A stretch of DNA of 64,000 nucleotides from a virus. Location of the stretch: positions 1 through 64,000 of IMG/VR virus record IMGVR_UViG_3300032829_000004; one strand, written 5' to 3'. Numbering within the stretch: position 1 is the stretch's first letter; each line of letters begins with the position of its first letter. The notes under the pieces were generated by a model. It was given only the letters and a program-made list of their open reading frames with translations, did no database searches and was not told the DNA's origin. Position numbers and translations under genes: made by a program. This document shows, piece by piece, positions 1-64,000 of the stretch.

Positions 1-747
1 CGGAGACCGCCCGGCTCCCGCGTCCTCGTCGACCCCGAGCACGACGCGCTCCTCCGCGAGACCGCGGACATCACCGCCGGGTGGGCCGCCAGGGTCCGCG
101 CCGTCCCCGGCCTCCGCCTCGCCCGCCACGGACACCCCCACGCCAGCCCGGAGGCGGTCGCCGCGGACTGCGCCGTCCTCGCCGCCCACACCGTCCCCCT
201 GCTCGCCCTCCCGCCCGGCCCCATGACCCGCTCCTTCACGTGGCCCGCAGGCTCCGCGATGCCCCCCGGCCTCGCCGCGGACCTCGCCGACCTCGAAATC
301 CTCCACATCGGCGACGGGTGGCTCAAAGCCCAGACCCGCCTGTCCGGCGAAGACGCCGGCCTCGAAATCCTGGACCTGCACCGCCGCGCCGTCCGCCTCC
401 TCGGGGAGACCCCCGCGCCCCCGGAAATCCTCGACGGCATCCCCTGCCGCAACTGCGAGGCCATGTCGTCCCTCGCCGTCCTCGAGCAGCCCCCGCCCGA
501 CCCGGAAAAGCCCGCCCCCCCGTGGTGCCGGTGCCTCGAATGCCGCGACGAGATGACCCGGAAGGAGTACGAGGACTGGGCGGCGCAGTACGCGGCATGG
601 ACGCGGGGCGCAGGCGTCCTCACCTGCCGCAGGTGCGACCTCGGGTACTGCGAACGGTGCTGCTGGGACCGCTGCTCATGCCGTGCTGCGGGACACGCCG
701 CCGCCTTATTTGCCAAGATCGATCAGGGGTGCAACACTGACGGCTGA
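1..747 (+). CDS. Zinc-ribbon protein of unknown function, 5' end cut by window edge
   Basis: The reading frame is open from base 1, so the start lies outside the window; at least 248 residues are present. The first part is Ala/Arg/Val-rich. The second half carries Cys pairs (CRNC; CRCLECRDE; CRRC; CERCCWDRC), which suggests one or two zinc ribbons. It lies directly upstream of a MerR-like HTH gene and the terminase genes, where actinophages often encode small zinc proteins. A GTG/ATG start near 223 is possible but codon bias continues upstream of it. Function unknown; zinc binding is inferred from cysteine spacing only. Confidence 0.6.
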   Translation, partial: RRPPGSRVLVDPEHDALLRETADITAGWAARVRAVPGLRLARHGHPHASPEAVAADCAVLAAHTVPLLALPPGPMTRSFTWPAGSAMPPGLAADLADLEILHIGDGWLKAQTRLSGEDAGLEILDLHRRAVRLLGETPAPPEILDGIPCRNCEAMSSLAVLEQPPPDPEKPAPPWCRCLECRDEMTRKEYEDWAAQYAAWTRGAGVLTCRRCDLGYCERCCWDRCSCRAAGHAAALFAKIDQGCNTDG

Positions 748-811
748 CGGCAGAACTGTCCCCGGAGCGCGGCGCGCCCGGGGTCTTTTCACATTCCGGG
801 GCGGTGAGCGC

Positions 812-1063
812 ATGCTCCCTGCCCGAGGAGACGGCCTGCTCACCACTCCCCAGCTCGCCCGCCTGCTCGGCGTGAGCCCCGCGACGGTCCGGTCGTGGCG
901 CAACCGCGGCTGGCTCGCCAAGCAGGGCCTTGACGAGCGCGGCCACCCGCTGCACACCCCGGAAGCGGGCCGCGCGGCGGAAAAGCTGGTCCGCGAGCAC
1001 GGCCTCCAGGCGTCCGGGGTCGACCCCCGGCTTCTCCGCAAGGGGACGGCGCGGGCAGCGTGA
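812..1063 (+). CDS. Small MerR-like helix-turn-helix DNA-binding protein
   Basis: This 83-residue protein has the pattern LTTPQLARLLGVSPATVRSW followed by R.GWL, typical of MerR/excisionase-type winged helices in which the first helix pair reads sequence and the wing follows. ATG 812 is chosen because it follows GGGGCGG and comes after the previous stop; an in-frame start at 683 would overlap the previous gene by 65 bases. Located just before terminase genes, it could be a late-gene regulator or a DNA-binding packaging accessory. The role is inferred from position only. Confidence 0.65.
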   Translation: MLPARGDGLLTTPQLARLLGVSPATVRSWRNRGWLAKQGLDERGHPLHTPEAGRAAEKLVREHGLQASGVDPRLLRKGTARAA

Positions 1064-1230
1064 CCGTGACCGTGACCGAGCAGGACGGCCGGTGCCGCGC
1101 CACGGTCCCCTCCGAAGGCCGGGATCTGCCCTGCTGCGAGCCCGGTCACCCGGACCCCGCCGAGGCGGCACGGCACGCGTGGACGCTGACCAGGGCGATA
1201 GCGCGGAAAACGATCTTGAACCCCCCGTAA
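1060..1230 (+). CDS. Small hypothetical protein (56 aa)
   Basis: The GTG start overlaps the stop of the HTH gene (GTGA), the coupling used throughout this operon. The first codons are a GTG-ACC triple repeat. The product contains a CC pair and an Arg/Thr-rich C terminus. No family recognised. The support is the overlap and the continuous frame; the ORF ends inside the first of two direct repeats that precede the terminase gene. Confidence 0.4.
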   Translation: MTVTVTEQDGRCRATVPSEGRDLPCCEPGHPDPAEAARHAWTLTRAIARKTILNPP

Positions 1231-1241
1231 ACGATCTTGAA
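1208..1241 (+). repeat. 13-bp direct repeat pair upstream of terminase
   Basis: The sequence AAACGATCTTGAA occurs at 1208-1220 and again at 1229-1241, exactly two DNA turns (21 bp) apart. The pair lies in the short gap ahead of the small terminase gene. Such spacing suits a protein that binds repeated sites on one DNA face, for example small terminase at a packaging site, or the HTH protein at 812. The function is inference. Confidence 0.5.
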
Positions 1242-1300
1242 AGACCGTCTCCGCGCGGGGGCCGCGGCCTCTATGAGCACAAGTTCAGGAGGCACCTTCT

Positions 1301-1864
1301 ATGGCCGAGCGCGCCGGGCCTTTCTGCGGGGCCGAGCGCCGGCACGGCAACGGCAAGTGCAGGCGCGACGCCGGGGCCGGAACCGACCACAAGGGCTACG
1401 GCAGGTGCTCATGGCACGGCGGAAGCTCCCCGGCCGGAAGCCAGTCGGCAGCGGAGCAGCGCATCGAGGACCAGGCACAGAAACTGCTGTACCAGCATGA
1501 CGCGGCCCCCGTCGCCAACCCGCTGCTGGCCCTGCAGGCTCTCGCCGGGCGGGCACTGGCGATGGAGGCCGCGATCGGCGAGGCCGTCAACCGGCTCGGC
1601 TCGATCCGCTACGACACCGAGACGGGCGGCGAGCAGCTCCGGGCCGAGGTTGCCGTCATGGAACGGGCCATGGACCGGTGCGGCAAGCTCCTGACCGACA
1701 TCGCCCGGCTGAACATTGACGAGCGGCTCGCGAAGATCGAGCGGGACAAGGCGGACGTCATCGTCGAGGCGATCGAGATCGCCCTCGCCGCGGCGGGCAT
1801 CCGTGGGCAGCAGGCGACGGAGGCGAAGCGGGCCGCCGCGCGGCACCTGAGGGCTGTTGCCTGA
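1301..1864 (+). CDS. Terminase small subunit-like protein
   Basis: This 187-residue protein starts at ATG 1301 after AGGAGG. Its N terminus (about residues 1-45) has a Cys/His cluster (HGNGKCRR, GYGRCSWHGG) found in small proteins placed before actinophage large terminases. The rest is predicted helical, with heptad-like Leu/Ala spacing to the end (about 70-185). Small terminase subunits recognise phage DNA and load the motor. The assignment rests on position directly before terL, the size, and the N-terminal pattern; it overlaps the terL start by several bases. Confidence 0.65.
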   Translation: MAERAGPFCGAERRHGNGKCRRDAGAGTDHKGYGRCSWHGGSSPAGSQSAAEQRIEDQAQKLLYQHDAAPVANPLLALQALAGRALAMEAAIGEAVNRLGSIRYDTETGGEQLRAEVAVMERAMDRCGKLLTDIARLNIDERLAKIERDKADVIVEAIEIALAAAGIRGQQATEAKRAAARHLRAVA

Positions 1865-3425
1865 CGCGTTCTCCCTGGCCGCCGACGAGCTTGAAGACGG
1901 CGCCGACGTCTCGGGCATCCTCCGCTTCTACGATGACCCGGCCGGGTTCGCCGAGCAGGCGATCGCATGGAAGCCGGGCAGGTCCCTGTCGCCCTACCAG
2001 GCCGAGGTCCTGGGGAAGATCCCGGCCGGCAAGCGCGTCTCGGTCCGGGGCCCGCACGGGCTGGGGAAGAGCACGACTTCCGCCCTGGCTGTCCTGTGGT
2101 TCGCCCTGACCCGCGACGCGGCCGGGCGCGACTGGAAATGCGTCACCACCGCCGGGGCCTGGCGGCAGCTCACCCACTACCTGTGGCCGGAGATCCGCAA
2201 GTGGTCCCGCATGGTCCGGTGGGACTTCCTCGGCCTGCCTCCGCTCCGCGAGGGCCATGAACTGCTCGTCTTGTCGATGAAGCTGCGGCACGGCGAGGCG
2301 TTCGCGGCTGCGTCGAACAAGCCGGAGCTGATCGAGGGCGCGCACGGCGACTCGGTCATGTACGTGTTCGACGAGTCGAAGGCGATCATCGCCGACACGT
2401 TCGACGCTGCCGAGGGCGCGTTCTCGGGCGCGTCGGATGACGAGGGGCTCGAGGCGTTCGCGCTGGCGATGTCGACGCCGGGCGACCCGAACGGCCGGTT
2501 CTACGATATCCACCGGCGTGCCCCGGGCCTGGACGACTGGCATGCCCGGCATGTCACGCTCGAAGAGGCGATCGCGGCCGGCCGCGTGTCGCGGGAGTGG
2601 GCGGAACGAAGGCGGCAGCAGTGGGGCGCGGACAGTGCCGCCTACCACAACCGGGTGCTGGGCGAGTTCTGGTCCTCGGATGAGGACGGGGTCATCCCTC
2701 TGCGCTGGATTGAGCTGGCGAACGAGCGGTGGCACGAGTGGGACGCGTCCGGGCGCCCGGACCTTCCCGGCCCGCACGTTGACGGCGTGGACGTGGCCCG
2801 GTCGGGTGAGGACAAGACGGTGATCGCGATCAGGCGCGGCCCGGTCCTGGCGGAGCTTCGTCGGTCCTCGAAAGAGGACACGATGCAGACCGCCGGCCGG
2901 GTGAAGGCGCATCTCGACACCGACCCGGACGCGACCGCCGTGGTGGACGTGATCGGCATCGGGGCGGGCGTGCTGGACCGGCTCCGCGAGCAGGGCTGCA
3001 AGGCGGTCGGTTTCAACGCCTCGGCGGGCACGAAGAAACGGGACGCGTCAAACGAGCTGGGCTTCGTGAACCTGCGGTCGGCGGCGTGGTGGTCGCTGCG
3101 CGAGCAGCTTGATCCCTCCGCCGGGTCTGACGTGGCGCTGATCCCGGATGACCTGCTGCTCGGCGACCTGACCGCCCCGAAGTGGCGGGTCATGTCCGGG
3201 GGGAAGATCCAGGTGGAGTCCAAGGACGACATCAGGAAGAGGATCGGCCGGTCCACGGACGACGGCGACGGCACGGTGCAGGCGTTCAACGGCGACGGCG
3301 GGTCGTACATGGACGCGTACGGGGTCGTGAAGTGCGGCGGTTGCGGGCGCGGTTTTCTCGGCATGGCGGACGGGAAGCCGAGGGACCGGTGCCCGCACTG
3401 CGGCGCGGCTGCGGAGACGGCGTGA
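1857..3425 (+). CDS. terL: Terminase large subunit (packaging ATPase and nuclease)
   Basis: This 522-residue DNA-packaging motor has an ATPase Walker A, GPHGLGKST, at 65-73 and a Walker B, VMYVFDES, at 167-174. The RNase H-like nuclease core carries Asp312 in VDVARSGEDKT and Asp364 in VVDVIGIGAG. A C-terminal zinc ribbon (Cys493, 496, 512, 515) is an extra element compared with minimal TerL proteins. It cuts concatemeric phage DNA and pumps it into proheads at the portal. The TTG start overlaps the previous stop; no better in-frame start precedes the conserved region. High certainty of family. Confidence 0.95.
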   Translation: MPDAFSLAADELEDGADVSGILRFYDDPAGFAEQAIAWKPGRSLSPYQAEVLGKIPAGKRVSVRGPHGLGKSTTSALAVLWFALTRDAAGRDWKCVTTAGAWRQLTHYLWPEIRKWSRMVRWDFLGLPPLREGHELLVLSMKLRHGEAFAAASNKPELIEGAHGDSVMYVFDESKAIIADTFDAAEGAFSGASDDEGLEAFALAMSTPGDPNGRFYDIHRRAPGLDDWHARHVTLEEAIAAGRVSREWAERRRQQWGADSAAYHNRVLGEFWSSDEDGVIPLRWIELANERWHEWDASGRPDLPGPHVDGVDVARSGEDKTVIAIRRGPVLAELRRSSKEDTMQTAGRVKAHLDTDPDATAVVDVIGIGAGVLDRLREQGCKAVGFNASAGTKKRDASNELGFVNLRSAAWWSLREQLDPSAGSDVALIPDDLLLGDLTAPKWRVMSGGKIQVESKDDIRKRIGRSTDDGDGTVQAFNGDGGSYMDAYGVVKCGGCGRGFLGMADGKPRDRCPHCGAAAETA

Positions 3426-3460
3426 AGGCCCCATCCCGGACGGAAAGCGACAGGAGCGAA

Positions 3461-3877
3461 GTGGCGCTGACGCGCTTGTGCCCGTTCTGCCTTGAAGCGG
3501 CCGTAGAGTGCATCTGCCCCGAGGAGGAGCCAGTGCCAGCGATCCCCGGAATGCGGCAGATCCCGGACGCGCAGGCGGAGATGGAACGGCTCGCCGAGGC
3601 CCGCAAGCAGCCGCCCGCCGGCGTGGTCCTGACTGGCATCGCCTGCCCCGTCTGCGGCAGGCAGGTCCCCGTCGAGTGCGGCGACGTGACCGGCCTCGAC
3701 CTTGCGGGCATGCTCGCAATCGCAATGGCCAAGGCAGACCAGGCGCACGTCACCTGCGATGCCGTCGAACACGGCCCGGTCTCCGTCAGCGCTGCCGACG
3801 CGGACGGCGCGGAGAAGTACCGGGAGCAGGCCGCCGCGGCGCCGTTCCCCGGCCTGCAGACGCGCTTCGGCCGGTGA
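3461..3877 (+). CDS. Hypothetical Cys-rich protein between terminase and portal
   Basis: Start GTG 3461 follows AGGAG with ideal spacing. An alternative GTG at 3422 overlaps the terL stop (GTGA), and another at 3533 follows GGAGGAG. The N-terminal LCPFC...CIC and the central CPVCGRQ...EC suggest two metal-binding knuckles, which favours including residues from 3461. About 138 residues, acidic and Ala-rich at the C terminus. No known function. Confidence 0.6.
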   Translation: MALTRLCPFCLEAAVECICPEEEPVPAIPGMRQIPDAQAEMERLAEARKQPPAGVVLTGIACPVCGRQVPVECGDVTGLDLAGMLAIAMAKADQAHVTCDAVEHGPVSVSAADADGAEKYREQAAAAPFPGLQTRFGR

Positions 3878-4260
3878 CCTCTCCCGGCATCCCCCGCTCC
3901 CACGGCGAGCCCCTCCTCGACCGTGCCGCCGCCGGGGCGATCGACGCGGCACGGGAGCGGGCAGGGATCGGCAGGCCGCCCGGCTTCCCGTTCCCGCAAA
4001 GGCACGTCCTCACCCCGGAAGAGCGGAAGGAAGCCCTCGCCGCCGCGAAGGACGCCTGCCAGCTGTGCGGCGGCCTTCACGCCGCCCCCGGCACCCCGGC
4101 CTGCCCGCGCCTGCGCATATTCGAGCTCAACCCGGACGGCAGGGTCATCAAGGGCGAGTTCTGGCAGGACGGCACATGGGACGCGACCCGGGTGCTTTTC
4201 ATCGCCGACGCGGCCGAGGAACCCGGCACCGGGGACGATGACGAGGGTGAGCGTGACTGA
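3874..4260 (+). CDS. Hypothetical protein with CxxC pair (128 aa)
   Basis: The GTG start overlaps the preceding stop by 4 bases. A CQLCGG motif with a downstream CPRL gives three Cys in about 20 residues. The C-terminal third (FELNPDGRVIKGEFW) looks like a beta sheet, followed by a very acidic tail. No family recognised. It is translationally coupled within the packaging/head operon. Confidence 0.6.
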   Translation: MTSPGIPRSHGEPLLDRAAAGAIDAARERAGIGRPPGFPFPQRHVLTPEERKEALAAAKDACQLCGGLHAAPGTPACPRLRIFELNPDGRVIKGEFWQDGTWDATRVLFIADAAEEPGTGDDDEGERD

Positions 4261-4357
4261 CGCCGAGCGGTTCCTGGCGGAGATCGTCAAGACGGCCGAG
4301 GCGCTCGGCTTCAGCGAGGTCATCGTGCTGGGGTGCGACGCGGAGCCCGGCCGGTGA
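4253..4357 (+). CDS. Very small hypothetical protein (34 aa)
   Basis: A short frame overlaps both neighbours; GTG 4253 has GAGG 6 bases upstream, and GTG 4247 is an alternative start. The product forms one amphipathic helix and a hydrophobic strand (FSEVIVLGC). Its stop overlaps the next GTG start, giving an unbroken chain of GTGA junctions. This is the main reason to think it is translated. Confidence 0.45.
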   Translation: MTDAERFLAEIVKTAEALGFSEVIVLGCDAEPGR

Positions 4358-4626
4358 GCGCGCCCTCGGACGGCGGGCAGGACCAAGCCCTCGCCGGCCT
4401 CGCGGGCGTTTCCGTCCCGGACGGCGTGAACCGGGACGTCCTGCGCCTGGACCTGATCGGCAGGGCACGGGAGAACGGCGTCACCTGGGCCGCGATCGGG
4501 GCGAGCCTCGGCGGGATGAACGGCAAGGCGGCGAAGGCGGCGGCGAAGAGGCTCGCCAGGGACACCCGGCGGCAGCTCGCGGCGGCGGTGCCCGGGGACG
4601 TCATCGAGGAGATCCTGAAGTCATGA
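4354..4626 (+). CDS. Small helix-turn-helix-like protein
   Basis: This 90-residue protein starts at GTG 4354, overlapping the previous stop. The segment VTWAAIGASLGGMNGKAAK reads as a helix-turn-helix of the type in sigma-like and Trp-repressor-like small proteins, followed by a basic helix (KRLARDTRRQ). A DNA-binding role is likely; whether it regulates late genes or is a head accessory is unknown. Confidence 0.6.
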   Translation: MSAPSDGGQDQALAGLAGVSVPDGVNRDVLRLDLIGRARENGVTWAAIGASLGGMNGKAAKAAAKRLARDTRRQLAAAVPGDVIEEILKS

Positions 4627-4934
4627 CCGAGACTCCCGGCGAGTACCGCAAGCCCTCTCCCGGTGACCTCGCCGGCCGCTTCACCCCGCCCGGTACCGAC
4701 GTGACCCGGCTCCTGAACTCGCTGAAGTCCGCGCACGCCCCCGCGGCCCCGGCCCCTGGCGCCTGCCTGCCTGCCGACCCGTTCGGGAAGGCCGACGGCG
4801 CCGGCATAGCCCTCGCCGAGATGTACCGTTCCATGCTCGCCGGCGGAATCCCGCTCCCGTCGGTGGAGAAGATCCTCGGGCACATGCTCGCCAGCCTGCC
4901 GTCTCAGGATGATCAGCGCCCCGGCGGCGTGTAA
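4623..4934 (+). CDS. Hypothetical protein (103 aa)
   Basis: ATGA overlap with the HTH gene. A proline/alanine-rich first half is followed by a helical second half (GIALAEMYRSMLAGGIPLPSVEKI...). No recognised domain. Its 3' end overlaps a small convergent zinc gene by about 20 bases. Confidence 0.55.
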   Translation: MTETPGEYRKPSPGDLAGRFTPPGTDVTRLLNSLKSAHAPAAPAPGACLPADPFGKADGAGIALAEMYRSMLAGGIPLPSVEKILGHMLASLPSQDDQRPGGV

Positions 4935-5044
4935 ACGTCATCCGCCTTCTTGCACCGCCTGCACAGCACGAAGTCCGCGTCCCATGAGATCAGCCCGAGC
5001 GGGCGGCGGCACCAGTTGCAGAACCCCTCGGCCATGAGCGTCAC
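4913..5044 (-). CDS. Small antisense zinc-finger protein (moron-like)
   Basis: A minus-strand frame of 43 residues from GTG 5044 (ATG 5035 also possible) encodes CNWC...18...CRRC, a compact treble-clef or ribbon pattern. It lies convergent to the head genes between the 103-aa gene and the portal. The frame could be opened further to 5110, but that would overlap the portal start. A separate promoter is expected because neighbours are on the other strand. Function unknown. Confidence 0.5.
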   Translation of the reverse strand: MTLMAEGFCNWCRRPLGLISWDADFVLCRRCKKADDVYTPPGR

Positions 5045-5075
5045 GGACTGACCGTACCCGCCGGGGGGTGGCCCC

Positions 5076-8000
5076 TTGGCAAGCCCGGCCGCCATCCTCC
5101 GTGCCGCCAAGGCCGTTCCCGGCGCAGCGCAGGCAACCCCGCCGCCGCAGGGGGCACCGGGATGGTCCGGGGCGATGTCGCCGCTCGCCCGCGAACTGGC
5201 CGCACCGGACTCCTACCGGAACGCCTACGGCCCGTTCCTGCCCAGGCCGCCGCAGGACTTCACGCAGGGCGCGTTCGGGCCGTTCTCCCCGATCCTCCCC
5301 GTCCCGGTCGACGCCCCCGAGGACAACGGCAGGGCCGAGCCCCGCCGGGAGCAGTACGAGGTCGGCTGGAACCTGCCCGTCGGCCAGCCCGGCACCGAAG
5401 GGATCAAGCTCGCGTCGTTCCAGACGCTGAGGACCATCGCCGACCTCTACAGCGTCGCCCGCAGCTGCATCCAGCTCCGGAAGAACGAGATCAAGGGCGT
5501 CGCCTGGGACATCGTCCCCACCCTCGACGCGGCCAAGGCGATGCGCGGCTCCCCGTCCCAGTCCAAGGACTTCGGGAAGCGCCGCGCCGAGGCCCTGAAG
5601 TTCTTCCAGCGTCCCGACCCGGACTACTTCACGTGGTCGTCATGGATCGGCGACGTCATGGAGCAGGTCCTCGTCTTCGACGCCCTGTCGGTCTTCCTGC
5701 AGCCCAAACGCGGCAAGGGGCTGGGGAAAGGCCTGCTCGGCTCCGACCTCGACTGCCTGCAGCTCATCGACGGCGAGACGATCCGCCCCCTGTACGACCT
5801 GCACGGCGCCACCCCCCGCCCCCCGGCAGTGGCATGGCAGCAGTACCTTTACGGCGTTCCCCGCGCCGACTTCACGGCGGTGATCACCGGCCGGGACATC
5901 GACGAGGCAGGCCTGACCGGAGCCCAGTGGGGCCAGTTCCGCGGCGACCAGCTCCTGTACCTGCCGGTGGAGAAGCGCAGGTGGACCCCGTACGGGTTCC
6001 CGCCCGTCGAGCGGGCACTGCTGCCGATCATGGCCGGCCTGCAGAAGCAGGGCTACGCCCTGGACTTCTTCCGCGAGGGCACCGTCCCCGCCGTCTACAT
6101 CTCGCCGGGCGACACGGCGATGACGCCGAACCAGATCCGGGAGCTGCAGGACGCCCTCAACGCGATCACGGGCGACCCGGCCTGGCATCACAAGGTCATC
6201 GTGCTGCCCCCCGGCTCCAAGACGATGCCGCAGCGCCCGGCTGAACTCGCCGACCAGTTCGACGAAGTGGTAATGAACTGGGTGTGCATGTCGTTCGACG
6301 TGCAGCCGATGGAACTCGGCATCAGCCCGAAGGTCTCCACCACGCAGAGCCCCGGCGCAGCCAACCAGATGGCCAAGGCGTCGCAGTCCTCCCAGGAACG
6401 CAAGGCCACCAAGCCGACCCTGGAGTTCCTCTCCGCGATCTGCGACTACATCCTGCAGGAGGTCTGCCGGCAGGCCGACATGCGGTTCCTGTTCGAGGGC
6501 CTCGAAGAGGACGAGGACGAGCTGACCCAGACGACGATGCTCACCGCGCAGATCAGCGCGGGCCTGCGGAGCATCGACGAGGGACGGGGCGAGCTCGGCC
6601 TTCAGCCGTGGGGCCTGCCCGAGACGTCCGATCCCGGCTGGGCGTCCCCGACTGCGGGCTTCGTCCCGCTCGGCCAGGTCGACGCCACGGGCGCCCCGGT
6701 CGCGGGCGCGCAGCCGGACGCCTCCCACCCGGCGGGCGCACCCCCGGCAGGACAGGCACCGGGACAGCCGGCCGGGCAGCGCCAGCCGGGAAGCGCTCCG
6801 GCCGGCCGGCAGGACCAGGAACCGGGCCAGGTACCCGGACGGCAGCAGGGCAACGCCGGCCAGTCTCCAGGCCACGACGCGGCCGAGGCGGCGGCAGCCG
6901 CGCAGCAGTCCGCGGCCGGGCACGGCACCGGCAGCAGCCGCGCATCCTCCCCGAAGGCCGCCCATGCCGAACTGGACGCCCTCGCCCGGCACCTGCGCAA
7001 GGGCCGCGCCATCTCCACGTGGCAGCCCCGGCACCTGCCCGCGGTCACCCTCGCGATGATCTCCGAGGACCTCGCGAAAGGCCTGTCCGCCGGCCAGGCC
7101 GTCGACGTCGCGCGGGCAATCACCCTGCCGAAGGCGGATTGGGAGTGGGCCGGCAAGGATGCCGGTGACAGCGGCCCGAAAGGATGGCCGGGCTGGGAGC
7201 TTGACGAGATCCTCGCCCGGGTCTACGCCGGGAAGCTGACAGCTGCGTTCAAGACTGCGGCGAGGGCCATCCGGCAGGCCGCGGCCCGCTGGCTCGGCCA
7301 GGCGGCCGGTTCCGCGGACGCGGCGGCGCGGGCGATCCGGCAGGCGGTCGAGGACTCCCTCGGCGGCATCCTGCGGGACGCGTGGACTGAAGGTTACGCG
7401 CTCGGCCAGCAGGCCGCCATGGCGATGATCACCGAGGCGGACGCGGTCGACTGGGGCGAGTGGACTCCGGGCGACGCCGAGGCCGCGGCGAAGGTCGCCG
7501 ACGCTTCCGGCCTGTCAGACCTGCTGTCGCAGTACGGGATCGGCGCGATCAAGTCGATCTCGGGGACGAACATGGACGGCGTCGCGCAACTGCTGTCGGA
7601 TGCACTGGACGGGGGCCTGTCGTCGGCGTCGCTCGCCCGGCAGATCCTCGGCCTGCTCAACCTTCCGGGCCGGGCGCAGATGATCGCGCAGACGGAGATC
7701 GCCCGCGCCGTGTCCGCGGCGACACTGGACCGGTTCTCGGCCATGAACGTGACGGCGAAGCAGTGGCTCATCGCCCCGTCGAAAGCATGCCCGTCATGTG
7801 TCGCGAACGCGAGCCAGGGCGCGATCCCTGCTAACGCTGACTTCCGGAGCGGCGTCAAGTCGCCTCCGGGCCATCCGTCGTGCCGGTGCGCCATCGCCCC
7901 GGCCGCGGTCGCAGGGGTCAGCCTGGCCGGCAAGTCCGTCCGCGTCATCGACCTCAACGGCCAGGAGACACGGCGCGGCCAGCGGCAGGACGACGACGGG

Positions 8001-9248
8001 GGCTACGCGGCCGGCGGAGGCGCGGCCGGGGTGAGGCCGCACGACGGCGACGGCAGGCAGCAGGACATCCCCGGCGGCGTTCCCGGCTCCACGGCAGGCG
8101 GGGAACCTCCCCGCTGGGACGGGTCGGAACCGGAGCCCCGGGTCATGACCGTGCCGGACGACGAGGACGACGCTGACTACCCGGACACCCGGGGCGTGCC
8201 CTCTCGTCCCGGCACTTACTGGCCCGCCCCGTACATGGACGGGTACTGGCCGCAGGGCGGCCACGGCACCCGCCAGGCGGGAACGTCGAGCCCCGGCGGC
8301 GGGGGGGCGAGGGGAAGGCCCCCGAACGGCGTCGGGAAGGGCGCTGCCGACCTGGACGACCCGAACCCGGCCGACGCGGAGCACGTCCGCGCCCTGATGG
8401 AGCAGAAATTTCCGGAGAAGGCCCTGAGCTGGGTGGACGATGCACGGTGGATCGGCCCCGTGAACGTCCCGCTCGACCGGATCGACTTCTCCGGCGAGGA
8501 CTCGTGGGCAGCCTCTCACGATAAGGCGACGGTCAAGCGGTACGCGAAGGACATCAAGCACGGAACCGGCCACGCCCACCCGGTGATCCTCGTCCAGTCC
8601 CCGGCCAGCCCGAAAGCCGTCATCATCGACGGCCACCACCGCACCCTGGCGTACCGGAAGCTCGGAAGGCCCGTTAAGGCCTACGTCGGGCAGGTGGACA
8701 AGGTCACCCCGGAGATCGCCGAGACCCACTCCTACCAGGCGGGAGGCGGCGGTGACATGACGGGCAAGGCGGCAGTTCCCGGGCTCACGTCCCGTTCGGG
8801 AATGATCTCCCTCGACCTGCCGCCGGGCACGATCGCGCCGGTACCGGGCGGGGTGGACGACCATCACGTCACCGTCGTCTACCTCGGGCCGGACGTGGAC
8901 GACGACGCGTTCGCGGACGCCTGCGCGAGGGCGCAGGCGGCGGCGCGGCTTGCACCCGGCCCGCTCGCCGGCATCCTCGCCGGCGCCGGCTCGTTCGAGC
9001 CGTCCGGTTCCAGCGGCGGCAAGGTGCCCGCGTTCATCCCGGCCCGCATCCCCGGCGCGGAACGCCTGCGGAACGACCTCGCGGACCTGTCGGCGAGCGA
9101 GCACGCGGACTGGAAGCCGCACGTCACCATCGCCTACCTTGACCCCGGCGAACCGCTCCCGGACCCCGGGCCGCCGGTTCCGGTGATGTTCACGCACCTG
9201 TCCGTTCACCGGGGCGGCGACGTGCGCCGTTTCCCGCTCGGCGGCTAG
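5076..9248 (+). CDS. Portal / MuF head protein / ParB-like / 2H phosphoesterase fusion
   Basis: A single 1390-residue frame with four domains. Residues about 90-530 are an HK97-type portal, with conserved blocks around FREGTVPAVYIS and QSPGAANQMAK. About 535-630 is a Pro/Gly/Gln-rich linker. About 630-945 is a MuF-like head-morphogenesis domain ending in Cys905/908 and GHPSCRC (Cys936/938). After a second Gly/Pro linker, about 1095-1222 is ParB/sulfiredoxin-like, with IIDGHHRT at 1184-1190. About 1240-1390 is a 2H phosphoesterase with paired H-V-T motifs at 1264-1266 and 1349-1351. Portals form the DNA channel; MuF-linked C-terminal domains in other phages are virion-packaged effectors. TTG 5076 follows a G-rich Shine-Dalgarno. 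The fusion of all four is unusual. Confidence 0.85.
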   Translation: MASPAAILRAAKAVPGAAQATPPPQGAPGWSGAMSPLARELAAPDSYRNAYGPFLPRPPQDFTQGAFGPFSPILPVPVDAPEDNGRAEPRREQYEVGWNLPVGQPGTEGIKLASFQTLRTIADLYSVARSCIQLRKNEIKGVAWDIVPTLDAAKAMRGSPSQSKDFGKRRAEALKFFQRPDPDYFTWSSWIGDVMEQVLVFDALSVFLQPKRGKGLGKGLLGSDLDCLQLIDGETIRPLYDLHGATPRPPAVAWQQYLYGVPRADFTAVITGRDIDEAGLTGAQWGQFRGDQLLYLPVEKRRWTPYGFPPVERALLPIMAGLQKQGYALDFFREGTVPAVYISPGDTAMTPNQIRELQDALNAITGDPAWHHKVIVLPPGSKTMPQRPAELADQFDEVVMNWVCMSFDVQPMELGISPKVSTTQSPGAANQMAKASQSSQERKATKPTLEFLSAICDYILQEVCRQADMRFLFEGLEEDEDELTQTTMLTAQISAGLRSIDEGRGELGLQPWGLPETSDPGWASPTAGFVPLGQVDATGAPVAGAQPDASHPAGAPPAGQAPGQPAGQRQPGSAPAGRQDQEPGQVPGRQQGNAGQSPGHDAAEAAAAAQQSAAGHGTGSSRASSPKAAHAELDALARHLRKGRAISTWQPRHLPAVTLAMISEDLAKGLSAGQAVDVARAITLPKADWEWAGKDAGDSGPKGWPGWELDEILARVYAGKLTAAFKTAARAIRQAAARWLGQAAGSADAAARAIRQAVEDSLGGILRDAWTEGYALGQQAAMAMITEADAVDWGEWTPGDAEAAAKVADASGLSDLLSQYGIGAIKSISGTNMDGVAQLLSDALDGGLSSASLARQILGLLNLPGRAQMIAQTEIARAVSAATLDRFSAMNVTAKQWLIAPSKACPSCVANASQGAIPANADFRSGVKSPPGHPSCRCAIAPAAVAGVSLAGKSVRVIDLNGQETRRGQRQDDDGGYAAGGGAAGVRPHDGDGRQQDIPGGVPGSTAGGEPPRWDGSEPEPRVMTVPDDEDDADYPDTRGVPSRPGTYWPAPYMDGYWPQGGHGTRQAGTSSPGGGGARGRPPNGVGKGAADLDDPNPADAEHVRALMEQKFPEKALSWVDDARWIGPVNVPLDRIDFSGEDSWAASHDKATVKRYAKDIKHGTGHAHPVILVQSPASPKAVIIDGHHRTLAYRKLGRPVKAYVGQVDKVTPEIAETHSYQAGGGGDMTGKAAVPGLTSRSGMISLDLPPGTIAPVPGGVDDHHVTVVYLGPDVDDDAFADACARAQAAARLAPGPLAGILAGAGSFEPSGSSGGKVPAFIPARIPGAERLRNDLADLSASEHADWKPHVTIAYLDPGEPLPDPGPPVPVMFTHLSVHRGGDVRRFPLGG

Positions 9249-9252
9249 CCGG

Positions 9253-9552
9253 GTGGGCAAGCCCGGCCGCGGGCACCGCAAGGACAGGCGCGGCAGGCGG
9301 CTCGCGAAAGCCGTGCACGCCCCTCTCCCCGATCGCCGCCGCAATGGCGCCGAGCCACCCTCCGCGCGCCTGCTCCAGTCGGTCGCCGGCGCACTGAACG
9401 CCTGCGAGGCCGCCGGGATCATCGTCCAGCTCGCCCACGGGGCCGTCATCACCGACGAAGGCTACGTCTTCGCGGTAGGCGCAGCCGGGGGACGCTGGGC
9501 CGCCCGCTCCCGGACGCTGACCGGGTTCCCTGCAGCGGACGGCGACGACTAG
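9253..9552 (+). CDS. Hypothetical protein between portal and protease (99 aa)
   Basis: GTG 9253 begins five bases after the portal stop. The N terminus is very basic (GRGHRKDRRGRR). The rest folds as helix-strand-strand (ARLLQSVAGALNACEAAG then IIVQLAHGAVITDEGYVF). No known family; the location fits a head-assembly accessory. Confidence 0.55.
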   Translation: MGKPGRGHRKDRRGRRLAKAVHAPLPDRRRNGAEPPSARLLQSVAGALNACEAAGIIVQLAHGAVITDEGYVFAVGAAGGRWAARSRTLTGFPAADGDD

Positions 9553-9601
9553 CAAGCAGACCTGCCCATCGCGGCACGAACACCCCTACGCAAGGAGATG
9601 T

Positions 9602-12388
9602 GTGGCCACTGCCGTGACCGGCCGGGACCCGGACCTCGTCTACCACTCGTTCCCCATCGAGAAGTTCGACACGGACCCGGAGACCGGCACCCTGTACGTG
9701 TACGGGAAGGCCACGTCGCCCGACGTCGACTCCGACGAGCAGATCGTGGACCCGGACTGGTCGGCGAAGGCGATGGAGACATGGTTCGCCTCCGGGCCGA
9801 ACGTGCGGGTGATGCACAACCCGACAGCGATGCCCGCAGGGTCCGGCGTCAAGGTGGAAATCAACCGGGACGGCGACGGCGCCCACTGGGTGAAGGCCGC
9901 GGTCGACGAGCCGACCGCCAAGCGCATGGTGGAACGCAAGCACCTGCGTGCCTTCTCCGTCGGCATCGCCCGCCCGCTGATCGTCCAGGACGTCACCGGC
10001 AAGGCCCGGAACGGGATCATCAAGGGCGGCGAGCTCGCCGAGATCTCCCTGGTCGACCGGCCCGCGAACCGGTCCTGCTACGTGGAGATCGCCAAGTCCG
10101 CCGGGGACGGGTCGTGCGAGTTCACCGGCAAGGTCTTCGGCGGTGACGACTTCCTCGCCAAGACCGTGAACGTGGACGTGCCGAAGGGGGCGCCGGTCAC
10201 GTTCTCGCCGGAGGACCTGAAGAAGCTGCTGGAGCATCGCAGGCTCGCCGAGGAGCGGGAATCCGCGGAGAAGGGCGAGCTGTCCGCCGCTGACCGTTCC
10301 CGGCTCCCGGCCTCCTCGTTCGCCTACGTCGACTCCGACGGCAACGGCCACCTTCCCGTGCACGACGAGGGCCATGTCCGCTCCGCGCTCGGCAGGTTCG
10401 GCCAGCAGCAGTTCGAGGACGGCGCGTCCCGCAAGAAGGCCGCCCGCAAGATCATCGGCAGGGCGCGGGAAATGGGGATCAGCGTGGACGAGGACTCCGA
10501 CGTCGCCCAGGCGGCGGCCGGGAAGACCGCCCTGCCTGACGGCGTGAAAGCGGCCGGGAAGTGCGGCCTCTGCCACGGCTCCGGCAAGATCATGGACGGC
10601 AACCGCGACTGCCCCCGCTGCCACGGCGACGGGAACATCGCCGAAGGCGAACCTGACGAGCACGGCGAGAATCAGGACAAGGACGCGGAACCGGACATCG
10701 CCAAGGCCGGCGCGCGGTCCTGCAAGGGATGCGGGAAGAGCCACCACGCGGACTCCCCGGCGAAGTTCTGCGACTCCTGCGGCACGAAGCTCCCCGCGGC
10801 GGGCGGGAAGGACGCCGAACCGGACGTCGTCAAGGACAGCGGCGGCACCGGGGAGGACGGCCCGGACGACGCCGGCCAGGGCGGCGGCGATGACGGCGGC
10901 GGCGACGACCCGGATGCCGCCGCCGCGGAGAAGGCCGCGGCCCCTGCCGTGACCGGGAAGCCGAAAGTCCCGTGCCCGTCCTGCGGCAGGCAGGTCAAGG
11001 CGAAGATGGCGTTCTGCCCCAAGTGCGGCGGCGGCATGACGGCCGGCAAGGCCGGCAAGCCGACTCCCGGCGACGGGGTGACCGGGGAGCACGTCCAGCC
11101 CGTTCCCGCCCACCGTGAACCGGACGGCCCGTACATCGAGTCGCTCGAGCACGACGCCGGCCTGCCCACCGACCCGGACGGCCCCTACCTGAACCGCGGC
11201 GGCGCGGAGAAGGCCGCGGCGCTGCGGTTCAAGTCCCTCGGAGTCCCGCACGGCCTCGGCGTGCTGCACGACCTCACCTGCCCCGCCTACGCCCCGGCCG
11301 CGGTCGCCAAGGCCCACCCGGGCGCGGCACTCGCCGACATCGACGCCGAGGAGTGGATGGGCAAGGCCCTCGACGCCGCCGCGACCGCCCCGCTGCCCGA
11401 AGCGGGCGCGATGCAGCTGCTGTGGCAGCACGCCCTCACCCTGAAGGGCGCCGACCCGGAGATCGTCTCCGAGGTGTCCGGTGCGCTGCACAAGGCGTTC
11501 GCCGACGCCAACCCGGGACCGGGCACGTTCCCGGTACCAGGCGAGCTCAGCGCGCAGCGGTTCCGGCGCCCCTACATCACCGAAGGCCACGCCGCCCCCT
11601 CGCCCGGCCAGGACGGGCCGAACACGGCACAGGTCCCCCCGCCCGGCGGCATTTCGGCTACCCAGTTCAACCGGGACTACCTCAGCGACGGGCACGCCGC
11701 CGACTCCCCGCAGAACAAGGCCGACGGCGGCGCCCCCCCGAAGCCCGGCGCCTCCAACGGCGGGCGGGTCTTCTACCGCAACACCGCCCGCGACAACACG
11801 AGGGCGGCAATGCAGGCGATGCACGACCACATCGCCGCCACCTTCCCCGACCTGTGCGCCATGAACCCCGGCCCGGAAGCGGACCCTGCGCCCCAGCCGG
11901 GGCCGCTGCCCCGCCCGGCCGGCTCATCCAAGGCGGCGAAGGCGGAGAAGCCGGCGAAGCGCCGCGACCCGGAACCCGCCGCGGCCCGGCAGCCGGAACC
12001 CGCCGCCAAGGCGGCGGGCGCGGCGTCACCGGACCTTGTCAAGGCCGCCGTCGCCGAGGCCGCGGCAGGGCTCGCGGGACAGCTCGCCGAGACACGGCAG
12101 CTGCTCGAAGCGCAGGCGGAAGTCCTGAAGAAGCAGGCGGCAGTCCTCGACGCCATCGCCGGCCAGCCCGACCCGGCATCCCCCTACCGGGGTGCCGCCC
12201 TCCCGTACCAGGGCAAGACGGCGACGGCCCCGGCGGGGCCGCTGTCGATGGCCGGGGCCGCGGAGCAGGCCCAGGCCCACGTGTACGCCGAGCTTTACCG
12301 GGAGTGGCGCGAGTCCCCCGACCCCGCGGCACGGCTGGCAGCCGAGCGGGCGATGGAGAAGATGCGCGGCCTCCCCTACACCTCCTGA
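9602..12388 (+). CDS. Prohead protease-scaffold fusion with several zinc modules
   Basis: 928 residues; GTG 9602 follows AAGGAG. Residues 1-165 are a HK97 (S78) prohead protease: His72 in VMHNPT, Ser119 in FSVGIA, and AEISLVDRPAN at 146-156. About 235-300 resembles the phage DUF6582-like domain (LPVHDEGHVRSALGRF). Then come DnaJ-type CxxCxGxG units (Cys321/324 and 337/340) and two zinc ribbons (Cys374/377/390/393; Cys458/461/472/475). The remainder is Pro/Ala-rich with a C-terminal coiled coil (about 800-870), as in delta/scaffold domains. It matures the capsid and probably acts as internal scaffold. The length is two to three times normal. Confidence 0.85.
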   Translation: MATAVTGRDPDLVYHSFPIEKFDTDPETGTLYVYGKATSPDVDSDEQIVDPDWSAKAMETWFASGPNVRVMHNPTAMPAGSGVKVEINRDGDGAHWVKAAVDEPTAKRMVERKHLRAFSVGIARPLIVQDVTGKARNGIIKGGELAEISLVDRPANRSCYVEIAKSAGDGSCEFTGKVFGGDDFLAKTVNVDVPKGAPVTFSPEDLKKLLEHRRLAEERESAEKGELSAADRSRLPASSFAYVDSDGNGHLPVHDEGHVRSALGRFGQQQFEDGASRKKAARKIIGRAREMGISVDEDSDVAQAAAGKTALPDGVKAAGKCGLCHGSGKIMDGNRDCPRCHGDGNIAEGEPDEHGENQDKDAEPDIAKAGARSCKGCGKSHHADSPAKFCDSCGTKLPAAGGKDAEPDVVKDSGGTGEDGPDDAGQGGGDDGGGDDPDAAAAEKAAAPAVTGKPKVPCPSCGRQVKAKMAFCPKCGGGMTAGKAGKPTPGDGVTGEHVQPVPAHREPDGPYIESLEHDAGLPTDPDGPYLNRGGAEKAAALRFKSLGVPHGLGVLHDLTCPAYAPAAVAKAHPGAALADIDAEEWMGKALDAAATAPLPEAGAMQLLWQHALTLKGADPEIVSEVSGALHKAFADANPGPGTFPVPGELSAQRFRRPYITEGHAAPSPGQDGPNTAQVPPPGGISATQFNRDYLSDGHAADSPQNKADGGAPPKPGASNGGRVFYRNTARDNTRAAMQAMHDHIAATFPDLCAMNPGPEADPAPQPGPLPRPAGSSKAAKAEKPAKRRDPEPAAARQPEPAAKAAGAASPDLVKAAVAEAAAGLAGQLAETRQLLEAQAEVLKKQAAVLDAIAGQPDPASPYRGAALPYQGKTATAPAGPLSMAGAAEQAQAHVYAELYREWRESPDPAARLAAERAMEKMRGLPYTS

Positions 12389-12438
12389 CGATCACGCCGC
12401 CACGGCGGCGGACACGCATGACGCACGAAAGGAGCTGT

Positions 12439-14262
12439 GTGGCAGACATCCTCACAGCGGAACCCCCGGCCCCGGCGGCGCTCTACGGAACCCCCGCCGT
12501 CGAGGCGGAACGCGCAGCCTCCGGCGCCAGCAGCACCGGCGACGTCCTGAAGGCCCGCATGCCCGAGCTCGTCAAGGGCGCCGGCATGGCCTTCAAGGGC
12601 GGCAACACGCCCCTGTCGGACCCGGTCGAGATCACCACGAAGGCCCACCGGGCCACCCTCGACCTGCGGTCCGAGACGTGGCGCGGCTACCATGCCCGTG
12701 CCGACGTCGTGAAGTCCGGGTTCAAGCCCGACTTCCTGAAGCAGTTCGGGGCGCTCGCCACGGCCCTGTCGGCGCCGTCGTTCGCCGAGCAGCTCGCCCA
12801 GTTCGCCTCCCTCCTGCCCGGCGGCGGAAGCGACGCGCTGAAGTCGTTCACCGCAGGCAACATGGGCATCGGGTCGGTTTACGGCCTGACCCCGTTCAAC
12901 CTGCTCGCACCGTCCCGGCTCATCTACCCCGTTTACACGGTGTACAGGAACAAGTTCCCCCGGCCCGCCGGGCAGGGCGTGTCCCTGATCGAGCGGCTCG
13001 CCCTCGGCATCTCCGGTTCCCAGACCGGCGGCGAAGGCGTCCTGGACATCTCCATCGGGGAACTCGTCCAGAACGGCGGCTCGTTCAGCAACTGGCCGCT
13101 GAACCTGCCCCCGTCCGGGTCGCAGAACTTCGAGACGCTCAACGTGCCGTACCGGTTCTTCGGCATAACCGAGCAGCTCTCGTGGCTCGCCCAGTTCGCC
13201 GGGCAGGGATTCGAGGACATCAGCGCTCTCGCCAACCTCATCATGCTGCAGGAGATGATGCTCGGCGAGGAGTACCAGATGATCGCCGGCACCTCCGTGC
13301 CGCTCGCGGTCCCGGGCACGCCGACCTGCACCGTCCGCACCGCCGGCTCCAACGAGACCGCGTTCAACACCACCATCACCAACGTGAAGGTGGCCGCCAC
13401 CAACTACTTCGGCTCCACCGCCGTCTCGGTGGCCAGCTCCGGCTTCAGCGTCTCCGCCGGCCAGGTCGTCGACGTCACCATCCCCGCCGTCGCGGGCGCG
13501 ATGACGTACTCGATCTACGGGTACGACGGCACCCACTACTACCTGCTGGCCTCCGGTGTCGGCGGCATCCGCTACACCCTCCAGGGGTACGCCACCCTCC
13601 CCGCGATCGTCACCCCGCCGGCGTCCGACACCGGAACCGGCGCCGCGACCCGTATGGAAGGCGTCATCCCGACCCTCACCGGCGTCTCCGCCTCCGCGGG
13701 CATCTACCCGTCCGGGTGGCAGGCCGGGTACGTCAACAACTCCGTCGGCACCCACCTGTCCTACAACGCGATCTACACCGCGCTGAAGGCACTGTGGAAC
13801 TCCTCGTCCAACAGCCCGGGAGCGTTCAAGGGCGACCCCGCCGAGTGCATCAGCTCCGGCACTGACATCGCCAACCTCTCCCAGGACGTCATCGCCCAGG
13901 GCGACGCCACCACCTACCGGCTGTTCATCCAGCAGTCCGAGGTCGGCGACGTCCAGGTCGGCGGCGCCGTCTCCGAGTTCCGCAACCCGGTCACCCGTTC
14001 GATCATGAAGATGGTCGTCCACCCCTGGTACACCCAGGGAACCGCGGACCTGCTGTCCTACCAGCTGCCCCAGACGTGGACCAACGTCGCCAACGCCATC
14101 GAAATGTCCGTCGTGCAGGACTACGCATCGATTGCGTGGCCCGTCATCGACGCGACTTTCCGCTACTCCATTTTCTTGTATGGCGCCCTGGTCATGCACG
14201 CGCCTTTCTACAGCGCGCACCTTGCGGGGCTCCAGAACTCGGACACCACTCCGTACAGCTAG
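12439..14262 (+). CDS. Major capsid protein with inserted Ig-like domain
   Basis: 607 residues; GTG 12439 has AAAGGAG upstream. It follows the protease-scaffold gene, the position of the major capsid protein in HK97-type heads. An N-terminal helical arm is followed by the shell region (ISIGELVQNGG; LMLQEMMLGEE-type helix near 270). Residues about 292-385 are Thr/Val/Ser-rich beta strands resembling a fibronectin/Ig-like insertion (ITNVKVAATNYFG ... YSIYGYDGTHYYLL), and the shell fold then resumes to the end (VIDATFRYSIFLYGALVMH). Such insertions decorate the outer capsid surface. Assignment by position, length and domain layout. Confidence 0.8.
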   Translation: MADILTAEPPAPAALYGTPAVEAERAASGASSTGDVLKARMPELVKGAGMAFKGGNTPLSDPVEITTKAHRATLDLRSETWRGYHARADVVKSGFKPDFLKQFGALATALSAPSFAEQLAQFASLLPGGGSDALKSFTAGNMGIGSVYGLTPFNLLAPSRLIYPVYTVYRNKFPRPAGQGVSLIERLALGISGSQTGGEGVLDISIGELVQNGGSFSNWPLNLPPSGSQNFETLNVPYRFFGITEQLSWLAQFAGQGFEDISALANLIMLQEMMLGEEYQMIAGTSVPLAVPGTPTCTVRTAGSNETAFNTTITNVKVAATNYFGSTAVSVASSGFSVSAGQVVDVTIPAVAGAMTYSIYGYDGTHYYLLASGVGGIRYTLQGYATLPAIVTPPASDTGTGAATRMEGVIPTLTGVSASAGIYPSGWQAGYVNNSVGTHLSYNAIYTALKALWNSSSNSPGAFKGDPAECISSGTDIANLSQDVIAQGDATTYRLFIQQSEVGDVQVGGAVSEFRNPVTRSIMKMVVHPWYTQGTADLLSYQLPQTWTNVANAIEMSVVQDYASIAWPVIDATFRYSIFLYGALVMHAPFYSAHLAGLQNSDTTPYS

Positions 14263-14311
14263 AGGAATTCCGCAGCCTCGCCCGCCCCGGCGGCCAGGAG
14301 CCGCTTCCGTT

Positions 14312-14359
14312 CCAGTCCGGGCACGCACGGTGCACCCGTGCACCGAGTGTCCGGACTGG
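14312..14359 (+). terminator. Long hairpin after the capsid gene (terminator or attenuator)
   Basis: CCAGTCCGG at 14312-14320 pairs with CCGGACTGG at 14351-14359, continuing inward to CGGTGCAC/GTGCACCG around a two-base centre, giving a stem of about 20 bp with few mismatches. No long T tract follows, so partial termination or mRNA stabilisation is more likely than a full stop. It lies in the 235-base gap between the capsid gene and the next gene, the longest non-coding gap in the late operon. Confidence 0.6.
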
Positions 14360-14497
14360 AGCGCCGGCCGCGATAATCGGCCACGCGGAATTGCGGCGCC
14401 TGTCCCGATAGGGGCCGCCTACCTTCACTCCTATTTGCGCGAGAATTCGCGACCGCATGATTTTCAGGAAATCCGGGTTGCCGGATGAAAGGACTGT

Positions 14498-14854
14498 GTG
14501 GAAGCATTCACCACCACCCCTCCCGCCTACCAGGCGACCCCGTCGCTCGGCACCACTGCGACGCAGATCTACTCCGGCACCGGCGTCACCGTCTCCGGGA
14601 CCGCCTACTCGTTCCCGGCCGGGGTCACCCTGTCGAACCTGATCATCCAGAACTCGGGCACCGCGACCGCCTACGTCGGCCAGGGCTCGACCGTCAGCTC
14701 GGCGACCGGCCTGGCCGTCCTCGCGGGGACCGGGATCGTCATCGAGGCGTCCGTCGCCCAGGGCACGGCGTCCACGTTCAACCTGTGGGGCATCGCCGCG
14801 GGCGGGACGACCTCGCTCGAGCTGTCGCTCGGCACCCTCGTCGAGAACGTCTGA
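14498..14854 (+). CDS. Beta-rich virion protein, paralog 1 of 3 (decoration-like)
   Basis: 118 residues; GTG 14498 has GAAAGGA upstream. The sequence is Thr/Gly/Ser/Val-rich with alternating strands and the module LIIQNSGTATAYVGQGS ... G.AVLAGTG. The next two genes repeat the same module (I.N.G...YVGGS.VT...G), so the three arose by duplication. They sit right after the capsid gene, where head decoration proteins are encoded. A capsid decoration or fibre role is inferred. Confidence 0.65.
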   Translation: MEAFTTTPPAYQATPSLGTTATQIYSGTGVTVSGTAYSFPAGVTLSNLIIQNSGTATAYVGQGSTVSSATGLAVLAGTGIVIEASVAQGTASTFNLWGIAAGGTTSLELSLGTLVENV

Positions 14855-14882
14855 CACCGCCCCAGGGCAGTTAGGGAGTCGT

Positions 14883-15374
14883 GTGGGAGCACCGTTCAGC
14901 ACGCCGGTGTCAGTGACGCCGGTACAGGTGTACGTCCCGTCGCCGTCCGGGGTCCCCTCGGTGTTCATTGCGAACACCGGGCAGAACCCGGTGTACGTCG
15001 GCGGCTCCGAGGTGACGACCGTGGCGGGGCTGGAGCTCACGCCCGGAGCGTCGATGACCCTGGCCAATGCCGTTCAGGGCGTCTTCGCGGCGTCCGGGTT
15101 CACTCCCGGGGCTGCGGCAGGCACCGTGGCGGCGAACATCGCCCAGGGCGGCTCGGTGATCTCCGTCGCGTCCGGAGGGTCGTCGTTCACCATCGGGTCG
15201 GAGATCGTCATCGAGCAGGGGAGCGCCCGGCAGGAACTCCAGGCGGTGGCCGCTCATACCGGGACGACGGTGACCGTCAGCGGGACGTTCGCGTTCGCGC
15301 ACGGGTCGACGGTGACGTTCAGCCAGGTCATCGCCGCTCCCGCTCTCGTCACGGTGAGCGCCGGGGCGGTCTGA
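14883..15374 (+). CDS. Beta-rich virion protein, paralog 2 of 3
   Basis: 163 residues from GTG 14883 (GGGAG upstream). The shared module VFIANTGQNPVYVGGSEVT is at about 27-45. The second half (about 85-160) is an added strand-rich segment, SGGSSFTIGSEIVIEQGSA, similar in style to the loop-binding segments in the connector (16931) and tail-tube (19177) proteins. Probably exposed on the head surface. Confidence 0.65.
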   Translation: MGAPFSTPVSVTPVQVYVPSPSGVPSVFIANTGQNPVYVGGSEVTTVAGLELTPGASMTLANAVQGVFAASGFTPGAAAGTVAANIAQGGSVISVASGGSSFTIGSEIVIEQGSARQELQAVAAHTGTTVTVSGTFAFAHGSTVTFSQVIAAPALVTVSAGAV

Positions 15375-15377
15375 CCG

Positions 15378-15650
15378 GTGGCGATCCAGGCATCGCAGTG
15401 GGCGGTGGGCACCGTGGCGACAGTCATCGCCAGCGTGCCCGCCGGCCCCTGCACCGTCATCCTGTCCAACGTGTCAGGGGAGACGGTGTACGTCGGAGGG
15501 TCTGCCGTCACCGCGGCACGGGGATTCCCCGTGCCTTCCGGCGTCACGCCCGTCGTCATCCCCGGGTACCCGTCGTCGTCGGCCACGCAGCTGTCCGCGG
15601 TAGCAGGATCGGCGGCGACCATCGGCGTCATCATCTCGACGGACGGGTGA
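15378..15650 (+). CDS. Beta-rich virion protein, paralog 3 of 3
   Basis: 90 residues; GTG 15378, three bases after the previous stop. This is the shortest copy of the module (VILSNVSGETVYVGGSAVTA). It lacks the extra C-terminal segment seen in paralog 2. Co-translated with its neighbours. Confidence 0.62.
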   Translation: MAIQASQWAVGTVATVIASVPAGPCTVILSNVSGETVYVGGSAVTAARGFPVPSGVTPVVIPGYPSSSATQLSAVAGSAATIGVIISTDG

Positions 15651-15654
15651 GTCA

Positions 15655-16041
15655 TTGAGCGTTAAAGTGCAGCTCCCCCCGGGGTGCGAGGGCCTGAACA
15701 TGCAGGACGGCACCCGCTACGACGCCCGCAAGGGCGGCGCGGTCATGGTCGCCGACGAGCACGCCTCCGCCGTCCAGCGGTACTCCGGCGGCGACGCGGC
15801 GATCCTCAACGGCGCGTTCCGGGCGTTCGGCGGGACACGGAACGGCCGCTGGTGCCCCGCGTGCCGGTTCCTCGCCAACGCCTGGTCGGAGCAATGCCCG
15901 AGGTGCGAGCGGCGGGGGATCGTGACCGCGACCGTCCCCGAGTCCGAAAGGCCGGCGGTGCGTTCCCCGCTGCCGTCCGGCTGCCCGCCCGTCCCGTCCG
16001 GGGCGGCAGTGAAAACAGAGCAGGAGATTGATCCGACGTGA
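15655..16041 (+). CDS. Zinc-ribbon protein (128 aa)
   Basis: TTG 15655 lies directly after the previous stop. An N-terminal beta domain (VKVQLPPGCEGLNMQDG ... VVADEHASAV) is followed by CPAC-17-CPRC, a zinc ribbon at about 65-90. The C-terminal third is disordered and Pro-rich. Similar N termini occur in head genes of actinophages, but I do not recognise a function. Confidence 0.6.
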   Translation: MSVKVQLPPGCEGLNMQDGTRYDARKGGAVMVADEHASAVQRYSGGDAAILNGAFRAFGGTRNGRWCPACRFLANAWSEQCPRCERRGIVTATVPESERPAVRSPLPSGCPPVPSGAAVKTEQEIDPT

Positions 16042-16703
16042 CCGTTTACGCCGCCAGCAGCATCGTCTATGTTGCTGTCAGCCCTGAGCATGGAGGCTGC
16101 GGAGAATCGCATGTCCGACCCGTGGTTCAGGGTGCCCCCGCCAAGGTGTGGGGCCTGGAGTGCCCCAGGTGCGAGGATCACCTGAGGTCTGACCCGCACT
16201 GGTCCCCGGTGATCAGCAAGATCCCGGAGACTTTCGACGAGAAGCTCACCCGCGAGGACTTCGAGAAGCGGGGCGTCCTCGACGAGCGCGCCCTGATGGC
16301 GATGGCCCTGGCGAGGCTGACCGGCCTCGAGCTGCCGGAGACGCTGCGGGCCAGGATCACGGGCAGCGGGCCGGGCGGCTTCGTTCCCGGCACTGTCGAG
16401 TGCGGGCAGGGGCACGAGAACCGGCCCGGGTCCAAGTTCTGCGCCGAATGCGGCGCTGTGATGCGCGAAGCCGAGCCGACAGTGCTGACGTGCGCGAACG
16501 GTCACGAGAACGCGGCTTCGGCCAAGTTCTGCGCCGAGTGCGGCGACCGGTTCAGCCTGATGGCGCTCCCGGCCGCCGGGCCGTCCCTGCCTGACGGCTT
16601 TGCCTCGCTGCCCGCGAACCAGCTCCGCGCCCTCGCGAAGGAACGCGGCCTCGACGCGTCCGGCACCAAGGCTGACGTCCTCTCCCGCCTCCAGGCCGCT
16701 TAG
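16038..16703 (+). CDS. Double zinc-ribbon protein with C-terminal SAP domain
   Basis: 221 residues; GTGA overlap at the start. An N-terminal Cys/His segment (GGCGESH ... ECPRC) precedes two near-identical ribbons (GHEN...KFCAECG) at about 120-140 and 152-172. Residues about 190-220 match a SAP motif (LPANQLRALAKERGLDASGTKADVLSRLQ), a helix-extended-helix that binds DNA or protein. In the head-tail region, SAP domains are known in some phage connector proteins. Likely a virion or assembly protein that contacts DNA; inferred. Confidence 0.65.
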   Translation: MTVYAASSIVYVAVSPEHGGCGESHVRPVVQGAPAKVWGLECPRCEDHLRSDPHWSPVISKIPETFDEKLTREDFEKRGVLDERALMAMALARLTGLELPETLRARITGSGPGGFVPGTVECGQGHENRPGSKFCAECGAVMREAEPTVLTCANGHENAASAKFCAECGDRFSLMALPAAGPSLPDGFASLPANQLRALAKERGLDASGTKADVLSRLQAA

Positions 16704-16709
16704 GGCCGT

Positions 16710-16934
16710 GTGACGGGACGCGGCCAGTGCGGCAGGTGCGGGACGCGGAAACGGGGCAGGAGCGCCCGCGTCCAGGCCCCCGTCGCGGACTGCCTGCGGT
16801 GCGGGACCCCCGTCTGCGTCAAGCATGCCAGGGAAGCACCCGACGAGGGCGGCTACGTGTGCACTAAGTGCGCGAGGGCGCCGAAGCCGGCAGTGCCCGC
16901 TGAAGTCCAGGCGGGAGGCGAAGCACCCCCGTGA
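16710..16934 (+). CDS. Small double zinc-finger protein (74 aa)
   Basis: GTG 16710. Cys pairs CGRCG, CLRCG, CVKH and CTKC suggest a cross-brace of two zinc sites, resembling B-box/AN1-like knuckles. The C terminus is Pro/Ala-rich. The stop overlaps the connector start. Function unknown. Confidence 0.6.
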   Translation: MTGRGQCGRCGTRKRGRSARVQAPVADCLRCGTPVCVKHAREAPDEGGYVCTKCARAPKPAVPAEVQAGGEAPP

Positions 16935-17905
16935 CGACACCGCTTCCCGTAGGGCCGGGCACGCCGTACGTCACGCCCCAGTACCTGACCCAGGCGCCAA
17001 CCGGAATCAGCTGGTCATCCATACCGCCCGGCTCGACCGTCACCGCCCAGCAGCGTCTCGCCGCCCAGGCGGACATCTGCGCGCAGGCGACCGCCCAGGC
17101 CGACGAGATATGCAACCAGCCGCTGCGGGCCACGGTCGACACCGAGCAGTACTCGGGCCCTGACTTCCGGATGACGATCCAGCAGGCCACCGGGAACGTG
17201 CGGATGATCCTGGCCCGGTGGCCGATCCTGTCGGTTTCCGCGATCCAGGTGTCGGCGAACGTCTTCCCCCGGCAGTGGACTTCGCTCGCAGCGGGCCAGT
17301 GGGACATCGAGTTCCCGCCGATCGGCGTGTACGGGTCGGCCGCCCCTTCGGCGTCAGGCGGCGACGGCGGGCAGTCGGTCATCTTCGCCCCGTCAGCGTC
17401 CTGGCGCCTCGGCCGGAACGGTTTCGTCGCCCGGGTCACTTACGTCAACGGGTGGCCTCACGCCGGGCTCACGGCGGACGCAGCCCCGGTGGAGTCCGGT
17501 GCGCAGACGATCGCCGTGGACGACTGCACCGGGTGGGCGCTCACCTCGGAAATGAACGGGGTGACCGGCGCGACCGGGACGATCTTCGACTCCGGCGCGC
17601 AGGAAACCATCCAGGTGACCGCGTCGTCGGCCGTGTCAGGGCCGGGGACGCTGACCCTCGCCCAGCCGCTCGCCTACTCCCACAGTGCCGGCGTGATCGT
17701 CTCCACCCTGCCCGCCTCCGCGCAGTGGGGCGTGATCCTGCTCGCCACCCAGCAGGCTCTCACCCGGGGCGCGACAGCCACGACGGTGCAGTCCGTGCCG
17801 GGTACGGCGTCCAACGCGAACACCGGGGGCGGCGCCGGGCTGAACACGCGGGACCTGATCGGGCAGGCGATGCGGATCCTCAAGCCGTTCGCCAGGACCG
17901 TCTGA
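16931..17905 (+). CDS. Head-tail connector protein
   Basis: 324 residues; GTGA start. An N-terminal helical region with QADICAQATAQADEICNQ resembles HK97 gp6-type connectors. It is followed by a long beta-rich part with the DDCTGWA...G...IFDSGAQETIQVTA segment (about 195-235) that recurs in other virion proteins here. Its position after the head genes and before a terminator-like protein fits the ring that joins portal to tail. The middle insertion makes it longer than typical (about 110-180 aa). Confidence 0.65.
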   Translation: MTTPLPVGPGTPYVTPQYLTQAPTGISWSSIPPGSTVTAQQRLAAQADICAQATAQADEICNQPLRATVDTEQYSGPDFRMTIQQATGNVRMILARWPILSVSAIQVSANVFPRQWTSLAAGQWDIEFPPIGVYGSAAPSASGGDGGQSVIFAPSASWRLGRNGFVARVTYVNGWPHAGLTADAAPVESGAQTIAVDDCTGWALTSEMNGVTGATGTIFDSGAQETIQVTASSAVSGPGTLTLAQPLAYSHSAGVIVSTLPASAQWGVILLATQQALTRGATATTVQSVPGTASNANTGGGAGLNTRDLIGQAMRILKPFARTV

Positions 17906-18417
17906 TGCCCATCGCGTCGACCCTGGGCTACATCAAGGGGCTGCTCGCCAGCCTTCCCATGCCCGGTTCGCTGCCGGACATGAACGCCTACATCACCCCC
18001 CCGGACCCGAACACCGAGACGGACATCCCCACCGCCTACGTGTGGCCGACCGACGGCGAAGAAGGGCGCGACCCCGAGAAGGGCGGCACGGTTCCCCGTA
18101 ACACAGGGGCCGGCACCGCATCCGGAACCAAGGGCACCGAGCACAGCATCGACGTGTACGTGGTCTGGTTCGCGGCCAGCGACGAACCGGACATCGACAA
18201 CCTGTTCCCGGGCATCGTTGACGCCGTCATGGCTGCGTTCCGGTACTCCGCCGACCCCGCGACCGCCGTCGACCCGTACACGGAAGAACAGAGCACTCTC
18301 GTCGACATCGGCGAGCGCCAAAGTTACCGGATCACGCTCAGATCCCTGGTTGAGCAGGCTTACAACAGGTACGACGCCCTAGTTTCACTGTCAGTGCTCG
18401 AGATTATCCAAGCCTAG
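17905..18417 (+). CDS. Head-tail joining / tail terminator-like protein
   Basis: 170 residues; ATG 17905 overlaps the connector stop by one base. Mixed alpha/beta with YVVWFAASDEPDIDNLFPGIVDAVMAAFR and a final helix RSLVEQAYNRYDALVSL, resembling phage proteins placed just before the tail tube that complete head-tail joining or terminate the tube. Assignment by position and fold impression. Confidence 0.55.
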   Translation: MPIASTLGYIKGLLASLPMPGSLPDMNAYITPPDPNTETDIPTAYVWPTDGEEGRDPEKGGTVPRNTGAGTASGTKGTEHSIDVYVVWFAASDEPDIDNLFPGIVDAVMAAFRYSADPATAVDPYTEEQSTLVDIGERQSYRITLRSLVEQAYNRYDALVSLSVLEIIQA

Positions 18418-18422
18418 GCGGC

Positions 18423-18569
18423 CTACTCTTCCCATCCGCCCTCGCACGGGCACCCGTCGGCGTCGCATTGGCCCCATCCGTGCTCTTCCGGGTCGTGCCC
18501 GCAGGTGCAGTCGACGAATACCGCGCTCTCGATCCACTCGCCCTCGCCGTCCGGGCCGTCCTCGTTCAT
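18423..18569 (-). CDS. Small acidic Cys-rich antisense protein (48 aa)
   Basis: A minus-strand frame from ATG 18569 with AAGGGA immediately upstream. The protein is highly acidic and has CTCGHD, a downstream GQC and CPC, a plausible single zinc site. It fills the gap between the joining protein and the next rightward gene, opposite to the operon. The good Shine-Dalgarno and lack of overlap support expression as a moron. Confidence 0.5.
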   Translation of the reverse strand: MNEDGPDGEGEWIESAVFVDCTCGHDPEEHGWGQCDADGCPCEGGWEE

Positions 18570-18600
18570 TCCCTTATCTTCCCAGCCAGGAGGCCCCCAG

Positions 18601-18843
18601 TTGCCGTATCTCTACACCGGAACCGGGACCCGGAAGTACATGGACTACGTCGATACGGCCACTGACCGGATGCTTGTCGCCGAACCAGGCTGGCAAGGGG
18701 AGATGCGGGTCACCGACCCCCGGTTCCCCGTCCCCCCGGCAGACGGGCACTGGGAAGAGATCGAACCTGTCGCGGAAGTGCTGGCGGCCGAAGCGCCGAA
18801 GGCGAAGCCAGACAAGAACAAGAACGCGCCGGAAGTCGTCTAG
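18601..18843 (+). CDS. Hypothetical tail-region protein (80 aa)
   Basis: TTG 18601 with AGGAGG seven bases upstream is preferred over in-frame starts nearer 18505, which would overlap the antisense gene. The N terminus (YLYTGTGTRKYMDYVDTAT) is followed by a short beta region and a Lys/Ala tail. Comparable small proteins precede tail tube genes in actinophages; role unknown. Confidence 0.6.
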   Translation: MPYLYTGTGTRKYMDYVDTATDRMLVAEPGWQGEMRVTDPRFPVPPADGHWEEIEPVAEVLAAEAPKAKPDKNKNAPEVV

Positions 18844-18871
18844 AGGCCAAGGACGCCGCGCGCCGAGGGGA

Positions 18872-19126
18872 TCAAGTCCCCATGAGCCCCGGGTCGAAGT
18901 GCACCTCGGTGAGGCTGCCGGCCGGGGGATCCATGACCTCGATCGTGTCGTAAAGCTGCCGGGACATGCGCAGCCGCCGGTCGCTGCCGACGTCGGCCAC
19001 GACTTCGAACCGCCCTCCGGCTGCGGGAATGGCCACCTGCGGGATGCTCCTCGACAGCAGCCTGATGTCCCGCATCGGCACGAGCAGCAGCTTGTACCCG
19101 CCCATCGGGTCCTCGTCGTTTTCCAC
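18872..19126 (-). CDS. Antisense hypothetical protein (84 aa, moron-like)
   Basis: Minus-strand frame; GTG 19126, or ATG 19105 with GAGG ahead of it. The product is beta-rich (YKLLLVPMRDIRLLSRSI; GRFEVVADVGSDRRLRMSRQ). It lies between the 80-aa gene and the tail tube, opposite to both. No family recognised. Confidence 0.5.
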   Translation of the reverse strand: MENDEDPMGGYKLLLVPMRDIRLLSRSIPQVAIPAAGGRFEVVADVGSDRRLRMSRQLYDTIEVMDPPAGSLTEVHFDPGLMGT

Positions 19127-19176
19127 CCGTCAATCTTCCCCCCGCCGGGGGGTCCTTCTCACCCTTCAGGAGCTGT

Positions 19177-20517
19177 GTGCCCCTTGGCGGACCGAATGTC
19201 TTCCCCTCCAGCAAGACCTGGCTGGGCGCCTCCCGAGAGCTAGTCGCCGGTTCCGCGCAGATGCCGGGCACGTCTCCGGGCATCGCGGGAATGCCGTCCA
19301 CGATCCCGCTCGACAAGTCGTCGTTCGAGGTGGAGGACACCCCGCACTGGCTCCCCGACGAAGCGATCCGGGGCTCCATGGCGAAAACGTTCTCCATGAT
19401 CCTCGGCCCCGAGGACGCCACGTTCTCCTACGGCGGCCCTTTCTTCGGCGACGTCGAGGGGTTCTTCCTCGACAACGCGTTCGGGGACCTGTCCAGCACC
19501 TACTCCGGGTCGTTCGCCGGGAGTGCGACCTCCGTCGCCGCCGTCGCGGTCGGCGGGACGACAGTCACCGTCTCGTCCGGCTCCTCGTTCACCTCCGGCG
19601 GGTACGCCCAGTTCGGCACGTCCTCCACCGCCGAAGTCGTGGCCCTCAGCAACGTCTCGGGCAGCGTGCTGACCTTCGCCCAGACCCCGCTCCGGTTCGC
19701 GCAGGGCTCCGGCGTCACCGTGTACGCGATCGGCACCGCGGTCACGAACCCGTTCGCGCACACGTTCAACATCCTCAACTCCTCCCTCGGCTACGGCGGC
19801 GCGTACGGCGCCCAGCCGCCCACCCACACGTGGGGCGACTACCTCGGCCCCATGACCGGGCAGGGCACCGGGGACGCCGCAAACGCCTACGGCATGCGCC
19901 TGTACCCGGGCGCGTGCGTCGCCCAGATCGACTTCACCGGCAACAGCGAGCAGCTGCTGCAGGCGAAGGTCACCGGCACGTCGTGGATTTCCACCCCCGC
20001 AGGCACCGCCCCCGCCAACACGGTGTCCGCCGTCGTGCCCATCGCGAACTGGCGGTCCACGGTGCAGACCGGCCTCCCCGGCTCCGCCGCCACCCTCGGG
20101 TCCGTCCCGACCGTGGGCGAGTGGATGGTCAGCATCAAGCGGGAACTGCAGGTGTACTTCACCGACCAGGGCAGCCTGAACCCGTACATCATCGCCCGCG
20201 GGCCCCTCGACGCCACCGGCACCCTGAACTACACGGCGCCGAACGACGAGACGCCGCTGGAGCAGATGCTGCTGAACGTGCAGCCGTCCGTGCAGATCGC
20301 CATCAACAACGGGCAGGCCGGAACCTCGCTCACCTACCTGGGGCTGAACATCGCCATGCACCAGGCGGCGTTCACGAAGGTCAAGCCGGTCCGGTCGGCG
20401 GTCCTCGTCGGCTACGACGCGGAATGGCAGGCGGTAGCCAACAGCACGAACGCGGGCGGCAGCGGCGGCCTCGGGCCCTTGACCGTTACGTTGACGAACG
20501 GCATCCCAACCTACTGA
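19177..20517 (+). CDS. Major tail tube protein with inserted domain
   Basis: 446 residues; GTG 19177 after CAGGAG. It precedes the tail assembly chaperones and tape measure, the fixed position of the tail tube gene. Residues about 105-190 form a Ser/Val/Thr-rich insertion (AVGGTTVTVSSGSSFTSGG...AEVVALSNVSG) sharing the style of segments in the connector and paralog 2. The C-terminal beta domain includes PLEQMLLNVQPSVQIAINN. Tail tube subunits stack around the tape measure; inserted domains project from the tube. Confidence 0.75.
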   Translation: MPLGGPNVFPSSKTWLGASRELVAGSAQMPGTSPGIAGMPSTIPLDKSSFEVEDTPHWLPDEAIRGSMAKTFSMILGPEDATFSYGGPFFGDVEGFFLDNAFGDLSSTYSGSFAGSATSVAAVAVGGTTVTVSSGSSFTSGGYAQFGTSSTAEVVALSNVSGSVLTFAQTPLRFAQGSGVTVYAIGTAVTNPFAHTFNILNSSLGYGGAYGAQPPTHTWGDYLGPMTGQGTGDAANAYGMRLYPGACVAQIDFTGNSEQLLQAKVTGTSWISTPAGTAPANTVSAVVPIANWRSTVQTGLPGSAATLGSVPTVGEWMVSIKRELQVYFTDQGSLNPYIIARGPLDATGTLNYTAPNDETPLEQMLLNVQPSVQIAINNGQAGTSLTYLGLNIAMHQAAFTKVKPVRSAVLVGYDAEWQAVANSTNAGGSGGLGPLTVTLTNGIPTY

Positions 20518-20546
20518 GCAGCAGCAAACCTGAAAGGCGTGATCCG

Positions 20547-20900
20547 TTGCGAGTTGACCTCCCGTCCGGCGGCTTCATCGAATGCCGCGACAAGCTCGTC
20601 GGACGCGACAAGTTCGCCGTCCAGAACAGCCTCAAGTTCAAGGTCCGCGACGGCCAGGAGCAGGAAGTCTCCGGCGGCATCACCAACGACATGCGCAACG
20701 CCCTCCTGTGCGAGGTCATCACCGCATGGTCCCTTGACGCCCCGCTGCCCTCCGCCGACCGCGCGAAGGCGCTGGAAGCCCTCGCCGACCTCGACATCGA
20801 CGACTACAACGCCGTCCAGGAAGCCGTCGACCCGCTGCTGGAAAAGGTGAGCTTCCGCCCAAACCGCGAGACGCCCTCCGGCTCCGCGGCCTCTTCCTGA
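20547..20900 (+). CDS. Tail assembly chaperone, short form (gpG-like)
   Basis: 117 residues; TTG 20547 with AAAGG upstream. Contains DLPSGGFIECRDKLVGRDKFAVQ and a helical region with DLDIDDYNAVQEAVDPLLEKV, typical of the first chaperone of siphovirus tails. About 15 codons before the stop a run GGAAAAG (20840-20846) allows a -1 shift into the following frame, which continues to 21115. Chaperones bind the tape measure during tail assembly and are absent from the virion. Confidence 0.7.
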   Translation: MRVDLPSGGFIECRDKLVGRDKFAVQNSLKFKVRDGQEQEVSGGITNDMRNALLCEVITAWSLDAPLPSADRAKALEALADLDIDDYNAVQEAVDPLLEKVSFRPNRETPSGSAASS

Positions 20901-21115
20901 GCCGGGGGCGGCAGGACCTTCCCCTCCCCGACGGCATGCCGCCGGAAATGCTCGTCAAGGAAATGTTCGCCGAAGCCTACCGGTGGAGCGAAGAGGAAAC
21001 CGAGAACGCCTCCCTCGACGCGATCACCTGGTTCCCGCTGATCCGCGAAGCGAAAAACCACGCCATCGAGGCCGAGCAGAAACGCCAGGCACGGGAGTCC
21101 CGCAGCGGACGGTGA
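20840..21115 (+). CDS. Tail assembly chaperone extension made by -1 frameshift (gpGT-like)
   Basis: After the GGAAAAG run the -1 frame reads without stop through GELPPKPRDALRLRGLFL and DLPLPDGMPPEMLVKEMFA to TGA 21113-21115. Translation by slippage gives a fusion of about 188 residues with the product starting at 20547. The frame has no good independent start (ATG 20936 lacks a Shine-Dalgarno), and its amino acid sequence is coding-like on both sides of the short form's stop. The AAG codon can re-pair perfectly with AAA; GAA to GGA is imperfect, so the exact slip base is inference. Confidence 0.65.
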   Translation, partial: GKGELPPKPRDALRLRGLFLSRGRQDLPLPDGMPPEMLVKEMFAEAYRWSEEETENASLDAITWFPLIREAKNHAIEAEQKRQARESRSGR

Positions 21116-21220
21116 GGAGGCCGTGTCGCATCAGGACCGGACAGCGTCGGCGAGGTCATCGCGAAGCTGCAGGCCCTCCGCGCCCGGACCCCCGCAGCGG
21201 CCGGCCTCGCCGCCGCGGCC

Positions 21221-21559
21221 ATGGGAGCGGTCGCGATGCGGGCCGTGCAGCAGGAACTCGGCCTGTCCTCCCATGGCCGCGGCACTCCGACCCCGGCCGC
21301 CCCGGGCGAGCCGCCGTCGCTGATCACCGGGCAGCTCCGCCGGAGCGTGATCATGCGGCCGAAAGGCAGGGCGCACGTCCAGGTCGGGGCGACCGCCGTG
21401 TACGCGCGGATCCAGGAACTCGGCGGCGACGCCGGGCGCGGACACTCCGCGCACCTCCCCCCGCGGCCCTACCTGGCCGCGGCGCTGAAGAAGATCACCG
21501 AGTCCGGGGAGGCCCGCAAGGCGGCACTGAAGGTCATCCGCACCGTCCTGGACGCGTGA
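21221..21559 (+). CDS. HK97 gp10-like tail completion protein, N terminus uncertain
   Basis: LSSHGRGTPTPAAPGEPPSL then TGQLRRSV is characteristic of gp10-type neck/tail-completion proteins. The coding signal extends upstream of ATG 21221 in the same frame (VGEVIAKLQALRARTPAAAG) back to the chaperone stop, yet no ATG, GTG or TTG lies in that stretch. GTG 21123, preceded by GAGGAGG, is in a different frame and would join only with a one-base shift. Either an indel or a non-standard start is involved. 112 residues are counted from 21221. Confidence 0.6.
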   Translation: MGAVAMRAVQQELGLSSHGRGTPTPAAPGEPPSLITGQLRRSVIMRPKGRAHVQVGATAVYARIQELGGDAGRGHSAHLPPRPYLAAALKKITESGEARKAALKVIRTVLDA

Positions 21560-21562
21560 CCG

Positions 21563-24500
21563 GTGCCCGACTCGTTCCTGCCTCCCGCGGTCCTGGACAT
21601 GATCGTCAACGCCGCCGAGTGGACGGCCGGCCTTGACGAGGCAATGGAGCCCCTCGAAGGACTGAAGGCCCTCATGGGGGAGGTGTCCGGGGCGTCCGCC
21701 GACATGGCGGACGTCATGGGCGGCTCCGCCGACGCGATCGACGCGGCATGGTCGGCGGCGTCGGAGGCGGCGGCGCGGGTCCTGGAACTGGAGCAGCAGG
21801 TCGCGGAAGCCTCAGCGGAGGCGGCCGACGCGCAGTACGCGCTCGCGTCGGCGTCCCGCGAGTCCACGGCTGCCGGGTCGCAGTACGCGGAAGCGCTGAA
21901 CGCCGCCTCGGAGTCGACGATCCGGCTGCTCGGCCTCCAGGCGCAGCTTGCAGGGGCCGAGGCCGACGCGGCAGCCGCAGCCGACGCCGCGGTGGCATCC
22001 GTGGCCGCGCTCGGCGACGCGCAGGCAGGCGCAGCCGCGGCGGCGGGAGCGGCCGGCGACGCGGAAGACGCGGCAGCCGCCAAGGCGACGGCAGCCGGGG
22101 ACGCCGCCGGGGCGTCCGGGTCGAAGTGGAAGCTGTGGGGCCTGGCCGTCGCAGCCGGCGTGGCCATCTCCGTGAAAATGGCCGGCGACTACCAGCAGTC
22201 CATGACCCGCCTGGTCACGTCCGCGGGCGAGTCGCAGAAAAACCTCGGCCTCGTCTCGCAGGGCATCCTCGCCATGTCGTCGGCCACCAACACGAGCACG
22301 TCCCAGCTGGCGTCCGGCATGTACACGGTCGAAAGCGCCGGGTTCCACGGGGCTGCGGGCCTGGCCGTGCTGAAGGCCGCCGCTGAAGGCGCCCAGGCTG
22401 AAGGCGCCGACCTCGCCACCGTCGCGAACGCCGTCACATCCGGGCTGAACGCCTACGGCATGAAGGCGAGCCAGGCGACGAGCTTCACCAACCAGATGCT
22501 CGCCGTGGTCGGCCAGGGCAAGATGACGATGCAGGACCTGGCATCGAGCATGGCCGCCGTGCTGCCGACCGCGGCCAAGTACGGGCTCAGCTTCGCCCAG
22601 GTCGGCGGCGCGCTGGCCACCATGACGTCGATGGGCGTCTCCGCCCGGCAGGGCTCCGACGACCTCGCCAACACCATCAGGAACCTGGGCAACCCGACCA
22701 GCGTGGCCACCAACGAGATGGCCGAGTTCGGGATCAGCTCGACCACCGTGTCGCAGAAGCTGGGGAAGCTCGGCCTCACCGGCACCATCTCCTACCTCAG
22801 TGACGCCATCACGTCAAAGATGGGCAAGTCCGGCCTGGTCATCGTCAACGCGATGAACCAGTCGAAATCTGCGGCAGCCGACGCGCAGTCCATGCTGAAA
22901 CTGCTGCCGCCGTCGGTCCAGTCGGTTTCAAAGGCCTACCTGGACGGCGGCGCCAGCTACACCACCTGGTACAACGCGACCAAGAACCTGCCGCTGACCG
23001 CCAAGACGATGGCCGACCAGTTCGCCACGGTCGCCGGCAAGGCACACGGGTTCAACACCCTGCTGGCCAGCGGGTCGCCAGCCGCCCAGACCTACTCGGC
23101 GGCCCTGGCGCGAATGCTCGGCGGCGCGACCGGCCTCAACGTCGGGCTGATGCTCACCGGCACGCACGCCAAGACGTTCAGCGGCAACGTCAAGGCGATC
23201 TCAGAGGCCGCCCGGCACGCGGGCTCCGACGTCAACGGCTGGGGCCTGATCCAGAAGAACTTCAACTTCCAGCTCGGGTCGGCGGAGAAAGCCGTCCAGG
23301 CGATGGCGATCAGCTTCGGTACCGCGCTGCTTCCCGCGGCGACGAAGGCGATGAAGATGCTCGCCGAGTTCGGGGGCTGGCTCACCAAGCACACTGCGGC
23401 GTCGAAAGCGCTCGCTATCGCGGTCGGGGTGCTGCTCGCCGGGGCGCTCGAGCACGGCCTCGTCAAGGCGCTGAAAACCTGCCTGTCCGGGTTCAAGGAC
23501 GTCCTCGGCGCCGGCAAGGGAGTCCTCGGGTTCTTCAAGGCGGGCGAGGGCGAGGCGTCCGGGTTTTCCAAGATGCTGTCCGGCATCGGGACGGGCGGGA
23601 AGGCTGCGTGGAGCGGGCTGCAGGCCGCGGGCTCCGCGATCAGCGGCGTGTTCTCCGCCGCCGGATCCGGCATCGGCAGCGCCGTCACCGCGGTCAAGAA
23701 CTGGAGCATCTGGTCCAAGATCGCGGCCGCCGCGACGAAGGCGTGGTCCGGCATCCAGGCCGCCTTCAACGTGGTCATGGACGCCAACCCGATCATCCTC
23801 GTCGCGATCGCGGTCGGACTGCTCATTGCCGGCGTCGTCCTGGCTTACATCCACTTCAAGGCGTTCCGTGACGTCGTCAACGACGTCGGCCGGGCGATCA
23901 AGGACGGGTTCCTCGACGCGCTGCATGCCGTCGAGAAGGCGATCGGCGACGTGGTCTCGTTCGTCAGGAGCCACTGGGAATTGCTGGTGTCGATCATCGG
24001 CGGCCCCATTGCCGCGATCGTCATCCTGATCACGGCCCACTGGAACACGGTCAAGCACGTCTTCGACGAGGCCTGGGGGTTCATCAAGAACCTGGTCCGC
24101 CGCGACGTGCACGAGGTCGAGACGATCTTGTCGTGGTTCGGGTCGCTGCCCGGGAAGATGCGCGACTGGTGGAATGAGGCGGTCTCCGCCGTGGAGAAAA
24201 CGGTGTCCCGGCTGCTCGGCGACGTCCGCGAGATCCCCGGCCGCATCCTCGCGGGCCTGGGCGACTTCGGGAACCTGCTGTGGGGCGCCGGGGCAGACCT
24301 GATCAAGGGGCTGATCGGCGGCATCGAGTCGATGGCGGCAGCCCCGCTGCACGCGATCGAGGGCATCGGCCACGGGATCATCGGCGCGGCCAAGGACATT
24401 TTCGAGTGGGCGTCTCCGAGCAAGGTCTTCTACCGGCTCGGCAGCGACATCACCGCCGGCCTCGCCCTGGGCATCGGGGAGACAAAGGCGCAGGCGGTCG

Positions 24501-25702
24501 AGGAGTCCCGCCGCCTAGGGCAGGAGGTCGCGCAGGCCGCGGCGTCCGGCCAGATCACCGCCTCCGAGGCGGCCCAGCTCGGCTCCCGGATCGCGAACGC
24601 CCTCGCGTCCGCCGAGCGCCAGCTCACCGCGCGGGCTGCCGCAACGGCAAAGGCGGGCAAGGAGATCGGCCTGAAAATGCAGGCGGGCATCCTGTCTGCC
24701 ATCGAGGACGCCACGACGGCATCCCAGGTCAAGACTGCCGTCGGCAAGCTGGTGTCGATCGTCAGCCAGTCGTTCACCGCGGGGCTCGTCACCGCCCCGC
24801 AAGCATCCGCGATGACGTCATGGCTGGAGCACGACAACGGCAGGCTGCAGCAGCTCGCGACGCAGCGGGCCGCGATCGCCAAGCAGATCGCGGCGGCGAA
24901 GGCCTACGCCGTTTCCACGGCGTCGAACATCGCCGGCGGGTACGGCCTGTCCTCCGTCATGCTCGGCGGAACCAGCGGCCAGCTCACCTCCGTGAAGGGC
25001 ATCCTCGGCAACCTCGGCGCCGACCTGCGGCAGATCCGCGCGTTCAAGACCAACCTGCTCAAGCTCGCCAAGATGGGCCTCAACAAGAACTACCTGTCCC
25101 AGCTCATCGCCATGGGGCCGGCCCAGGGCGGGGCGCTGGCCGCCGAGCTCGCCGCCGCCGACCCGGGCCAGGTCAGCCAGCTCAACGCCGCCCAGTCCGC
25201 GATCACGGGACTGTCAGGGCAGATCGGCAAGCAGGCCGCCGACGAGATGTACGACACGGGGAAGGACGCGGGCAGAGGGTTCCTGTCCGGCCTCCAGGCA
25301 CAGCAGGAGTCCATCACGAAGCTGATGGACGAGATAGCCAAGTCCATGGTCGCCACCCTGAAAAAGGAACTCGGCATCCACTCCCCGTCGACCGTGTTCT
25401 ACGCGCACGGCGTCGCCGTCGCCCAGGGCCTCGCGCTCGGCATCGCGTCCGGCGCAGGGCAGGTCACCCGGGCCGCCCGCGGCCTGTCCGCCGCCGCGAC
25501 GCTCACCGGGATCCACAGCGGGATTCCCGCCGGAGTCCTCTCGCCGGGAGGCGCGCAGCCGATCGTGATCCGCCAGCAGGCCACCTTCACCGCCAAAGTC
25601 GACCGCGGCGTGCTGTTCGAGGAAATGCAAGAGGAAACCTACCGCTACAACGTCCGCAACAGCGGGCAGGTGACCGGCGCGTGGAAGCCGGGAATGCCGT
25701 GA
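21563..25702 (+). CDS. Tape measure protein
   Basis: 1379 residues, GTG 21563. The Ala-rich coiled-coil N terminus (about 20-185) is followed by a TP901-type tape-measure core (TSGLNAYGMKASQATSF; MTSMGVSARQGSDDLA, about 230-390). Hydrophobic stretches at about 615-632 and 742-766 could insert into the host membrane during DNA entry. The C terminus contains repeated SPSKVFY/SPSTVFY...G.A.GLALGI elements (about 950-980 and 1270-1300). The length sets the tail length; by the usual 1.5 angstrom per residue, a tail near 200 nm is expected. Confidence 0.9.
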   Translation: MPDSFLPPAVLDMIVNAAEWTAGLDEAMEPLEGLKALMGEVSGASADMADVMGGSADAIDAAWSAASEAAARVLELEQQVAEASAEAADAQYALASASRESTAAGSQYAEALNAASESTIRLLGLQAQLAGAEADAAAAADAAVASVAALGDAQAGAAAAAGAAGDAEDAAAAKATAAGDAAGASGSKWKLWGLAVAAGVAISVKMAGDYQQSMTRLVTSAGESQKNLGLVSQGILAMSSATNTSTSQLASGMYTVESAGFHGAAGLAVLKAAAEGAQAEGADLATVANAVTSGLNAYGMKASQATSFTNQMLAVVGQGKMTMQDLASSMAAVLPTAAKYGLSFAQVGGALATMTSMGVSARQGSDDLANTIRNLGNPTSVATNEMAEFGISSTTVSQKLGKLGLTGTISYLSDAITSKMGKSGLVIVNAMNQSKSAAADAQSMLKLLPPSVQSVSKAYLDGGASYTTWYNATKNLPLTAKTMADQFATVAGKAHGFNTLLASGSPAAQTYSAALARMLGGATGLNVGLMLTGTHAKTFSGNVKAISEAARHAGSDVNGWGLIQKNFNFQLGSAEKAVQAMAISFGTALLPAATKAMKMLAEFGGWLTKHTAASKALAIAVGVLLAGALEHGLVKALKTCLSGFKDVLGAGKGVLGFFKAGEGEASGFSKMLSGIGTGGKAAWSGLQAAGSAISGVFSAAGSGIGSAVTAVKNWSIWSKIAAAATKAWSGIQAAFNVVMDANPIILVAIAVGLLIAGVVLAYIHFKAFRDVVNDVGRAIKDGFLDALHAVEKAIGDVVSFVRSHWELLVSIIGGPIAAIVILITAHWNTVKHVFDEAWGFIKNLVRRDVHEVETILSWFGSLPGKMRDWWNEAVSAVEKTVSRLLGDVREIPGRILAGLGDFGNLLWGAGADLIKGLIGGIESMAAAPLHAIEGIGHGIIGAAKDIFEWASPSKVFYRLGSDITAGLALGIGETKAQAVEESRRLGQEVAQAAASGQITASEAAQLGSRIANALASAERQLTARAAATAKAGKEIGLKMQAGILSAIEDATTASQVKTAVGKLVSIVSQSFTAGLVTAPQASAMTSWLEHDNGRLQQLATQRAAIAKQIAAAKAYAVSTASNIAGGYGLSSVMLGGTSGQLTSVKGILGNLGADLRQIRAFKTNLLKLAKMGLNKNYLSQLIAMGPAQGGALAAELAAADPGQVSQLNAAQSAITGLSGQIGKQAADEMYDTGKDAGRGFLSGLQAQQESITKLMDEIAKSMVATLKKELGIHSPSTVFYAHGVAVAQGLALGIASGAGQVTRAARGLSAAATLTGIHSGIPAGVLSPGGAQPIVIRQQATFTAKVDRGVLFEEMQEETYRYNVRNSGQVTGAWKPGMP

Positions 25703-25720
25703 CGCCCCGAGGGGAGGCCT

Positions 25721-28700
25721 GTGGGCGAGATCCTCGACGAGGCCGGCAGTCCCCTCCTTGACGAGGCCGGCAATCCCCTCCTCGTCGAGGCCGGGACCCT
25801 GGTCCTGGCCGGGATCACCCCGGCGTCAGGCGTCCTCGGCGCGGGCACCCCGGTCGGGCCGCAGTCGGCGCAGATCGGCAATGCCCCCGGAAGCCTCCTG
25901 GTGGCGTTCGCCGCCTGGAACACCTCCGAGCAGGCGTCCAGCACCGCCGTGATCCCCGCGTCCAGCGTGTGCGACTCGCAGGGCAACTGGTGGCGTCTCG
26001 CCGGCGACTCGGGGAACGCCTGCCCGGGGGCGCGGGCCGCCGTCTGGTTCGCGCAGAACGCGCTCGCCGTCCCCGGCACGGGCTGGTGGTCGGTCGCCCT
26101 CCAGGGGTACGCGAACGCCGCCGTGTGGGCCGTCGCGGAGTTCTCCGGCACCCCGGACGGATACGAGCCCGTCATCGACTTCGCCGTCCCCGTAGCCAGC
26201 GCCGCCGGCGGGTCGGCCGTGACCGTGACGGCGTTCACCACGACCCCCGACTGGTGCTTCGCCGCCGCCGCAGTCGGCAACTCCGCCGCGTCCCTGGCAT
26301 CGGGCGCGGCCGGGTGGACGACGCTGGCCTCCGGGGCGCAGGCGGCCAGCGTCACGGCCGACAACGCGGCCGGGATATCCGCCGCGTTCGCCTGGACGGC
26401 CGCCGGGTCCGCGGGCACGGTGCTGTCGCCGTCGTGGACGTTCACGGGGACCGGGCAGTACGCCGGGATCCTGGTGGGCATCAGCCAGGCCAGCAGCGCG
26501 CCGTCGTCCGCCAACGCGGACTTTCCCGTCGTGCGGACCGAGGCGGCGTTCGGGACGTTCCCGGGCGACCCTTCGCAGGCCATCGCCGACACGGCGTGGA
26601 CGGACCTGACGCAGCGGACCCTCACGCCCGACGGGGTGGCGGGCATCACCTGCTCACGGGGGCGGCAGTACGAGCTCGCCGAGCCGGAAGCCGGGCAGCT
26701 GTCGGTCCGCATGTCCAACGTGGACGGCGCGTTCGACCCGCTGTGGCCCGGCTCGCCGTACTACAGCAGCGCACTCAACTCCAACATGTCGTTCCAGTCG
26801 GGCATCGCGCCGTGGCTGGCCGAGAACGGCGCCGTCCTGTCGCAGTCGGGCGCCGTCACGTTCGCGTCCGCGCCTGGCGCTTCCGCCCGGTACTCGATGC
26901 TGCTCGCGCCCGACGGGGCCACCGCCAACCCGGCGGCGGTCGGCAACGAGGTCATCGCGATCGCCCAGGGCGGCGCGTACTCGGCGTCATGCTGGATGTA
27001 CTGCGCCGCCGGATGGCCGTCCGGCGCCTATGCCGCCATCGACTGGTACGACGCCTCGCACTCGTTCATATCGGCCGCCGCCGGCAGCCACGTCCCCCTG
27101 CCGGCCGGCACGTGGACGCAGGTCTCCTACGAGGCGGCTCCTCCCTCGAACGCGGCCTACGCGGCGATCGCCTTCGCCGTCTACGGCACGCCGCCGTCAT
27201 CGACCGTTTTCCACCTCGCGGAGGCCGCCCTCGCCGCCGGCGCCGTCCAGACGGGCCTCGTCCGGCTCGGCACCCCCGTCCGGGTGTCCGCCTGGTGGGA
27301 AGGAAGGCGCTACCCGGTGGGGAACGGCTACGTGGAACGGTGGCCGCAGGACTGGCCGGAACTGCCCCAGTGGGGGTTCTCCACGCTGATCGCCACCGAC
27401 CAGGTCGGGGCGGCGGCGTCGGCGAACATACCGTCAGCGGTGCAGGGGGAAATCCTCGCCGACGGCCCCTACCTGTGCCTGCCGTTCTCCGACAGCTACA
27501 CGACCAGCGCGAACACGGTCAACGGGACGGTGAACACCCCGTCTGACTCCTGTGACGGCCTGCTCGCCGCCAACACGTCGCGGGTCAACCAGCAGGCCGG
27601 GACGTACGCCGACGGCTCCGAGCCCGTCACCACCGGCCAGTCCCTCGCCTTCTCAGGCGACTCGGGCACCGGGATGGGCGTCAGCACCTACCAGGCGGTC
27701 GACACGTCGAAGGCCCGCGGGGCGGGCGTCACCTACGGCCCGGACTACGGTCTGCCGTCGGTCACCTCCTCCGACGGGATCACGGCCGAGTTCTGGTTCA
27801 GCATGCCGGCGGTGGCGAACCTGTCCTCCCAGCAGCTGTTCCCCCTCATGCAGCTGTACGGCCCCCCGTACATCGGCGGGATCTCCACGGCGCAGCTCGC
27901 GCCGGGCTGGCTCATGGCCGCGGGAGTGGAGCTTCCCGCGACCTCGGGCAGCCCGGTCCTGTACGTGCAGACTGCGGCGCAGGCCAGCGCCGTGCTGCTG
28001 AGCTCGGGGGCGCTGTCGTTCGGGACGCTCAACCACGTCGTCATCACCACCGACCCCGGAAGCCCGTCCCTGCTGAACGTGTACCTGAACGGGGTCAACC
28101 TGTCCCCGGACCTGGAAACGGTCAACGACGGCGGGCAGGTCACCGCGGTCACGTTCGGCCAGGCGTCCTGGGCGTACGCGAACGCGTGGACGAACTGGAA
28201 CTACGCCCTCGCCTACGGCACCGTCTACCCGTACACGCTGAACTCGCTGCGCGTCTACGGCCACTACCAGTCCGGGGCGACCGGGTTCTCGGGCGACACG
28301 ATCGCCCGGCGGTTCGGCCGGTACCTGGCCTGGGCTAACGCGGGCCTCAACCCGGGGGGGCCGGGAAGCATCCCCGACGCGATGCTGCTGTCGGCCGCCT
28401 ACGGCACCGACGGGTCGTCGCTGTCGTCGGCGGTCAACGGCGACGCGGCAGGCTCCGGCGCGTCCTGGCACGCCACCGCGGCCGGGAACCTCGTCATCCT
28501 CCCGCGGCCCGCCCTCTACGGCCAGCCGTCCACGGTGACATTCGGGGACAGCCCGGCGAACGGGGAGATCCCCTACCAGCGCGACCTCGCGTTCGACTAC
28601 GACAACACGTACCTGAAGAACGTCACCCAGGCGACCCTGAGCCAGGGGCCGAATACGAGCATCTCGCCCGTCGCCAGGGACACCGCCTCCGCCGCCGAGT

Positions 28701-29134
28701 ATTCTGCCCGCGGCCCCCTGTCCCTGACCGTGTCCGGGACCAGCGCGCAGGACGCCTACGACGCCGCGTACTGGAACCTGTCGAAGTACGCGCAGCCGCA
28801 GATGCGGGTCCGGAAGATCACGGTCGACGCCGCCTCCTACCCGGCCGCCTTCGCCGCCGTCCTCCAGACGGACCTCGCGGACGTCGGCACGGTGATCCGC
28901 CGGCCGGTCGGGGCACCGTCGTACACGCTGCCGGCGATCACCCAGCGGGTGCAGCACGCGATCGGCCCCGGCATGTGGAGGACGTCCTACCAGCTGACCC
29001 CCTACGTGCAGGAAGGCGCGGTGCTGGAAGCCGACGTGACCGGGTCCGACGTCCTCGGCGCCACCGTGCTGGCCTGGTTATGCCCGTCCAGCCAGGATCG
29101 TGGAGCACCGGCCCCGTCACGGCGAAGGCGCTGA
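25721..29134 (+). CDS. Large distal tail / minor tail protein with carbohydrate-binding-like modules
   Basis: 1137 residues, GTG 25721 with GAGG upstream. It starts with a three-fold repeat of LDEAG.PLL (about 5-25). About 30-270 is a beta sandwich (LLVAFAAWN...; YAGILVGISQ), and about 280-560 is the conserved minor-tail core (ADTAWTDLTQRTLTPDG; YELAEPEAGQLSVRM). About 600-890 is a concanavalin/LamG-like segment (GITAEFWFSMPAVANL; HVVITTDPGSPSLLNVYLNG). The C-terminal third matches baseplate-type tail proteins. Placed right after the tape measure, it probably forms the tail tip and contacts host surface sugars. Confidence 0.7.
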   Translation: MGEILDEAGSPLLDEAGNPLLVEAGTLVLAGITPASGVLGAGTPVGPQSAQIGNAPGSLLVAFAAWNTSEQASSTAVIPASSVCDSQGNWWRLAGDSGNACPGARAAVWFAQNALAVPGTGWWSVALQGYANAAVWAVAEFSGTPDGYEPVIDFAVPVASAAGGSAVTVTAFTTTPDWCFAAAAVGNSAASLASGAAGWTTLASGAQAASVTADNAAGISAAFAWTAAGSAGTVLSPSWTFTGTGQYAGILVGISQASSAPSSANADFPVVRTEAAFGTFPGDPSQAIADTAWTDLTQRTLTPDGVAGITCSRGRQYELAEPEAGQLSVRMSNVDGAFDPLWPGSPYYSSALNSNMSFQSGIAPWLAENGAVLSQSGAVTFASAPGASARYSMLLAPDGATANPAAVGNEVIAIAQGGAYSASCWMYCAAGWPSGAYAAIDWYDASHSFISAAAGSHVPLPAGTWTQVSYEAAPPSNAAYAAIAFAVYGTPPSSTVFHLAEAALAAGAVQTGLVRLGTPVRVSAWWEGRRYPVGNGYVERWPQDWPELPQWGFSTLIATDQVGAAASANIPSAVQGEILADGPYLCLPFSDSYTTSANTVNGTVNTPSDSCDGLLAANTSRVNQQAGTYADGSEPVTTGQSLAFSGDSGTGMGVSTYQAVDTSKARGAGVTYGPDYGLPSVTSSDGITAEFWFSMPAVANLSSQQLFPLMQLYGPPYIGGISTAQLAPGWLMAAGVELPATSGSPVLYVQTAAQASAVLLSSGALSFGTLNHVVITTDPGSPSLLNVYLNGVNLSPDLETVNDGGQVTAVTFGQASWAYANAWTNWNYALAYGTVYPYTLNSLRVYGHYQSGATGFSGDTIARRFGRYLAWANAGLNPGGPGSIPDAMLLSAAYGTDGSSLSSAVNGDAAGSGASWHATAAGNLVILPRPALYGQPSTVTFGDSPANGEIPYQRDLAFDYDNTYLKNVTQATLSQGPNTSISPVARDTASAAEYSARGPLSLTVSGTSAQDAYDAAYWNLSKYAQPQMRVRKITVDAASYPAAFAAVLQTDLADVGTVIRRPVGAPSYTLPAITQRVQHAIGPGMWRTSYQLTPYVQEGAVLEADVTGSDVLGATVLAWLCPSSQDRGAPAPSRRRR

Positions 29135-30834
29135 ACGCCGCCCTTTACTCGATCCGGCCCGGCAACGGCCACAAGCCGGGCGGCATCGCGTTCCACGCGA
29201 ACCGGCCGCTGCTCGTCGAGGGGCTGACGGACTCGTCGTTCACGCAGCCGTCATCGTCAGCCGGGACGTTCAAGTCCGTCGCGGGAACAGCCGACTGGAA
29301 GAACTACTTCGACTCCTCCGTCCTGTTCGGGGGCGGCGCCGACGCGCCGTGGAACACCGCCACCGGCACGTTCACCGCGCAGGTGTTCGCGTCTGACGGC
29401 AGCACCTCCGACGTTCCCGGCGGCTACTACCTCACCTGGGGCAACGCGGCGTGGACGGCGACGAAGAACCCCGGGGCGTCCGGCGCGGGAATCCTCGAAG
29501 CGGGCAGCGTCACCGCAGGCGGCGCCCAGTTCTCCGGCACCGCCCGGCCGAACTGCGCCTACGTTCTCGACGCCGTCCAGCTGCCGAACCCCTCGACGGC
29601 GAACCTGATGGGCTACTGCTCGGACTCCTCCGGCTCGTCGTTCACGTACACGTCCAAGTCTGCCGACTACTCCGGCGCCTGCACCCGCTTCTACACGGCA
29701 TGGGCCGGGATCTCGTCGGATTACGCCACCCTCGGGTCCGTCCCCGCCCCGGCCGCGTGGGCGAACGGGGGGACGGTCACGTCGGCGCTCCTCAACGGCG
29801 CCGGGGTCAACGAGCCGCTCACCCTGCTGAACGCGCCGCCGCTGCTGCGCGCCGGGTCGCTGCTGGCCACGTCCGTGTCCTCCGGCACGGTCACCACCGT
29901 GCCCATCGGCACCCCGCAGATCGACACCTACTCCGCGTACACGGTCAGCACGCGCACGTGGACCGTCCCGCTGACAGGCGTCTACCTGGTGCACGGCATC
30001 GTCTACTACGCCTCCGGGTCGACGGGCCAGATGTACGCGGGCATCGAGGTCAACGGGTCGCTTATCCTCTACGGCCCCGCATACCAGTCGGCGGGGAGCG
30101 GGAACACCGCCTGCCAGGTGACCCGGCTGCTGGACCTCGAAGCAGGCGACGCGGTGAAGCTCGTCACCTTCTCCAGTGCGTCCAACACGCTCGGCTCCTC
30201 CTACCAGTGCCGTCTCGTCACCCTGTGGATGTCCTCTCTCGCCCCTTCCGACGGGGCCTGGTCGTGGACCCCGCCGTCCACGGGGTTCCGCTGGGAGGCG
30301 GGGTCCTCCGGCACCGCGCTCACCGCCCAGTTCGCCGCCCACCTGACGAACGACCTGTCGTTCCTCCTCCAGCGCCCCTACCTGCTCGCCTGGCAGGGCA
30401 CAGCGCAGACCGGCCTGTCCCAGAACGCGTTCCACACGGTCACCATGGACACCGTGGCGGGCAGGGTCCACGCCTCCGCCGGGGACCCCTACGGGGGCTG
30501 GCACACCGGGTCGGGCGGCTACTGGGAGGCCCCCGTGAACGGCTGGTACCTCGTCCAGGCCGGGTTCTTCCAGGGCGCCCCGTCGTCCACGCCCGCGTCG
30601 CTGACCGCCGCCATCTTGCAGAACCCGCCCGGGACGGCGACACCCGACCAGTTCCAGCAGGCGACCACGGTGTCGGCGACGCTCGCCCCCGGCGCCGAGG
30701 CCGTCGGCGCCTACTACCTGCGCGCCGGCGACACCGTCCAGCCCCAGTACCAGCAGCAGGACGGCGGGACCTTTTCCACCTTCACCGGGGCGGGACGCGA
30801 GTCCTACTTCGGCGTCATGTGGCTCAGCAATTAA
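29080..30834 (+). CDS. Tail adhesin with two C1q-like jelly-roll domains
   Basis: 584 residues; ATG 29080 lies inside the previous gene's last 55 bases. The N terminus (PVTAKALNAALYSI) resembles fibre attachment segments. The middle carries beta strands. Two jelly-roll domains follow: about 285-395 (WTVPLTGVYLVHGIVYYA ... LLDLEAGDAVKLVTF) and about 450-584 (AFHTVTMDTV ... WEAPVNGWYLVQAGFFQ ... YLRAGDTVQPQYQQ). C1q-like domains in phage fibres trimerise and bind receptors. Receptor-binding function is inferred. Confidence 0.7.
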   Translation: MPVQPGSWSTGPVTAKALNAALYSIRPGNGHKPGGIAFHANRPLLVEGLTDSSFTQPSSSAGTFKSVAGTADWKNYFDSSVLFGGGADAPWNTATGTFTAQVFASDGSTSDVPGGYYLTWGNAAWTATKNPGASGAGILEAGSVTAGGAQFSGTARPNCAYVLDAVQLPNPSTANLMGYCSDSSGSSFTYTSKSADYSGACTRFYTAWAGISSDYATLGSVPAPAAWANGGTVTSALLNGAGVNEPLTLLNAPPLLRAGSLLATSVSSGTVTTVPIGTPQIDTYSAYTVSTRTWTVPLTGVYLVHGIVYYASGSTGQMYAGIEVNGSLILYGPAYQSAGSGNTACQVTRLLDLEAGDAVKLVTFSSASNTLGSSYQCRLVTLWMSSLAPSDGAWSWTPPSTGFRWEAGSSGTALTAQFAAHLTNDLSFLLQRPYLLAWQGTAQTGLSQNAFHTVTMDTVAGRVHASAGDPYGGWHTGSGGYWEAPVNGWYLVQAGFFQGAPSSTPASLTAAILQNPPGTATPDQFQQATTVSATLAPGAEAVGAYYLRAGDTVQPQYQQQDGGTFSTFTGAGRESYFGVMWLSN

Positions 30835-30862
30835 CGGCCAACGACCACTTCCGGAGTCGCGA

Positions 30863-32002
30863 TTGAAAATCGGCTGGGGTCCTTCGAACGCCCCGTGGGC
30901 CGCGTCCGGGTACGGAACGCAAACCGCCCTGTTCGCCTCCCGTTTCCGCGACCTCGGCCACGAGGTCGTCATCTACGCCAACTTCGGGCTGACCGGGGCG
31001 GGCAGCACCTGGAACGGCATCCCCGTGCTGCCCGCCGCGTTCGACGGCACCGGCTGCGACATCCTCGGCGCGCACGTGCAGTCCACCCGGCCGGACCTGG
31101 TCGTCATCCTGGCTGACGCGTGGCCGCTGAACCCGCAGGTGCTCGCGGGGCTGCCGTGCCCTGCCGCGGTGTGGATGCCGGTCGACTCCGACGTTCTCGG
31201 CGCGGCCGACGAGCGGATGCTCCGCGCGTCGGGGACTGTCCCCGTCGCGATGTCCCGGCACGGGGAACGGCAGCTGAAGGCGGCCGGGTTCTCGCCTCTT
31301 TACGTGCCGCACGGCGTCGACGTCCAGACGTTCCGCCCCCCTGCCGACAGGGACGCGCTGCGCGAGCAGTGGGGCGTCGCCGGCCGTTTCGTGGTCGGGA
31401 TCAACGGGGCGAACAAGGACGGCATCCGCAAGGGGTACGCCGAGCAGTTCCTCGCGTTCTCCCGGTTCCGCGCCCGGCATCCCGAGGCGCTGCTGCTCGT
31501 GCACGCGCTCCCGCAGATGCCCGGCTGCCAGCTTGACCTCGAGGCGCTGGCCCGCAAGACGGGCATCGCGGACGCGGTGCTGTTCTCCGACCGGTACAAG
31601 TACGTGACCGGCCTCCTGTCGCCCCGGGACCTGGCCGACTGGTACGGGGTGCTGGACGTCCTGTCGGCATGCTCGTACGCGGAGGGCTTCGGCATCCCGA
31701 TCATCGAGGCGCAGGCCTGCGGGACGCCCGTGGTCACCACGGGCGCATCCGCGATGACCGAGCTGCGCGGCCCCGGCTGGCTCGTGGCCGGCGAGCCGTA
31801 CTGGAACCCCGTCCACGAGGCGTGGTGGACCCGGCCGTCAGTGAAGGCGATCGAACGGGCCTACGAGAAGGCGTTCCGGGCTGCGGGGCAGAAGAGGCAG
31901 GCCGCACGGGAGTTCGCGATGGGCTACGATGCGGACCTTGTGCTGGTAGACCACTGGAAGCCTTCACTTGACGCCCTCATGGAGCGGGCGGCGGCGGCAT
32001 GA
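30863..32002 (+). CDS. GT4-type glycosyltransferase (GT-B fold)
   Basis: 379 residues; TTG 30863. The N-terminal Rossmann domain has GYGTQTALFASRFRDLGHEV; the linker has PHGVDVQTF (His150). The donor-binding C domain has EGFGIPIIEAQACGTPVV with the E-x7-E pair Glu274/Glu282. These are hallmarks of retaining GT4 enzymes that use nucleotide sugars. It is the first gene of a four-gene sugar cassette with overlapping starts. It likely transfers a sugar to a virion protein or glycan; acceptor unknown. Confidence 0.85.
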   Translation: MKIGWGPSNAPWAASGYGTQTALFASRFRDLGHEVVIYANFGLTGAGSTWNGIPVLPAAFDGTGCDILGAHVQSTRPDLVVILADAWPLNPQVLAGLPCPAAVWMPVDSDVLGAADERMLRASGTVPVAMSRHGERQLKAAGFSPLYVPHGVDVQTFRPPADRDALREQWGVAGRFVVGINGANKDGIRKGYAEQFLAFSRFRARHPEALLLVHALPQMPGCQLDLEALARKTGIADAVLFSDRYKYVTGLLSPRDLADWYGVLDVLSACSYAEGFGIPIIEAQACGTPVVTTGASAMTELRGPGWLVAGEPYWNPVHEAWWTRPSVKAIERAYEKAFRAAGQKRQAAREFAMGYDADLVLVDHWKPSLDALMERAAAA

Positions 32003-32889
32003 GGTGCCTTGTCACCGGCTCGGCCGGCTTCGTCGGGAAGCACCTGACGGCGGCCCTCGAGGCCGGCCGCCACACGGTCACGGGGTTCGACCTCCGCTAC
32101 GGGGACGACATCCGCGACTACGAGCAGGTCCGCACGGCTGTCGAAGCGTGCGAACCGGACCGGGTCTTCCACCTTGCCGCCGCCGCATGGCCGGGGGAGT
32201 CCCTCGCAGACCCTCAGCGGCACCTGGACGTCAACGCCACGGGCACGCTGAACTTGCTCCGCGCCGTCCGCGCGGCCGGATCCGACGCGCGGGTCCTGCT
32301 GGCGGGCACGTCCGAGGAGTACGGGTACGAAGGCCACGACGGCTTCGTCATCACGGAGGACTCCCCGTGCCGGCCGACCACGCCGTACGGGGCATCCAAG
32401 CTGGCAGCGTCCACGATGGGCATGGTGTACGCGCGCCGGTTCGGGCTGCACGTCACCGTCACCCGGGCGTGGAACCACACCGGGCCGGGACGGCAGGCGG
32501 TCAACGCCGAGTCGGCGTTCGCCCGCCGGATCGTCGCCGTCGAACGCGGCGAGGCGGACAGCATCCCGCACGGCGACCTGTCGTCGCTGCGGAACTTCAC
32601 CGACGTCCGCGATGTCATCGCCGCTTACCGGATCGCGATCGAGCAGCCCCCCGGCATTTACAACGTCGCCTCGGAGAGCACCCTGAGCCTCCGCGACGTG
32701 ATGAACCTGCTCCTGTCCATGTCCCGGGTGCCGGCCGCGCCGCTGAAAGAGGCGGCCGGGCTCGGCCGCGCCGACCGGGGCACTTTCCCCGGCGTGTCAG
32801 CGGAAAAGCTCCGCACGGCCGGATGGGCGCCGGAGATCCCGCTCGCCGGGACCTTCGCCGATCTCCTCGACTACTGGAGAAGCCGTTGA
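31999..32889 (+). CDS. NAD-dependent nucleotide-sugar epimerase/dehydratase
   Basis: 296 residues; ATGA start. Extended SDR: nucleotide-binding GSAGFVG at 7-13, HLAA at 58-61, catalytic Thr104-Ser105 with Tyr130-x3-Lys134 (PYGASK). TSEEYGYE and the overall layout resemble GDP-mannose 4,6-dehydratase/GDP-4-keto-6-deoxymannose reductase-like enzymes. It probably makes a 4-keto or deoxy sugar nucleotide for the neighbouring methyltransferase and glycosyltransferases. Confidence 0.85.
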   Translation: MRCLVTGSAGFVGKHLTAALEAGRHTVTGFDLRYGDDIRDYEQVRTAVEACEPDRVFHLAAAAWPGESLADPQRHLDVNATGTLNLLRAVRAAGSDARVLLAGTSEEYGYEGHDGFVITEDSPCRPTTPYGASKLAASTMGMVYARRFGLHVTVTRAWNHTGPGRQAVNAESAFARRIVAVERGEADSIPHGDLSSLRNFTDVRDVIAAYRIAIEQPPGIYNVASESTLSLRDVMNLLLSMSRVPAAPLKEAAGLGRADRGTFPGVSAEKLRTAGWAPEIPLAGTFADLLDYWRSR

Positions 32890-34073
32890 ACTGCCGTAGC
32901 TGCGGCACGGAAACCAGCCAGGTCCTCGACCTCGGGGACCATTACCTGCCGGACTTCACCGACCTGGGCACGCCGCCCGGCCCGAAGTACCCGCTGCGCC
33001 TGGAGTTCTGCCCCGGCTGCACTCTCCTCCAGCTGGACGAGACGACACCCCGCGGCGCCCTCTACCACGAGCGGTACGGGTTCAAGTCCGGGGTGAACGA
33101 GGCGATCCGCGCCGACCTCGCGGACGTGGTGAAGTACGCGCTCGCCGCGAAGCCGGGCGCGGGGTCGTGGCTGGACATCGCCTGCAACGACGGCACGCTC
33201 CTGTCGCGGGTGCCCCGCGGCATTTACCGGGCCGGGATCGACCCGCTGGAGCAGTTCGCCGCCGAGGCCGCCGGCCACGCCGACCGGGTCGTATCCGACT
33301 ACTTCGCCGCGCGTCACTTCGGCGTGCCGTTCGACGTGATCACGTCGGTGAGCATGTTCTACGACCTGGATGACCCGGGCGCGTTCGCCGGGGAGGCGGC
33401 GTCAGTCCTCGCGCCGTACGGCGTGTGGGTCATCCAGCAGAACTACGCCGCCGCGATGCTCGAGCGGAACGCGGTCGACAACATCTGCCATGAGCACGTC
33501 ACCTACTTCTCGGTCACGTCACTGAAGCCGCTGCTCGAACGGCAGGGGCTTGAAATCTGCGACGTCGCCTACTCGGACGTGAACGGGGGCTGCTTCCGGA
33601 CGCTGGCCGCCCATGCTGGCACGCGGCCCGTCATGCCGTCAGTCCAGGAGGCGCTCGACGCCGAGCAGGCCGCGGGCCTCGGCGACGCGGCCACTTACAC
33701 CCGGTGGGCGGATGACGTGCGGGCCGAGCTTGCGAAGACCCGTGAGCTGCTCGACCAGGCGAAGGCCGAAGGGAAGCGCGTCCTGGTCTACGGGGCCAGC
33801 ACCCGGGGCGGCACCATCCTGCAGATGATCGGCGCCGGGCCGGAACTGCTGCCCGCCGCGGTGGAGCGGAACCCGGCCAAGGTCGGCAAGGTCATGGCCG
33901 CGACGGGAATACCGGTCATCTCCGAAGAGGAGATGCGGGCCGGCCCGCCCGAGTACCTGCTTGTCAGCCCTTGGTTCTTCCGCGACGTTTTCACTGCCCG
34001 CGAAGCGGAGTACCTGAAAGGGGGCGGCAGGATGGTGTTCCCGCTGCCGCGTTTCGAGGTCGTCGGCGGATGA
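32886..34073 (+). CDS. SAM-dependent sugar C-methyltransferase (TylC3-like)
   Basis: 395 residues; TTG 32886 overlaps the previous stop. The zinc-binding N terminus (Cys3, Cys6, Cys42, Cys45), the SAM-binding domain with WLDIACNDGTLL near 91-102, and the C-terminal Rossmann-like domain (VLVYGASTRGGTILQ; VERNPAKVG) form the three-part architecture of NDP-4-keto-6-deoxyhexose C-3 methyltransferases. HEHVTYF corresponds to the conserved catalytic His region. It should methylate a 4-keto sugar made by the preceding enzyme. A branched sugar is unusual in phages. Confidence 0.85.
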   Translation: MNCRSCGTETSQVLDLGDHYLPDFTDLGTPPGPKYPLRLEFCPGCTLLQLDETTPRGALYHERYGFKSGVNEAIRADLADVVKYALAAKPGAGSWLDIACNDGTLLSRVPRGIYRAGIDPLEQFAAEAAGHADRVVSDYFAARHFGVPFDVITSVSMFYDLDDPGAFAGEAASVLAPYGVWVIQQNYAAAMLERNAVDNICHEHVTYFSVTSLKPLLERQGLEICDVAYSDVNGGCFRTLAAHAGTRPVMPSVQEALDAEQAAGLGDAATYTRWADDVRAELAKTRELLDQAKAEGKRVLVYGASTRGGTILQMIGAGPELLPAAVERNPAKVGKVMAATGIPVISEEEMRAGPPEYLLVSPWFFRDVFTAREAEYLKGGGRMVFPLPRFEVVGG

Positions 34074-34768
34074 TCTCGGTCCTGTGCCCGTCACGGGGAC
34101 GCCCGGAATCCCTCAGCGGCTCGATCGGTTCCCTGCTCAGCCTTGCCTCTGACATGACCGGGGTTGAGATCCTGGTCGCCGCCGACCCGGACGACCATGC
34201 CACCGCGGGCGCGGTGCCCGCGGTTGCCGCCTGCTGGACCGCCCCGGAACGTTACGGGTACGCGCAGCTCCACCGCTACTACAACCACCTGGCAGCGCTT
34301 GCCCGGGGCGAGTGGCTGCTGCTGTGGAACGACGACGCCCGGATGCTCACCAGGGACTGGGACAAGGTCATCGAGGGCCAGGAGCCGGGCGTCCTGTGGC
34401 CAGGGTCCAACCAGGGCCCGTACTTCTTCCCCGCGTGGCCGAAGGCGTGGTCGGACGCGTGGGGCCACGTGTCGCTGTCCCCGAACGTGGACGTGTGGCT
34501 GTCCGAGGTCGGCTCCCGGCTAGGCCTCGCCCGTCCGGTCCCGGTCGAGATCGTGCACGACCGGAAGGACATCACCGGCGGCCATGACGACCTGACGTAC
34601 GCTGAAGGGCGCGCGGTCATGGGCGCCTACTCCAACCATCCCGACTACGATTCGGCGGCCAACCGGGAAGCCAGGATCAGGGACGCTATCGCGGTGCGGC
34701 GCCTCCTGGAGGGGGTGTCCTCAGCCTCAGCTACAGCGCCTCGAACCGTTCCAGCCGTACCGGGGTAG
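34070..34768 (+). CDS. GT-A type glycosyltransferase-like protein
   Basis: 232 residues; ATGA start. ISVLCPSRGRPESL opens a GT2-like Rossmann half; RGEWLLLWNDDARMLTRDWD holds the Asp-Asp metal motif (near 83-84); a GGHDDLTYAEG segment may supply the catalytic acid. Shorter than full GT2 enzymes. The end overlaps an antisense small zinc gene. Probably the second transferase of the sugar cassette. Confidence 0.75.
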   Translation: MISVLCPSRGRPESLSGSIGSLLSLASDMTGVEILVAADPDDHATAGAVPAVAACWTAPERYGYAQLHRYYNHLAALARGEWLLLWNDDARMLTRDWDKVIEGQEPGVLWPGSNQGPYFFPAWPKAWSDAWGHVSLSPNVDVWLSEVGSRLGLARPVPVEIVHDRKDITGGHDDLTYAEGRAVMGAYSNHPDYDSAANREARIRDAIAVRRLLEGVSSASATAPRTVPAVPG

Positions 34769-35045
34769 AGCACTTCCCGCACAGGAGCGGCTCCATCGCA
34801 TGCCAGGTCCGCCAGAACGGATGGCTGGCGAACGTGATCGCCTGCCTGTGCATGTTGCACACCGGCCACGGCTCGGCGGACCCGCAGGTGCCAGTGTTCT
34901 CCTCGTGGTCGAACAAGGCGAGCCACTTCGCCGTATCCGCGCACGGCGGGTCGGCCATCGAGAAGAAGCACGGAACATGGCCCTCGAACATGGCCAGGGC
35001 CGCTGTGCGGGATTCGACGGTGCTGCCGGCCGCGGCGGAAGTCAT
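34731..35045 (-). CDS. Antisense small zinc protein (104 aa, moron-like)
   Basis: ATG 35045 on the minus strand. MFEGHVPCFFSMADPPC, CGSAEPWPVCNMHRQA and LLCGKCS give several Cys/His ligands, a pattern I associate with small actinophage hypothetical proteins. It is convergent to and overlaps the last 38 bases of the glycosyltransferase. Independent expression is expected. Confidence 0.6.
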   Translation of the reverse strand: MTSAAAGSTVESRTAALAMFEGHVPCFFSMADPPCADTAKWLALFDHEENTGTCGSAEPWPVCNMHRQAITFASHPFWRTWHAMEPLLCGKCSTPVRLERFEAL

Positions 35046-35095
35046 GACCGGAATCTACCGGCCGCCGCCAGTCCTGGCGTCCCGGGACCGGGGAG

Positions 35096-35185
35096 GCCCG
35101 CAGCGGGGACCTCTTGCGGTCTTTGCCCCGCCATGCCGCCGTGAAGCCGGACCGCGTCAGCGGCGGGGCGGGCCTCTCCTTTCTT
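35096..35185. terminator. Possible GC-rich hairpin between convergent transcripts
   Basis: GCCCCGCC (35125-35132) can pair with GGCGGGGC (35162-35169), and flanking GGCCCGC with GCGGGCC, followed by a pyrimidine tract CTCTCCTTTCTTCT. It lies in the 178-base gap between two minus-strand genes after the sugar cassette. The loop is long, so certainty is low. Confidence 0.3.
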
Positions 35186-35223
35186 CTCCCGTCACTTCCG
35201 GTCCCCGCCGGCCAGTCCGTGAT

Positions 35224-35616
35224 CTAGCCGGCAGCCGGGGAGCAGTACGAGCGGAGTGCCGCGGCATCAGCCGTCCACTGGCCCACCGCCGCAGTCATCC
35301 CGGTGCCCGTGGCGAATGCGAACCCGATGTTGAGCGCGTCGGCCGCGAGACTGTCGGCGAGCATTCCGGCGGTCGTTCCTTTCCGGCCGCCGAGCGCGAC
35401 CGAGTCATCAGCGGTCTGCGTTTCCGTCGCGGGGGCTTCCGCGGGGAGCGCGGCCAGCGCGGAAGCACAGCCGGGCGGCATCGCCGCTGCCGTGGCTTTC
35501 GCCGTGACGGCGGCTTTCGCCGTGACGGTGACTGCCGACACCGGCGTGCCGGGCGAGCAGGCGGCAAGCAGGACGGTGAGCGTGAGCAGGGGGACAGCAC
35601 GGCGTGCACCCATCAT
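35224..35616 (-). CDS. Secreted lipoprotein (moron; candidate superinfection exclusion factor)
   Basis: 130 residues from ATG 35616 with AAGGA upstream. The N terminus is basic (MMGARR), then a hydrophobic core, then lipobox LLAAC, so Cys becomes the lipidated first residue. The mature part is Ala/Thr-rich with two further Cys (PPGCASAL and SYCSPAAG) that could form a disulfide. Opposite orientation to the late operon suggests expression from a prophage promoter. Phage lipoproteins in other systems block injection by related phages; here that is inference. Confidence 0.7.
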   Translation of the reverse strand: MMGARRAVPLLTLTVLLAACSPGTPVSAVTVTAKAAVTAKATAAAMPPGCASALAALPAEAPATETQTADDSVALGGRKGTTAGMLADSLAADALNIGFAFATGTGMTAAVGQWTADAAALRSYCSPAAG

Positions 35617-35768
35617 GAGGGCAGCGTCCTTCCTAGGGGTGACCTGGGTTGCCGGCGGCTGCGGCCTGCGCGCGGCGTGTGACAAGGCGTGACGCTACCA
35701 GTTGACCGGGGCGGACACAGGAAGCCGCGCTTCCCCTTCACTCATCCGAATACAGCCCGGAGGCAGCC

Positions 35769-36128
35769 TTGGCCGACACTGACCCAGCCGTCTCGTATGC
35801 CGTCCGGGACCTGATAGCGGAGCTCCGCAACGACCTGCGGGGCGACATCGCCGCACTGCGCGCCGAGATCGCAGCCCAGCGGCAGCACCTGGAAGACAGG
35901 TTCGACCGGATAGACGCCAAGCTCGACGGGAAAGCCGACCGGGCAGCGGTCGACGCCCTGGCCGTGCGGGTCACGACGCTCGAAGAAGACAGGCGGGTCC
36001 GCGAGGAACGGGACCGTGTTGAACGCGAGCACCATCAGGCCGGGGTCGACTGGCACCGGTGGATCTGGCCCACCCTCGCGGCCATCGCGGTCGTCATCGT
36101 CGGGATTCTCCAGATAGTGCTGAAATAG
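35769..36128 (+). CDS. Coiled-coil membrane protein, holin candidate 1
   Basis: 119 residues; TTG 35769 with GGAGG upstream. A long charged coiled coil (about 10-85, heptads through LRAEIAAQRQHLEDRFDRID) ends in one C-terminal transmembrane helix, WIWPTLAAIAVVIVGILQIV. Actinophage lysis cassettes often hold a small protein of this shape near the lysin. It could be a holin or a tail-membrane anchor. Confidence 0.6.
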   Translation: MADTDPAVSYAVRDLIAELRNDLRGDIAALRAEIAAQRQHLEDRFDRIDAKLDGKADRAAVDALAVRVTTLEEDRRVREERDRVEREHHQAGVDWHRWIWPTLAAIAVVIVGILQIVLK

Positions 36129-36131
36129 GGG

Positions 36132-37313
36132 GTGCCGGTGACCGTTCCCGCGCACGTGCAAGCGGAGTCGCATCACTACGTGATGCACTTCCCGCCCCAC
36201 CCGGCCAGGGCCGACGACCCGCATTACGCCGACTTCGACCACTACCACCGCAAGACGCGGGCGACCGCACGGTGTTACATCGGTGAGCGGATCGGGTTCG
36301 GCGACTGCAAAGACGCGCAGTGCAAGCCGTGCCCGCCTCCTGAAGACGGCGGCGAGCAGCCGGGGCTCGAGCTGCACCATGCCCACGTCGAGTTCAGCCT
36401 CCAGAACGGCGTCGACCTTGCCGCACTCGAGAAGGACTACCCCGGCATCTCCGACCCGTCTCAGGTCGGGGCATGGGTCGAGTCGGAGGCGAACTTCCGG
36501 TGGCTCTGCGTCGCCGAGGGATCGCCCGTGCTGATGGCGGACGGCACGACGCGCCCGATCGAGTATGTGCTACCCGGCGAGCAGGTCATCGGCAGAGACG
36601 GACTGCCTCACCTTGTCGAAGTAACCAGCCGGAAGAGGTATCGCGGCGAGCTCGTATCGTTCGGCTGCGCGTCGTTCACGCCTGAGCACCGCATTCTTAG
36701 TCATCGAGGCTGGCTCTCTGCGGCCCATGTTTTCCGCCAGGTCTGGATGCATGGCCCGGACGTGATCGCGCTGCGATGCGAACAGAACCAGATTCGCTCT
36801 GGCGTTGTCGGCGCGGTTCCCGTTGAGGTGGTGAACGCGCTCTCGCGGCAGCAGCGGGCGCCCTATCCAGTCTTCCATGACCACGACGTGCTCCATGCGA
36901 TGCCGGCTGCCGTCCCAGATGCGGATGTAGCCCTTCGCGGTGACCCAGGCCGTCCGGTTGCCGACGTTCCACTTCGGGAGCTTGTTCAGCTCCGTGAGGC
37001 GGCACTCGTTGGTGCAGTAGCGCCCGACGTTCGGGCGGGAGCGCCAGTGCGCCGGTCGGTGGAAGGTCTTCCCGCAGGAGGCGCAAGCCCAGAGATGGGA
37101 TGGGTCACAGCGATGCCCAGCCGGACGGCCGCTTTTACCGGATGGGTTCACGACCTAAGTGTAGCGCATAGCCACTCTTTTGTTGTGGGCGGCATCGCGG
37201 CTCATAACTGTGCCTGGCATCACAGGGGGGCGGCCGGGGCGCATACGGCGTCGCATTCCGATTGGGAGGCGAGCCAGTACGTGCAGGGTCTGATTTCGCA
37301 GGCGGCGAAGTGA
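36132..37313 (+). CDS. HNH/zinc-type phage protein interrupted by an intein
   Basis: 393 residues as translated; GTG 36132 (GTG 36138 also possible). The N-extein (1-125) has a four-Cys site (CYIG...CKDAQCKPC) and LELHHAHVEFSL. The intein is residues 126-359. The C-extein begins at Cys360 in CAWHHRGAAGAHTASHSDWE. Rejoined, ELHHAH ... N.RWLCAWHHRG has the spacing of a His-Asn-His beta-beta-alpha metal nuclease. The intein therefore sits at the conserved Cys next to the putative active-site His pair. Function of the mature protein: probable HNH endonuclease or metal-binding protein. It lies between holin candidate 1 and the metalloprotease. Confidence 0.8.
   Translation: MPVTVPAHVQAESHHYVMHFPPHPARADDPHYADFDHYHRKTRATARCYIGERIGFGDCKDAQCKPCPPPEDGGEQPGLELHHAHVEFSLQNGVDLAALEKDYPGISDPSQVGAWVESEANFRWLCVAEGSPVLMADGTTRPIEYVLPGEQVIGRDGLPHLVEVTSRKRYRGELVSFGCASFTPEHRILSHRGWLSAAHVFRQVWMHGPDVIALRCEQNQIRSGVVGAVPVEVVNALSRQQRAPYPVFHDHDVLHAMPAAVPDADVALRGDPGRPVADVPLRELVQLREAALVGAVAPDVRAGAPVRRSVEGLPAGGASPEMGWVTAMPSRTAAFTGWVHDLSVAHSHSFVVGGIAAHNCAWHHRGAAGAHTASHSDWEASQYVQGLISQAAK
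36507..37208 (+). mobile_element. Intein (Hint splicing domain, 234 residues)
   Basis: Block A CVAEGSPVLMADGTTRPIEY starts at Cys126 (intein Cys1). Block B is TPEHRIL with Thr183 and His186. Blocks F and G read VHDLSVAHSHSFVVGG then AAHN, with penultimate His358, Asn359 and +1 Cys360. All residues for class 1 splicing are present. No LAGLIDADG or sense-strand nuclease lies between B and F. The middle is instead the reverse complement of an HNH gene on the other strand, kept free of sense stops. The segment has visibly lower GC than its flanks. Confidence 0.9.
36570..37151 (-). CDS. HNH homing endonuclease-like protein encoded antisense inside the intein
   Basis: 193 residues from GTG 37151. 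The N-terminal zinc site is CASC (Cys23/26) and CTNEC (Cys46/50). A central GYIRIWDG...RMEHVVVMED strand pair precedes the HNH core VHHLNGNRADNARANLVLF (His107/108, Asn111, Asn120) and His130. This is the arrangement of freestanding phage HNH homing enzymes. The gene covers the whole linker between intein blocks B and F and its 3' end runs antisense through block B. A TACACT box lies 8-13 bases upstream of the start. It is likely the enzyme that mobilises the intein. Confidence 0.85.
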   Translation of the reverse strand: MNPSGKSGRPAGHRCDPSHLWACASCGKTFHRPAHWRSRPNVGRYCTNECRLTELNKLPKWNVGNRTAWVTAKGYIRIWDGSRHRMEHVVVMEDWIGRPLLPRERVHHLNGNRADNARANLVLFASQRDHVRAMHPDLAENMGRREPASMTKNAVLRRERRAAERYELAAIPLPAGYFDKVRQSVSADDLLAG

Positions 37314-38068
37314 CCGGCATCCCCGTCCAGGGCCTGTCGCCGGCAAAGGCTGGAACGGGCGTGACCAGGTCGATTGTCGTTCACCAGGTCCGCGTCGCGG
37401 ATGAGGGCCGCTGGCAGTGGCGGGGTTCCCGCCTGACCTGGCAGCCTCCGCACCGGTACGGGTTCGAGGCGGAGTTCGACCCGTTCCCCGCCTACCCCCA
37501 CGATCCTGACGCGGCCCGCAAGGCGGCCGATCATGTCGCCGCGTGCTGCCCTCCGCTGTGGGACGTGAACCTGTACCTCGCCGACCGCGAGGAGACGTCC
37601 CGGTCCAACGGCCACTCCAACGTCCACGAAGGCGGCCGGTACGAAGGCTCCGAATGGGTGCAGGACGAGCCGTCCGGGATGATCCTGCTGTCCGCCAAAC
37701 GGATACCGCCGCACCCTGCGATGACCCGCCACCTGGTGGCCCACGAGTACGGGCACAACGTCGAGTACATGCTGAACTCGCTGCGCGGCGGCAGGCACGT
37801 GGCATCATGCGACGACCTCGAACGCGAGTACGCGGAAATGCGCGGCCTCCCGCCGTCGTCGGTCCACCACGGGGAAGGCGCGACCTGGCACGACTCCGCC
37901 TGCGAGATCATGGCGTGCGACTTCCGGATCGTCGTCTGCGGCACCGAGGCGGAGTTCTGGCCCCACCCCGGCATCCCACGGCCGGAAGAAGTACCCGCCG
38001 TACGGCAGTGGTGGGTCGGCGCGACGGGACAGCTGGCGGATGGCCTGGCCGCGAAGCAGGCGGCATGA
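37310..38068 (+). CDS. Zinc metallopeptidase (HExxH)
   Basis: 252 residues; GTGA overlap with the intein gene. HLVAHEYGHNVEYML gives the metal/catalytic motif His145-Glu146-x-x-His149. Downstream acidic and His residues (LEREYAEM; GEGATWHDSACEIMACDF) may provide the third ligand, as in gluzincin or aspzincin-like enzymes. No signal peptide is visible. In the lysis cassette it could process cell-wall peptides or a virion component. Substrate unknown. Confidence 0.7.
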   Translation: MTGIPVQGLSPAKAGTGVTRSIVVHQVRVADEGRWQWRGSRLTWQPPHRYGFEAEFDPFPAYPHDPDAARKAADHVAACCPPLWDVNLYLADREETSRSNGHSNVHEGGRYEGSEWVQDEPSGMILLSAKRIPPHPAMTRHLVAHEYGHNVEYMLNSLRGGRHVASCDDLEREYAEMRGLPPSSVHHGEGATWHDSACEIMACDFRIVVCGTEAEFWPHPGIPRPEEVPAVRQWWVGATGQLADGLAAKQAA

Positions 38069-38145
38069 CCTCCAAGGCCCGTGCTGGGGCGCTGGTCTTC
38101 CCGGGCGGCGGGGACGGGACTCCCGAATGGCAGGCGGCTTCATGA
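38065..38145 (+). CDS. Very small coupled ORF (26 aa)
   Basis: ATG overlaps the peptidase stop (ATGA), and its own stop overlaps the next ATG (ATGA). The product is basic at the start and Gly-rich. It may only serve translational coupling between the peptidase and the membrane protein. No known family. Confidence 0.35.
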   Translation: MTSKARAGALVFPGGGDGTPEWQAAS

Positions 38146-38510
38146 GGCAGCACGATGCGGTCACCCATCCCCGGGACCTGATCGCCACGGAGAAGCGCGC
38201 GGTCGCCAGGTTCAACGACTGGGCGGCCACTCATCTCGCCGCGTTCTTCGGCCTGGTGTGGACGGTGTGGTTCTTCGCCGCCTGGCCGCTGGCGTCGCTG
38301 CTGCTGCCGAAGGGCCTCCAGTCGGTGGCGTTCTTCATCTCCTCCGGCTGGATCCAGCTATGGGCGCTGCCGCTGCTGAACTACGTCTCCAACCGGACCC
38401 AGGAGATGCAGGGCGCGCAGTCCGACGCGCAGCACCTCGCGCTGACTCACATCGCGAACACGGTTGACGACATCAAGGCCGCTCTCGCGGCAGGGAAGGA
38501 CCCGGCATGA
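38142..38510 (+). CDS. Two-helix membrane protein, holin candidate 2
   Basis: 122 residues; ATG 38142. After an amphipathic N terminus (EKRAVARFNDWAATH) come two hydrophobic segments at about 33-52 and 63-82 (FFGLVWTVWFFAAWPLASLL; VAFFISSGWIQLWALPLL), then a coiled helix (AQHLALTHIANTVDDIKAAL). The layout resembles DUF1003-like or class II holin proteins. It directly precedes and overlaps the lysin gene, the classical holin position. Confidence 0.65.
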   Translation: MRQHDAVTHPRDLIATEKRAVARFNDWAATHLAAFFGLVWTVWFFAAWPLASLLLPKGLQSVAFFISSGWIQLWALPLLNYVSNRTQEMQGAQSDAQHLALTHIANTVDDIKAALAAGKDPA

Positions 38511-39424
38511 CGGCCAGCGCGCAGGGCGCGGACACTTCGGCCTACCAGCAGCCGCTCACCGCCGCCGTGCTGAAGGCAGCGGGCTTGTCGTTTGCGTTCG
38601 CGAAGGCCGCCAACGGGACGGCGGGGGAAGACCCGGATTTCGCCGTGTCCTGGCAGGCGATCGCCGAGGCAGGCCTGCACCGCGGTGCCTACCATGAGCT
38701 GACCGGGGAGGACCCGCTGCTCCAGGCGGGCACTTTCATGGCCGTCGTCGCCGGCCGGGGGCTGAAGGCGGGGGACATGCTCGCCGTCGTCGCCTCCGAC
38801 TATGCCGTGGCCGGGCGGCAGGCGAAGGCGTTCCTCGACGCGGTGAAGGCGGCGGCGGGACCGGAATGCCCGGTGCTGCTCTACTCGGACCTGTCGGCGC
38901 TCCCGTCACTGGCGGAATGCTCGGGGTACCCGCTGTGGCTCGCGTATTACGCGGACTCGGCTCCCGCCTCGGTGGCCCCGTGGGACCGGTGGACGTTCTG
39001 GCAGTACCAGGCGGGCGGCGGGGCTGACGGCGGGGACCGTGACGCGTTCAACGGCACCGTGGCGGAGCTCGACGCGTGGATCGCATCGTACGCGCACCCG
39101 GAACCTCCGGCGGACTGGACGTTCGGCCCGGTACGGGACCTGACCGTGGAGGGCGCGGGGCCGCACTCGGTGAAGCTCGCCTGGGAATCCCCGGCCGTGC
39201 CGATGCCCGCGGCGGTCGGCCACTACCAGATCGTCGTGCGGAAGGACGCGCAGGACGTCGGAAGCTACCCGAGGGTCACGCCCACGGGGGCAAGCCCCGA
39301 AACGTGGCAGGGCGGCAGCCTCCAGCCGGGCACCGCCTACGAGGCCCTGGTCCGCGCGGTCGCCCGGGACGGCGGCCACGCCTCCCCGTGGGCGGCGGCG
39401 GCCTTCACGACGGCAAGCGCCTAG
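38507..39424 (+). CDS. GH25-like lysin with fibronectin type III domain
   Basis: 305 residues; ATGA overlap with the holin candidate. Residues about 6-185 follow the GH25 muramidase barrel (GADTSAYQQ with Asp9; LSFAFAKAANG; GAYHELTGED; LWLAYYAD; WTFWQYQAG). About 200-303 is a fibronectin III-like domain (VRDLTVEGAGPHSVKLAWE ... YEALVRAVARDGG). Unlike active GH25 enzymes, no D-x-E pair is found at the end of strand 4, where the sequence reads LAVVASDYA. It may therefore be a weakened enzyme or a binding protein. The operon position still argues for host lysis. Confidence 0.75.
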   Translation: MTASAQGADTSAYQQPLTAAVLKAAGLSFAFAKAANGTAGEDPDFAVSWQAIAEAGLHRGAYHELTGEDPLLQAGTFMAVVAGRGLKAGDMLAVVASDYAVAGRQAKAFLDAVKAAAGPECPVLLYSDLSALPSLAECSGYPLWLAYYADSAPASVAPWDRWTFWQYQAGGGADGGDRDAFNGTVAELDAWIASYAHPEPPADWTFGPVRDLTVEGAGPHSVKLAWESPAVPMPAAVGHYQIVVRKDAQDVGSYPRVTPTGASPETWQGGSLQPGTAYEALVRAVARDGGHASPWAAAAFTTASA

Positions 39425-39503
39425 CAGTCCGGCCTGAGATGCCCGCCCGCGATCACCCTGCCGCACTCTGCGGCCGGGTGCACCAGGCCAGTTCAGGAGG
39501 CGT

Positions 39504-41348
39504 GTGACCTCTTACGAGATTTCCCAGCTGTCCCAGCTGTCCGCCCTCGCGGCGGGAGACCTGGCACCAGTCGTCGACGTGTCGGACACGTCGACTCCCC
39601 CGGCAGGGCCGGGCGGCAGCGACAAGTCGGTTCCGGCGGCCCAGCTGGGAGACCAGCTTTCCTCGCTCGCGAAGGGCACCGCGTCGAACGCCGGCCTGAC
39701 GAGCTTGTGGGCGGCGATAGCGAACCGCAACAGTGCGCGCTGCGAAATCATCGTGCTCGGCGACTCGATCACGGAGGGGCAGGGCGCGTCCCTGTGGGCT
39801 AACCGGTGGGTGGTGCAGGCGCAGGCCGCGATCCGCGCCGCCTACCCGACGACGGCGAACGGGTCGGGCGGCGGGTACGGGTTCATCCCCATCCAGTCCG
39901 CCGGCTCGGACACGTTCACGTGGCCTGTCACCCAGACGGCCGGCGCGGTGACCGAGTTCGACCTGGGTCCGGTCCGCAACAGCACCGTCACCAGCGCGAC
40001 GGGCTCGACCTGGACGTACACGGCCACGCCTGGGACGACGTCGGTCAAGATCATGTACTACGACGTGGGCTATTCCGGCAGCTTCACGTACAAGGTCAAC
40101 TCGGGCAGCACCACGACGGTGTCCAACACGATGACCGGGAAAGAGCTGCTCACCTCCTCCATCCCGATGGTGGCCGGGGACGTCCTGACGATCGTGTTCA
40201 CCGCCGGAACCGGGATCGTGCTGGACGGGCTGCTGCACTTCGCCGGCGACGAGAACTCCGGGATCACGCTGCACGGCTGCGGCCACTTCGGCTGGTGCGC
40301 CGGGACGGAAATGAGCATCGGGTGGAACCAGCCGGAGACGTACAGCCTCAACTGGGCGCAGTGCTACGCCAACGGGTTCCCGACCACCCCGGCGGCGCTG
40401 ATGATCATGCTGGGCGTCAACGACGCCCGGATCACCTCCGTCGGCTCCGGCGGCGGCCGGACCGCCGCCCAGTTCGCCAGCGACCTGCAAGGACTCGTCT
40501 CCACGATCCGGGGAGCGGCGACGGCGCTGGCCACCCTGCCGCTCATCCTCGTCATCCCGTACCAGGCGAATGAGACGGTGCAGGACGCCGGCGGGTGGGC
40601 GGCGTACGCGGCGGCCATAAGGTCAGTCGCCGTCGCCGATGCCGTCGGGGCGATGGTGATCGACCTCAACTACCGGATGCCGACGGTCGCCAGCGACTAC
40701 GACGGCGGGATCTTGTACATCGACGACTACCACCCGACCGACCTGGGCCACCTGCTGCTCGGAAAGCTCGCCGCGGGCGCCGCAGAAGGACTGCCGCCGG
40801 AGGCGGTCACCACTCCGGCGCGGTGGTCGGCGGCCGAGCCGCTGGCGAGCGGGGAGAGCATCCTTCCCCGGTTCGCGCTGAACGGGAGCCTGGCCTATCC
40901 GGCGGGGACGCTCGCACTCGCCTCCTGGGTAGCGGCGACGTCCGGCACGGCCACCGCGGTGCGGGTGGCGACGACCGGCACCGCGGGCTCCGGCCTCACC
41001 TACGCGGCCGTGGGCGTCTACGAGCTTGACAGCAGCGGGAACGGGCAGCTGCTCGCGTCCACGGGCGACGTGCACGCCACCGCGTTCACCAGCGCCTACA
41101 CCGTCTACGACCTCACGCTGACGAGCAGTTTCGCCCGGAACGCGGGGCAGCGGTATGCGCTGGGGATGCTGTTCACGGGCACCACCCCGCCATCCGTCGC
41201 GGCGGTCGGCTATCCGAACTACGGGTTCGGTTCCGTCGCCCCGTGGGCGTGGGGCGGGATCACCGGGCAGTCAGCGCTCCCCGCCACGTTCCTGGCCTCC
41301 TCTCTGGCGTACACCGACGGGCCGCCGGCGGCGACGGTGCACCCGTGA
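39504..41348 (+). CDS. SGNH/GDSL esterase tail fibre
   Basis: 614 residues; GTG 39504 after AGGAGG. The N terminus (ISQLSQLSALAAGDLAPVVD) is the sort of fibre attachment segment common in actinophages. About 78-430 is an SGNH hydrolase: nucleophile Ser88 in VLGDSITEGQG, GVNDAR (Asn/Asp block), and DDYHPTDLGH with the Asp/His pair. A beta-rich insertion lies at about 130-240. The C-terminal 170 residues form a jelly-roll-like module (LALASWVAATSGTATAVRV; AGQRYALGMLF). It likely deacylates surface polysaccharide during adsorption. Confidence 0.8.
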   Translation: MTSYEISQLSQLSALAAGDLAPVVDVSDTSTPPAGPGGSDKSVPAAQLGDQLSSLAKGTASNAGLTSLWAAIANRNSARCEIIVLGDSITEGQGASLWANRWVVQAQAAIRAAYPTTANGSGGGYGFIPIQSAGSDTFTWPVTQTAGAVTEFDLGPVRNSTVTSATGSTWTYTATPGTTSVKIMYYDVGYSGSFTYKVNSGSTTTVSNTMTGKELLTSSIPMVAGDVLTIVFTAGTGIVLDGLLHFAGDENSGITLHGCGHFGWCAGTEMSIGWNQPETYSLNWAQCYANGFPTTPAALMIMLGVNDARITSVGSGGGRTAAQFASDLQGLVSTIRGAATALATLPLILVIPYQANETVQDAGGWAAYAAAIRSVAVADAVGAMVIDLNYRMPTVASDYDGGILYIDDYHPTDLGHLLLGKLAAGAAEGLPPEAVTTPARWSAAEPLASGESILPRFALNGSLAYPAGTLALASWVAATSGTATAVRVATTGTAGSGLTYAAVGVYELDSSGNGQLLASTGDVHATAFTSAYTVYDLTLTSSFARNAGQRYALGMLFTGTTPPSVAAVGYPNYGFGSVAPWAWGGITGQSALPATFLASSLAYTDGPPAATVHP

Positions 41349-41466
41349 CAGCCCGTGCGGGAACTGTGCACCCCCGGCACGTCTAACTACTGCAAGTACG
41401 AATGCACACCTGCGGCACAGGGTGCCCCGAACGCCAAGCAGCCTAGCGCGGGACGGCCGGGATCGT

Positions 41467-41904
41467 TTACGCGGACGGCACCCACTCGGGCCGGTAGTCC
41501 GGGTGGTCGGACCAGGCGGCGGCGAGGTCGCGCACGTCCAGTTCGTGCGAGTCCGCGCGCAGCGGCCAGCCAGGGTCGGCGGGACCGTACCCGGCACCTT
41601 CGTTTACCGCGCCGACAGTCACCTGATTGCGGGCGAATTCCCAGCGGGCCAGGATGCGCCGCTTGGCCGTGACCTCGCGCAGTACCCGCGCCGGGTCGTG
41701 GCGGGCGATGTGCTCCGCCTCGTTCAGGGTGGGGGTTCCCTCGTCGTAGACCAGGGGCTGGCCGGTGGCATAGGTGACGATCCATGAATCATGCTCGTCT
41801 TCGGCGGCCTTCCACGGCGACGGCGACTCGCATGCCTTCGCGGTCGCCTCGTCCTCGGCAAGCCGGGCTTCTACGAACGCGGCCAGTTCTTCCATGCCCC
41901 TCAT
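41467..41904 (-). CDS. DUF6221 family protein (antisense moron)
   Basis: 145 residues; ATG 41904 (ATG 41895 also possible). MEELAAFVEARLAEDEATA ... HIARHDPARVLREVTAKRRIL is the recognisable DUF6221 pattern from actinobacterial prophages; its biochemical role is unknown. It lies on the minus strand between the esterase fibre and the papain-like protein, so it needs its own promoter. Confidence 0.75.
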   Translation of the reverse strand: MRGMEELAAFVEARLAEDEATAKACESPSPWKAAEDEHDSWIVTYATGQPLVYDEGTPTLNEAEHIARHDPARVLREVTAKRRILARWEFARNQVTVGAVNEGAGYGPADPGWPLRADSHELDVRDLAAAWSDHPDYRPEWVPSA

Positions 41905-41964
41905 TCTCCAGTCCAATGCCAGCGGTCCGGGGCTTTCCCACTGCCACGCTCGAAGGGAACCGTC

Positions 41965-43014
41965 TTGACTGACCTCGCACGCACGCCCGGCAAACGGGGC
42001 AGGCTTCCCGCGAAGCGCCTCGCGATGGGCTACCTGCACGAGTACGCGAAGACCCCTCTTCCCGTCCCCGCCTACCCGGTCGACGTCCGCGCGGGCATCC
42101 CTGACGATGCGTGGCTCATGCTGGGGAACGGCCCCGACCCGTCGTGCACGACGCACCCGGACGGCGTCGGCGACTGCGGGTTCGCGGGCCGCCAGCACTA
42201 CCGGATGGCGAAAGCCGCCCACTACGGCGAGACCGAGACGTGGGAGACCAGCGACCAGCTTGTCGCCGAGTACCTCGCCTACGACGGCGGCCAGGACCAG
42301 GGTGTCGTCCTCGCCGACGTGCTGCTCGCCTGGTACAAGGCGGGAAAGATCAAGGCCTTCGCCCCCGTCGACCACGCCGACCCGGCCGCCGTCGACTCTG
42401 CGATGCAGGCGTTCAGGGGCGTGTACGCGGGCGTCGACCTGACCTGCGATGCGGACCAGCTGTTCAGCGACGGGCAGCCCTGGACGGTCGCGGACGGCGA
42501 GCAGCCCGACCCGGCCGAGGGCCACTGCATCGTCAAGGTCTACGCGGACGGCAGAGGCCTTGACGGCTGGGTCACCTGGGGCGCGTTCCAGGAGTCCACC
42601 CGCGACTGGACGAAAGCCTGCCTCACTGAGGCATTCGTGATCATCACCAGCGAGGACGAGGCGGCCAAAGTCGACATGACCGTGCTCCTCGCAGACATCG
42701 AAGCCCTCGGAGGCACCGGGGGCTCAGTACAGCCGAAGAAGGGAAACACCGTGTTCGAGGTAATCAAGGCCAAGCTCGAGGCCATCTGGCACACCATCGA
42801 CGGGGAGGCGAAGGCCGACCTCGAGAAGGCCCTCGCCGACGTCGAGGCGGAAGTCGCGAAGGCACAGCCGATCCTCGCCGAGTTCGAGACCGCGCTGAAG
42901 GCGGCCGTCGCCGCGGCCGAGCCGGAAGTCAAGGCGGAGATCGAGGCGCTCCTCGCCAAGCTCCTCGCCGACTTCGCCCCGCTGCTCGGAAAGGCACCTG
43001 CCTCCGGCATGTAG
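41965..43014 (+). CDS. Papain-like fold protein with C-terminal helical tail
   Basis: 349 residues; TTG 41965 with AAGGGA upstream. GVGDCGFAGRQHYRMAK supplies a helix-capping Cys; AEGHCIVKVYA supplies a His on a strand; DGWVTWGAF follows, together the order of a cysteine peptidase-like fold. Residues about 255-345 are a charged Ala/Glu/Lys coiled coil (DLEKALADVEAEVAKAQ). Last gene of the late operon. Comparable proteins occur at the end of actinophage tail regions without known function. Confidence 0.6.
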   Translation: MTDLARTPGKRGRLPAKRLAMGYLHEYAKTPLPVPAYPVDVRAGIPDDAWLMLGNGPDPSCTTHPDGVGDCGFAGRQHYRMAKAAHYGETETWETSDQLVAEYLAYDGGQDQGVVLADVLLAWYKAGKIKAFAPVDHADPAAVDSAMQAFRGVYAGVDLTCDADQLFSDGQPWTVADGEQPDPAEGHCIVKVYADGRGLDGWVTWGAFQESTRDWTKACLTEAFVIITSEDEAAKVDMTVLLADIEALGGTGGSVQPKKGNTVFEVIKAKLEAIWHTIDGEAKADLEKALADVEAEVAKAQPILAEFETALKAAVAAAEPEVKAEIEALLAKLLADFAPLLGKAPASGM

Positions 43015-43049
43015 GCTCTCTCCGGGATCGCAAGTCCACGGAACCAGGG

Positions 43050-43088
43050 GCGCCCCCGTTCGGCCTTCGGGCGAGCGGGGGCGCTTTT
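43050..43088 (+). terminator. Rho-independent terminator of the late operon
   Basis: GCGCCCCCG (43050-43058) pairs with CGGGGGCGC (43076-43084) and TTTT follows directly. It lies 36 bases after the last late gene stop. Confidence 0.85.
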
Positions 43089-43139
43089 CGCGTTGTCCCG
43101 CTGTGCTCGCGACCGCTGGAACGCACGCGAGACGATGAA

Positions 43140-43180
43140 GCCCCCGCACTGGCCTCAAGGTCAGTGCGGGGGCGTTTCGC
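43140..43180. terminator. Second hairpin terminator, possibly bidirectional
   Basis: GCCCCCGCACTG (43140-43151) and CAGTGCGGGGGC (43162-43173) form a perfect 12-bp stem with a 10-base loop, followed by GTTTCGCTTTT. Its symmetry allows it to stop the leftward gene at 43211 as well as late transcripts that pass the first terminator. Confidence 0.8.
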
Positions 43181-43210
43181 TTTTGCGGGCTAGAGTCCCG
43201 GCGCTGAAGC

Positions 43211-43477
43211 TCAGCCTTCGGTTGCGGCCGACAGCACCCGGAGCCACTTCTGCTGTTCCCACCTGCAGATCAGGGACACCAGGGGCGTGCTGCCAGGAAT
43301 CGGAAGCCCCGCCAGCCGGTACACCGACCTTTCCAGGTCATCCACGATCAAGGGCGGCAGGTTGTCCTGGTCCGCCAACTCGAGCGCGCGGATGAGGATT
43401 CCGCCGACCGCGTCCGCCGTTGCCCGCGCGTTCTGCAGGTTGCCGAGAACATCCTGTTTGAATGCACTGCTGGCCAT
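43211..43477 (-). CDS. Hypothetical helical protein (88 aa)
   Basis: ATG 43477 has a perfect GGAGG seven bases upstream. All-helical with FKQDVLGNLQNARATADAVG and VDDLERSVYRLAGLP. It is the last gene before the tandem terminators on the leftward side. No family recognised. Confidence 0.65.
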   Translation of the reverse strand: MASSAFKQDVLGNLQNARATADAVGGILIRALELADQDNLPPLIVDDLERSVYRLAGLPIPGSTPLVSLICRWEQQKWLRVLSAATEG

Positions 43478-43542
43478 GCGATTACCTCCGTTTTGATGAC
43501 GGCCCGGGGACTGCCGGGCCAGGGAATCAGAGGGGTTGCGGC

Positions 43543-43842
43543 TCATAACAGCGGCACTCCCTGGTCTGCCGAGACGATCCGGTTGCAGTCGTCGCAGACG
43601 ACAAACTGATCCTCCGGGCCTCCGTCACCGAACCGCCGCCGGTACTCCGCTTGCGCCTCGTCTTCCGGCACCGTCTTCTCCAGCTCGCGGCGGCACACGA
43701 AGCACCGGTACCAGCCCGGCGCGAGCGGCAGGTCCGGAATCCGCCCGGCGTCCATCGCGGCGAAAAGCAGGCCCGTGCGCCTTTTCAGGTAGGCCTCGCT
43801 GACCTTGCACGGGTCGACGGGGGCGAAGATGTCCGGGAACAT
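43543..43842 (-). CDS. Zinc-ribbon hypothetical protein (99 aa)
   Basis: ATG 43842 preceded by AGGGGG, overlapping the stop of the membrane gene upstream (TGATG). CFVCRRE ... CDDCN gives a CxxC/CxxC ribbon in the C-terminal half; the N-terminal half (VSEAYLKRRTGLLFAAMDAG) is helical. Part of a leftward cluster with 43842, 44180 and 44395. Confidence 0.65.
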   Translation of the reverse strand: MFPDIFAPVDPCKVSEAYLKRRTGLLFAAMDAGRIPDLPLAPGWYRCFVCRRELEKTVPEDEAQAEYRRRFGDGGPEDQFVVCDDCNRIVSADQGVPLL

Positions 43843-44183
43843 CACGCCCCCTGCGGTGCGGGCCGTAGCACCGGACCAGGCTTGGGCATGTTCCGGGCGA
43901 GCGCGGCGAGCCGTGCCCTCGCCTTGTGGCCGAGCTGCCTCAGTGACCGTTTCCGCCGGCCGCCCCTGCGGTTCAGCCAGATCCACAGCCACGCCGCCGC
44001 GACCGCCGCGTCAGCGGGTGCCAGCACCCAGTGGCCTGTTACGGCTTCCAGGGCCGACTTCAGGCCGGCCGTGACCGCGACCGCCAGCGCCCATCCCCGC
44101 CGGGACGGCATGGCAGACGCCGCGATCACGCACCCGGTCTCCAGGATGGCCGCGCACACGGTGACCGCAGTCATGCCCGTCAC
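43842..44183 (-). CDS. Small membrane protein with basic tail (113 aa)
   Basis: GTG 44183 (ATG 44174 possible). Hydrophobic segments lie at about 5-24, 30-48 and 52-70 (WVLAPADAAVAAAWLWIWL), followed by an Arg/Lys-rich cytoplasmic tail. Overlaps both neighbours. Function unknown. Confidence 0.6.
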   Translation of the reverse strand: MTGMTAVTVCAAILETGCVIAASAMPSRRGWALAVAVTAGLKSALEAVTGHWVLAPADAAVAAAWLWIWLNRRGGRRKRSLRQLGHKARARLAALARNMPKPGPVLRPAPQGA

Positions 44184-44398
44184 CGCCGGGCCGCCTTCGC
44201 GTCAGGGCAGTCCGCGAGCATGCTCTGCTGGCTCCCCGGAATGTGGCCGGGGCAGCGGACGTCAGGATGGAAGCGCAGGAGCCGCCTGCGCCTGCGCCGG
44301 ACGCGTACCGCCTGGTAGATCAAGGCGCCTGCCGCTCCGGAGGCGCCTCCCGCGAGGAAATGGCCGGCCGCGCCGAGAAGGTCATGTGTCATGCTCAT
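44180..44398 (-). CDS. Small single-pass membrane protein (72 aa)
   Basis: ATG 44398 after GGCGGGGCG. One glycine/alanine-rich helix (LLGAAGHFLAGGASGAAGAL) is followed by an arginine run and a short CPGH...C segment. The start overlaps the stop of the GH12-type gene. Probably co-expressed with it. Confidence 0.55.
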   Translation of the reverse strand: MSMTHDLLGAAGHFLAGGASGAAGALIYQAVRVRRRRRRLLRFHPDVRCPGHIPGSQQSMLADCPDAKAARR

Positions 44399-45405
44399 GA
44401 ACGCCCCGCCTTCAGCGTGTACCCTTCGACCGCGTTCCCGGTGCCGCCCCAGTCCATTTCCCAGCCGAGGTCGATCGCGTCGAGCCACTCGTCATCGCGG
44501 AGGAACCCGCGCCGGATCGAGTCTCCCCAGAAGTCGTTCAGCTTCAGGTTGTGGACGCTCACGGTCCCGCCGGTCACCCTTGGGGCCGTGTAGATGACCA
44601 GCCGCCACCCTTCCCCGGCCGGGCAGTGGTTCGTGGTTTCCCACTCCATGACATGCCACATCCGCCCGTCGACCCGGGTCGTGTAGTAGCCGTACGGCGA
44701 ACGGGGCTGCCAGTCGCCGGGGTGGGCGAGCCACACCATGATCTCGGTGTCCGCCTTGGACAGCACAGTTGAGCACCGCGACTGGAACGACGTCGAGCGC
44801 GGGGAGGCGGAAAACCACGTGTCGAACGCGAAATTCCCCTCGTAGCCGGGTGCCAGCCAGCCCTTCACGCTCGCGACCGGGTCCCAGTTGCCCGCCACCC
44901 TCGCCGGGTAGAGGAGGCACAGGCCCGCCTTCCGGTCCGCGTACGACGGGCACGAATCCCCGCCTACCCCGAACCCGGAGCCGACGTAAGGGAAGCTTCC
45001 GTTGCCAGGAGCCTGCGTCACGACAAGCTGCGCCTTGCGCGGGTCCGGGACCTCAACGCACGACCCTGCCGAATCGTGGGCGACGAGACGCGGGTCCGTC
45101 TCCAGCCACGTCCAGGCGTTAGTCCCGCAAAAGGGCTTCCCCCACGTGCGGACGTCCTGCGCCCCGGCCGGCCCAGGTGCCCCGTACAGTGCCAGTGCCG
45201 CCGCGGCGAGCAGCATCAGCATGGCGGCACCCCGGCGGGCCGCGCGGCGGGGAACCCGCCACGCCCTCGGGGCAGGAGGCGGCGGGGAACAGGAAAGGGA
45301 GCGTTCCGCCTGGAGCAGGGCGATCCGTTCCAGTTCCGCCAGGCCGGCCAGCTGGTCGCCCTCGCACGCGGCGGCGGGGAATCCCTGGGGGAGAGTGGCG
45401 GTCAC
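44395..45405 (-). CDS. Membrane-anchored GH12-like glycoside hydrolase
   Basis: 336 residues. A 60-residue charged cytoplasmic segment precedes one hydrophobic helix (about 61-80, AMLMLLAAAALALYGAP), then an extracellular beta-jelly-roll. The motif EIMVWLAHPG with Glu221 matches the GH12 nucleophile block; FDTWF, VMEWET and the C-terminal Trp/Asp-rich end also fit the family. GH12 enzymes cut beta-1,4-glucans such as cellulose and xyloglucan. Cys pairs (Cys93/116; 152/163) may form disulfides outside. In this lysogeny-side cluster it may be a lysogenic conversion gene. Confidence 0.65.
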   Translation of the reverse strand: MTATLPQGFPAAACEGDQLAGLAELERIALLQAERSLSCSPPPPAPRAWRVPRRAARRGAAMLMLLAAAALALYGAPGPAGAQDVRTWGKPFCGTNAWTWLETDPRLVAHDSAGSCVEVPDPRKAQLVVTQAPGNGSFPYVGSGFGVGGDSCPSYADRKAGLCLLYPARVAGNWDPVASVKGWLAPGYEGNFAFDTWFSASPRSTSFQSRCSTVLSKADTEIMVWLAHPGDWQPRSPYGYYTTRVDGRMWHVMEWETTNHCPAGEGWRLVIYTAPRVTGGTVSVHNLKLNDFWGDSIRRGFLRDDEWLDAIDLGWEMDWGGTGNAVEGYTLKAGRS

Positions 45406-45496
45406 GCGGCGGCCCTTTCAAGCCGGGCCGGGCATGCCGGGTCCTTCATGCTCATCCTGATCCCATCCTTCTGTTTCAAGGACGCCGCAGGTCAGA

Positions 45497-45550
45497 GCCA
45501 GTCAAGTATAGAGTGGTTGCGGGTCCGCAATCATCCTAGACCGTAGTGGC
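45497..45550. other. Candidate attP site of the serine integrase
   Basis: An imperfect inverted repeat is centred on GT at 45523-45524: TTGCGG-GT-CCGCAA at the core, with 18 of 26 outward positions complementary on each side. This about 52-bp layout with a central dinucleotide is how attP sites of large serine integrases look. It overlaps the last codons of the integrase gene. Integration at this site has not been shown. Confidence 0.5.
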
Positions 45551-47146
45551 TTTCCCTGCCTGCGGCATCGCGCCTTCCCACGGGTCCGGTTCCCATACCG
45601 GCAGCACCTCGATCCGGGCAGGCATGAGCTTCCACCAGCCCGCGCGGTCCCGTGACCGCTCGCCGGCCCGGTACACCGTGATCCGGCGCACCAGGCTCCG
45701 CAGGATCGCGTTCAGCTGCGCCGCCGGCAGCCGGTCCCAGTCGGCCGCCAGGGCGGGCAGCACCGGGATGAGGTCCGCGGACGGCTCCGCCGCCAGCGCC
45801 TCCCTGGCGGCTTCCAGGTCCGCCGCCGCCTGGTCCCGCTCCGCCCGCTTCACCGCCGCCGCCTGCTTCCACGTGTCGTCGCCGAGAACGTCCCCGCCGT
45901 CCCTGGCACGCTGAAGGGCAATGTTCACCAGCTGCCTGTCGTGCTCGGCCAGGGCCGCCTCGAGCCTGGCCACCGTGCCGGCCGAGTCGCGGCGCTCCGC
46001 CGACCTGGCAAGGTCCCTGGCCGCCGCGTCCACGTCCGCCGCCCACGCCTCCACGGCCTCCCGGGCGGCGTCCGCGATCCGGGTCACCGACAAGGACGGC
46101 TTTCCCTCGCAGTCGTCGTACTGCCTGCCCCGAGAGCAGGAGTACAGGGTGGCGCCGCCGCTGGCGTACCCGGACGGCGTCATCGCCGACCGGCAGTGCC
46201 CGCACCTCACCAGGCCCGTCACCGGGTAGCGGGCGGCCCGCGCGCGGGGCGGCAGCTTGGCCGTCTCGGCGCGCCGCCGCCGGTACGCCTGCCATTCCGC
46301 CGGGGTGATCACCGGGTCGTGCGCCCCCTTGACGTAGGCGCGGCGCGGGCAGCGTGCCCTGCTGCCGCACTTGCACGCCGGGTCGTGCAGCAGCAGGAGT
46401 CCGGCGCCGAACCCGGAGTCGAGCACGTCCCTGACGGACTGCGCCCGCCACCTGCCCCCGTAGGAGGTCTGCCAGCCCGCCGCGTTGAGCCGTCCCGCGA
46501 TCACCCTGAACCCCTCGCCGGCGATGCTGGCACGGTAGGCGTCCGCCAGGGCGGGGCCTTCCGCGGTGCCCGGAACGTACCTCTCGGTTTCTCCTTTGAC
46601 GCGGCGGGTGCGCTGCGGGTCGTCCTCGTCGCGGACGCGTCCTTCCCGCCGGTAGCCGAACCGGGGGCGGCCGAACGGGGGGAGTCCTTCCCGGACCCGC
46701 CAGCCGTAGGTTTCCGCCCAGATTTCCCCGGCCCGGTCGGATTCGTAGGCGGACACTTCCAGCAGGACGCCCCGCTGGAACTTGCCCGTCGCGGTCGTCG
46801 TGTCCACGTCCTCTGTCGCCGACACGAGCCGGCCGCCGGCTTCTTCCAGTTCGGCGAGGTAGACGTGGTTGCCGAGCCGCTGCCGGCCGAACCTGGAGAA
46901 CTTCCAGACGATGACCGCCTGCGCCTCGCCGGACTTGACCCTGCCGATGGCGGACAGGATCTTCCTCTTGAACGTGCGGCCCGACACGTCCAGGTCCTCG
47001 ACCCAGTCGATGACCGCGTACCCGCAGCGGGCCGCGCACGCCTCGATCGCTGCCCGCTGCGTCTGCGGGGAGATCATCTCCTCGCGTTTCATCGACACCC
47101 GGACGTACCCGATCGCGGGGACCGGGGGAGAGGCGTCAGGCGGCAT
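45536..47146 (-). CDS. int: Large serine integrase
   Basis: 536 residues; ATG 47146. The resolvase N domain (about 11-150) has IGYVRVS with catalytic Ser18 and WKFSRFGRQR at 81-90. The recombinase domain (about 155-290) includes YGWRVREGLPPFGRPRFGY. The zinc ribbon uses Cys315/318 and Cys337/346 (RCGHCRS; YSCS...DDCEG), followed by a coiled coil (about 390-450) and the end domain. Catalyses attP x attB integration; excision needs a directionality factor. The start overlaps the stop of the GIY-YIG gene, so the two are co-translated. Confidence 0.95.
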   Translation of the reverse strand: MPPDASPPVPAIGYVRVSMKREEMISPQTQRAAIEACAARCGYAVIDWVEDLDVSGRTFKRKILSAIGRVKSGEAQAVIVWKFSRFGRQRLGNHVYLAELEEAGGRLVSATEDVDTTTATGKFQRGVLLEVSAYESDRAGEIWAETYGWRVREGLPPFGRPRFGYRREGRVRDEDDPQRTRRVKGETERYVPGTAEGPALADAYRASIAGEGFRVIAGRLNAAGWQTSYGGRWRAQSVRDVLDSGFGAGLLLLHDPACKCGSRARCPRRAYVKGAHDPVITPAEWQAYRRRRAETAKLPPRARAARYPVTGLVRCGHCRSAMTPSGYASGGATLYSCSRGRQYDDCEGKPSLSVTRIADAAREAVEAWAADVDAAARDLARSAERRDSAGTVARLEAALAEHDRQLVNIALQRARDGGDVLGDDTWKQAAAVKRAERDQAAADLEAAREALAAEPSADLIPVLPALAADWDRLPAAQLNAILRSLVRRITVYRAGERSRDRAGWWKLMPARIEVLPVWEPDPWEGAMPQAGKATTV

Positions 47147-47552
47147 CGGCCGCGGCCTTCGCTTCGAGCTCGGCGACGCGCGCCGCGGTCCCCTCGGCGA
47201 TGATTTCCGACATCGGCACCCGCAGGTCGAACGCGACCTTGCGGAGCCGCTCGTACAGTCCGGCGTCGAACCGGAGTATTGTCGCCCGGAGTTTCCTGGG
47301 GCCGGCCGGATCGCCGTCCGCTGGAATCAGCCTGTTGTAAACAGGTCCTTCTGCATGTATGGCCACCGCCTCGGCAGCCAAGGCCGCCGACCTTTCCGGA
47401 TGCCACTCGACGACCTCGCGCTTCACGTCACCCCACCACGGCTTCTCGCGGGCGTGGGTGCTGAGCCTTGCTCTCGGCGAGACCGCCACGCCGACATACA
47501 GGAGGCGCTCGTCCGCGTCATAAAGGCGGTAGACCGCCGTGCGCCTACTCAC
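47136..47552 (-). CDS. GIY-YIG nuclease fused to a ribbon-helix-helix domain
   Basis: 138 residues; GTG 47552 follows AAGGGCGGGCGA and overlaps the Phd-like gene stop; an upstream TTG at 47612 is possible but less likely. The N domain carries the GIY-YIG set: VYRLYD (7-12), YVG (19-21), Arg27/29, Glu61 and Asn73. Residues about 86-130 (RKLRATILRFDAGLYERLRKVA) resemble an Arc/MetJ-type RHH DNA-binding domain. It may be a toxin, a DNA-nicking accessory, or an autoregulator. Its neighbours are a Phd-like protein and the integrase. Confidence 0.7.
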   Translation of the reverse strand: MSRRTAVYRLYDADERLLYVGVAVSPRARLSTHAREKPWWGDVKREVVEWHPERSAALAAEAVAIHAEGPVYNRLIPADGDPAGPRKLRATILRFDAGLYERLRKVAFDLRVPMSEIIAEGTAARVAELEAKAAADAA

Positions 47553-47745
47553 TCGCCCGCCCTTCCTGCCCAAGCGGCGCAATTGCGGCCAAAGCTGCAC
47601 GGTGCCACTCAACAGGCACTATCACGGCGGTCGGAGTGTCGTACCGGAGGATCGTGACATGCGCGCCGCCGTGTTCGACTGCGTTGAGCAGTTCGCGGAA
47701 GTTGCGGCGCGCCTCGTCGCTGTGCATCCGGCGATCTTCATCCAT
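47545..47745 (-). CDS. Phd/YefM-like antitoxin-type protein
   Basis: 66 residues; ATG 47745. ARRNFRELLNAVEHGGAHVTILR followed by PTAVIVPVEWH is the Phd/YefM N-domain pattern (helix, two strands, loop with a conserved P). Phd proteins bind palindromic operators and neutralise a co-encoded toxin with their C terminus. Here a perfect palindrome lies 13 bases upstream and the next gene is a GIY-YIG protein rather than a Doc/RelE toxin. Confidence 0.75.
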   Translation of the reverse strand: MDEDRRMHSDEARRNFRELLNAVEHGGAHVTILRYDTPTAVIVPVEWHRAALAAIAPLGQEGRASE

Positions 47746-47757
47746 CGGGTGAGTCTA

Positions 47758-47775
47758 TAGAGTCATATGACTCTA
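47758..47775. promoter_or_regulatory. Perfect 18-bp palindromic operator
   Basis: TAGAGTCATATGACTCTA is fully symmetrical and located just upstream of the Phd-like gene; an additional GAGTC half-site lies at 47751. It probably binds the Phd-like and/or RHH protein to autoregulate the operon that ends in the integrase. Confidence 0.7.
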
Positions 47776-47811
47776 AGGCGGCTCTATCGGCAACTGCGGT
47801 CGCCGGAAATG

Positions 47812-48042
47812 TCAGGCGGCGCCGCCCGTTGCCGCCGCGAGAGCCTTCCCGTAGGCGAGGGCGTGCGGGGCGGACGGAACCGACCGGCCTGCTTCCCATG
47901 CGCTGACCGACTGGCGGGAGACGCCCAGCGCGAGAGCGATCTCCGATGCCGACACTCCGGCCGCGGCCCGGGATTCTTTCGCGGTGCCCGTGCGGAGATC
48001 GGCCCGGATGCGGGCGACGGCGGCGAGATCGGAGGGGCGCAC
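47812..48042 (-). CDS. XRE-family regulator (76 aa), candidate repressor
   Basis: GTG 48042. SASEIALALGVSRQSVSAWEAG is a clear Cro/CI-type HTH (about 33-57), followed by a short helix (HALAYGKALAAA). There is no C-terminal oligomerisation domain, so it is smaller than CI repressors. It is divergent from the tyrosine recombinase, with a strong inverted repeat between, which suggests it controls that promoter. Confidence 0.7.
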   Translation of the reverse strand: MRPSDLAAVARIRADLRTGTAKESRAAAGVSASEIALALGVSRQSVSAWEAGRSVPSAPHALAYGKALAAATGGAA

Positions 48043-48143
48043 GGTGGAAACGCTACGGCAGGGGAGGGGGTAAGGGAAACGGCGGAAAGTCTGTGTCAGG
48101 ACTTCGGCAAGCATATGTAAGGCGTAAGCCCGTAATTCCGGCT

Positions 48144-48173
48144 GGCTCACGATAAGATGCATTATCGTGAGCC
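48144..48173 (+). promoter_or_regulatory. 12-bp inverted repeat over the tyrosine recombinase start
   Basis: GGCTCACGATAA (48144-48155) and TTATCGTGAGCC (48162-48173) are perfect inverted copies separated by GATGCA. The right arm contains the GTG start at 48167; a TAAGAT -10-like box lies within the repeat. Repressor binding would block the promoter, and in RNA the hairpin would hide the start codon. Confidence 0.7.
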
Positions 48174-49210
48174 AGAATCCGGGGCGCGAAATCGTCCCGT
48201 CCGGAATCCGGCCGCCGGCCGCGAATCCCGGCGGACGGCTGTCCCCCGCCGCCGTCACCGCGGTGACTGCCGGCACTCCCGTCAACACCGGGCGCACGTA
48301 CCGGGCAACCCTGCAGCGGTACGCCAAATGGAGCGAGCAGACAGGGCTCGGCGGCCTGCCCGCCACCGCCGGGGCGCTCACCGAATACGCGGCCTACCTC
48401 TCCGGCGTGCGCGGCCTGAAGCCGGCCAGCATCGAGACCGCCCGCTGGGCCATCATCAAATGGCACAGGATCGCCGGGTACCCGCCGCCGGAAACCGCCG
48501 GCCTGGTCGCCGTCCTCAACGGCTACCGGGCGCGCCTCGCCGGAGCCGGCGACCCCAGGGCGAAGACGAGGAAGGCGACCGCCGCCGAACGGGACGCCCT
48601 CGCCGCGATGCTCGCCGCCATCGACCGGAAAACCCCGGCCGGGCAGCGGGACGCGGCCATGATCCTCGTCGGCTTCGGGATCGGCGCCCGCCGGGGCGAG
48701 ATCGCCGGGCTGGACATCGGCGGCCTCGACATCCGCGACCGGGGAATGCAGGTCAGCGTCTACCGCCAGAAGGTCAGGAAACTGGACGACCCGGTGGTGA
48801 AGCGGCGCACCTTCGCGGCACTCTGCCCGGTCGCAGCCGCAGAGGCGTGGACCGGGACGCTCGCCGCGCACGGGCGCACCAGCGGCCCGCTGTTCGTCCG
48901 CATCGACAGGCACGGGAACCTGGCCAGCCCGGTCGTCCGCGACGGCCGGCAGATCGGCGACCCCTCGGGGCGCATGACCGGCCAGGCGATCGCCGACGTG
49001 ATCCGGCGCCGCGCCCTCGCGGCCGGACTCGGCGGCCGGTGGTCAGGGCACAGCCTCCGCCGCGGGCTCGCCACAGAGATGCACAAGGCGGGCGCGGAGC
49101 GGCGGCTGATCGAGCGGCAGGGCGGATGGTCGGCCGGGTCCGCCGCGGTATCGGGATACATCGAGGACGCCGAGCGGTGGCTTTACGACGCACTGGACGG
49201 CGTCCTGTGA
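48167..49210 (+). CDS. Tyrosine recombinase
   Basis: 347 residues; GTG 48167. The SAM-like core-binding domain is about 38-125. The catalytic domain carries GARRGEIAGL (Arg175/176), HSLRR (His295, Arg298), GGW (Trp321) and nucleophile Tyr331 in VSGYIED, giving the complete R-K-H-R-W-Y type set. It closes the gap to the endonuclease VII-like gene by a GTGA overlap. A second recombinase besides the serine integrase is odd; it may resolve multimers, act in excision, or come from another element. Confidence 0.9.
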   Translation: MSQNPGREIVPSGIRPPAANPGGRLSPAAVTAVTAGTPVNTGRTYRATLQRYAKWSEQTGLGGLPATAGALTEYAAYLSGVRGLKPASIETARWAIIKWHRIAGYPPPETAGLVAVLNGYRARLAGAGDPRAKTRKATAAERDALAAMLAAIDRKTPAGQRDAAMILVGFGIGARRGEIAGLDIGGLDIRDRGMQVSVYRQKVRKLDDPVVKRRTFAALCPVAAAEAWTGTLAAHGRTSGPLFVRIDRHGNLASPVVRDGRQIGDPSGRMTGQAIADVIRRRALAAGLGGRWSGHSLRRGLATEMHKAGAERRLIERQGGWSAGSAAVSGYIEDAERWLYDALDGVL

Positions 49211-50664
49211 CCGCCCCGGACGACTGCGGCAGGCTGACCAAGGCCGGAACGCCTTGCAAGATATCCCGCATGGCCGCTGACGGCTGGTACCTGAGGCGCT
49301 CCCATGTAGCCGAGTCGTGCAGCATTCACGCCACCCCTGAGGAGCGGGCCGAATTCGCCGCCATCGGGGAAGAGATCATGGCGGAAGACGAACGTCTCCG
49401 GCTCGCCTATCATCAGGCCCTCCCGGTGGAGTGCTGGAACTGGCCGGTCACCGACGATGACCGCCGGAGGGCCGCGGAGGCCCGCGATTGCGCGGACCCG
49501 GAAATGGCGAGAGGCATCGCATGGGACCTGCTGGCGGACTGGCAGGATGACCGGTGCGCCGTCTGCAAAGGCTGCTCCGACGTCCTTGACCATGACCACG
49601 AGACCGGCCTCGTACGCGGGTGGCTGTGCCGGTTCTGTAACAGCCAGGAAGGACACGGCTATATCCCCGGCGGCCGGTACGAGCGCTACCGGGCCAAGAA
49701 CCCGGCCAGTATTCTCGGCTTGGCCATCCGCTACTACAGCCCGTTCGCCGGATGGGCGGGGCGGAGCTTAGGGTCACAGGCAAGCCGCCGATTTATACCG
49801 GCGCGGCCCGTATCCGTCCCGCGTGGGGCGGATATCGCGGCTATCCGCGCGGATAAACGGGGCGGGGCACGCGCGGCGGGTGATCAGGTCCCGCACCGGT
49901 CTTCAGGTCGCAGTGCCCCGCAGCTTAGGCTATGCCGCCTGCGGCGGCAGCATCCGTTCGCTCAGTTCGCGGAACGCTCCCTCGGCCCGCTCGTGCCGCT
50001 TGCAGACCTCGATCACCTCGGCAGGGGCGATGTCCCTGAACGGCCCCGCAAACGGCTTGCCCTTTTCCAGGGTGGTGCCGTAGTAGCGGGCGACGAGGCG
50101 CGCCGCCTGGTCCGTGTCCGCATAGCCGAAGTGCTCGACGAGGTCGACGCGGCCCGGCCGGATCACGGCACCGTCGAGAACCTCGGGCGTGTTGGTGGTC
50201 AGCACGGTGAGCAGGCCGTGCGGAGTCGCGATCCCGTCAAGGGCGTTCAGGAGGCCGGAAAGCGTCACCTGGTCGGCACTGTCGTCCCGGGCGGTCGCGG
50301 CGTGGAACACGTCGACGTCCTCCAGGAGCAGCATCGAGCGGGGCGCGATCCGGCTGGCCATGCGGAGCAGCTCGCCGTCCTTCTTGACGTCGGCGAGCGG
50401 CAGGTACCAGACGTCCATCCCGAAGTGACTGGCGATCGCGCGGGCCACCGACGTTTTCCCCGTGCCCGGCGGTCCTTCGTACAGGTGGCCGCGGTGCCAG
50501 GGGATGCAGCGGCGGGCGTAATCCCGCTCGGCGTCGAGAAACCGGCTCACGTCTCCGGCGAGCCGTTCGATCTGGCCCGCGGGGAGGATGACGCTGTCGA
50601 GGCCGCGCTGCGGCAGGTCGTCCAGGCGCTCCCAGTCGCCCCACTTGTCGAGCATCCGGAATGA
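49207..50664 (+). CDS. Recombination endonuclease VII-like protein with abnormal 3' extension
   Basis: GTG 49207 overlaps the recombinase stop. The functional part is the first 190 or so residues: DRCAVCKGCSDVLDHDHETG ... CRFCNSQEGH is the endonuclease VII zinc/HNH core (Cys pair, DHDH, Cys pair), which cuts branched DNA. The frame then runs on without a stop through a palindrome-rich gap and another 735 bases antisense to the AAA ATPase gene, ending at 50664. The extension has no coding character, so the original stop was probably lost; the real C terminus should be near 49780. Confidence 0.6.
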   Translation: MTAPDDCGRLTKAGTPCKISRMAADGWYLRRSHVAESCSIHATPEERAEFAAIGEEIMAEDERLRLAYHQALPVECWNWPVTDDDRRRAAEARDCADPEMARGIAWDLLADWQDDRCAVCKGCSDVLDHDHETGLVRGWLCRFCNSQEGHGYIPGGRYERYRAKNPASILGLAIRYYSPFAGWAGRSLGSQASRRFIPARPVSVPRGADIAAIRADKRGGARAAGDQVPHRSSGRSAPQLRLCRLRRQHPFAQFAERSLGPLVPLADLDHLGRGDVPERPRKRLALFQGGAVVAGDEARRLVRVRIAEVLDEVDAARPDHGTVENLGRVGGQHGEQAVRSRDPVKGVQEAGKRHLVGTVVPGGRGVEHVDVLQEQHRAGRDPAGHAEQLAVLLDVGERQVPDVHPEVTGDRAGHRRFPRARRSFVQVAAVPGDAAAGVIPLGVEKPAHVSGEPFDLARGEDDAVEAALRQVVQALPVAPLVEHPE

Positions 50665-51201
50665 GGGCTTGCGGGCGGCGCCCTGGCTGCTGCGGAGCAC
50701 CCCTTCCATCTCGGCGACGAGAGCGCGCCGGCCGGCGAGAGAGGAGGCGGTGAACACGATCTCCGGCGGTTTCCAGTGGCCGTCGTCGTCAGCCCTCGTG
50801 CCGTCGGTGACGACCACCTTCACCCGGTGGCCCGCGACGGTGATGACCTGCTCGCGGGTGCCGTCGTAGCGGAGGCGCAGCGCGGGGGGCGCGGGGCGCT
50901 CGCCCGGAGCCGGGATGTCCGAGTACCGCTTGGTCGACCAGGCAACCAGGGCGCGCTGCTCCTTCGGCGCCAGCAGTCCCAGGACCCATTCGTGCAGGTC
51001 GTCGTAGATCCCGTCACTGCCGGGGACCTTAACGGTGTACGTGGTGCGCTCGTGGACCTTGCCCCGCGCCCAGCCGATCACGGGGCGCGCGGCCTGCCCT
51101 GCGGCGAACGCCATCGCCAGCCGGGGGGCGCGGTCGCGCAGGACCGCGATCAGGTCGGAGGCGCTCCCGTGCTCGGGAGAGGAAGCGATCTCAGCACTCA
51201 C
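49930..51201 (-). CDS. BCS1-like AAA ATPase
   Basis: 423 residues; GTG 51201. The N-terminal 230 residues include a BCS1-type beta domain (RTTYTVKVPG; KPPEIVFTASSLAGRRALV). Walker A GPPGTGKTS is at 243-251, Walker B LLLEDVDV at 291-298, then LTTNTPEVLDGAVIRPGRVD (sensor and Arg finger region). No transmembrane helix precedes the BCS1 domain. Phage relatives are common in actinobacteria but their substrates are not known; it may remodel a protein complex in lysogeny or defence. Convergent to the endonuclease VII-like gene. Confidence 0.8.
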   Translation of the reverse strand: MSAEIASSPEHGSASDLIAVLRDRAPRLAMAFAAGQAARPVIGWARGKVHERTTYTVKVPGSDGIYDDLHEWVLGLLAPKEQRALVAWSTKRYSDIPAPGERPAPPALRLRYDGTREQVITVAGHRVKVVVTDGTRADDDGHWKPPEIVFTASSLAGRRALVAEMEGVLRSSQGAARKPSFRMLDKWGDWERLDDLPQRGLDSVILPAGQIERLAGDVSRFLDAERDYARRCIPWHRGHLYEGPPGTGKTSVARAIASHFGMDVWYLPLADVKKDGELLRMASRIAPRSMLLLEDVDVFHAATARDDSADQVTLSGLLNALDGIATPHGLLTVLTTNTPEVLDGAVIRPGRVDLVEHFGYADTDQAARLVARYYGTTLEKGKPFAGPFRDIAPAEVIEVCKRHERAEGAFRELSERMLPPQAA

Positions 51202-51383
51202 GGGACTTATTTTGCCGCAAGTGGCGCGGTGCCGGGCCAGAGCCGCCCGGCCCGGCACCGCCCCATCAGGCGGGAAGACAGGGACCGGCTTCCGAGCTGC
51301 CGGCGCTCGCCCGGCACCAGCCGCATAGCGGGGGCCTGGACTATCCCATCCCTGAACGTCTCCCCTAACGGGAATCCTGCGGG

Positions 51384-51560
51384 TTAGCTTAGCGCGGCGA
51401 TGTCCTCGGCAAGGAAAAGGCCGCTAGTCACAACGTGGAGTGCCGAGACGAGGCACGGGTTCCTCTGCCACCGGACGAATGCCCGGCTAAGGTTGTTTTC
51501 GTCAGCGATGAGCTGCATTGCGATTATGGCCGTGGTCGCGACCGCCAGTGCGTTCTTCAT
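51384..51560 (-). CDS. Small hypothetical protein (58 aa)
   Basis: ATG 51560 on the minus strand, with AAGG upstream at longer than usual spacing. An N-terminal hydrophobic helix (ALAVATTAIIAMQLIA) is followed by a polar loop and a second weak hydrophobic patch. It lies at the end of the leftward early operon. Not recognised. Confidence 0.4.
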   Translation of the reverse strand: MKNALAVATTAIIAMQLIADENNLSRAFVRWQRNPCLVSALHVVTSGLFLAEDIAALS

Positions 51561-51631
51561 GGGGACTTTCGCCTTCTCAGGAACGGGGCCCGCTGTTCGG
51601 GTCCTTCGGCTGGACGCTATCGATTAGGCTC

Positions 51632-51682
51632 CCGTAAATTACGGAACGCTTGTCAAGCGTAGTTACTTAAATGTTATTAAGT
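51632..51682. repeat. Three consecutive palindromes in an AT-rich gap
   Basis: CCGTAAATTACGG (51632-51644), ACGCTTGTCAAGCGT (51646-51660) and ACTTAAATGTTATTAAGT (51665-51682) follow one another. The AT content is exceptional for this genome. The last one contains the stop of the 51677 gene. They could be a terminator cluster or operators for the small gene at 51560. Confidence 0.55.
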
Positions 51683-52075
51683 TTGTTTCCCGAAGAGTTC
51701 CCCGGCCCGCATCCGCCGCCACACCTCCAGCGCCTCCTGGCGGACCGTCATGCCCGGCGTCTCCCCGCTCCCCCCGTGGCAGCGGCACCGGCCCTCGTGA
51801 TGGGCAAGCGAGCCGGCAACGCTCATGAACTGGCATTCCTTGTGCACATGGCGGATCTGCGTCCCCGCCGGGACCGCCTGCCCGGAATCGCCAGCCGCCT
51901 CGTCGAACTCGTCATTGCAGTACAGGCAGGACTCGCCCGCGGGAAATGCTTTGCGCATCTCCTCGATGAGCCTGCCGTCCTCGTCATAACAGACGTAAGA
52001 CCAGTAAGGCGGCCCGAACCATCCCCAGTTGGCGCGGCGCACCTCGACCGGGAGCCCGTCATAGGAAGTGGTCAC
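51677..52075 (-). CDS. Cys/His-rich hypothetical protein (132 aa)
   Basis: GTG 52075 overlaps the previous stop. CLYCNDEFDE ... HVHKEC ... HHEGRCRCHGG has the Cys/His order of a treble-clef zinc site. The C-terminal helix QEALEVWRRMRAGEL is similar to other phage early proteins. Last gene of the main early run. Confidence 0.65.
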   Translation of the reverse strand: MTTSYDGLPVEVRRANWGWFGPPYWSYVCYDEDGRLIEEMRKAFPAGESCLYCNDEFDEAAGDSGQAVPAGTQIRHVHKECQFMSVAGSLAHHEGRCRCHGGSGETPGMTVRQEALEVWRRMRAGELFGKQT

Positions 52076-52605
52076 GACGGCTTTTCCTTCCGCAGTTCCC
52101 GCAGGTACCCGAACACGCGCTCCTGCTGCTCGCCATCGAACCCGGTCCCGCGGAGCGCCTCGGATACGAGCTGGTCAGACTCCGTCGCCTCGGCCGCCTC
52201 GAGCCACTGGAGCGCCATCGACCGGGCTTCGGCCGCCATGACGGAACCCCGCTTCGATCCCCGGCCGATCAAGACAACGGCATTCCCCGTCTTAGTCGAC
52301 CCGGCGGGAACCAAGTCGACGGTGCCGGGGGTGCCGAACTTCCTCCCGCCCCTGCCGTCGAGCAGGTCCGTGACGATCGCGGACGCGGTCGCGCCGTCCA
52401 GCCTCAGCTTCGCGACCAGGAGCATCATCATCTCCGCGTATGCGGAGCACGACACCAGGTCCAGCGCTGACCGGCGGACCTCGGCAACCGGGGCGTACCA
52501 CTGGAAAGCACCCCACGTGAACAAGCAGGCAGGCTCGTCATCCGGGCCGCGCGTCGACTCCACCCACAGCGCCTCGCCGTCATCGTCAGCCGTGGCGGCG
52601 CCCAT
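52072..52605 (-). CDS. Hypothetical protein (177 aa)
   Basis: ATG 52605. Mixed alpha/beta; notable segments are YAEMMMLLVAKLRLDGATASAI and a Lys/Glu C terminus. Overlaps its neighbours at both ends. No domain recognised. Confidence 0.55.
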   Translation of the reverse strand: MGAATADDDGEALWVESTRGPDDEPACLFTWGAFQWYAPVAEVRRSALDLVSCSAYAEMMMLLVAKLRLDGATASAIVTDLLDGRGGRKFGTPGTVDLVPAGSTKTGNAVVLIGRGSKRGSVMAAEARSMALQWLEAAEATESDQLVSEALRGTGFDGEQQERVFGYLRELRKEKPS

Positions 52606-53045
52606 CAGTATCCTCCGCTCAGCGCGCGGAGCATGTTCAGCCCGGCCTGCGCCTCGTCCATCGCGCTGATCTTCTCCACTTCCGGCTTGCCGAGCGCGAC
52701 GACGCCTTCGCCTACGCGGACCGTCGCCACGCAGTCAAGCGACTCGTACTCGCCTCCGCAGTGGACGACCAGGAGCATCGACCTGGCCACCGTCACGAGC
52801 TGGCGGAGCTGGGCCGCCACGTCCTCCGGGTCATAGCCCCGCTCGGCCAGGTTCCCAGCACGGTTCACCGTCTCCGCCGGCCAGTCGTTCAGGCCGCAGG
52901 CCGACGGCTGGTCCCGGTTGAACGAGAGCGGGCCGAAACGGTCCCACGCCGGGTCGCGGGGGCCTCCGCCCGTGACGAACCGGTAACTGTAGCCGAGGTA
53001 CTCGCGGAGCGCCGCAGCGTCCCCCGCTGTCATCGTGCCCGACAT
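52605..53045 (-). CDS. Hypothetical protein (146 aa)
   Basis: ATG 53045 (GTG 53051 possible). Contains SYRFVTGGGPRDPAWDRFGP and a helix-strand core (VARSMLLVVHCGGEYESLDC). No recognised family; sits between the HAD phosphatase and the 177-aa gene. Confidence 0.55.
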   Translation of the reverse strand: MSGTMTAGDAAALREYLGYSYRFVTGGGPRDPAWDRFGPLSFNRDQPSACGLNDWPAETVNRAGNLAERGYDPEDVAAQLRQLVTVARSMLLVVHCGGEYESLDCVATVRVGEGVVALGKPEVEKISAMDEAQAGLNMLRALSGGY

Positions 53046-53061
53046 GCTCACCGTGCGCCAG

Positions 53062-53601
53062 TTACCCAAGATGATCGCTCTCCGCCCGTGCGCGCCATTC
53101 GGCCGCCCACTGGAAGTCAAGCCCGGCGAGCCGAGCGCATTCCTGGTCCTCGGGCCGGTCGCCGACCATGAGGCCCATGTACGGCGGGTAATACTCGCCG
53201 TGCCGTGCCGCCACTTCGAGAGCCGCTTCGATCACCAGCCCCGGCGACGGCTTGCGGCACCAGCAGCGGGCCATCTCCGGACTGGCAGCGTCCGGATGGT
53301 GAACGCAGTAGGCGATCTTGTCGAACAGCCGTTCCGCCTGCTCGTAGGTGGCGCGCATCGCCGCCGCGACGTTCGCGTGGGTGACGATGCCGAGCGCGAC
53401 GCCGCCCTGGTTGGAGACGCCGACGACCCGGCCTCCCCCCGCTTTCCAGCGGCGCATCATCTCGACGGCGGCAGGGAAGACCTCGACGTCCTCCGCACCG
53501 TTCACGAACCGCCCCAGCTCGTCTTTGCCCTTGCGGACCGTGCCGTCAAGGTCCAGGTACAGGACCGGGACGGCCTTCTCGGGGACGTGCAGCAGGGTCA
53601 C
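53062..53601 (-). CDS. HAD phosphatase (GmhB/HisB-N-like)
   Basis: 179 residues; GTG 53601 after GAGGAAG, overlapping the previous stop. Motif I is DLDGT (Asp17, Asp19), motif II SNQ (63-65), motif III Lys117 in CRKPSPG, motif IV GDRPED (148-153). The loop CVHHP ... CWC (Cys99, His101/102, Cys113, Cys115) is the zinc loop of heptose-bisphosphate phosphatase and histidinol phosphatase. In a phage it may act on sugar phosphates or as a nucleic-acid 3' phosphatase. Confidence 0.85.
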   Translation of the reverse strand: MTLLHVPEKAVPVLYLDLDGTVRKGKDELGRFVNGAEDVEVFPAAVEMMRRWKAGGGRVVGVSNQGGVALGIVTHANVAAAMRATYEQAERLFDKIAYCVHHPDAASPEMARCWCRKPSPGLVIEAALEVAARHGEYYPPYMGLMVGDRPEDQECARLAGLDFQWAAEWRARAESDHLG

Positions 53602-54002
53602 TTGCGCTTCCTCCTGTTCTTCAGTCGCCTCTGGTATTCGTGCCCGTCGACCGCGAGCGGGCCGGGATTGCCTGCCGGGTTGCACCTGGAACAGCGGCGC
53701 TTATGATGGCGCGGCTTCCACGCCGCGTACAGGCTGTGGACCTCGCGCACCGCCCTGTCGACCTCGGCGCCGAACGCCTCCCAGTTGCCAGAGAACCAGG
53801 CTGCCGGCGCGATGATCTCCGCTTCCGCGAATGACGGGCTCCGCCGTGCCGGCGTCAGCAGCCGCCCCCCGTCGCAGATGACCAGCGCCGGCGGTTCCGG
53901 CCGCCACCTCATCGAGTCCCCGGTCTCCCCGTAGTCGACGGTCCCGTAAGCCGCGAGAGCGCCGTCGGCCGGCGCGGGCGCGCTGTCCTTCATGCCGGTC
54001 AC
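53598..54002 (-). CDS. Hypothetical protein with basic Cys-containing tail (134 aa)
   Basis: GTG 54002 overlaps the previous stop. The middle (FSGNWEAFGAEVDRAVREVH) is helical and the C terminus has HHKRRCSRCNPAG then a lysine/arginine run, suggesting nucleic-acid or zinc binding. Not recognised. Confidence 0.6.
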   Translation of the reverse strand: MTGMKDSAPAPADGALAAYGTVDYGETGDSMRWRPEPPALVICDGGRLLTPARRSPSFAEAEIIAPAAWFSGNWEAFGAEVDRAVREVHSLYAAWKPRHHKRRCSRCNPAGNPGPLAVDGHEYQRRLKNRRKRK

Positions 54003-54298
54003 TGTCCCGTCTCCCCTGCGATCTCAGGGGCGAAGAACTGCGGGAGAGGCTCAGGCCCGCTGTACCGGCGGCAGGCACAGGGCGCGTAGTCGTACCCTGT
54101 CCAGCTGCCCCCGCTGCTGTACCGGGCGACCTGCACCAGCGAGTTGCACGCCCCAGTCTGCGGGTCGTGCAACGAATAATGGTGGGTGCAGCCGCACACC
54201 GCCTCGACAGGCTTCGGGGCCTGGCGGCGGGGCGGGAGGCTCCGCAGGATCACGCCGGCGATGATTCCGGCTAGCAGGATCAGCGCGCCCTCAATCAT
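53999..54298 (-). CDS. Membrane-anchored Cys/His protein (99 aa)
   Basis: ATG 54298 with GGAGG upstream. An N-terminal transmembrane helix (ALILLAGIIAGVILRSL) is followed by CGCTHHYSLHD ... GACNSL ... CACRRY, a Cys/His cluster seen in small actinobacterial membrane proteins. Topology and function unknown. Confidence 0.6.
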   Translation of the reverse strand: MIEGALILLAGIIAGVILRSLPPRRQAPKPVEAVCGCTHHYSLHDPQTGACNSLVQVARYSSGGSWTGYDYAPCACRRYSGPEPLPQFFAPEIAGETGQ

Positions 54299-54596
54299 CA
54301 CTGGCCTCCGTAGCGGGCTCACGGGCCGCCTTCCCCGCCTCGTAGGCGCGGCGGATCATCCCCGCCAGCGACACGCAGTCCGCGACCTCCCGCCAGGCAA
54401 CACCCTGAAGGAAGCCGAGATCCCAGGCACCGAGAGCAACCCCGGAAGCCTCGCAGGCATCCGTCATCACCTTCAAGCGCGCCGGAATGCTCGCACCGTA
54501 GCCGGGGGCGGCGTCGAAAGCGGCCCGGATCACGGCGGCTGCCCTCGTGGCGCGCGCCTCGCGCTCGGTGTCGAACGGCCCGTACTCGTCAGCCAC
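54291..54596 (-). CDS. Hypothetical protein (101 aa)
   Basis: GTG 54596 is preceded by GGAGGTTCCCC; ATG 54617 is in frame but lacks such a site. Helical (ARATRAAAVIRAAFDAAPG). Overlaps the gene downstream by 8 bases. Confidence 0.55.
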   Translation of the reverse strand: MADEYGPFDTEREARATRAAAVIRAAFDAAPGYGASIPARLKVMTDACEASGVALGAWDLGFLQGVAWREVADCVSLAGMIRRAYEAGKAAREPATEASDD

Positions 54597-54723
54597 GGGG
54601 AACCTCCGCGTCAACATAGCGCCATTCGATCCGGGTCACCATGCTGCCCGGAGTGCAGCCCTTGTGGCTGCCGCAGAAGAAGGCCGCGAACTCTGCCGGG
54701 GTCATGTGCGGGAATCCCGACAT
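54589..54723 (-). CDS. Small hypothetical protein (44 aa)
   Basis: ATG 54723 overlaps the stop of the next gene upstream (ATGA). MTPAEFAAFFCGSHKGC suggests a short zinc or disulfide motif. Kept because of strict coupling on both sides. Confidence 0.5.
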   Translation of the reverse strand: MSGFPHMTPAEFAAFFCGSHKGCTPGSMVTRIEWRYVDAEVPRG

Positions 54724-54992
54724 CAGCCTCGGCACGGGAACCACCGGCGGAACGCCCCGTCCGACATGACCCCGGCATCCCCCGGGCCGTACCGGATGAC
54801 CCACCAGCCCGCGGGGACATCGAAGACGAGGCCGTTCGCGGCGCGGACCCGCAGCGGCTCCCCCTCGAGCGCGGCGTCTCCGGCGACCAGGCGGGCACGG
54901 GAGTCCGGTGTGCCGTCATGAGGGGCGGCGTCCTCGGCAGTGACCGTGGCACTCACCAGGGGCATCGTCAGATTGTCAGGCACTGGGCGCAT
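54723..54992 (-). CDS. Hypothetical protein (89 aa)
   Basis: ATG 54992; an alternative ATG lies at 54965. Beta-rich (LRVRAANGLVFDVPAGWWVIR). No recognised domain. Confidence 0.5.
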   Translation of the reverse strand: MRPVPDNLTMPLVSATVTAEDAAPHDGTPDSRARLVAGDAALEGEPLRVRAANGLVFDVPAGWWVIRYGPGDAGVMSDGAFRRWFPCRG

Positions 54993-55398
54993 CCTTCCCG
55001 GTCAGGGCGGCCAGTATGGCCGTCACCTCGTCGCACGGCCACGGGAGCCGCTCGCCGTCCGCGCTCTCGGTGCACGAGCAGACCACACCCTCGGGCTTGC
55101 CCCTGCACAGCAACTCTCCGGGCTCTTGGTCGTCCTCGAAGTGGAGGGGGTCGTCCGGGTCGTGAGGGCACGCACCGGGCTCGTCGTCGGTCGCCGCGTT
55201 GCCGTAGAGCGGGACTCGCTCGTGGTGGCTCAGGGCCGCCTCCACGGCTTTCAGGAGCTTCTCCGAAGTGGCCCACAGCGCTCCGGCGGCGAACGATGCC
55301 CGTGCCTCGTTCAACGGCAGCGCGGCGAACTCGCGGGGCATCGCGTCGATCGCCTCGCGGGCCTCCGCCAGGGCGGAGGACAGGCTGCCGTCAGCCAC
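54976..55398 (-). CDS. Hypothetical acidic Cys-containing protein (140 aa)
   Basis: GTG 55398 overlaps the previous stop. N-terminal helices (SSALAEAREAIDAMPREFA) are followed by an acidic loop with GACPHDPDDPLHF and VCSCTE, a possible zinc site. Not recognised. Confidence 0.55.
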   Translation of the reverse strand: MADGSLSSALAEAREAIDAMPREFAALPLNEARASFAAGALWATSEKLLKAVEAALSHHERVPLYGNAATDDEPGACPHDPDDPLHFEDDQEPGELLCRGKPEGVVCSCTESADGERLPWPCDEVTAILAALTGKDAPSA

Positions 55399-55747
55399 GG
55401 AACACCTCCACCCCGAGCGCGGCGGCGAAGGCCTTCACGACCGTCTCCGCCTGCTCGCCGTTCATGTAGCTGAGCTTGTAGCGGTTGGAACCGATGGCGA
55501 CCGCAAGCTCAAGAACGGCCATCTCCGTCGTGGATGCGGCGGCCCGGTGCGACTCGATGAACTCACTCGCCTTGCGCCAGCTGATCCAGGTTTCGGCCGG
55601 GTCCTCAATGGCGCATGCCGACGTGAAGTCCCGGCGCCGGAGCCACCGCCCATCCGAAATCAGCAGTTCCACGGCGGCCCGGACGTGCGGGTCGTGGTCC
55701 TTCGTCCAGCGGCGCAGGCCTGCGGCGAGCGAGTCGAAGTCAGCCAT
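55391..55747 (-). CDS. Hypothetical protein (118 aa)
   Basis: ATG 55747. Helical with HVRAAVELLISDGRWLRRRDF and a C-terminal VVKAFAAALGVEVF. Overlaps both neighbours. Confidence 0.55.
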   Translation of the reverse strand: MADFDSLAAGLRRWTKDHDPHVRAAVELLISDGRWLRRRDFTSACAIEDPAETWISWRKASEFIESHRAAASTTEMAVLELAVAIGSNRYKLSYMNGEQAETVVKAFAAALGVEVFRG

Positions 55748-56135
55748 TGCCGGCCTCGGCGCCTGCTGCGGGCACGGGGGCCGGGGCGAGCGGGAAGCAG
55801 TGCGTCTTGCCGTCGTCCGGGAGCATGATCGTCCACGGGGCGGGGAACAGCCCGTACGCAGCCCAGTCGCAGCCCCGACCCGCGTACTTCCTGTCCTTCG
55901 CGAGCGCGCCGGCGGTCCGGCCGATGCACTCCTGCCCGAGTATGTCCGATGCCGTGACCGCGCTGCCGTCCCGCCCGGTGCGGGGATGCGCGGCCAGGGC
56001 CTCGCTGAAGTCCTGTCCCGTTGCGATGTCGCCGCAGGCCGGGCACTGAAACGCCCAGTCCATGGGGTTGCCGCCGAAGCGTTCCGTCGCCTCGGCGACC
56101 AGTTCCGCCTGGGTCAGCGTCCGCCGGTTTCCCAT
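55740..56135 (-). CDS. VVA0879-like zinc protein (131 aa)
   Basis: ATG 56135. LTQAELVAEATERFGGNPMD followed by FQCPACGDIATGQDF and later ECIGR and CDWAAYGLF matches the pattern of VVA0879-family phage proteins, with four Cys likely binding zinc. The biochemical role is unknown. Confidence 0.7.
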   Translation of the reverse strand: MGNRRTLTQAELVAEATERFGGNPMDWAFQCPACGDIATGQDFSEALAAHPRTGRDGSAVTASDILGQECIGRTAGALAKDRKYAGRGCDWAAYGLFPAPWTIMLPDDGKTHCFPLAPAPVPAAGAEAGNG

Positions 56136-56512
56136 CAGTCGCCTCCGTCTGTTGATGTGTTCACGCCGTCTGCTGATCTGTTCATGCCTGGCCGCTTGAC
56201 GTGCGGCCAGCCGCCGCCCCTCAAGATCCGGCCGATGTTCTGTCGCGCCACCCCGAACACGGCCGCTATCGACGCCTGCGTCCGCCCCTCGGCCCGCAGG
56301 TCGAAGATCCGCCGCACGTCGTCCTCGGACAGTTTCGCGAGCGCGTTAGCCGATCCCCGCCGGGGCGGGCTGTGCCCTGGCACGTAGCGGAGCGGCTGCC
56401 CCTTGACCTGGCCCCTGCGACTGTCGGTCCGCTTCGCGATGCTGACCTCAATGCCGCAGCCGCAGGCGCACAGGCGCGCGGCCTCTTCCCCGTTCAGGGC
56501 GTCCCCGCTCAC
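56135..56512 (-). CDS. HTH protein with Cys knuckle (125 aa)
   Basis: GTG 56512 overlaps the previous stop. CACGCGIEVS is a short knuckle; about 73-112 (LSEDDVRRIFDLRAEGRTQA, then SIAAVFGVARQNIGRIL) is a resolvase-like HTH. The C terminus ends in an 18-base imperfect direct repeat (CGTCTGTTGATGTGTTCA and CGTCTGCTGATCTGTTCA, 56148-56186). A DNA-binding regulator is likely. Confidence 0.65.
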   Translation of the reverse strand: MSGDALNGEEAARLCACGCGIEVSIAKRTDSRRGQVKGQPLRYVPGHSPPRRGSANALAKLSEDDVRRIFDLRAEGRTQASIAAVFGVARQNIGRILRGGGWPHVKRPGMNRSADGVNTSTDGGD

Positions 56513-57042
56513 CGCTTCTCCGGCCCGGCATCGGGCACTCCCGCTCCTTCCGGCCGCGCCCACCACGGGCCGTGCTCGTCCATGGACCGCCCCAGGGCTT
56601 CCAGGACTTCTTCGTATGACGCCGGATGATGGAGGCTGATGGAACTGCGCACCGCACCGCCCGTGTCCGTTAGCCGCAGACGCCAGCTCTCGGACTCGCC
56701 GGCACCTGACCGGATTGCCCGGCCGACGACCAGGTCGGCCGCCGCCGTGCGGGCGATGATGTTGAGGTGGCCTGGCTCGTCGGCCGCGCCGAGCAGCAGC
56801 TTCGGGGGCGGCCCGTCGAGCCGCCTCGCCCGCTTAGCCAGCATCTGCCTGGCATCCATCAGCCCGGACATGGCCTGGCTGATCCCGTTCTCAGCCGTGA
56901 CCGCATCACGCGGGGGCATGTCCGGGTCGTCTGATTCCATGAGGTCGCGGAACTTGCGGGACAGGAACGCCGCGTGGCTGACGGCGTCGCGGGCGGCCTT
57001 GTCGAGTTCGCGGACCAGCTTCGCACGTTCACTGGCGTCCAT
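56509..57042 (-). CDS. Hypothetical protein (177 aa)
   Basis: ATG 57042. An N-terminal coiled coil (ERAKLVRELDKAARDAVSHA) and a C-terminal beta region (WRLRLTDTGGAVRSSISL). Not recognised. Confidence 0.55.
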   Translation of the reverse strand: MDASERAKLVRELDKAARDAVSHAAFLSRKFRDLMESDDPDMPPRDAVTAENGISQAMSGLMDARQMLAKRARRLDGPPPKLLLGAADEPGHLNIIARTAAADLVVGRAIRSGAGESESWRLRLTDTGGAVRSSISLHHPASYEEVLEALGRSMDEHGPWWARPEGAGVPDAGPEKR

Positions 57043-57377
57043 CAGTCGTCCACCGCCCGGCGTGCCTCGTAGCTGGGCTCAGCCTTGCAGGGCGTGCAGC
57101 CGCAGTCCGGCCCGTGCTTGACGCGCACCTGCCCGTTGCGCGCGGACATGCGGATGTAACCGGTGGCCATGTCCTGAGCCCGGTTAAACTCCCGCCAGTC
57201 CGAAGCGCGCTGTCCGGTTTTCTCCGGCACGTGCGAGATGAAGTTCAGGTGGTCGGCAAGCTTGCCCCAGAACAGCCAGTCGTCGTCAAGGACCCGGTGC
57301 TCCGCACGGATCAGCTGCTCGGCGTATCGGATCTTCTCCGCAGGGCCGAGCATCTCGGGATCAGAAGCGCTGCTCAT
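57042..57377 (-). CDS. Hypothetical protein (111 aa)
   Basis: ATG 57377 with AGGAGAGG upstream. Helical, with RAEHRVLDDDWLFWGKLADH and a C-terminal CGCTPC that may bind metal. Unknown role. Confidence 0.6.
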   Translation of the reverse strand: MSSASDPEMLGPAEKIRYAEQLIRAEHRVLDDDWLFWGKLADHLNFISHVPEKTGQRASDWREFNRAQDMATGYIRMSARNGQVRVKHGPDCGCTPCKAEPSYEARRAVDD

Positions 57378-57381
57378 CTGC

Positions 57382-57681
57382 TCAGTCCTCTCCTGCCGCC
57401 GTGGCGGCCCATACGTGGTGCACCGGGCAGCCCCCACGAAAGCCGCCCCGCTCGGGTAGTCCGGGCGGGCAGATGCACTCGCCTGCCGGCTGCTCGCCGG
57501 GGAACTGGTAGCCGTCCATCTCCGACTCGGGCAGCTCGCCCGCCTGTATGCGCAGCGCGGTCTCCGCTGCCGACATGAGAGGCAGCGCGTCCAGGTCGGA
57601 TCGCAGGACGTGCAGCGCCCGCTCTAGCAGCGTCTCGGCCCTGTGCCCCCAAAGACGGGCGCGGTCCTTGTTAAGCGCCAC
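57382..57681 (-). CDS. Hypothetical protein (99 aa)
   Basis: GTG 57681. N-terminal helix LLERALHVLRSDLDALPLMS; C-terminal CICPPG...GCPVHH with Cys/His ligands. Overlaps its upstream neighbour by 11 bases. Confidence 0.55.
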   Translation of the reverse strand: MALNKDRARLWGHRAETLLERALHVLRSDLDALPLMSAAETALRIQAGELPESEMDGYQFPGEQPAGECICPPGLPERGGFRGGCPVHHVWAATAAGED

Positions 57682-57892
57682 GGGGAGCCTCTGTTCCTGG
57701 CGCCGTGGCGGCCGAGGTAGGGAGCAGCGTCAGGTCGGCGGGCAAGGTCGCCTGCGACTGCACCCGCCCCCCGTAGGCGACGTAGACGACTTCCTCGCCA
57801 GTGCCCGTGATGACCCCGTCCTCGGCCCAGGGAAGCCCTGCGCAGTACGTCACGCTGTCGCCGACGTGGTTGCGTGCCTCGTCAAGCGTCAT
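57671..57892 (-). CDS. Hypothetical protein (73 aa)
   Basis: ATG 57892 overlaps the previous stop. Small beta domain (GDSVTYCAGLPWAEDGVITG). No family recognised. Confidence 0.5.
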   Translation of the reverse strand: MTLDEARNHVGDSVTYCAGLPWAEDGVITGTGEEVVYVAYGGRVQSQATLPADLTLLPTSAATAPGTEAPRGA

Positions 57893-58281
57893 CACTCGCA
57901 CTCCTCGTCGTCCGGTGTTCCCTCGGCCCATGACAGCTCGAAGTCGAGCAGCCCGAGCCTGGCCGCATCCTCGACGTCGTCCGCGCGCCCGCCCCCGTCG
58001 AGGAGGTTCAGCCACTCCTCGACCTCGGGCAGGGTTTCTGCCACCCAGTGCCGGTAAGGCGGGTGCTTCTCCTGCGCGGCGACGAGACCGACGTCCACGG
58101 AGACAGTCACGGCATCCGGGCCGATCGCGTCCGCGATCGCGCGGGCGGCAGCCGACCCGGTCAGGCTCGCCGCGACATGCCTGCGGACATGCTCCGGGGA
58201 GACCCGGACGACCGTCGTGTTGCGGGGCCACGCGGGCACGGTCTCCGCCAGGACCGGAACCGGGTCGCACTTACCGGCCAT
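57892..58281 (-). CDS. Hypothetical protein (129 aa)
   Basis: ATG 58281 with GAGG upstream (ATG 58290 possible). Alpha/beta with VVRVSPEHVRRHVAASLTG and a strongly acidic C terminus. Unknown. Confidence 0.5.
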   Translation of the reverse strand: MAGKCDPVPVLAETVPAWPRNTTVVRVSPEHVRRHVAASLTGSAAARAIADAIGPDAVTVSVDVGLVAAQEKHPPYRHWVAETLPEVEEWLNLLDGGGRADDVEDAARLGLLDFELSWAEGTPDDEECE

Positions 58282-58600
58282 TGCCGCCATCCTCGGGAAG
58301 CGCCCTGACGACGAGAGGCCCGAAGAAGCCGCCCTCGCTCCGCTCGACCGCGTACCCGGCTGCCTCGATCGCGTCGGCGTACCGGCCTTCAAGCTCCGCC
58401 GAGGCCCGCCTGTCGGCCTCGGTGGAGTTGTACTTGCCGTCCTCGTGATACACGGTCACCGTTCCGCCGCTGCCACGGGCAACGAAGCCGCAGGTACGGC
58501 TGTGCCATCCGGGGACTGCGGTCGCGTGCTTCACGGACCGCTCGAAGCCGGCCTTCTGCAGCAGCGCGGAAATACCCTGCGCTGTAGGCTGCCTGGACAT
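58271..58600 (-). CDS. Hypothetical protein (109 aa)
   Basis: ATG 58600. ISALLQKAGFERSVKHATAV followed by a beta hairpin (GFVARGSGGTVTVYHED) resembles small actinophage proteins of unknown function. Confidence 0.55.
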   Translation of the reverse strand: MSRQPTAQGISALLQKAGFERSVKHATAVPGWHSRTCGFVARGSGGTVTVYHEDGKYNSTEADRRASAELEGRYADAIEAAGYAVERSEGGFFGPLVVRALPEDGGNGR

Positions 58601-58601
58601 T

Positions 58602-58835
58602 TCAGCCTTCCTTTTCGATAGGGATCTCGGCCGGACCGCGGCATGCCGCCGCGCCTTCCGGGTCGGTGACCGGGTTCACGGCGGTCAGGTGCGTGTACCC
58701 GGTCGCCTCCAGGTCGTGTTCCATCCCCTGCGGGCAGGTTGCCAGGTGGAGCGAGCGGCCCTTCAGGTCGCCGCCGGGGATGACCCGGTACACGAAGCAG
58801 CGGAGGCCGCAGAACTTGCAGTAGGCGCCGGGCAC
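58602..58835 (-). CDS. Small Cys-rich protein (77 aa)
   Basis: GTG 58835. YCKFCGLRCFVYRVIPGGD then HLATCPQGMEH gives Cys/His ligands for one zinc ion. No known function. Confidence 0.6.
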   Translation of the reverse strand: MPGAYCKFCGLRCFVYRVIPGGDLKGRSLHLATCPQGMEHDLEATGYTHLTAVNPVTDPEGAAACRGPAEIPIEKEG

Positions 58836-58837
58836 GG

Positions 58838-59074
58838 TCAGTCCTCCTCTGCCAGCCGGACCTTCGCCGGGTCAAGCGTCGCGACCCGGCGGTTGCGCTT
58901 CTTCGCCGACGGTGCGCCGCTGAGGCGGGTCAGTTCACCGGCCACGAGCACCCGGCCGGGCAGGCTGCTCACCAGCACCTTGTCGACCCGGAGCCGGTAG
59001 GGAAGCGTCCTGGTTGCGTCCGCGCCGGCAGGGACGATGATCTCGACTCCCGGCCTGATGTCCTCGGGTGCCAT
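58838..59074 (-). CDS. Small beta-rich protein (78 aa)
   Basis: ATG 59074. IRPGVEIIVPAGADATRTLP and VLVSSLPGRVLVAGELTRL suggest an SH3/OB-like barrel; the C terminus is basic. Unknown role. Confidence 0.5.
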   Translation of the reverse strand: MAPEDIRPGVEIIVPAGADATRTLPYRLRVDKVLVSSLPGRVLVAGELTRLSGAPSAKKRNRRVATLDPAKVRLAEED

Positions 59075-59075
59075 G

Positions 59076-59219
59076 TCAGGCCTCCGCTTCCGTGATCTCG
59101 CGCAGCTTCTCCCCGTACTGGCGGACAGCCGCGCTCAGCTCCTCCTCCGTCGCGAACACGGAACGGTCTCCGAGCAGGAAGCCCAGGGCCGCACTGCTGA
59201 ACTCGTCCATCTGTGCCAT
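59076..59219 (-). CDS. Small acidic helical protein (47 aa)
   Basis: ATG 59219 lies just past the previous stop (TGACATG). Two helices (SSAALGFLLGD; TEEELSAAVRQYGEKLREI). Unknown. Confidence 0.5.
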   Translation of the reverse strand: MAQMDEFSSAALGFLLGDRSVFATEEELSAAVRQYGEKLREITEAEA

Positions 59220-59220
59220 G

Positions 59221-59442
59221 TCAGGCGCTCCTCTCCCATGCGATGCGGATCTTGCGGGCGAGCTCCGCGCGGCCCTGGCCGGCGAGGTCCAGGCACAGGC
59301 GGCGGGTGAGGGCTTCGGCGACCTCGGCGCACTTCGCGGCGAACGCGGGGCTGGAGGCGTCGGCGGCGGGGTTGACCCGGGCGACGAGCACGGCGGCCTG
59401 CTCGCGGATGTGGGCGACGACGCCTGCGGCGGTACCAGGCAT
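59221..59442 (-). CDS. Small helical protein (73 aa)
   Basis: ATG 59442. Three helices (GVVAHIREQAAVLVARV; AAKCAEVAEALTRRLCLDL). Not recognised. Confidence 0.5.
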   Translation of the reverse strand: MPGTAAGVVAHIREQAAVLVARVNPAADASSPAFAAKCAEVAEALTRRLCLDLAGQGRAELARKIRIAWERSA

Positions 59443-59443
59443 G

Positions 59444-59815
59444 TCAGGCCGCCTTCGCGATCGAGCGGCGGGAAGCGATCGACAAGACCCGCGCGGCCAG
59501 CTGGTGGTAGCAGCGGCGGTCCTTCGCCCCGGCCGCGCACGTGCAGCTCGAGCCGTCGGTGGCGTACGTGTCCGTGCCCTTGCTGGACACGGCCAGGTAC
59601 AGGCCCGGTGCCTGGGAGACGATCCCGCCGTCCTTGATCAGCTCGTCCGCCTTGGCCTGCTGCGCGTCGGTGAAGCCCTCGCGGACCTCGGCGATGGCGG
59701 CCTGGCGGATCTTCGCGGCGCACTTCGGGCCGTAACCGGTGCTCGCGGTGAGCTTGCGCCCGCAGCGGAGGCAGCGCCGGGTTTCGCATGTGACATGCGG
59801 AAGTTCGTTGCGCAT
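59444..59815 (-). CDS. DUF6011/SWIM zinc-finger protein
   Basis: 123 residues, ATG 59815. RCLRCGRKLTASTGYGPKCA (about 15-34) is the DUF6011 signature. SCTCAAGAKDRRCYHQLA (about 90-107) is a SWIM-type C-x-C...C-x-H finger. First gene of its leftward transcript: TTGCGC and TAGCAT promoter boxes at 17-bp spacing lie upstream, leaving almost no 5' leader. A DNA- or RNA-binding role is probable. Confidence 0.75.
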   Translation of the reverse strand: MRNELPHVTCETRRCLRCGRKLTASTGYGPKCAAKIRQAAIAEVREGFTDAQQAKADELIKDGGIVSQAPGLYLAVSSKGTDTYATDGSSCTCAAGAKDRRCYHQLAARVLSIASRRSIAKAA

Positions 59816-59822
59816 GTAACCG

Positions 59823-59868
59823 ATGCTAGCGTGCACAGAAGACAAGCGCAACTCAGTTGCGCTACTAT
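59823..59868. promoter_or_regulatory. Divergent leaderless promoters sharing a 19-bp palindrome
   Basis: AGCGCAACT-C-AGTTGCGCT (59845-59863) is a perfect palindrome. On the minus strand TTGCGC inside it is 17 bp from TAGCAT (59823-59828), seven bases before ATG 59815. On the plus strand TACTAT (59863-59868) lies seven bases before ATG 59876, and the palindrome fills the spacer. One repressor could silence both directions. Confidence 0.65.
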
Positions 59869-59875
59869 CCCTGGC

Positions 59876-60127
59876 ATGAACGAAAACGAGCACGTGGCCG
59901 CGATCGAAGCCGCCACGAGCCGGTACAGCGAGGCCCTCGCGGCACTCGAACAGGCCCGCAAAGAGGCTGCCGACACCGTTCTCGCCGCACTCAGAGACAA
60001 GGTTCCCCCGACCACCGTCACGGAGAAGTCGCCGTTCACCGCCACCTACGTGCGGCAGATGGCGCGCGAAGCGGGCATACCGGCAGCGACGACCCGGCGC
60101 AGGCCGCAGCGGCGTTCGGCGTCGTAG
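59876..60127 (+). CDS. Small putative DNA-binding regulator (83 aa)
   Basis: ATG 59876, the only rightward gene in the early region. An N-terminal coiled coil (EALAALEQARKEAADTV) is followed by VTEKSPFTATYVRQMAREAG, which reads like a HTH recognition segment, and a basic tail RRRPQRR. Its position behind the shared palindrome suggests it binds that operator and controls both its own gene and the leftward operon. Confidence 0.6.
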   Translation: MNENEHVAAIEAATSRYSEALAALEQARKEAADTVLAALRDKVPPTTVTEKSPFTATYVRQMAREAGIPAATTRRRPQRRSAS

Positions 60128-60132
60128 CCCGG

Positions 60133-60435
60133 TCATCCCGCTACCCTCTCCACGGCGGTACCCGAGTCCTCGACGCCCCACTTCCGCCGCCTGTACTCGG
60201 CCACCTTCGCCGCGTCCTCCTCGCCCAGCCGGTACGGTTCCCTGTCCAGCGGCCCGTCGCGGGGCAGCTCCTGCCGGCACGCGGGGCACCGCCAGTCCTC
60301 CAGGGCGCCGATCATCACGCCGCTGCCCGTCGTCCGGAGCGAGCGGCGGTTGATTCGCACCGTGGCAACGGCGATGTAGCGGATCGGATGGCCGCAGAAC
60401 GGGCATGAGACGCGAGTCTCCAGGGTGACGATCAC
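60133..60435 (-). CDS. Zinc-ribbon protein (100 aa)
   Basis: GTG 60435. CPFCGHP ... CPACRQE is a two-knuckle ribbon with a beta sheet between (YIAVATVRINRRSL). The stop is six bases from the convergent regulator gene. Unknown role. Confidence 0.65.
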   Translation of the reverse strand: MIVTLETRVSCPFCGHPIRYIAVATVRINRRSLRTTGSGVMIGALEDWRCPACRQELPRDGPLDREPYRLGEEDAAKVAEYRRRKWGVEDSGTAVERVAG

Positions 60436-60611
60436 GCCGCGCCGCCGGACCCGCCGAGCACCAGCTGCCCCGAATGGTGGGCCATGAGGACTGCTGCTTC
60501 CCGGACGGTGCGGGGCTTGCGGGGGCGGGGCGCGGGCCTGCCCTTCAGGTTCCAGGCCCGCAGCCTCCGCTCCAGGTCCGGTTCCGTGCCTGGCTTGCGC
60601 TTGCCGGTCAC
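60432..60611 (-). CDS. Small basic protein (59 aa)
   Basis: GTG 60611 overlaps the previous stop. Arg/Pro/Lys-rich with a final helix (VREAAVLMAHHSGQLVLGG). Possibly binds nucleic acid. Confidence 0.5.
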   Translation of the reverse strand: MTGKRKPGTEPDLERRLRAWNLKGRPAPRPRKPRTVREAAVLMAHHSGQLVLGGSGGAA

Positions 60612-60856
60612 GGCCTGCCCCCGGTGCCCGCCGTCTCCCTCGCGCACCGTCCCGGGTCGTGCGCGGGCATCATGCCTTCCAGGTCGGACGGGACGGGAAA
60701 ATACCCGTGCCAGCGTCCCGCGGCGGCATGCTCCCGGCAGCAGGCCAGGAACGCGGCCCCGTCCCGCTCGGCCATGACGCGGACGGTCCCCCACGTGCGG
60801 ACGAACGTCCCCGGCGCTACGCCGAGCATGGCCAACGGCATCCGCCCCGCCGTCAC
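60608..60856 (-). CDS. Hypothetical protein (82 aa)
   Basis: GTG 60856 overlaps the stop of the BldC-like gene. LAMLGVAPGTFVRTWGTVRV and AAFLACCREHAAAGRWHGY. Not recognised. Confidence 0.5.
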   Translation of the reverse strand: MTAGRMPLAMLGVAPGTFVRTWGTVRVMAERDGAAFLACCREHAAAGRWHGYFPVPSDLEGMMPAHDPGRCARETAGTGGRP

Positions 60857-61074
60857 CGGTCCCCGCCTTCCCCCGCGAGCAGCGCGCGGACCTCGGGCTC
60901 GCGGAACCTTCGGTGCCCGCCGGGAGTCCGGACCGCCGTCAGCCTGCCTTCCTTCACCCACCGCATCACCGTCTTCGGGGCCACGCGGAACATCGCGGCG
61001 ACTTCAGCCGGGGTCATCAGCGGCTCCTCGGCGGCGAGGTCCGGAACGGGAGGCGGAGGGGTCTTACCGGGCAC
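60853..61074 (-). CDS. BldC/MerR-type HTH protein (excisionase-like)
   Basis: 73 residues, ATG 61074. LMTPAEVAAMFRVAPKTVMR followed by WVKEGRLTAVRTPGGHRRF is the BldC-type winged helix (about 19-58). Such small proteins regulate transcription or act as recombination directionality factors. Serine-integrase directionality factors vary widely, so it is one candidate here. Overlaps its neighbours at both ends. Confidence 0.8.
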   Translation of the reverse strand: MPGKTPPPPVPDLAAEEPLMTPAEVAAMFRVAPKTVMRWVKEGRLTAVRTPGGHRRFREPEVRALLAGEGGDR

Positions 61075-61888
61075 CTGCCGTCACCTCCTCCGGCTGGTCG
61101 CATACCTTGCAGCGGTGGGCGAAGTCCGCCGACTCGCGGCACCGGCCGATGCACGCCTCGCAGAACCGGCCGAACGGGCCTGCCTGCGGTACGGCGACCC
61201 GCTGTTTCCCGCAGGCCGCGCAGGCGGGCACGGGCGGGTGAAGCCGTTCCCAGCATCCGTCCGGGCACGGTTCGACCCGGCACAGCGGCTCGTGGCCGTA
61301 GCCGTCCAGGCCCCCGCCGCAGTTGCACCCGTCCGTGTCGACCAGGCCGTGCTCGCACCGGCCGCAGGTGACGGCGAGGGCGAGGACCGCCGCGGCGTTC
61401 ACCCGCGCGTCCTCCGCCCGGCCGGACGGCTTGCGGGCTTCCCCGTCCATCGCCTCCCGGCAGCGGGCGGCGACCGCCTCGAGCCGCGCCTCCTTCACGG
61501 CGAGATCTTCCCGCAGGCGCCCCGCCAGCAGCTCCAGCGCGTAGAGCTCCCCGCCGGACGGCTCCATCCCGGCAGGCGGGGCGGGCTCGTGCTCCGCCTC
61601 GAACTCTCCCGCCTTCCACCGCCGGATGCCCAGGAGGCCCGGCACCCGGGCCGCCCAGTCACCCGGGGGCAGGAGAATGTGCTGCCCGTCAGACGCCCTG
61701 CGGACCCAGATCATGCCCTCGCGTTCCTCGCCGTGCAGGGCGGGAAGCGCCTCTTCCGGCTGCGCCCCCCACTCCGCCAGCAGTGCCCGGACTCCGGGGG
61801 TCCCGTCCCACCGGACCGCCTCAGTATCGGCGTCGCGGCGCCGGAACCGGGCGGCGCAGCAGGGGGATGTTTCAGTTTCCGCTGTCAT
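61064..61888 (-). CDS. Multi-zinc-finger hypothetical protein (274 aa)
   Basis: ATG 61888. The N-terminal half is helical with a coiled coil (LLAGRLREDLAVKEARLEAV). The C-terminal 110 residues hold at least seven Cys pairs (CGRCEHG, CNCGGG, CPDGCW, CAACG, CEACI, CKVCD), probably three to four zinc sites. Large for this operon. Unknown function. Confidence 0.6.
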   Translation of the reverse strand: MTAETETSPCCAARFRRRDADTEAVRWDGTPGVRALLAEWGAQPEEALPALHGEEREGMIWVRRASDGQHILLPPGDWAARVPGLLGIRRWKAGEFEAEHEPAPPAGMEPSGGELYALELLAGRLREDLAVKEARLEAVAARCREAMDGEARKPSGRAEDARVNAAAVLALAVTCGRCEHGLVDTDGCNCGGGLDGYGHEPLCRVEPCPDGCWERLHPPVPACAACGKQRVAVPQAGPFGRFCEACIGRCRESADFAHRCKVCDQPEEVTAGAR

Positions 61889-62180
61889 CGCTGCCTCTCG
61901 TGTAAGGGATCTCGTACAGGTGCCAGACCAGGCCGTCCGGCGTCCGCGGGCAGGTGCCGGCCCATTTCGCACCCTCAGGCAGAGGGTGGCCGGTGCCGAA
62001 GACCTGGAAGGCGCGCGGCCGGGCCGGCTTCGCCTCGTCATGCTCGGCCCAGAACTCGACTCCCGTCCCGTCGCCGAGCGCGCCGGCGTGCACCGGGTCG
62101 CCGGCCAGGCCGACCGTGACCGGGCCGCCAAGGCCGACCTCGTACCGGAGCATGCGGCGCCGGGGCTCCCGGCCGGTCAC
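61872..62180 (-). CDS. DUF7352-like protein (102 aa)
   Basis: GTG 62180 overlaps the previous stop. RYEVGLGGPVTVGLAGDPVH then VEFWAEHDE, FQVFGTGHPLP and GLVWHLYE follow the recognisable small phage domain. All-beta. Biochemical role unknown. Confidence 0.65.
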   Translation of the reverse strand: MTGREPRRRMLRYEVGLGGPVTVGLAGDPVHAGALGDGTGVEFWAEHDEAKPARPRAFQVFGTGHPLPEGAKWAGTCPRTPDGLVWHLYEIPYTRGSDDSGN

Positions 62181-62557
62181 CGCCCGTCCTCCGTCCCGGC
62201 CGTCTCGAGCGGCCCGTCCGGTTCCATCGGAACGCCGGCGTCCGCGAGCACCCTGAGAGCGGCACGGCGAGCATCTGCGGCATTCTGGCCACCCCGGAGA
62301 AGCTCCCTGCGGACGCCCCGGACCAGGGCCTGGTAGCGCTCGAGCCCCGTGCTGACGGCGGCCAGTTCCGTGCGGACACGCTCGCGCGCCTTGGACGGGA
62401 GCGCATCGCCGAGGAATTCCGCGCGCTCCGGCGGCAGGCAGAACGACGTGACCTGCAAGCCGTAGTCCACCGTGATCCTGGCGGCATGCGGAGCGTGTCC
62501 CGGGATTTCGCAGATCGAGATGACGAGCTCGCCCAGTTTCGGCGTCGGGGCGGTCAT
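62177..62557 (-). CDS. Hypothetical protein (126 aa)
   Basis: ATG 62557. N-terminal strands (GELVISICEIPGHAPHAARI) and a helical C-terminal half (DARRAALRVLADAGVPM). Not recognised. Confidence 0.55.
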   Translation of the reverse strand: MTAPTPKLGELVISICEIPGHAPHAARITVDYGLQVTSFCLPPERAEFLGDALPSKARERVRTELAAVSTGLERYQALVRGVRRELLRGGQNAADARRAALRVLADAGVPMEPDGPLETAGTEDGR

Positions 62558-63606
62558 AGCGACGCCTCGCAGTCGTCGTAGTCGCCGTCCTCGGCGGCCA
62601 TGTCACGGGCATGCTGCCTGGCTTCGCGGTCCTGCTCTGCGGCGACTCCAGCGGCATCGTCGCCGACATGCTCAGGGGACGGGCCGCCCATCCCGCCGGC
62701 GTGCGCCTGCAGGTCTGCGGCGCGCTGCCTGTCCTCGCGCCAGCGGCGGAACTCCGCCAGCTCCTCGTCGTCCCAGTCGCCCAGCAGGCCGCGCTCAGCC
62801 GGGGGCGGGGGGACGGTCACGGTCCACGGGCCGAACGTCACCGGCCGGCGCGCGACACCCCCGCCCACGATCCACTCGCGGTGCTCCTCCGCGTCGGCCT
62901 CGTCCTCGCTGGAATGCCAGCCCGCGCACTCGTCCGGGCTCTCCCCGCCCCAGAACACGACCCACTCGGTAAGGGACGGCACGGGCTGCGGTTCCGGCTG
63001 CCACATGTTGCCGTCCCGGTCACGATGGGTCTCGTGCGCGCGGATCACGCGGCAGCGCATGCCCCACGGGCTGACCTCATCGCACGGCGGTACCGTGGCC
63101 AGCGTGGCGTCCAGTTCACCGGGCCTCATCTCGTCGCTCGCAAGGTCCAGCTCGGGCGCGGGCTGCGGCTCCGGGTGGTGCGTGGTGTCGGTGCACTGCT
63201 CGTTGCAGACTGGCCACAGCGCTTCGACCATGGTGGCTGCGCATCCGGTGGCGTACGCGGCCTCAGGGTGGCCGCTGTCATCTTGCTGGCTGCTGATGCG
63301 CCGCAGGGTGATGACAAGCTGCGTGTTCAGCCTGAGCAGCTCGCGAAGCTGACTTAGCTCGTCGCCGGGCGCGGACTGCGGCTGCTGAGCAGCGTCCTCT
63401 GCCGCCTGGTGGAGCGCGGCCTCGGCGTAGTCGCGGCGCAGCGCGGCCTCTGGCGGCAGCGGCTTGGCCTGGTCGCCGAACGGGAGCGGGTCGGCGAGTC
63501 GTTCCAGTGCGCTGACCGTGCCCGCGAGTGCGCCCTGCCGCGCCGCTGCGGCCCGGAGCGCCTCGCGCACCTCGTACGCCGCCTGTCCCGGCGTCCCGGC
63601 GGTCAC
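62554..63606 (-). CDS. Hypothetical multi-segment protein (350 aa)
   Basis: GTG 63606 overlaps the previous stop. Helical N-terminal part with ELSQLRELLRLNTQLVITLR; a middle with CNEQC and two Pro-rich HPEPQP.PE linkers; then an all-beta part (SLTEWVVFWGGESPDECAGW; VTFGPWTVTVPP); then an acidic tail. It looks like three small phage domains joined. No function known. Confidence 0.55.
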   Translation of the reverse strand: MTAGTPGQAAYEVREALRAAAARQGALAGTVSALERLADPLPFGDQAKPLPPEAALRRDYAEAALHQAAEDAAQQPQSAPGDELSQLRELLRLNTQLVITLRRISSQQDDSGHPEAAYATGCAATMVEALWPVCNEQCTDTTHHPEPQPAPELDLASDEMRPGELDATLATVPPCDEVSPWGMRCRVIRAHETHRDRDGNMWQPEPQPVPSLTEWVVFWGGESPDECAGWHSSEDEADAEEHREWIVGGGVARRPVTFGPWTVTVPPPPAERGLLGDWDDEELAEFRRWREDRQRAADLQAHAGGMGGPSPEHVGDDAAGVAAEQDREARQHARDMAAEDGDYDDCEASL

Positions 63607-63992
63607 AGGTCGTCCTCGGTGTACGACCGGTACGGCTGCCCGTCGGGGTCGCAGACGCCGAGCGCTCCGGCGCGGTCGCGCCATTCCTGCTCGTCGGCGG
63701 TGTCGGGGAACGACTGGAGCATGTCGCGGACAAGGTCGTTGAGGCCGTCGATGTTGGCGAGCATGGCGTCTTCCAGGCTCGTCGTCGGCCGTCCCGCCCC
63801 GGCGGGCTCGCGCTGCGGCTGCTGCGCGACGACGGCGGCACGGAGTGCCGCAACAGCGATCTGCGTGGGACTCTCACGCAGGATCATGTGAGTGCCGATA
63901 GCTTCGGCCACCGCAGCGACTACCTCGGCCGAAGGCTCGTCCGCCTGTCCCGGCGCGGCGGCGGTCGGCGTTCCGGGGCTGGTCTCGCTCAC
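63603..63992 (-). CDS. Hypothetical protein (129 aa) near window edge
   Basis: GTG 63992, just inside the end of the window. EVVAAVAEAIGTHMILRESP and an acidic C terminus. The GTGA spacing at the edge suggests a further coupled gene outside. Confidence 0.55.
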   Translation of the reverse strand: MSETSPGTPTAAAPGQADEPSAEVVAAVAEAIGTHMILRESPTQIAVAALRAAVVAQQPQREPAGAGRPTTSLEDAMLANIDGLNDLVRDMLQSFPDTADEQEWRDRAGALGVCDPDGQPYRSYTEDDL

Positions 63993-64000
63993 AGGTCGCC

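Follow-up and report, generated by a model that had tools for sequence, protein, structure and literature searches.

Evidence for a viral intein with an HNH homing endonuclease gene on its opposite strand, and for a family of terminase inteins of the same design

The locus: intein, host gene and antisense HNH gene

The window is a 64,000-nucleotide stretch of viral DNA, in which the features relevant here lie as follows.

36132..37313, plus strand: whole reading frame, exteins and intein, 393 codons, stop-free
36132..36506, plus strand: N-extein, a small phage protein, GTG start, 125 residues (homology; sense-favouring codon usage)
36507..37208, plus strand: intein, 234 residues, Cys1 to His-Asn (Hint/intein profile matches; absent from all extein homologues examined)
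36507..36740, plus strand: N-terminal splicing domain, with block A beginning at 36507 and block B (FTPEHRIL) at about 36675-36698
37146..37208, plus strand: motifs F and G of the C-terminal splicing part, VHDLSVAHSHSFVVGGIAAHN (NCBIfam intein_Cterm match)
37209..37313, plus strand: C-extein, first residue the +1 Cys (tblastn to L001-L004)
36570..37151, minus strand: antisense HNH homing-endonuclease frame, 193 residues, GTG start (HNH_3 and PHROG HNH matches)
36720..37091, minus strand: HNH core, residues ~21-144, with zinc Cys pairs, GYIRIW and VHHLNGNRADN (shared with L295; pLDDT; codon usage)
36570..36719, minus strand: probable read-through tail of the HNH frame, antisense to blocks A and B (low pLDDT; L295 ends equivalently)
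37153..37176, minus strand: leader common to the window and L295 HNH genes, AGTGGCTATGCGCTACACTTAGGT, inside the block F coding sequence
37158..37163, minus strand: possible -10 element TACACT, 6 nt before the HNH GTG

An earlier note on this DNA, made from its letters, had described a complete set of splicing elements, i.e. blocks A, B, F and G with Cys1, TxxH, the terminal His-Asn and a +1 Cys, and all of these are present at the coordinates it gave. The intein begins, as in class 1 inteins, with a Cys nucleophile and block A (CVAEGSPVLMADG at 36507), block B has TPEH at 36678, block F begins at 37146, and the penultimate His and terminal Asn directly precede the +1 Cys (...AAHN/C at 37208/37209, the slash marking the junction). 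The N-terminal block matches Pfam Hom_end_hint (E 4.5e-6; E 9e-8 in a genome search), the C-terminal block matches NCBIfam intein_Cterm with an E of 0.025, slightly below the family cut-off, and the PDB sequence matches are to PI-SceI at the N-terminal end and to the DnaX mini-intein at the C-terminal end. By its motifs 36507-37208 is a class-1-type intein, which is predicted to splice. An AlphaFold model of it, made from two sequences, reached a pLDDT of only 32. A nuclease domain was looked for in the sense frame of 36132-37313 and none was found, in agreement with the note. No second copy of the intein was found in the relative searches and scans, a scan of other viruses for the same C-terminal junction gave no match, and a DNA-level search of the phage collection found nothing. 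A match of HerculesXL to the N-terminal part of the intein was rejected as spurious, being an antisense reading of ordinary genes.

In the host protein the intein is inserted in the motif WLC(A/S)(W/F)HH, after the Leu and before the conserved Cys. Relatives of this protein were taken from IMG/VR (4 in a first search, the best 80 of 125 in a later one) and from four actinobacterial genomes, and none of those examined in either source has an intein. The intein-free homologues, including L001 (84% identical to the N-extein), L002-L004 and L008, the closest intein-free allele (92% protein identity over the joined exteins), read seamlessly through WLC-A with no extra residue, and more than 80 intein-free relatives display the exact empty site. 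Because the protein is joined seamlessly at the conserved Cys in all intein-free relatives examined, the intein is a sporadic insertion at a precise site, and the alignment bears out the note's view that the host is split at a conserved Cys. The genomes with extein homologues include Mycobacterium, Kutzneria and Streptomyces, genera which suggest that the window's virus is an actinobacterial phage. The description of the host protein as HNH-like, by contrast, gained no support from profiles, no Pfam, PHROG or PDB profile matching the extein protein; an HNH nature is hinted at only by the pattern of residues invariant among its homologues (C48, C59, HH82-83, N121, C126, HH129-130). In L043 (3495-3803, minus strand), L002, L015 and L018, HNH genes are found close to intein-free copies of the host gene, which suggests that homing endonucleases target this gene repeatedly.

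The 193-residue antisense HNH frame that the note had reported, with zinc Cys pairs (C23/C26, C46/C50) and a VHHLNGNR core, is present at 36570-37151 on the minus strand, where it is codon-aligned with the intein. The profile search that the note had proposed matched HNH families, i.e. HNH_3 at 26.7 bits (cut-off 24.8; 23.5, slightly under it, in another search) and 15 PHROG families, nearly all of them HNH endonucleases (best phrog_15471, E 7e-13). Across most of residues 20-140 the AlphaFold model has a pLDDT of about 85-97, and a Foldseek search of the PDB with it gave no significant structural match. The last ~45-50 residues are modelled with low confidence and are missing from the closest relative, so they are probably read-through antisense of blocks A and B. 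No second copy of the HNH gene was found in the 97,802-base virus record.

That closest relative, in L295, is 52% identical over 124 residues. It is a free-standing gene (136 aa), convergent with an intein-free homologue of the host gene, whose end it overlaps and to which its orientation is opposite, as in the window. The 24-nt leaders of the two HNH genes are identical at 22/24 positions with one 1-nt gap, and 0/5000 shuffles were as good. A sigma-70 scan upstream of the window HNH start gave no promoter match and no strong Shine-Dalgarno sequence was found before it. The counterpart of TACACT in L295 is TAAACT, 6 nt before the ATG; the 6-nt spacing of TACACT to the GTG suggests a leaderless transcript, a type of transcript that occurs in actinobacteria. 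One frame of the L295 leader reads SLAHSHF, and its likeness to LSVAHSHSF in block F makes entry of the HNH gene into the intein and its exit from it both conceivable. L295 may represent one step in the joining of a flanking homing gene and an intein into one mobile unit, or the reverse, and makes the route between flanking and intein-borne homing genes testable.

Coding strand and open sense frame in the window

In the exteins and the N-terminal splicing domain the GC maximum falls at the third codon position of the sense frame, and in 36741-37151 it falls at the third codon position of the antisense frame (0.83 vs 0.64). With a codon-usage model trained on genes of the window itself, the score of the HNH core is +5 when read as minus-strand code and -58 when read as plus-strand code, the N-extein shows the reverse, and minus-strand usage is favoured across 36741-37094. 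This flip of strand in both GC and codon usage identifies the middle of the intein as a minus-strand HNH coding sequence. At the level of sequence, the intein anatomy, the empty sites, the HNH homology and the switch of coding strand are direct observations.

The stop-free sense frame that the note had reported requires more care. It does run without a stop over 393 codons; its openness, however, is not above chance, in that the sense frame stays open in 28% of synonymous recodings of the HNH with local codon usage (P=0.28). The open sense frame of the window alone is hence no evidence of selection, and the argument from one to the other was rejected for the window.

Inteins with antisense HNH genes in phage terminases

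The same arrangement is found again in a family of terminase genes, comprising 84 loci. A scan for relatives of the HNH gave many that lie inside longer ORFs of another frame, and one of these, in L119, lies antisense inside an intein (Pfam Intein_splicing E 6.6e-9) that interrupts a terminase large subunit at the P-loop (GGNR/C...HN/SSKT). The 84 loci, which span a GC of 0.33-0.71, came from scans with the L119 HNH and with an aligned set of related HNHs; selection was by similarity of the HNH and independent of architecture. In 84/84 the HNH match is antisense within one continuous sense ORF, in the single register a1-s1, the inteins being placed at the terminase P-loop or next to it, and most have the intein C-block ..VPxYHNYxxxGVxHHN followed by P-loop residues; sampled hosts were confirmed by terminase and intein matches.

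In the window, as in this family, an antisense HNH is placed in an intein between its blocks B and F. The window element has neither the register a1-s1 nor a place in the common HNH clade, outside which its HNH falls on a weakly supported tree of few columns, and this HNH has an N-terminal Cys zinc motif, whereas some terminase HNHs give weak HTH matches. By sequence comparison, and with the tree weakly resolved, the window element is a separate lineage of the same design.

The arrangement is present in cultured phages, eight carriers being identified: Pectobacterium phages Sabo, Ymer, Abuela, Taid, Pappous, Koroua and Amona, and Dickeya phage Setonix. In seven annotated records of the Ymer genus (L209, 1607-3871, minus strand; L214-L217, L219 and L220) the intein-bearing terminase is labelled 'hypothetical protein', and the paper on this genus (PMC11445585) mentions no intein. 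The joined terminase exteins match hundreds of cultured-phage terminases, 44 of them at 60-80% identity; among the matches listed, these terminases align to the joined exteins as one uninterrupted piece.

Homologues in which the antisense frame is broken and the intein is intact would, according to the note, refute its reading. In the terminase family, a separate lineage on which the direct tests of selection rest, the HNH frame is intact in 83/84 loci, and broken in one (L188), with the sense frame open in all, and it has evolved under purifying selection. Among 38 representatives of less than 75% identity, 0 sense-frame stops were observed vs 204 predicted by synonymous recoding. These lineages share descent, yet they are far apart and stops would arise fast without selection; in this family the DNA is under constraint in both frames.

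The positions of variable sites in the cultured Pectobacterium and Dickeya phages are informative as to what is selected. In the exteins and splicing domains variable sites are at sense position 3, whereas in the HNH core they are at sense position 2, the third position of the HNH codons (22/35 vs 8/197 in the flanks; Fisher p 1.5e-15). Changes in the core are synonymous in the HNH frame at 21/35 sites, vs 23% expected (p 4e-6), and in the sense frame at 6/35, a neutral-looking value (p 0.43). Together these patterns imply that the HNH and the splicing domains are selected, while the middle of the sense frame need only stay open. Upstream of the antisense HNH starts, 19/38 lineages have Shine-Dalgarno runs of at least 5 (7.4 expected), and 9/38 have sigma-70-type sites of 10/12 or more (0.7 expected). 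That the architecture recurs, and that both frames are under selection, can be read from the terminase sequences themselves.

Individual loci vary. In L188 (3001-3519) the HNH frame is broken and the sense frame intact, and in L181 (1-2241, minus strand) the intein apparently has no block B region and the HNH is intact; these are possible decay states. In L352 (3-3263, minus strand) one terminase-like gene contains two inteins: the one at the P-loop has an antisense HNH, and the other, further downstream, encodes a LAGLIDADG nuclease in frame.

Hidden HNH genes of other kinds were also observed. Same-strand, out-of-frame HNHs lie in long host ORFs in L102, L104, L110, L112-L116, L132, L134, L139, L146, L162, L298, L303, L307, L308, L314, L327, L331, L334, L343 and L344; a DNA methylase match was found in 9/10 of the hosts scanned with Pfam, and the set contains many elements like the ShiLan domain discussed below, some at GC <0.35. 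Antisense HNHs in long ORFs were seen in L100, L108, L118, L140, L148, L153 and L299, the hosts being polyvalent proteins (ART-PolyVal, LPD22), an InPase-domain protein and DNA methylases. These were rejected as inteins, since Pfam detected no intein in any of them and NCBIfam none in all but L299; they are possibly the antisense counterpart of ShiLan. In L098 (Gordonia phage GAL1) an HNH match at ~1501-1794 lies inside a gene called 'nucleotide kinase' or 'hypothetical protein' in two records, possibly another hidden HNH.

Interpretation and comparison with known systems

The evidence is best accounted for, with a probability of roughly 85%, if the window carries a mobile intein with its homing endonuclease gene on the opposite strand. 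The sense transcript would be translated straight through, after which the split Hint domain at the ends of the insert would excise itself together with the ~100-150-residue middle, and so join the exteins at WLC-A. In the sense direction the middle would be a passenger, any sequence being tolerated if stop-free. The opposite strand would yield the HNH from a separate start, and probably from a separate promoter, within the code for block F; this enzyme would most likely cut intein-free host alleles, and the entire unit would thereby be copied into them. The note's proposal of an HNH gene inserted backwards, with splicing and nuclease functions made from opposite strands, is supported in its architecture; splicing, antisense expression, empty-site cleavage and homing are inferred.

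The window alone would be suggestive; it is the recurrent terminase family that makes the architecture convincing. Inteins with antisense HNH genes are probably a widespread and old phage class that has arisen at least twice, once in the large family of terminase P-loop inteins and again, separately, in the host gene of the window, and in which two opposite-strand proteins are kept by selection and the promoter and ribosome-binding site of the nuclease lie within the code for a splicing domain. Expression of the nuclease can, in such an arrangement, be independent of host-gene expression and of splicing, the two coding sequences overlapping head to head; tools that consider the sense frame only would label such elements mini-inteins without a nuclease.

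The most serious alternative concerns the site of cutting rather than the architecture. Collaborative homing is known for phage homing endonuclease genes, and the HNH could be a selfish gene for which the intein is only a safe harbour, or could take part in such homing, cutting, as its free-standing relative may, at or near the host gene, with mobility of the intein as a by-product. The free-standing HNH of L295, beside an intein-free host gene and in the same opposite orientation, is in keeping with this, as are the other HNH genes near the host gene in L015 and L043. An intein-borne HNH would, however, be copied along whenever the host gene is cut, so that the two readings differ mainly in the cleavage site; this alternative is the less likely of the two.

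It is improbable that the intein is real and the antisense HNH a dead or unexpressed passenger left by a past insertion. Purifying selection on the HNH frame in the terminase family argues against it, as do, in the window, an intact frame with all catalytic and zinc residues, the minus-strand codon bias and the leader in common with the free-standing L295 gene; what can be said for it is that one copy of the window intein is known, that the expression signals at its HNH are weak, and that in the terminase relative L188 the HNH frame is broken while the sense frame is open.

Somewhat less probable still is an insert that no longer splices, i.e. an out-of-frame HNH whose insertion is tolerated in a dispensable protein, as with the ShiLan domain. 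The closest phage-collection relatives of the window HNH do include the hidden HNHs of ShiLan type in methylases (PMC11855218), and splicing of the window ORF is predicted from motifs; but ShiLan has no splicing motifs, whereas the window has Cys1, TxxH, His-Asn and the +1 Cys, at a conserved Cys site delimited by empty alleles. Finally, long antisense ORFs are common at a GC of ~0.7, but a chance open frame in a GC-rich genome is refuted by the specific homology to HNH families and the 52% identity to the independent HNH gene of L295.

Inteins are understood as one polypeptide, with the nuclease embedded in the splicing domain. The proposed intein with an opposite-strand nuclease resembles canonical homing inteins, such as PI-SceI and those of mycobacteriophage TerL (PMC5050341), in its Hint blocks, its insertion in a conserved functional motif and its sporadic distribution; in these, by contrast, the endonuclease is in frame, in the same polypeptide and usually of the LAGLIDADG type, whereas that of the window is antisense. 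Phage terminase inteins have been described with endonucleases of their own (PMC5050341), and a text search of that paper finds no mention of antisense or of an opposite strand. No intein with an antisense endonuclease was found in the literature searched; a preprint on actinobacteriophage inteins of 'non-canonical architecture' (10.1101/2025.01.02.630785) could hold a precedent. L352 combines a canonical LAGLIDADG intein and an antisense-HNH intein in one gene.

The ShiLan domain, a hidden out-of-frame HNH in mycobacteriophage DNA methylases, is similar in that an HNH homing gene is concealed within a host gene, in an insertion free of stops, and HNHs of this type are among the nearest phage-collection relatives of the window HNH, at about 40% identity. 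The ShiLan HNH is, however, on the strand of the host gene, in an alternate frame, and its insertion is without splicing domains, whereas the window HNH is on the opposite strand and sits inside an intein. The free-standing HNH gene of L295 has the HNH family, host gene, relative orientation and leader in common with the window, but is not intein-borne.

The opposite orientation of homing gene and host transcript has a parallel in the rDNA L2066 group I introns, in which homing-endonuclease genes may be antisense (PMC9548176). Group I introns, which are removed by RNA splicing, tolerate any stop codon; an intein, by contrast, must remain translatable, and so both frames constrain the same DNA.
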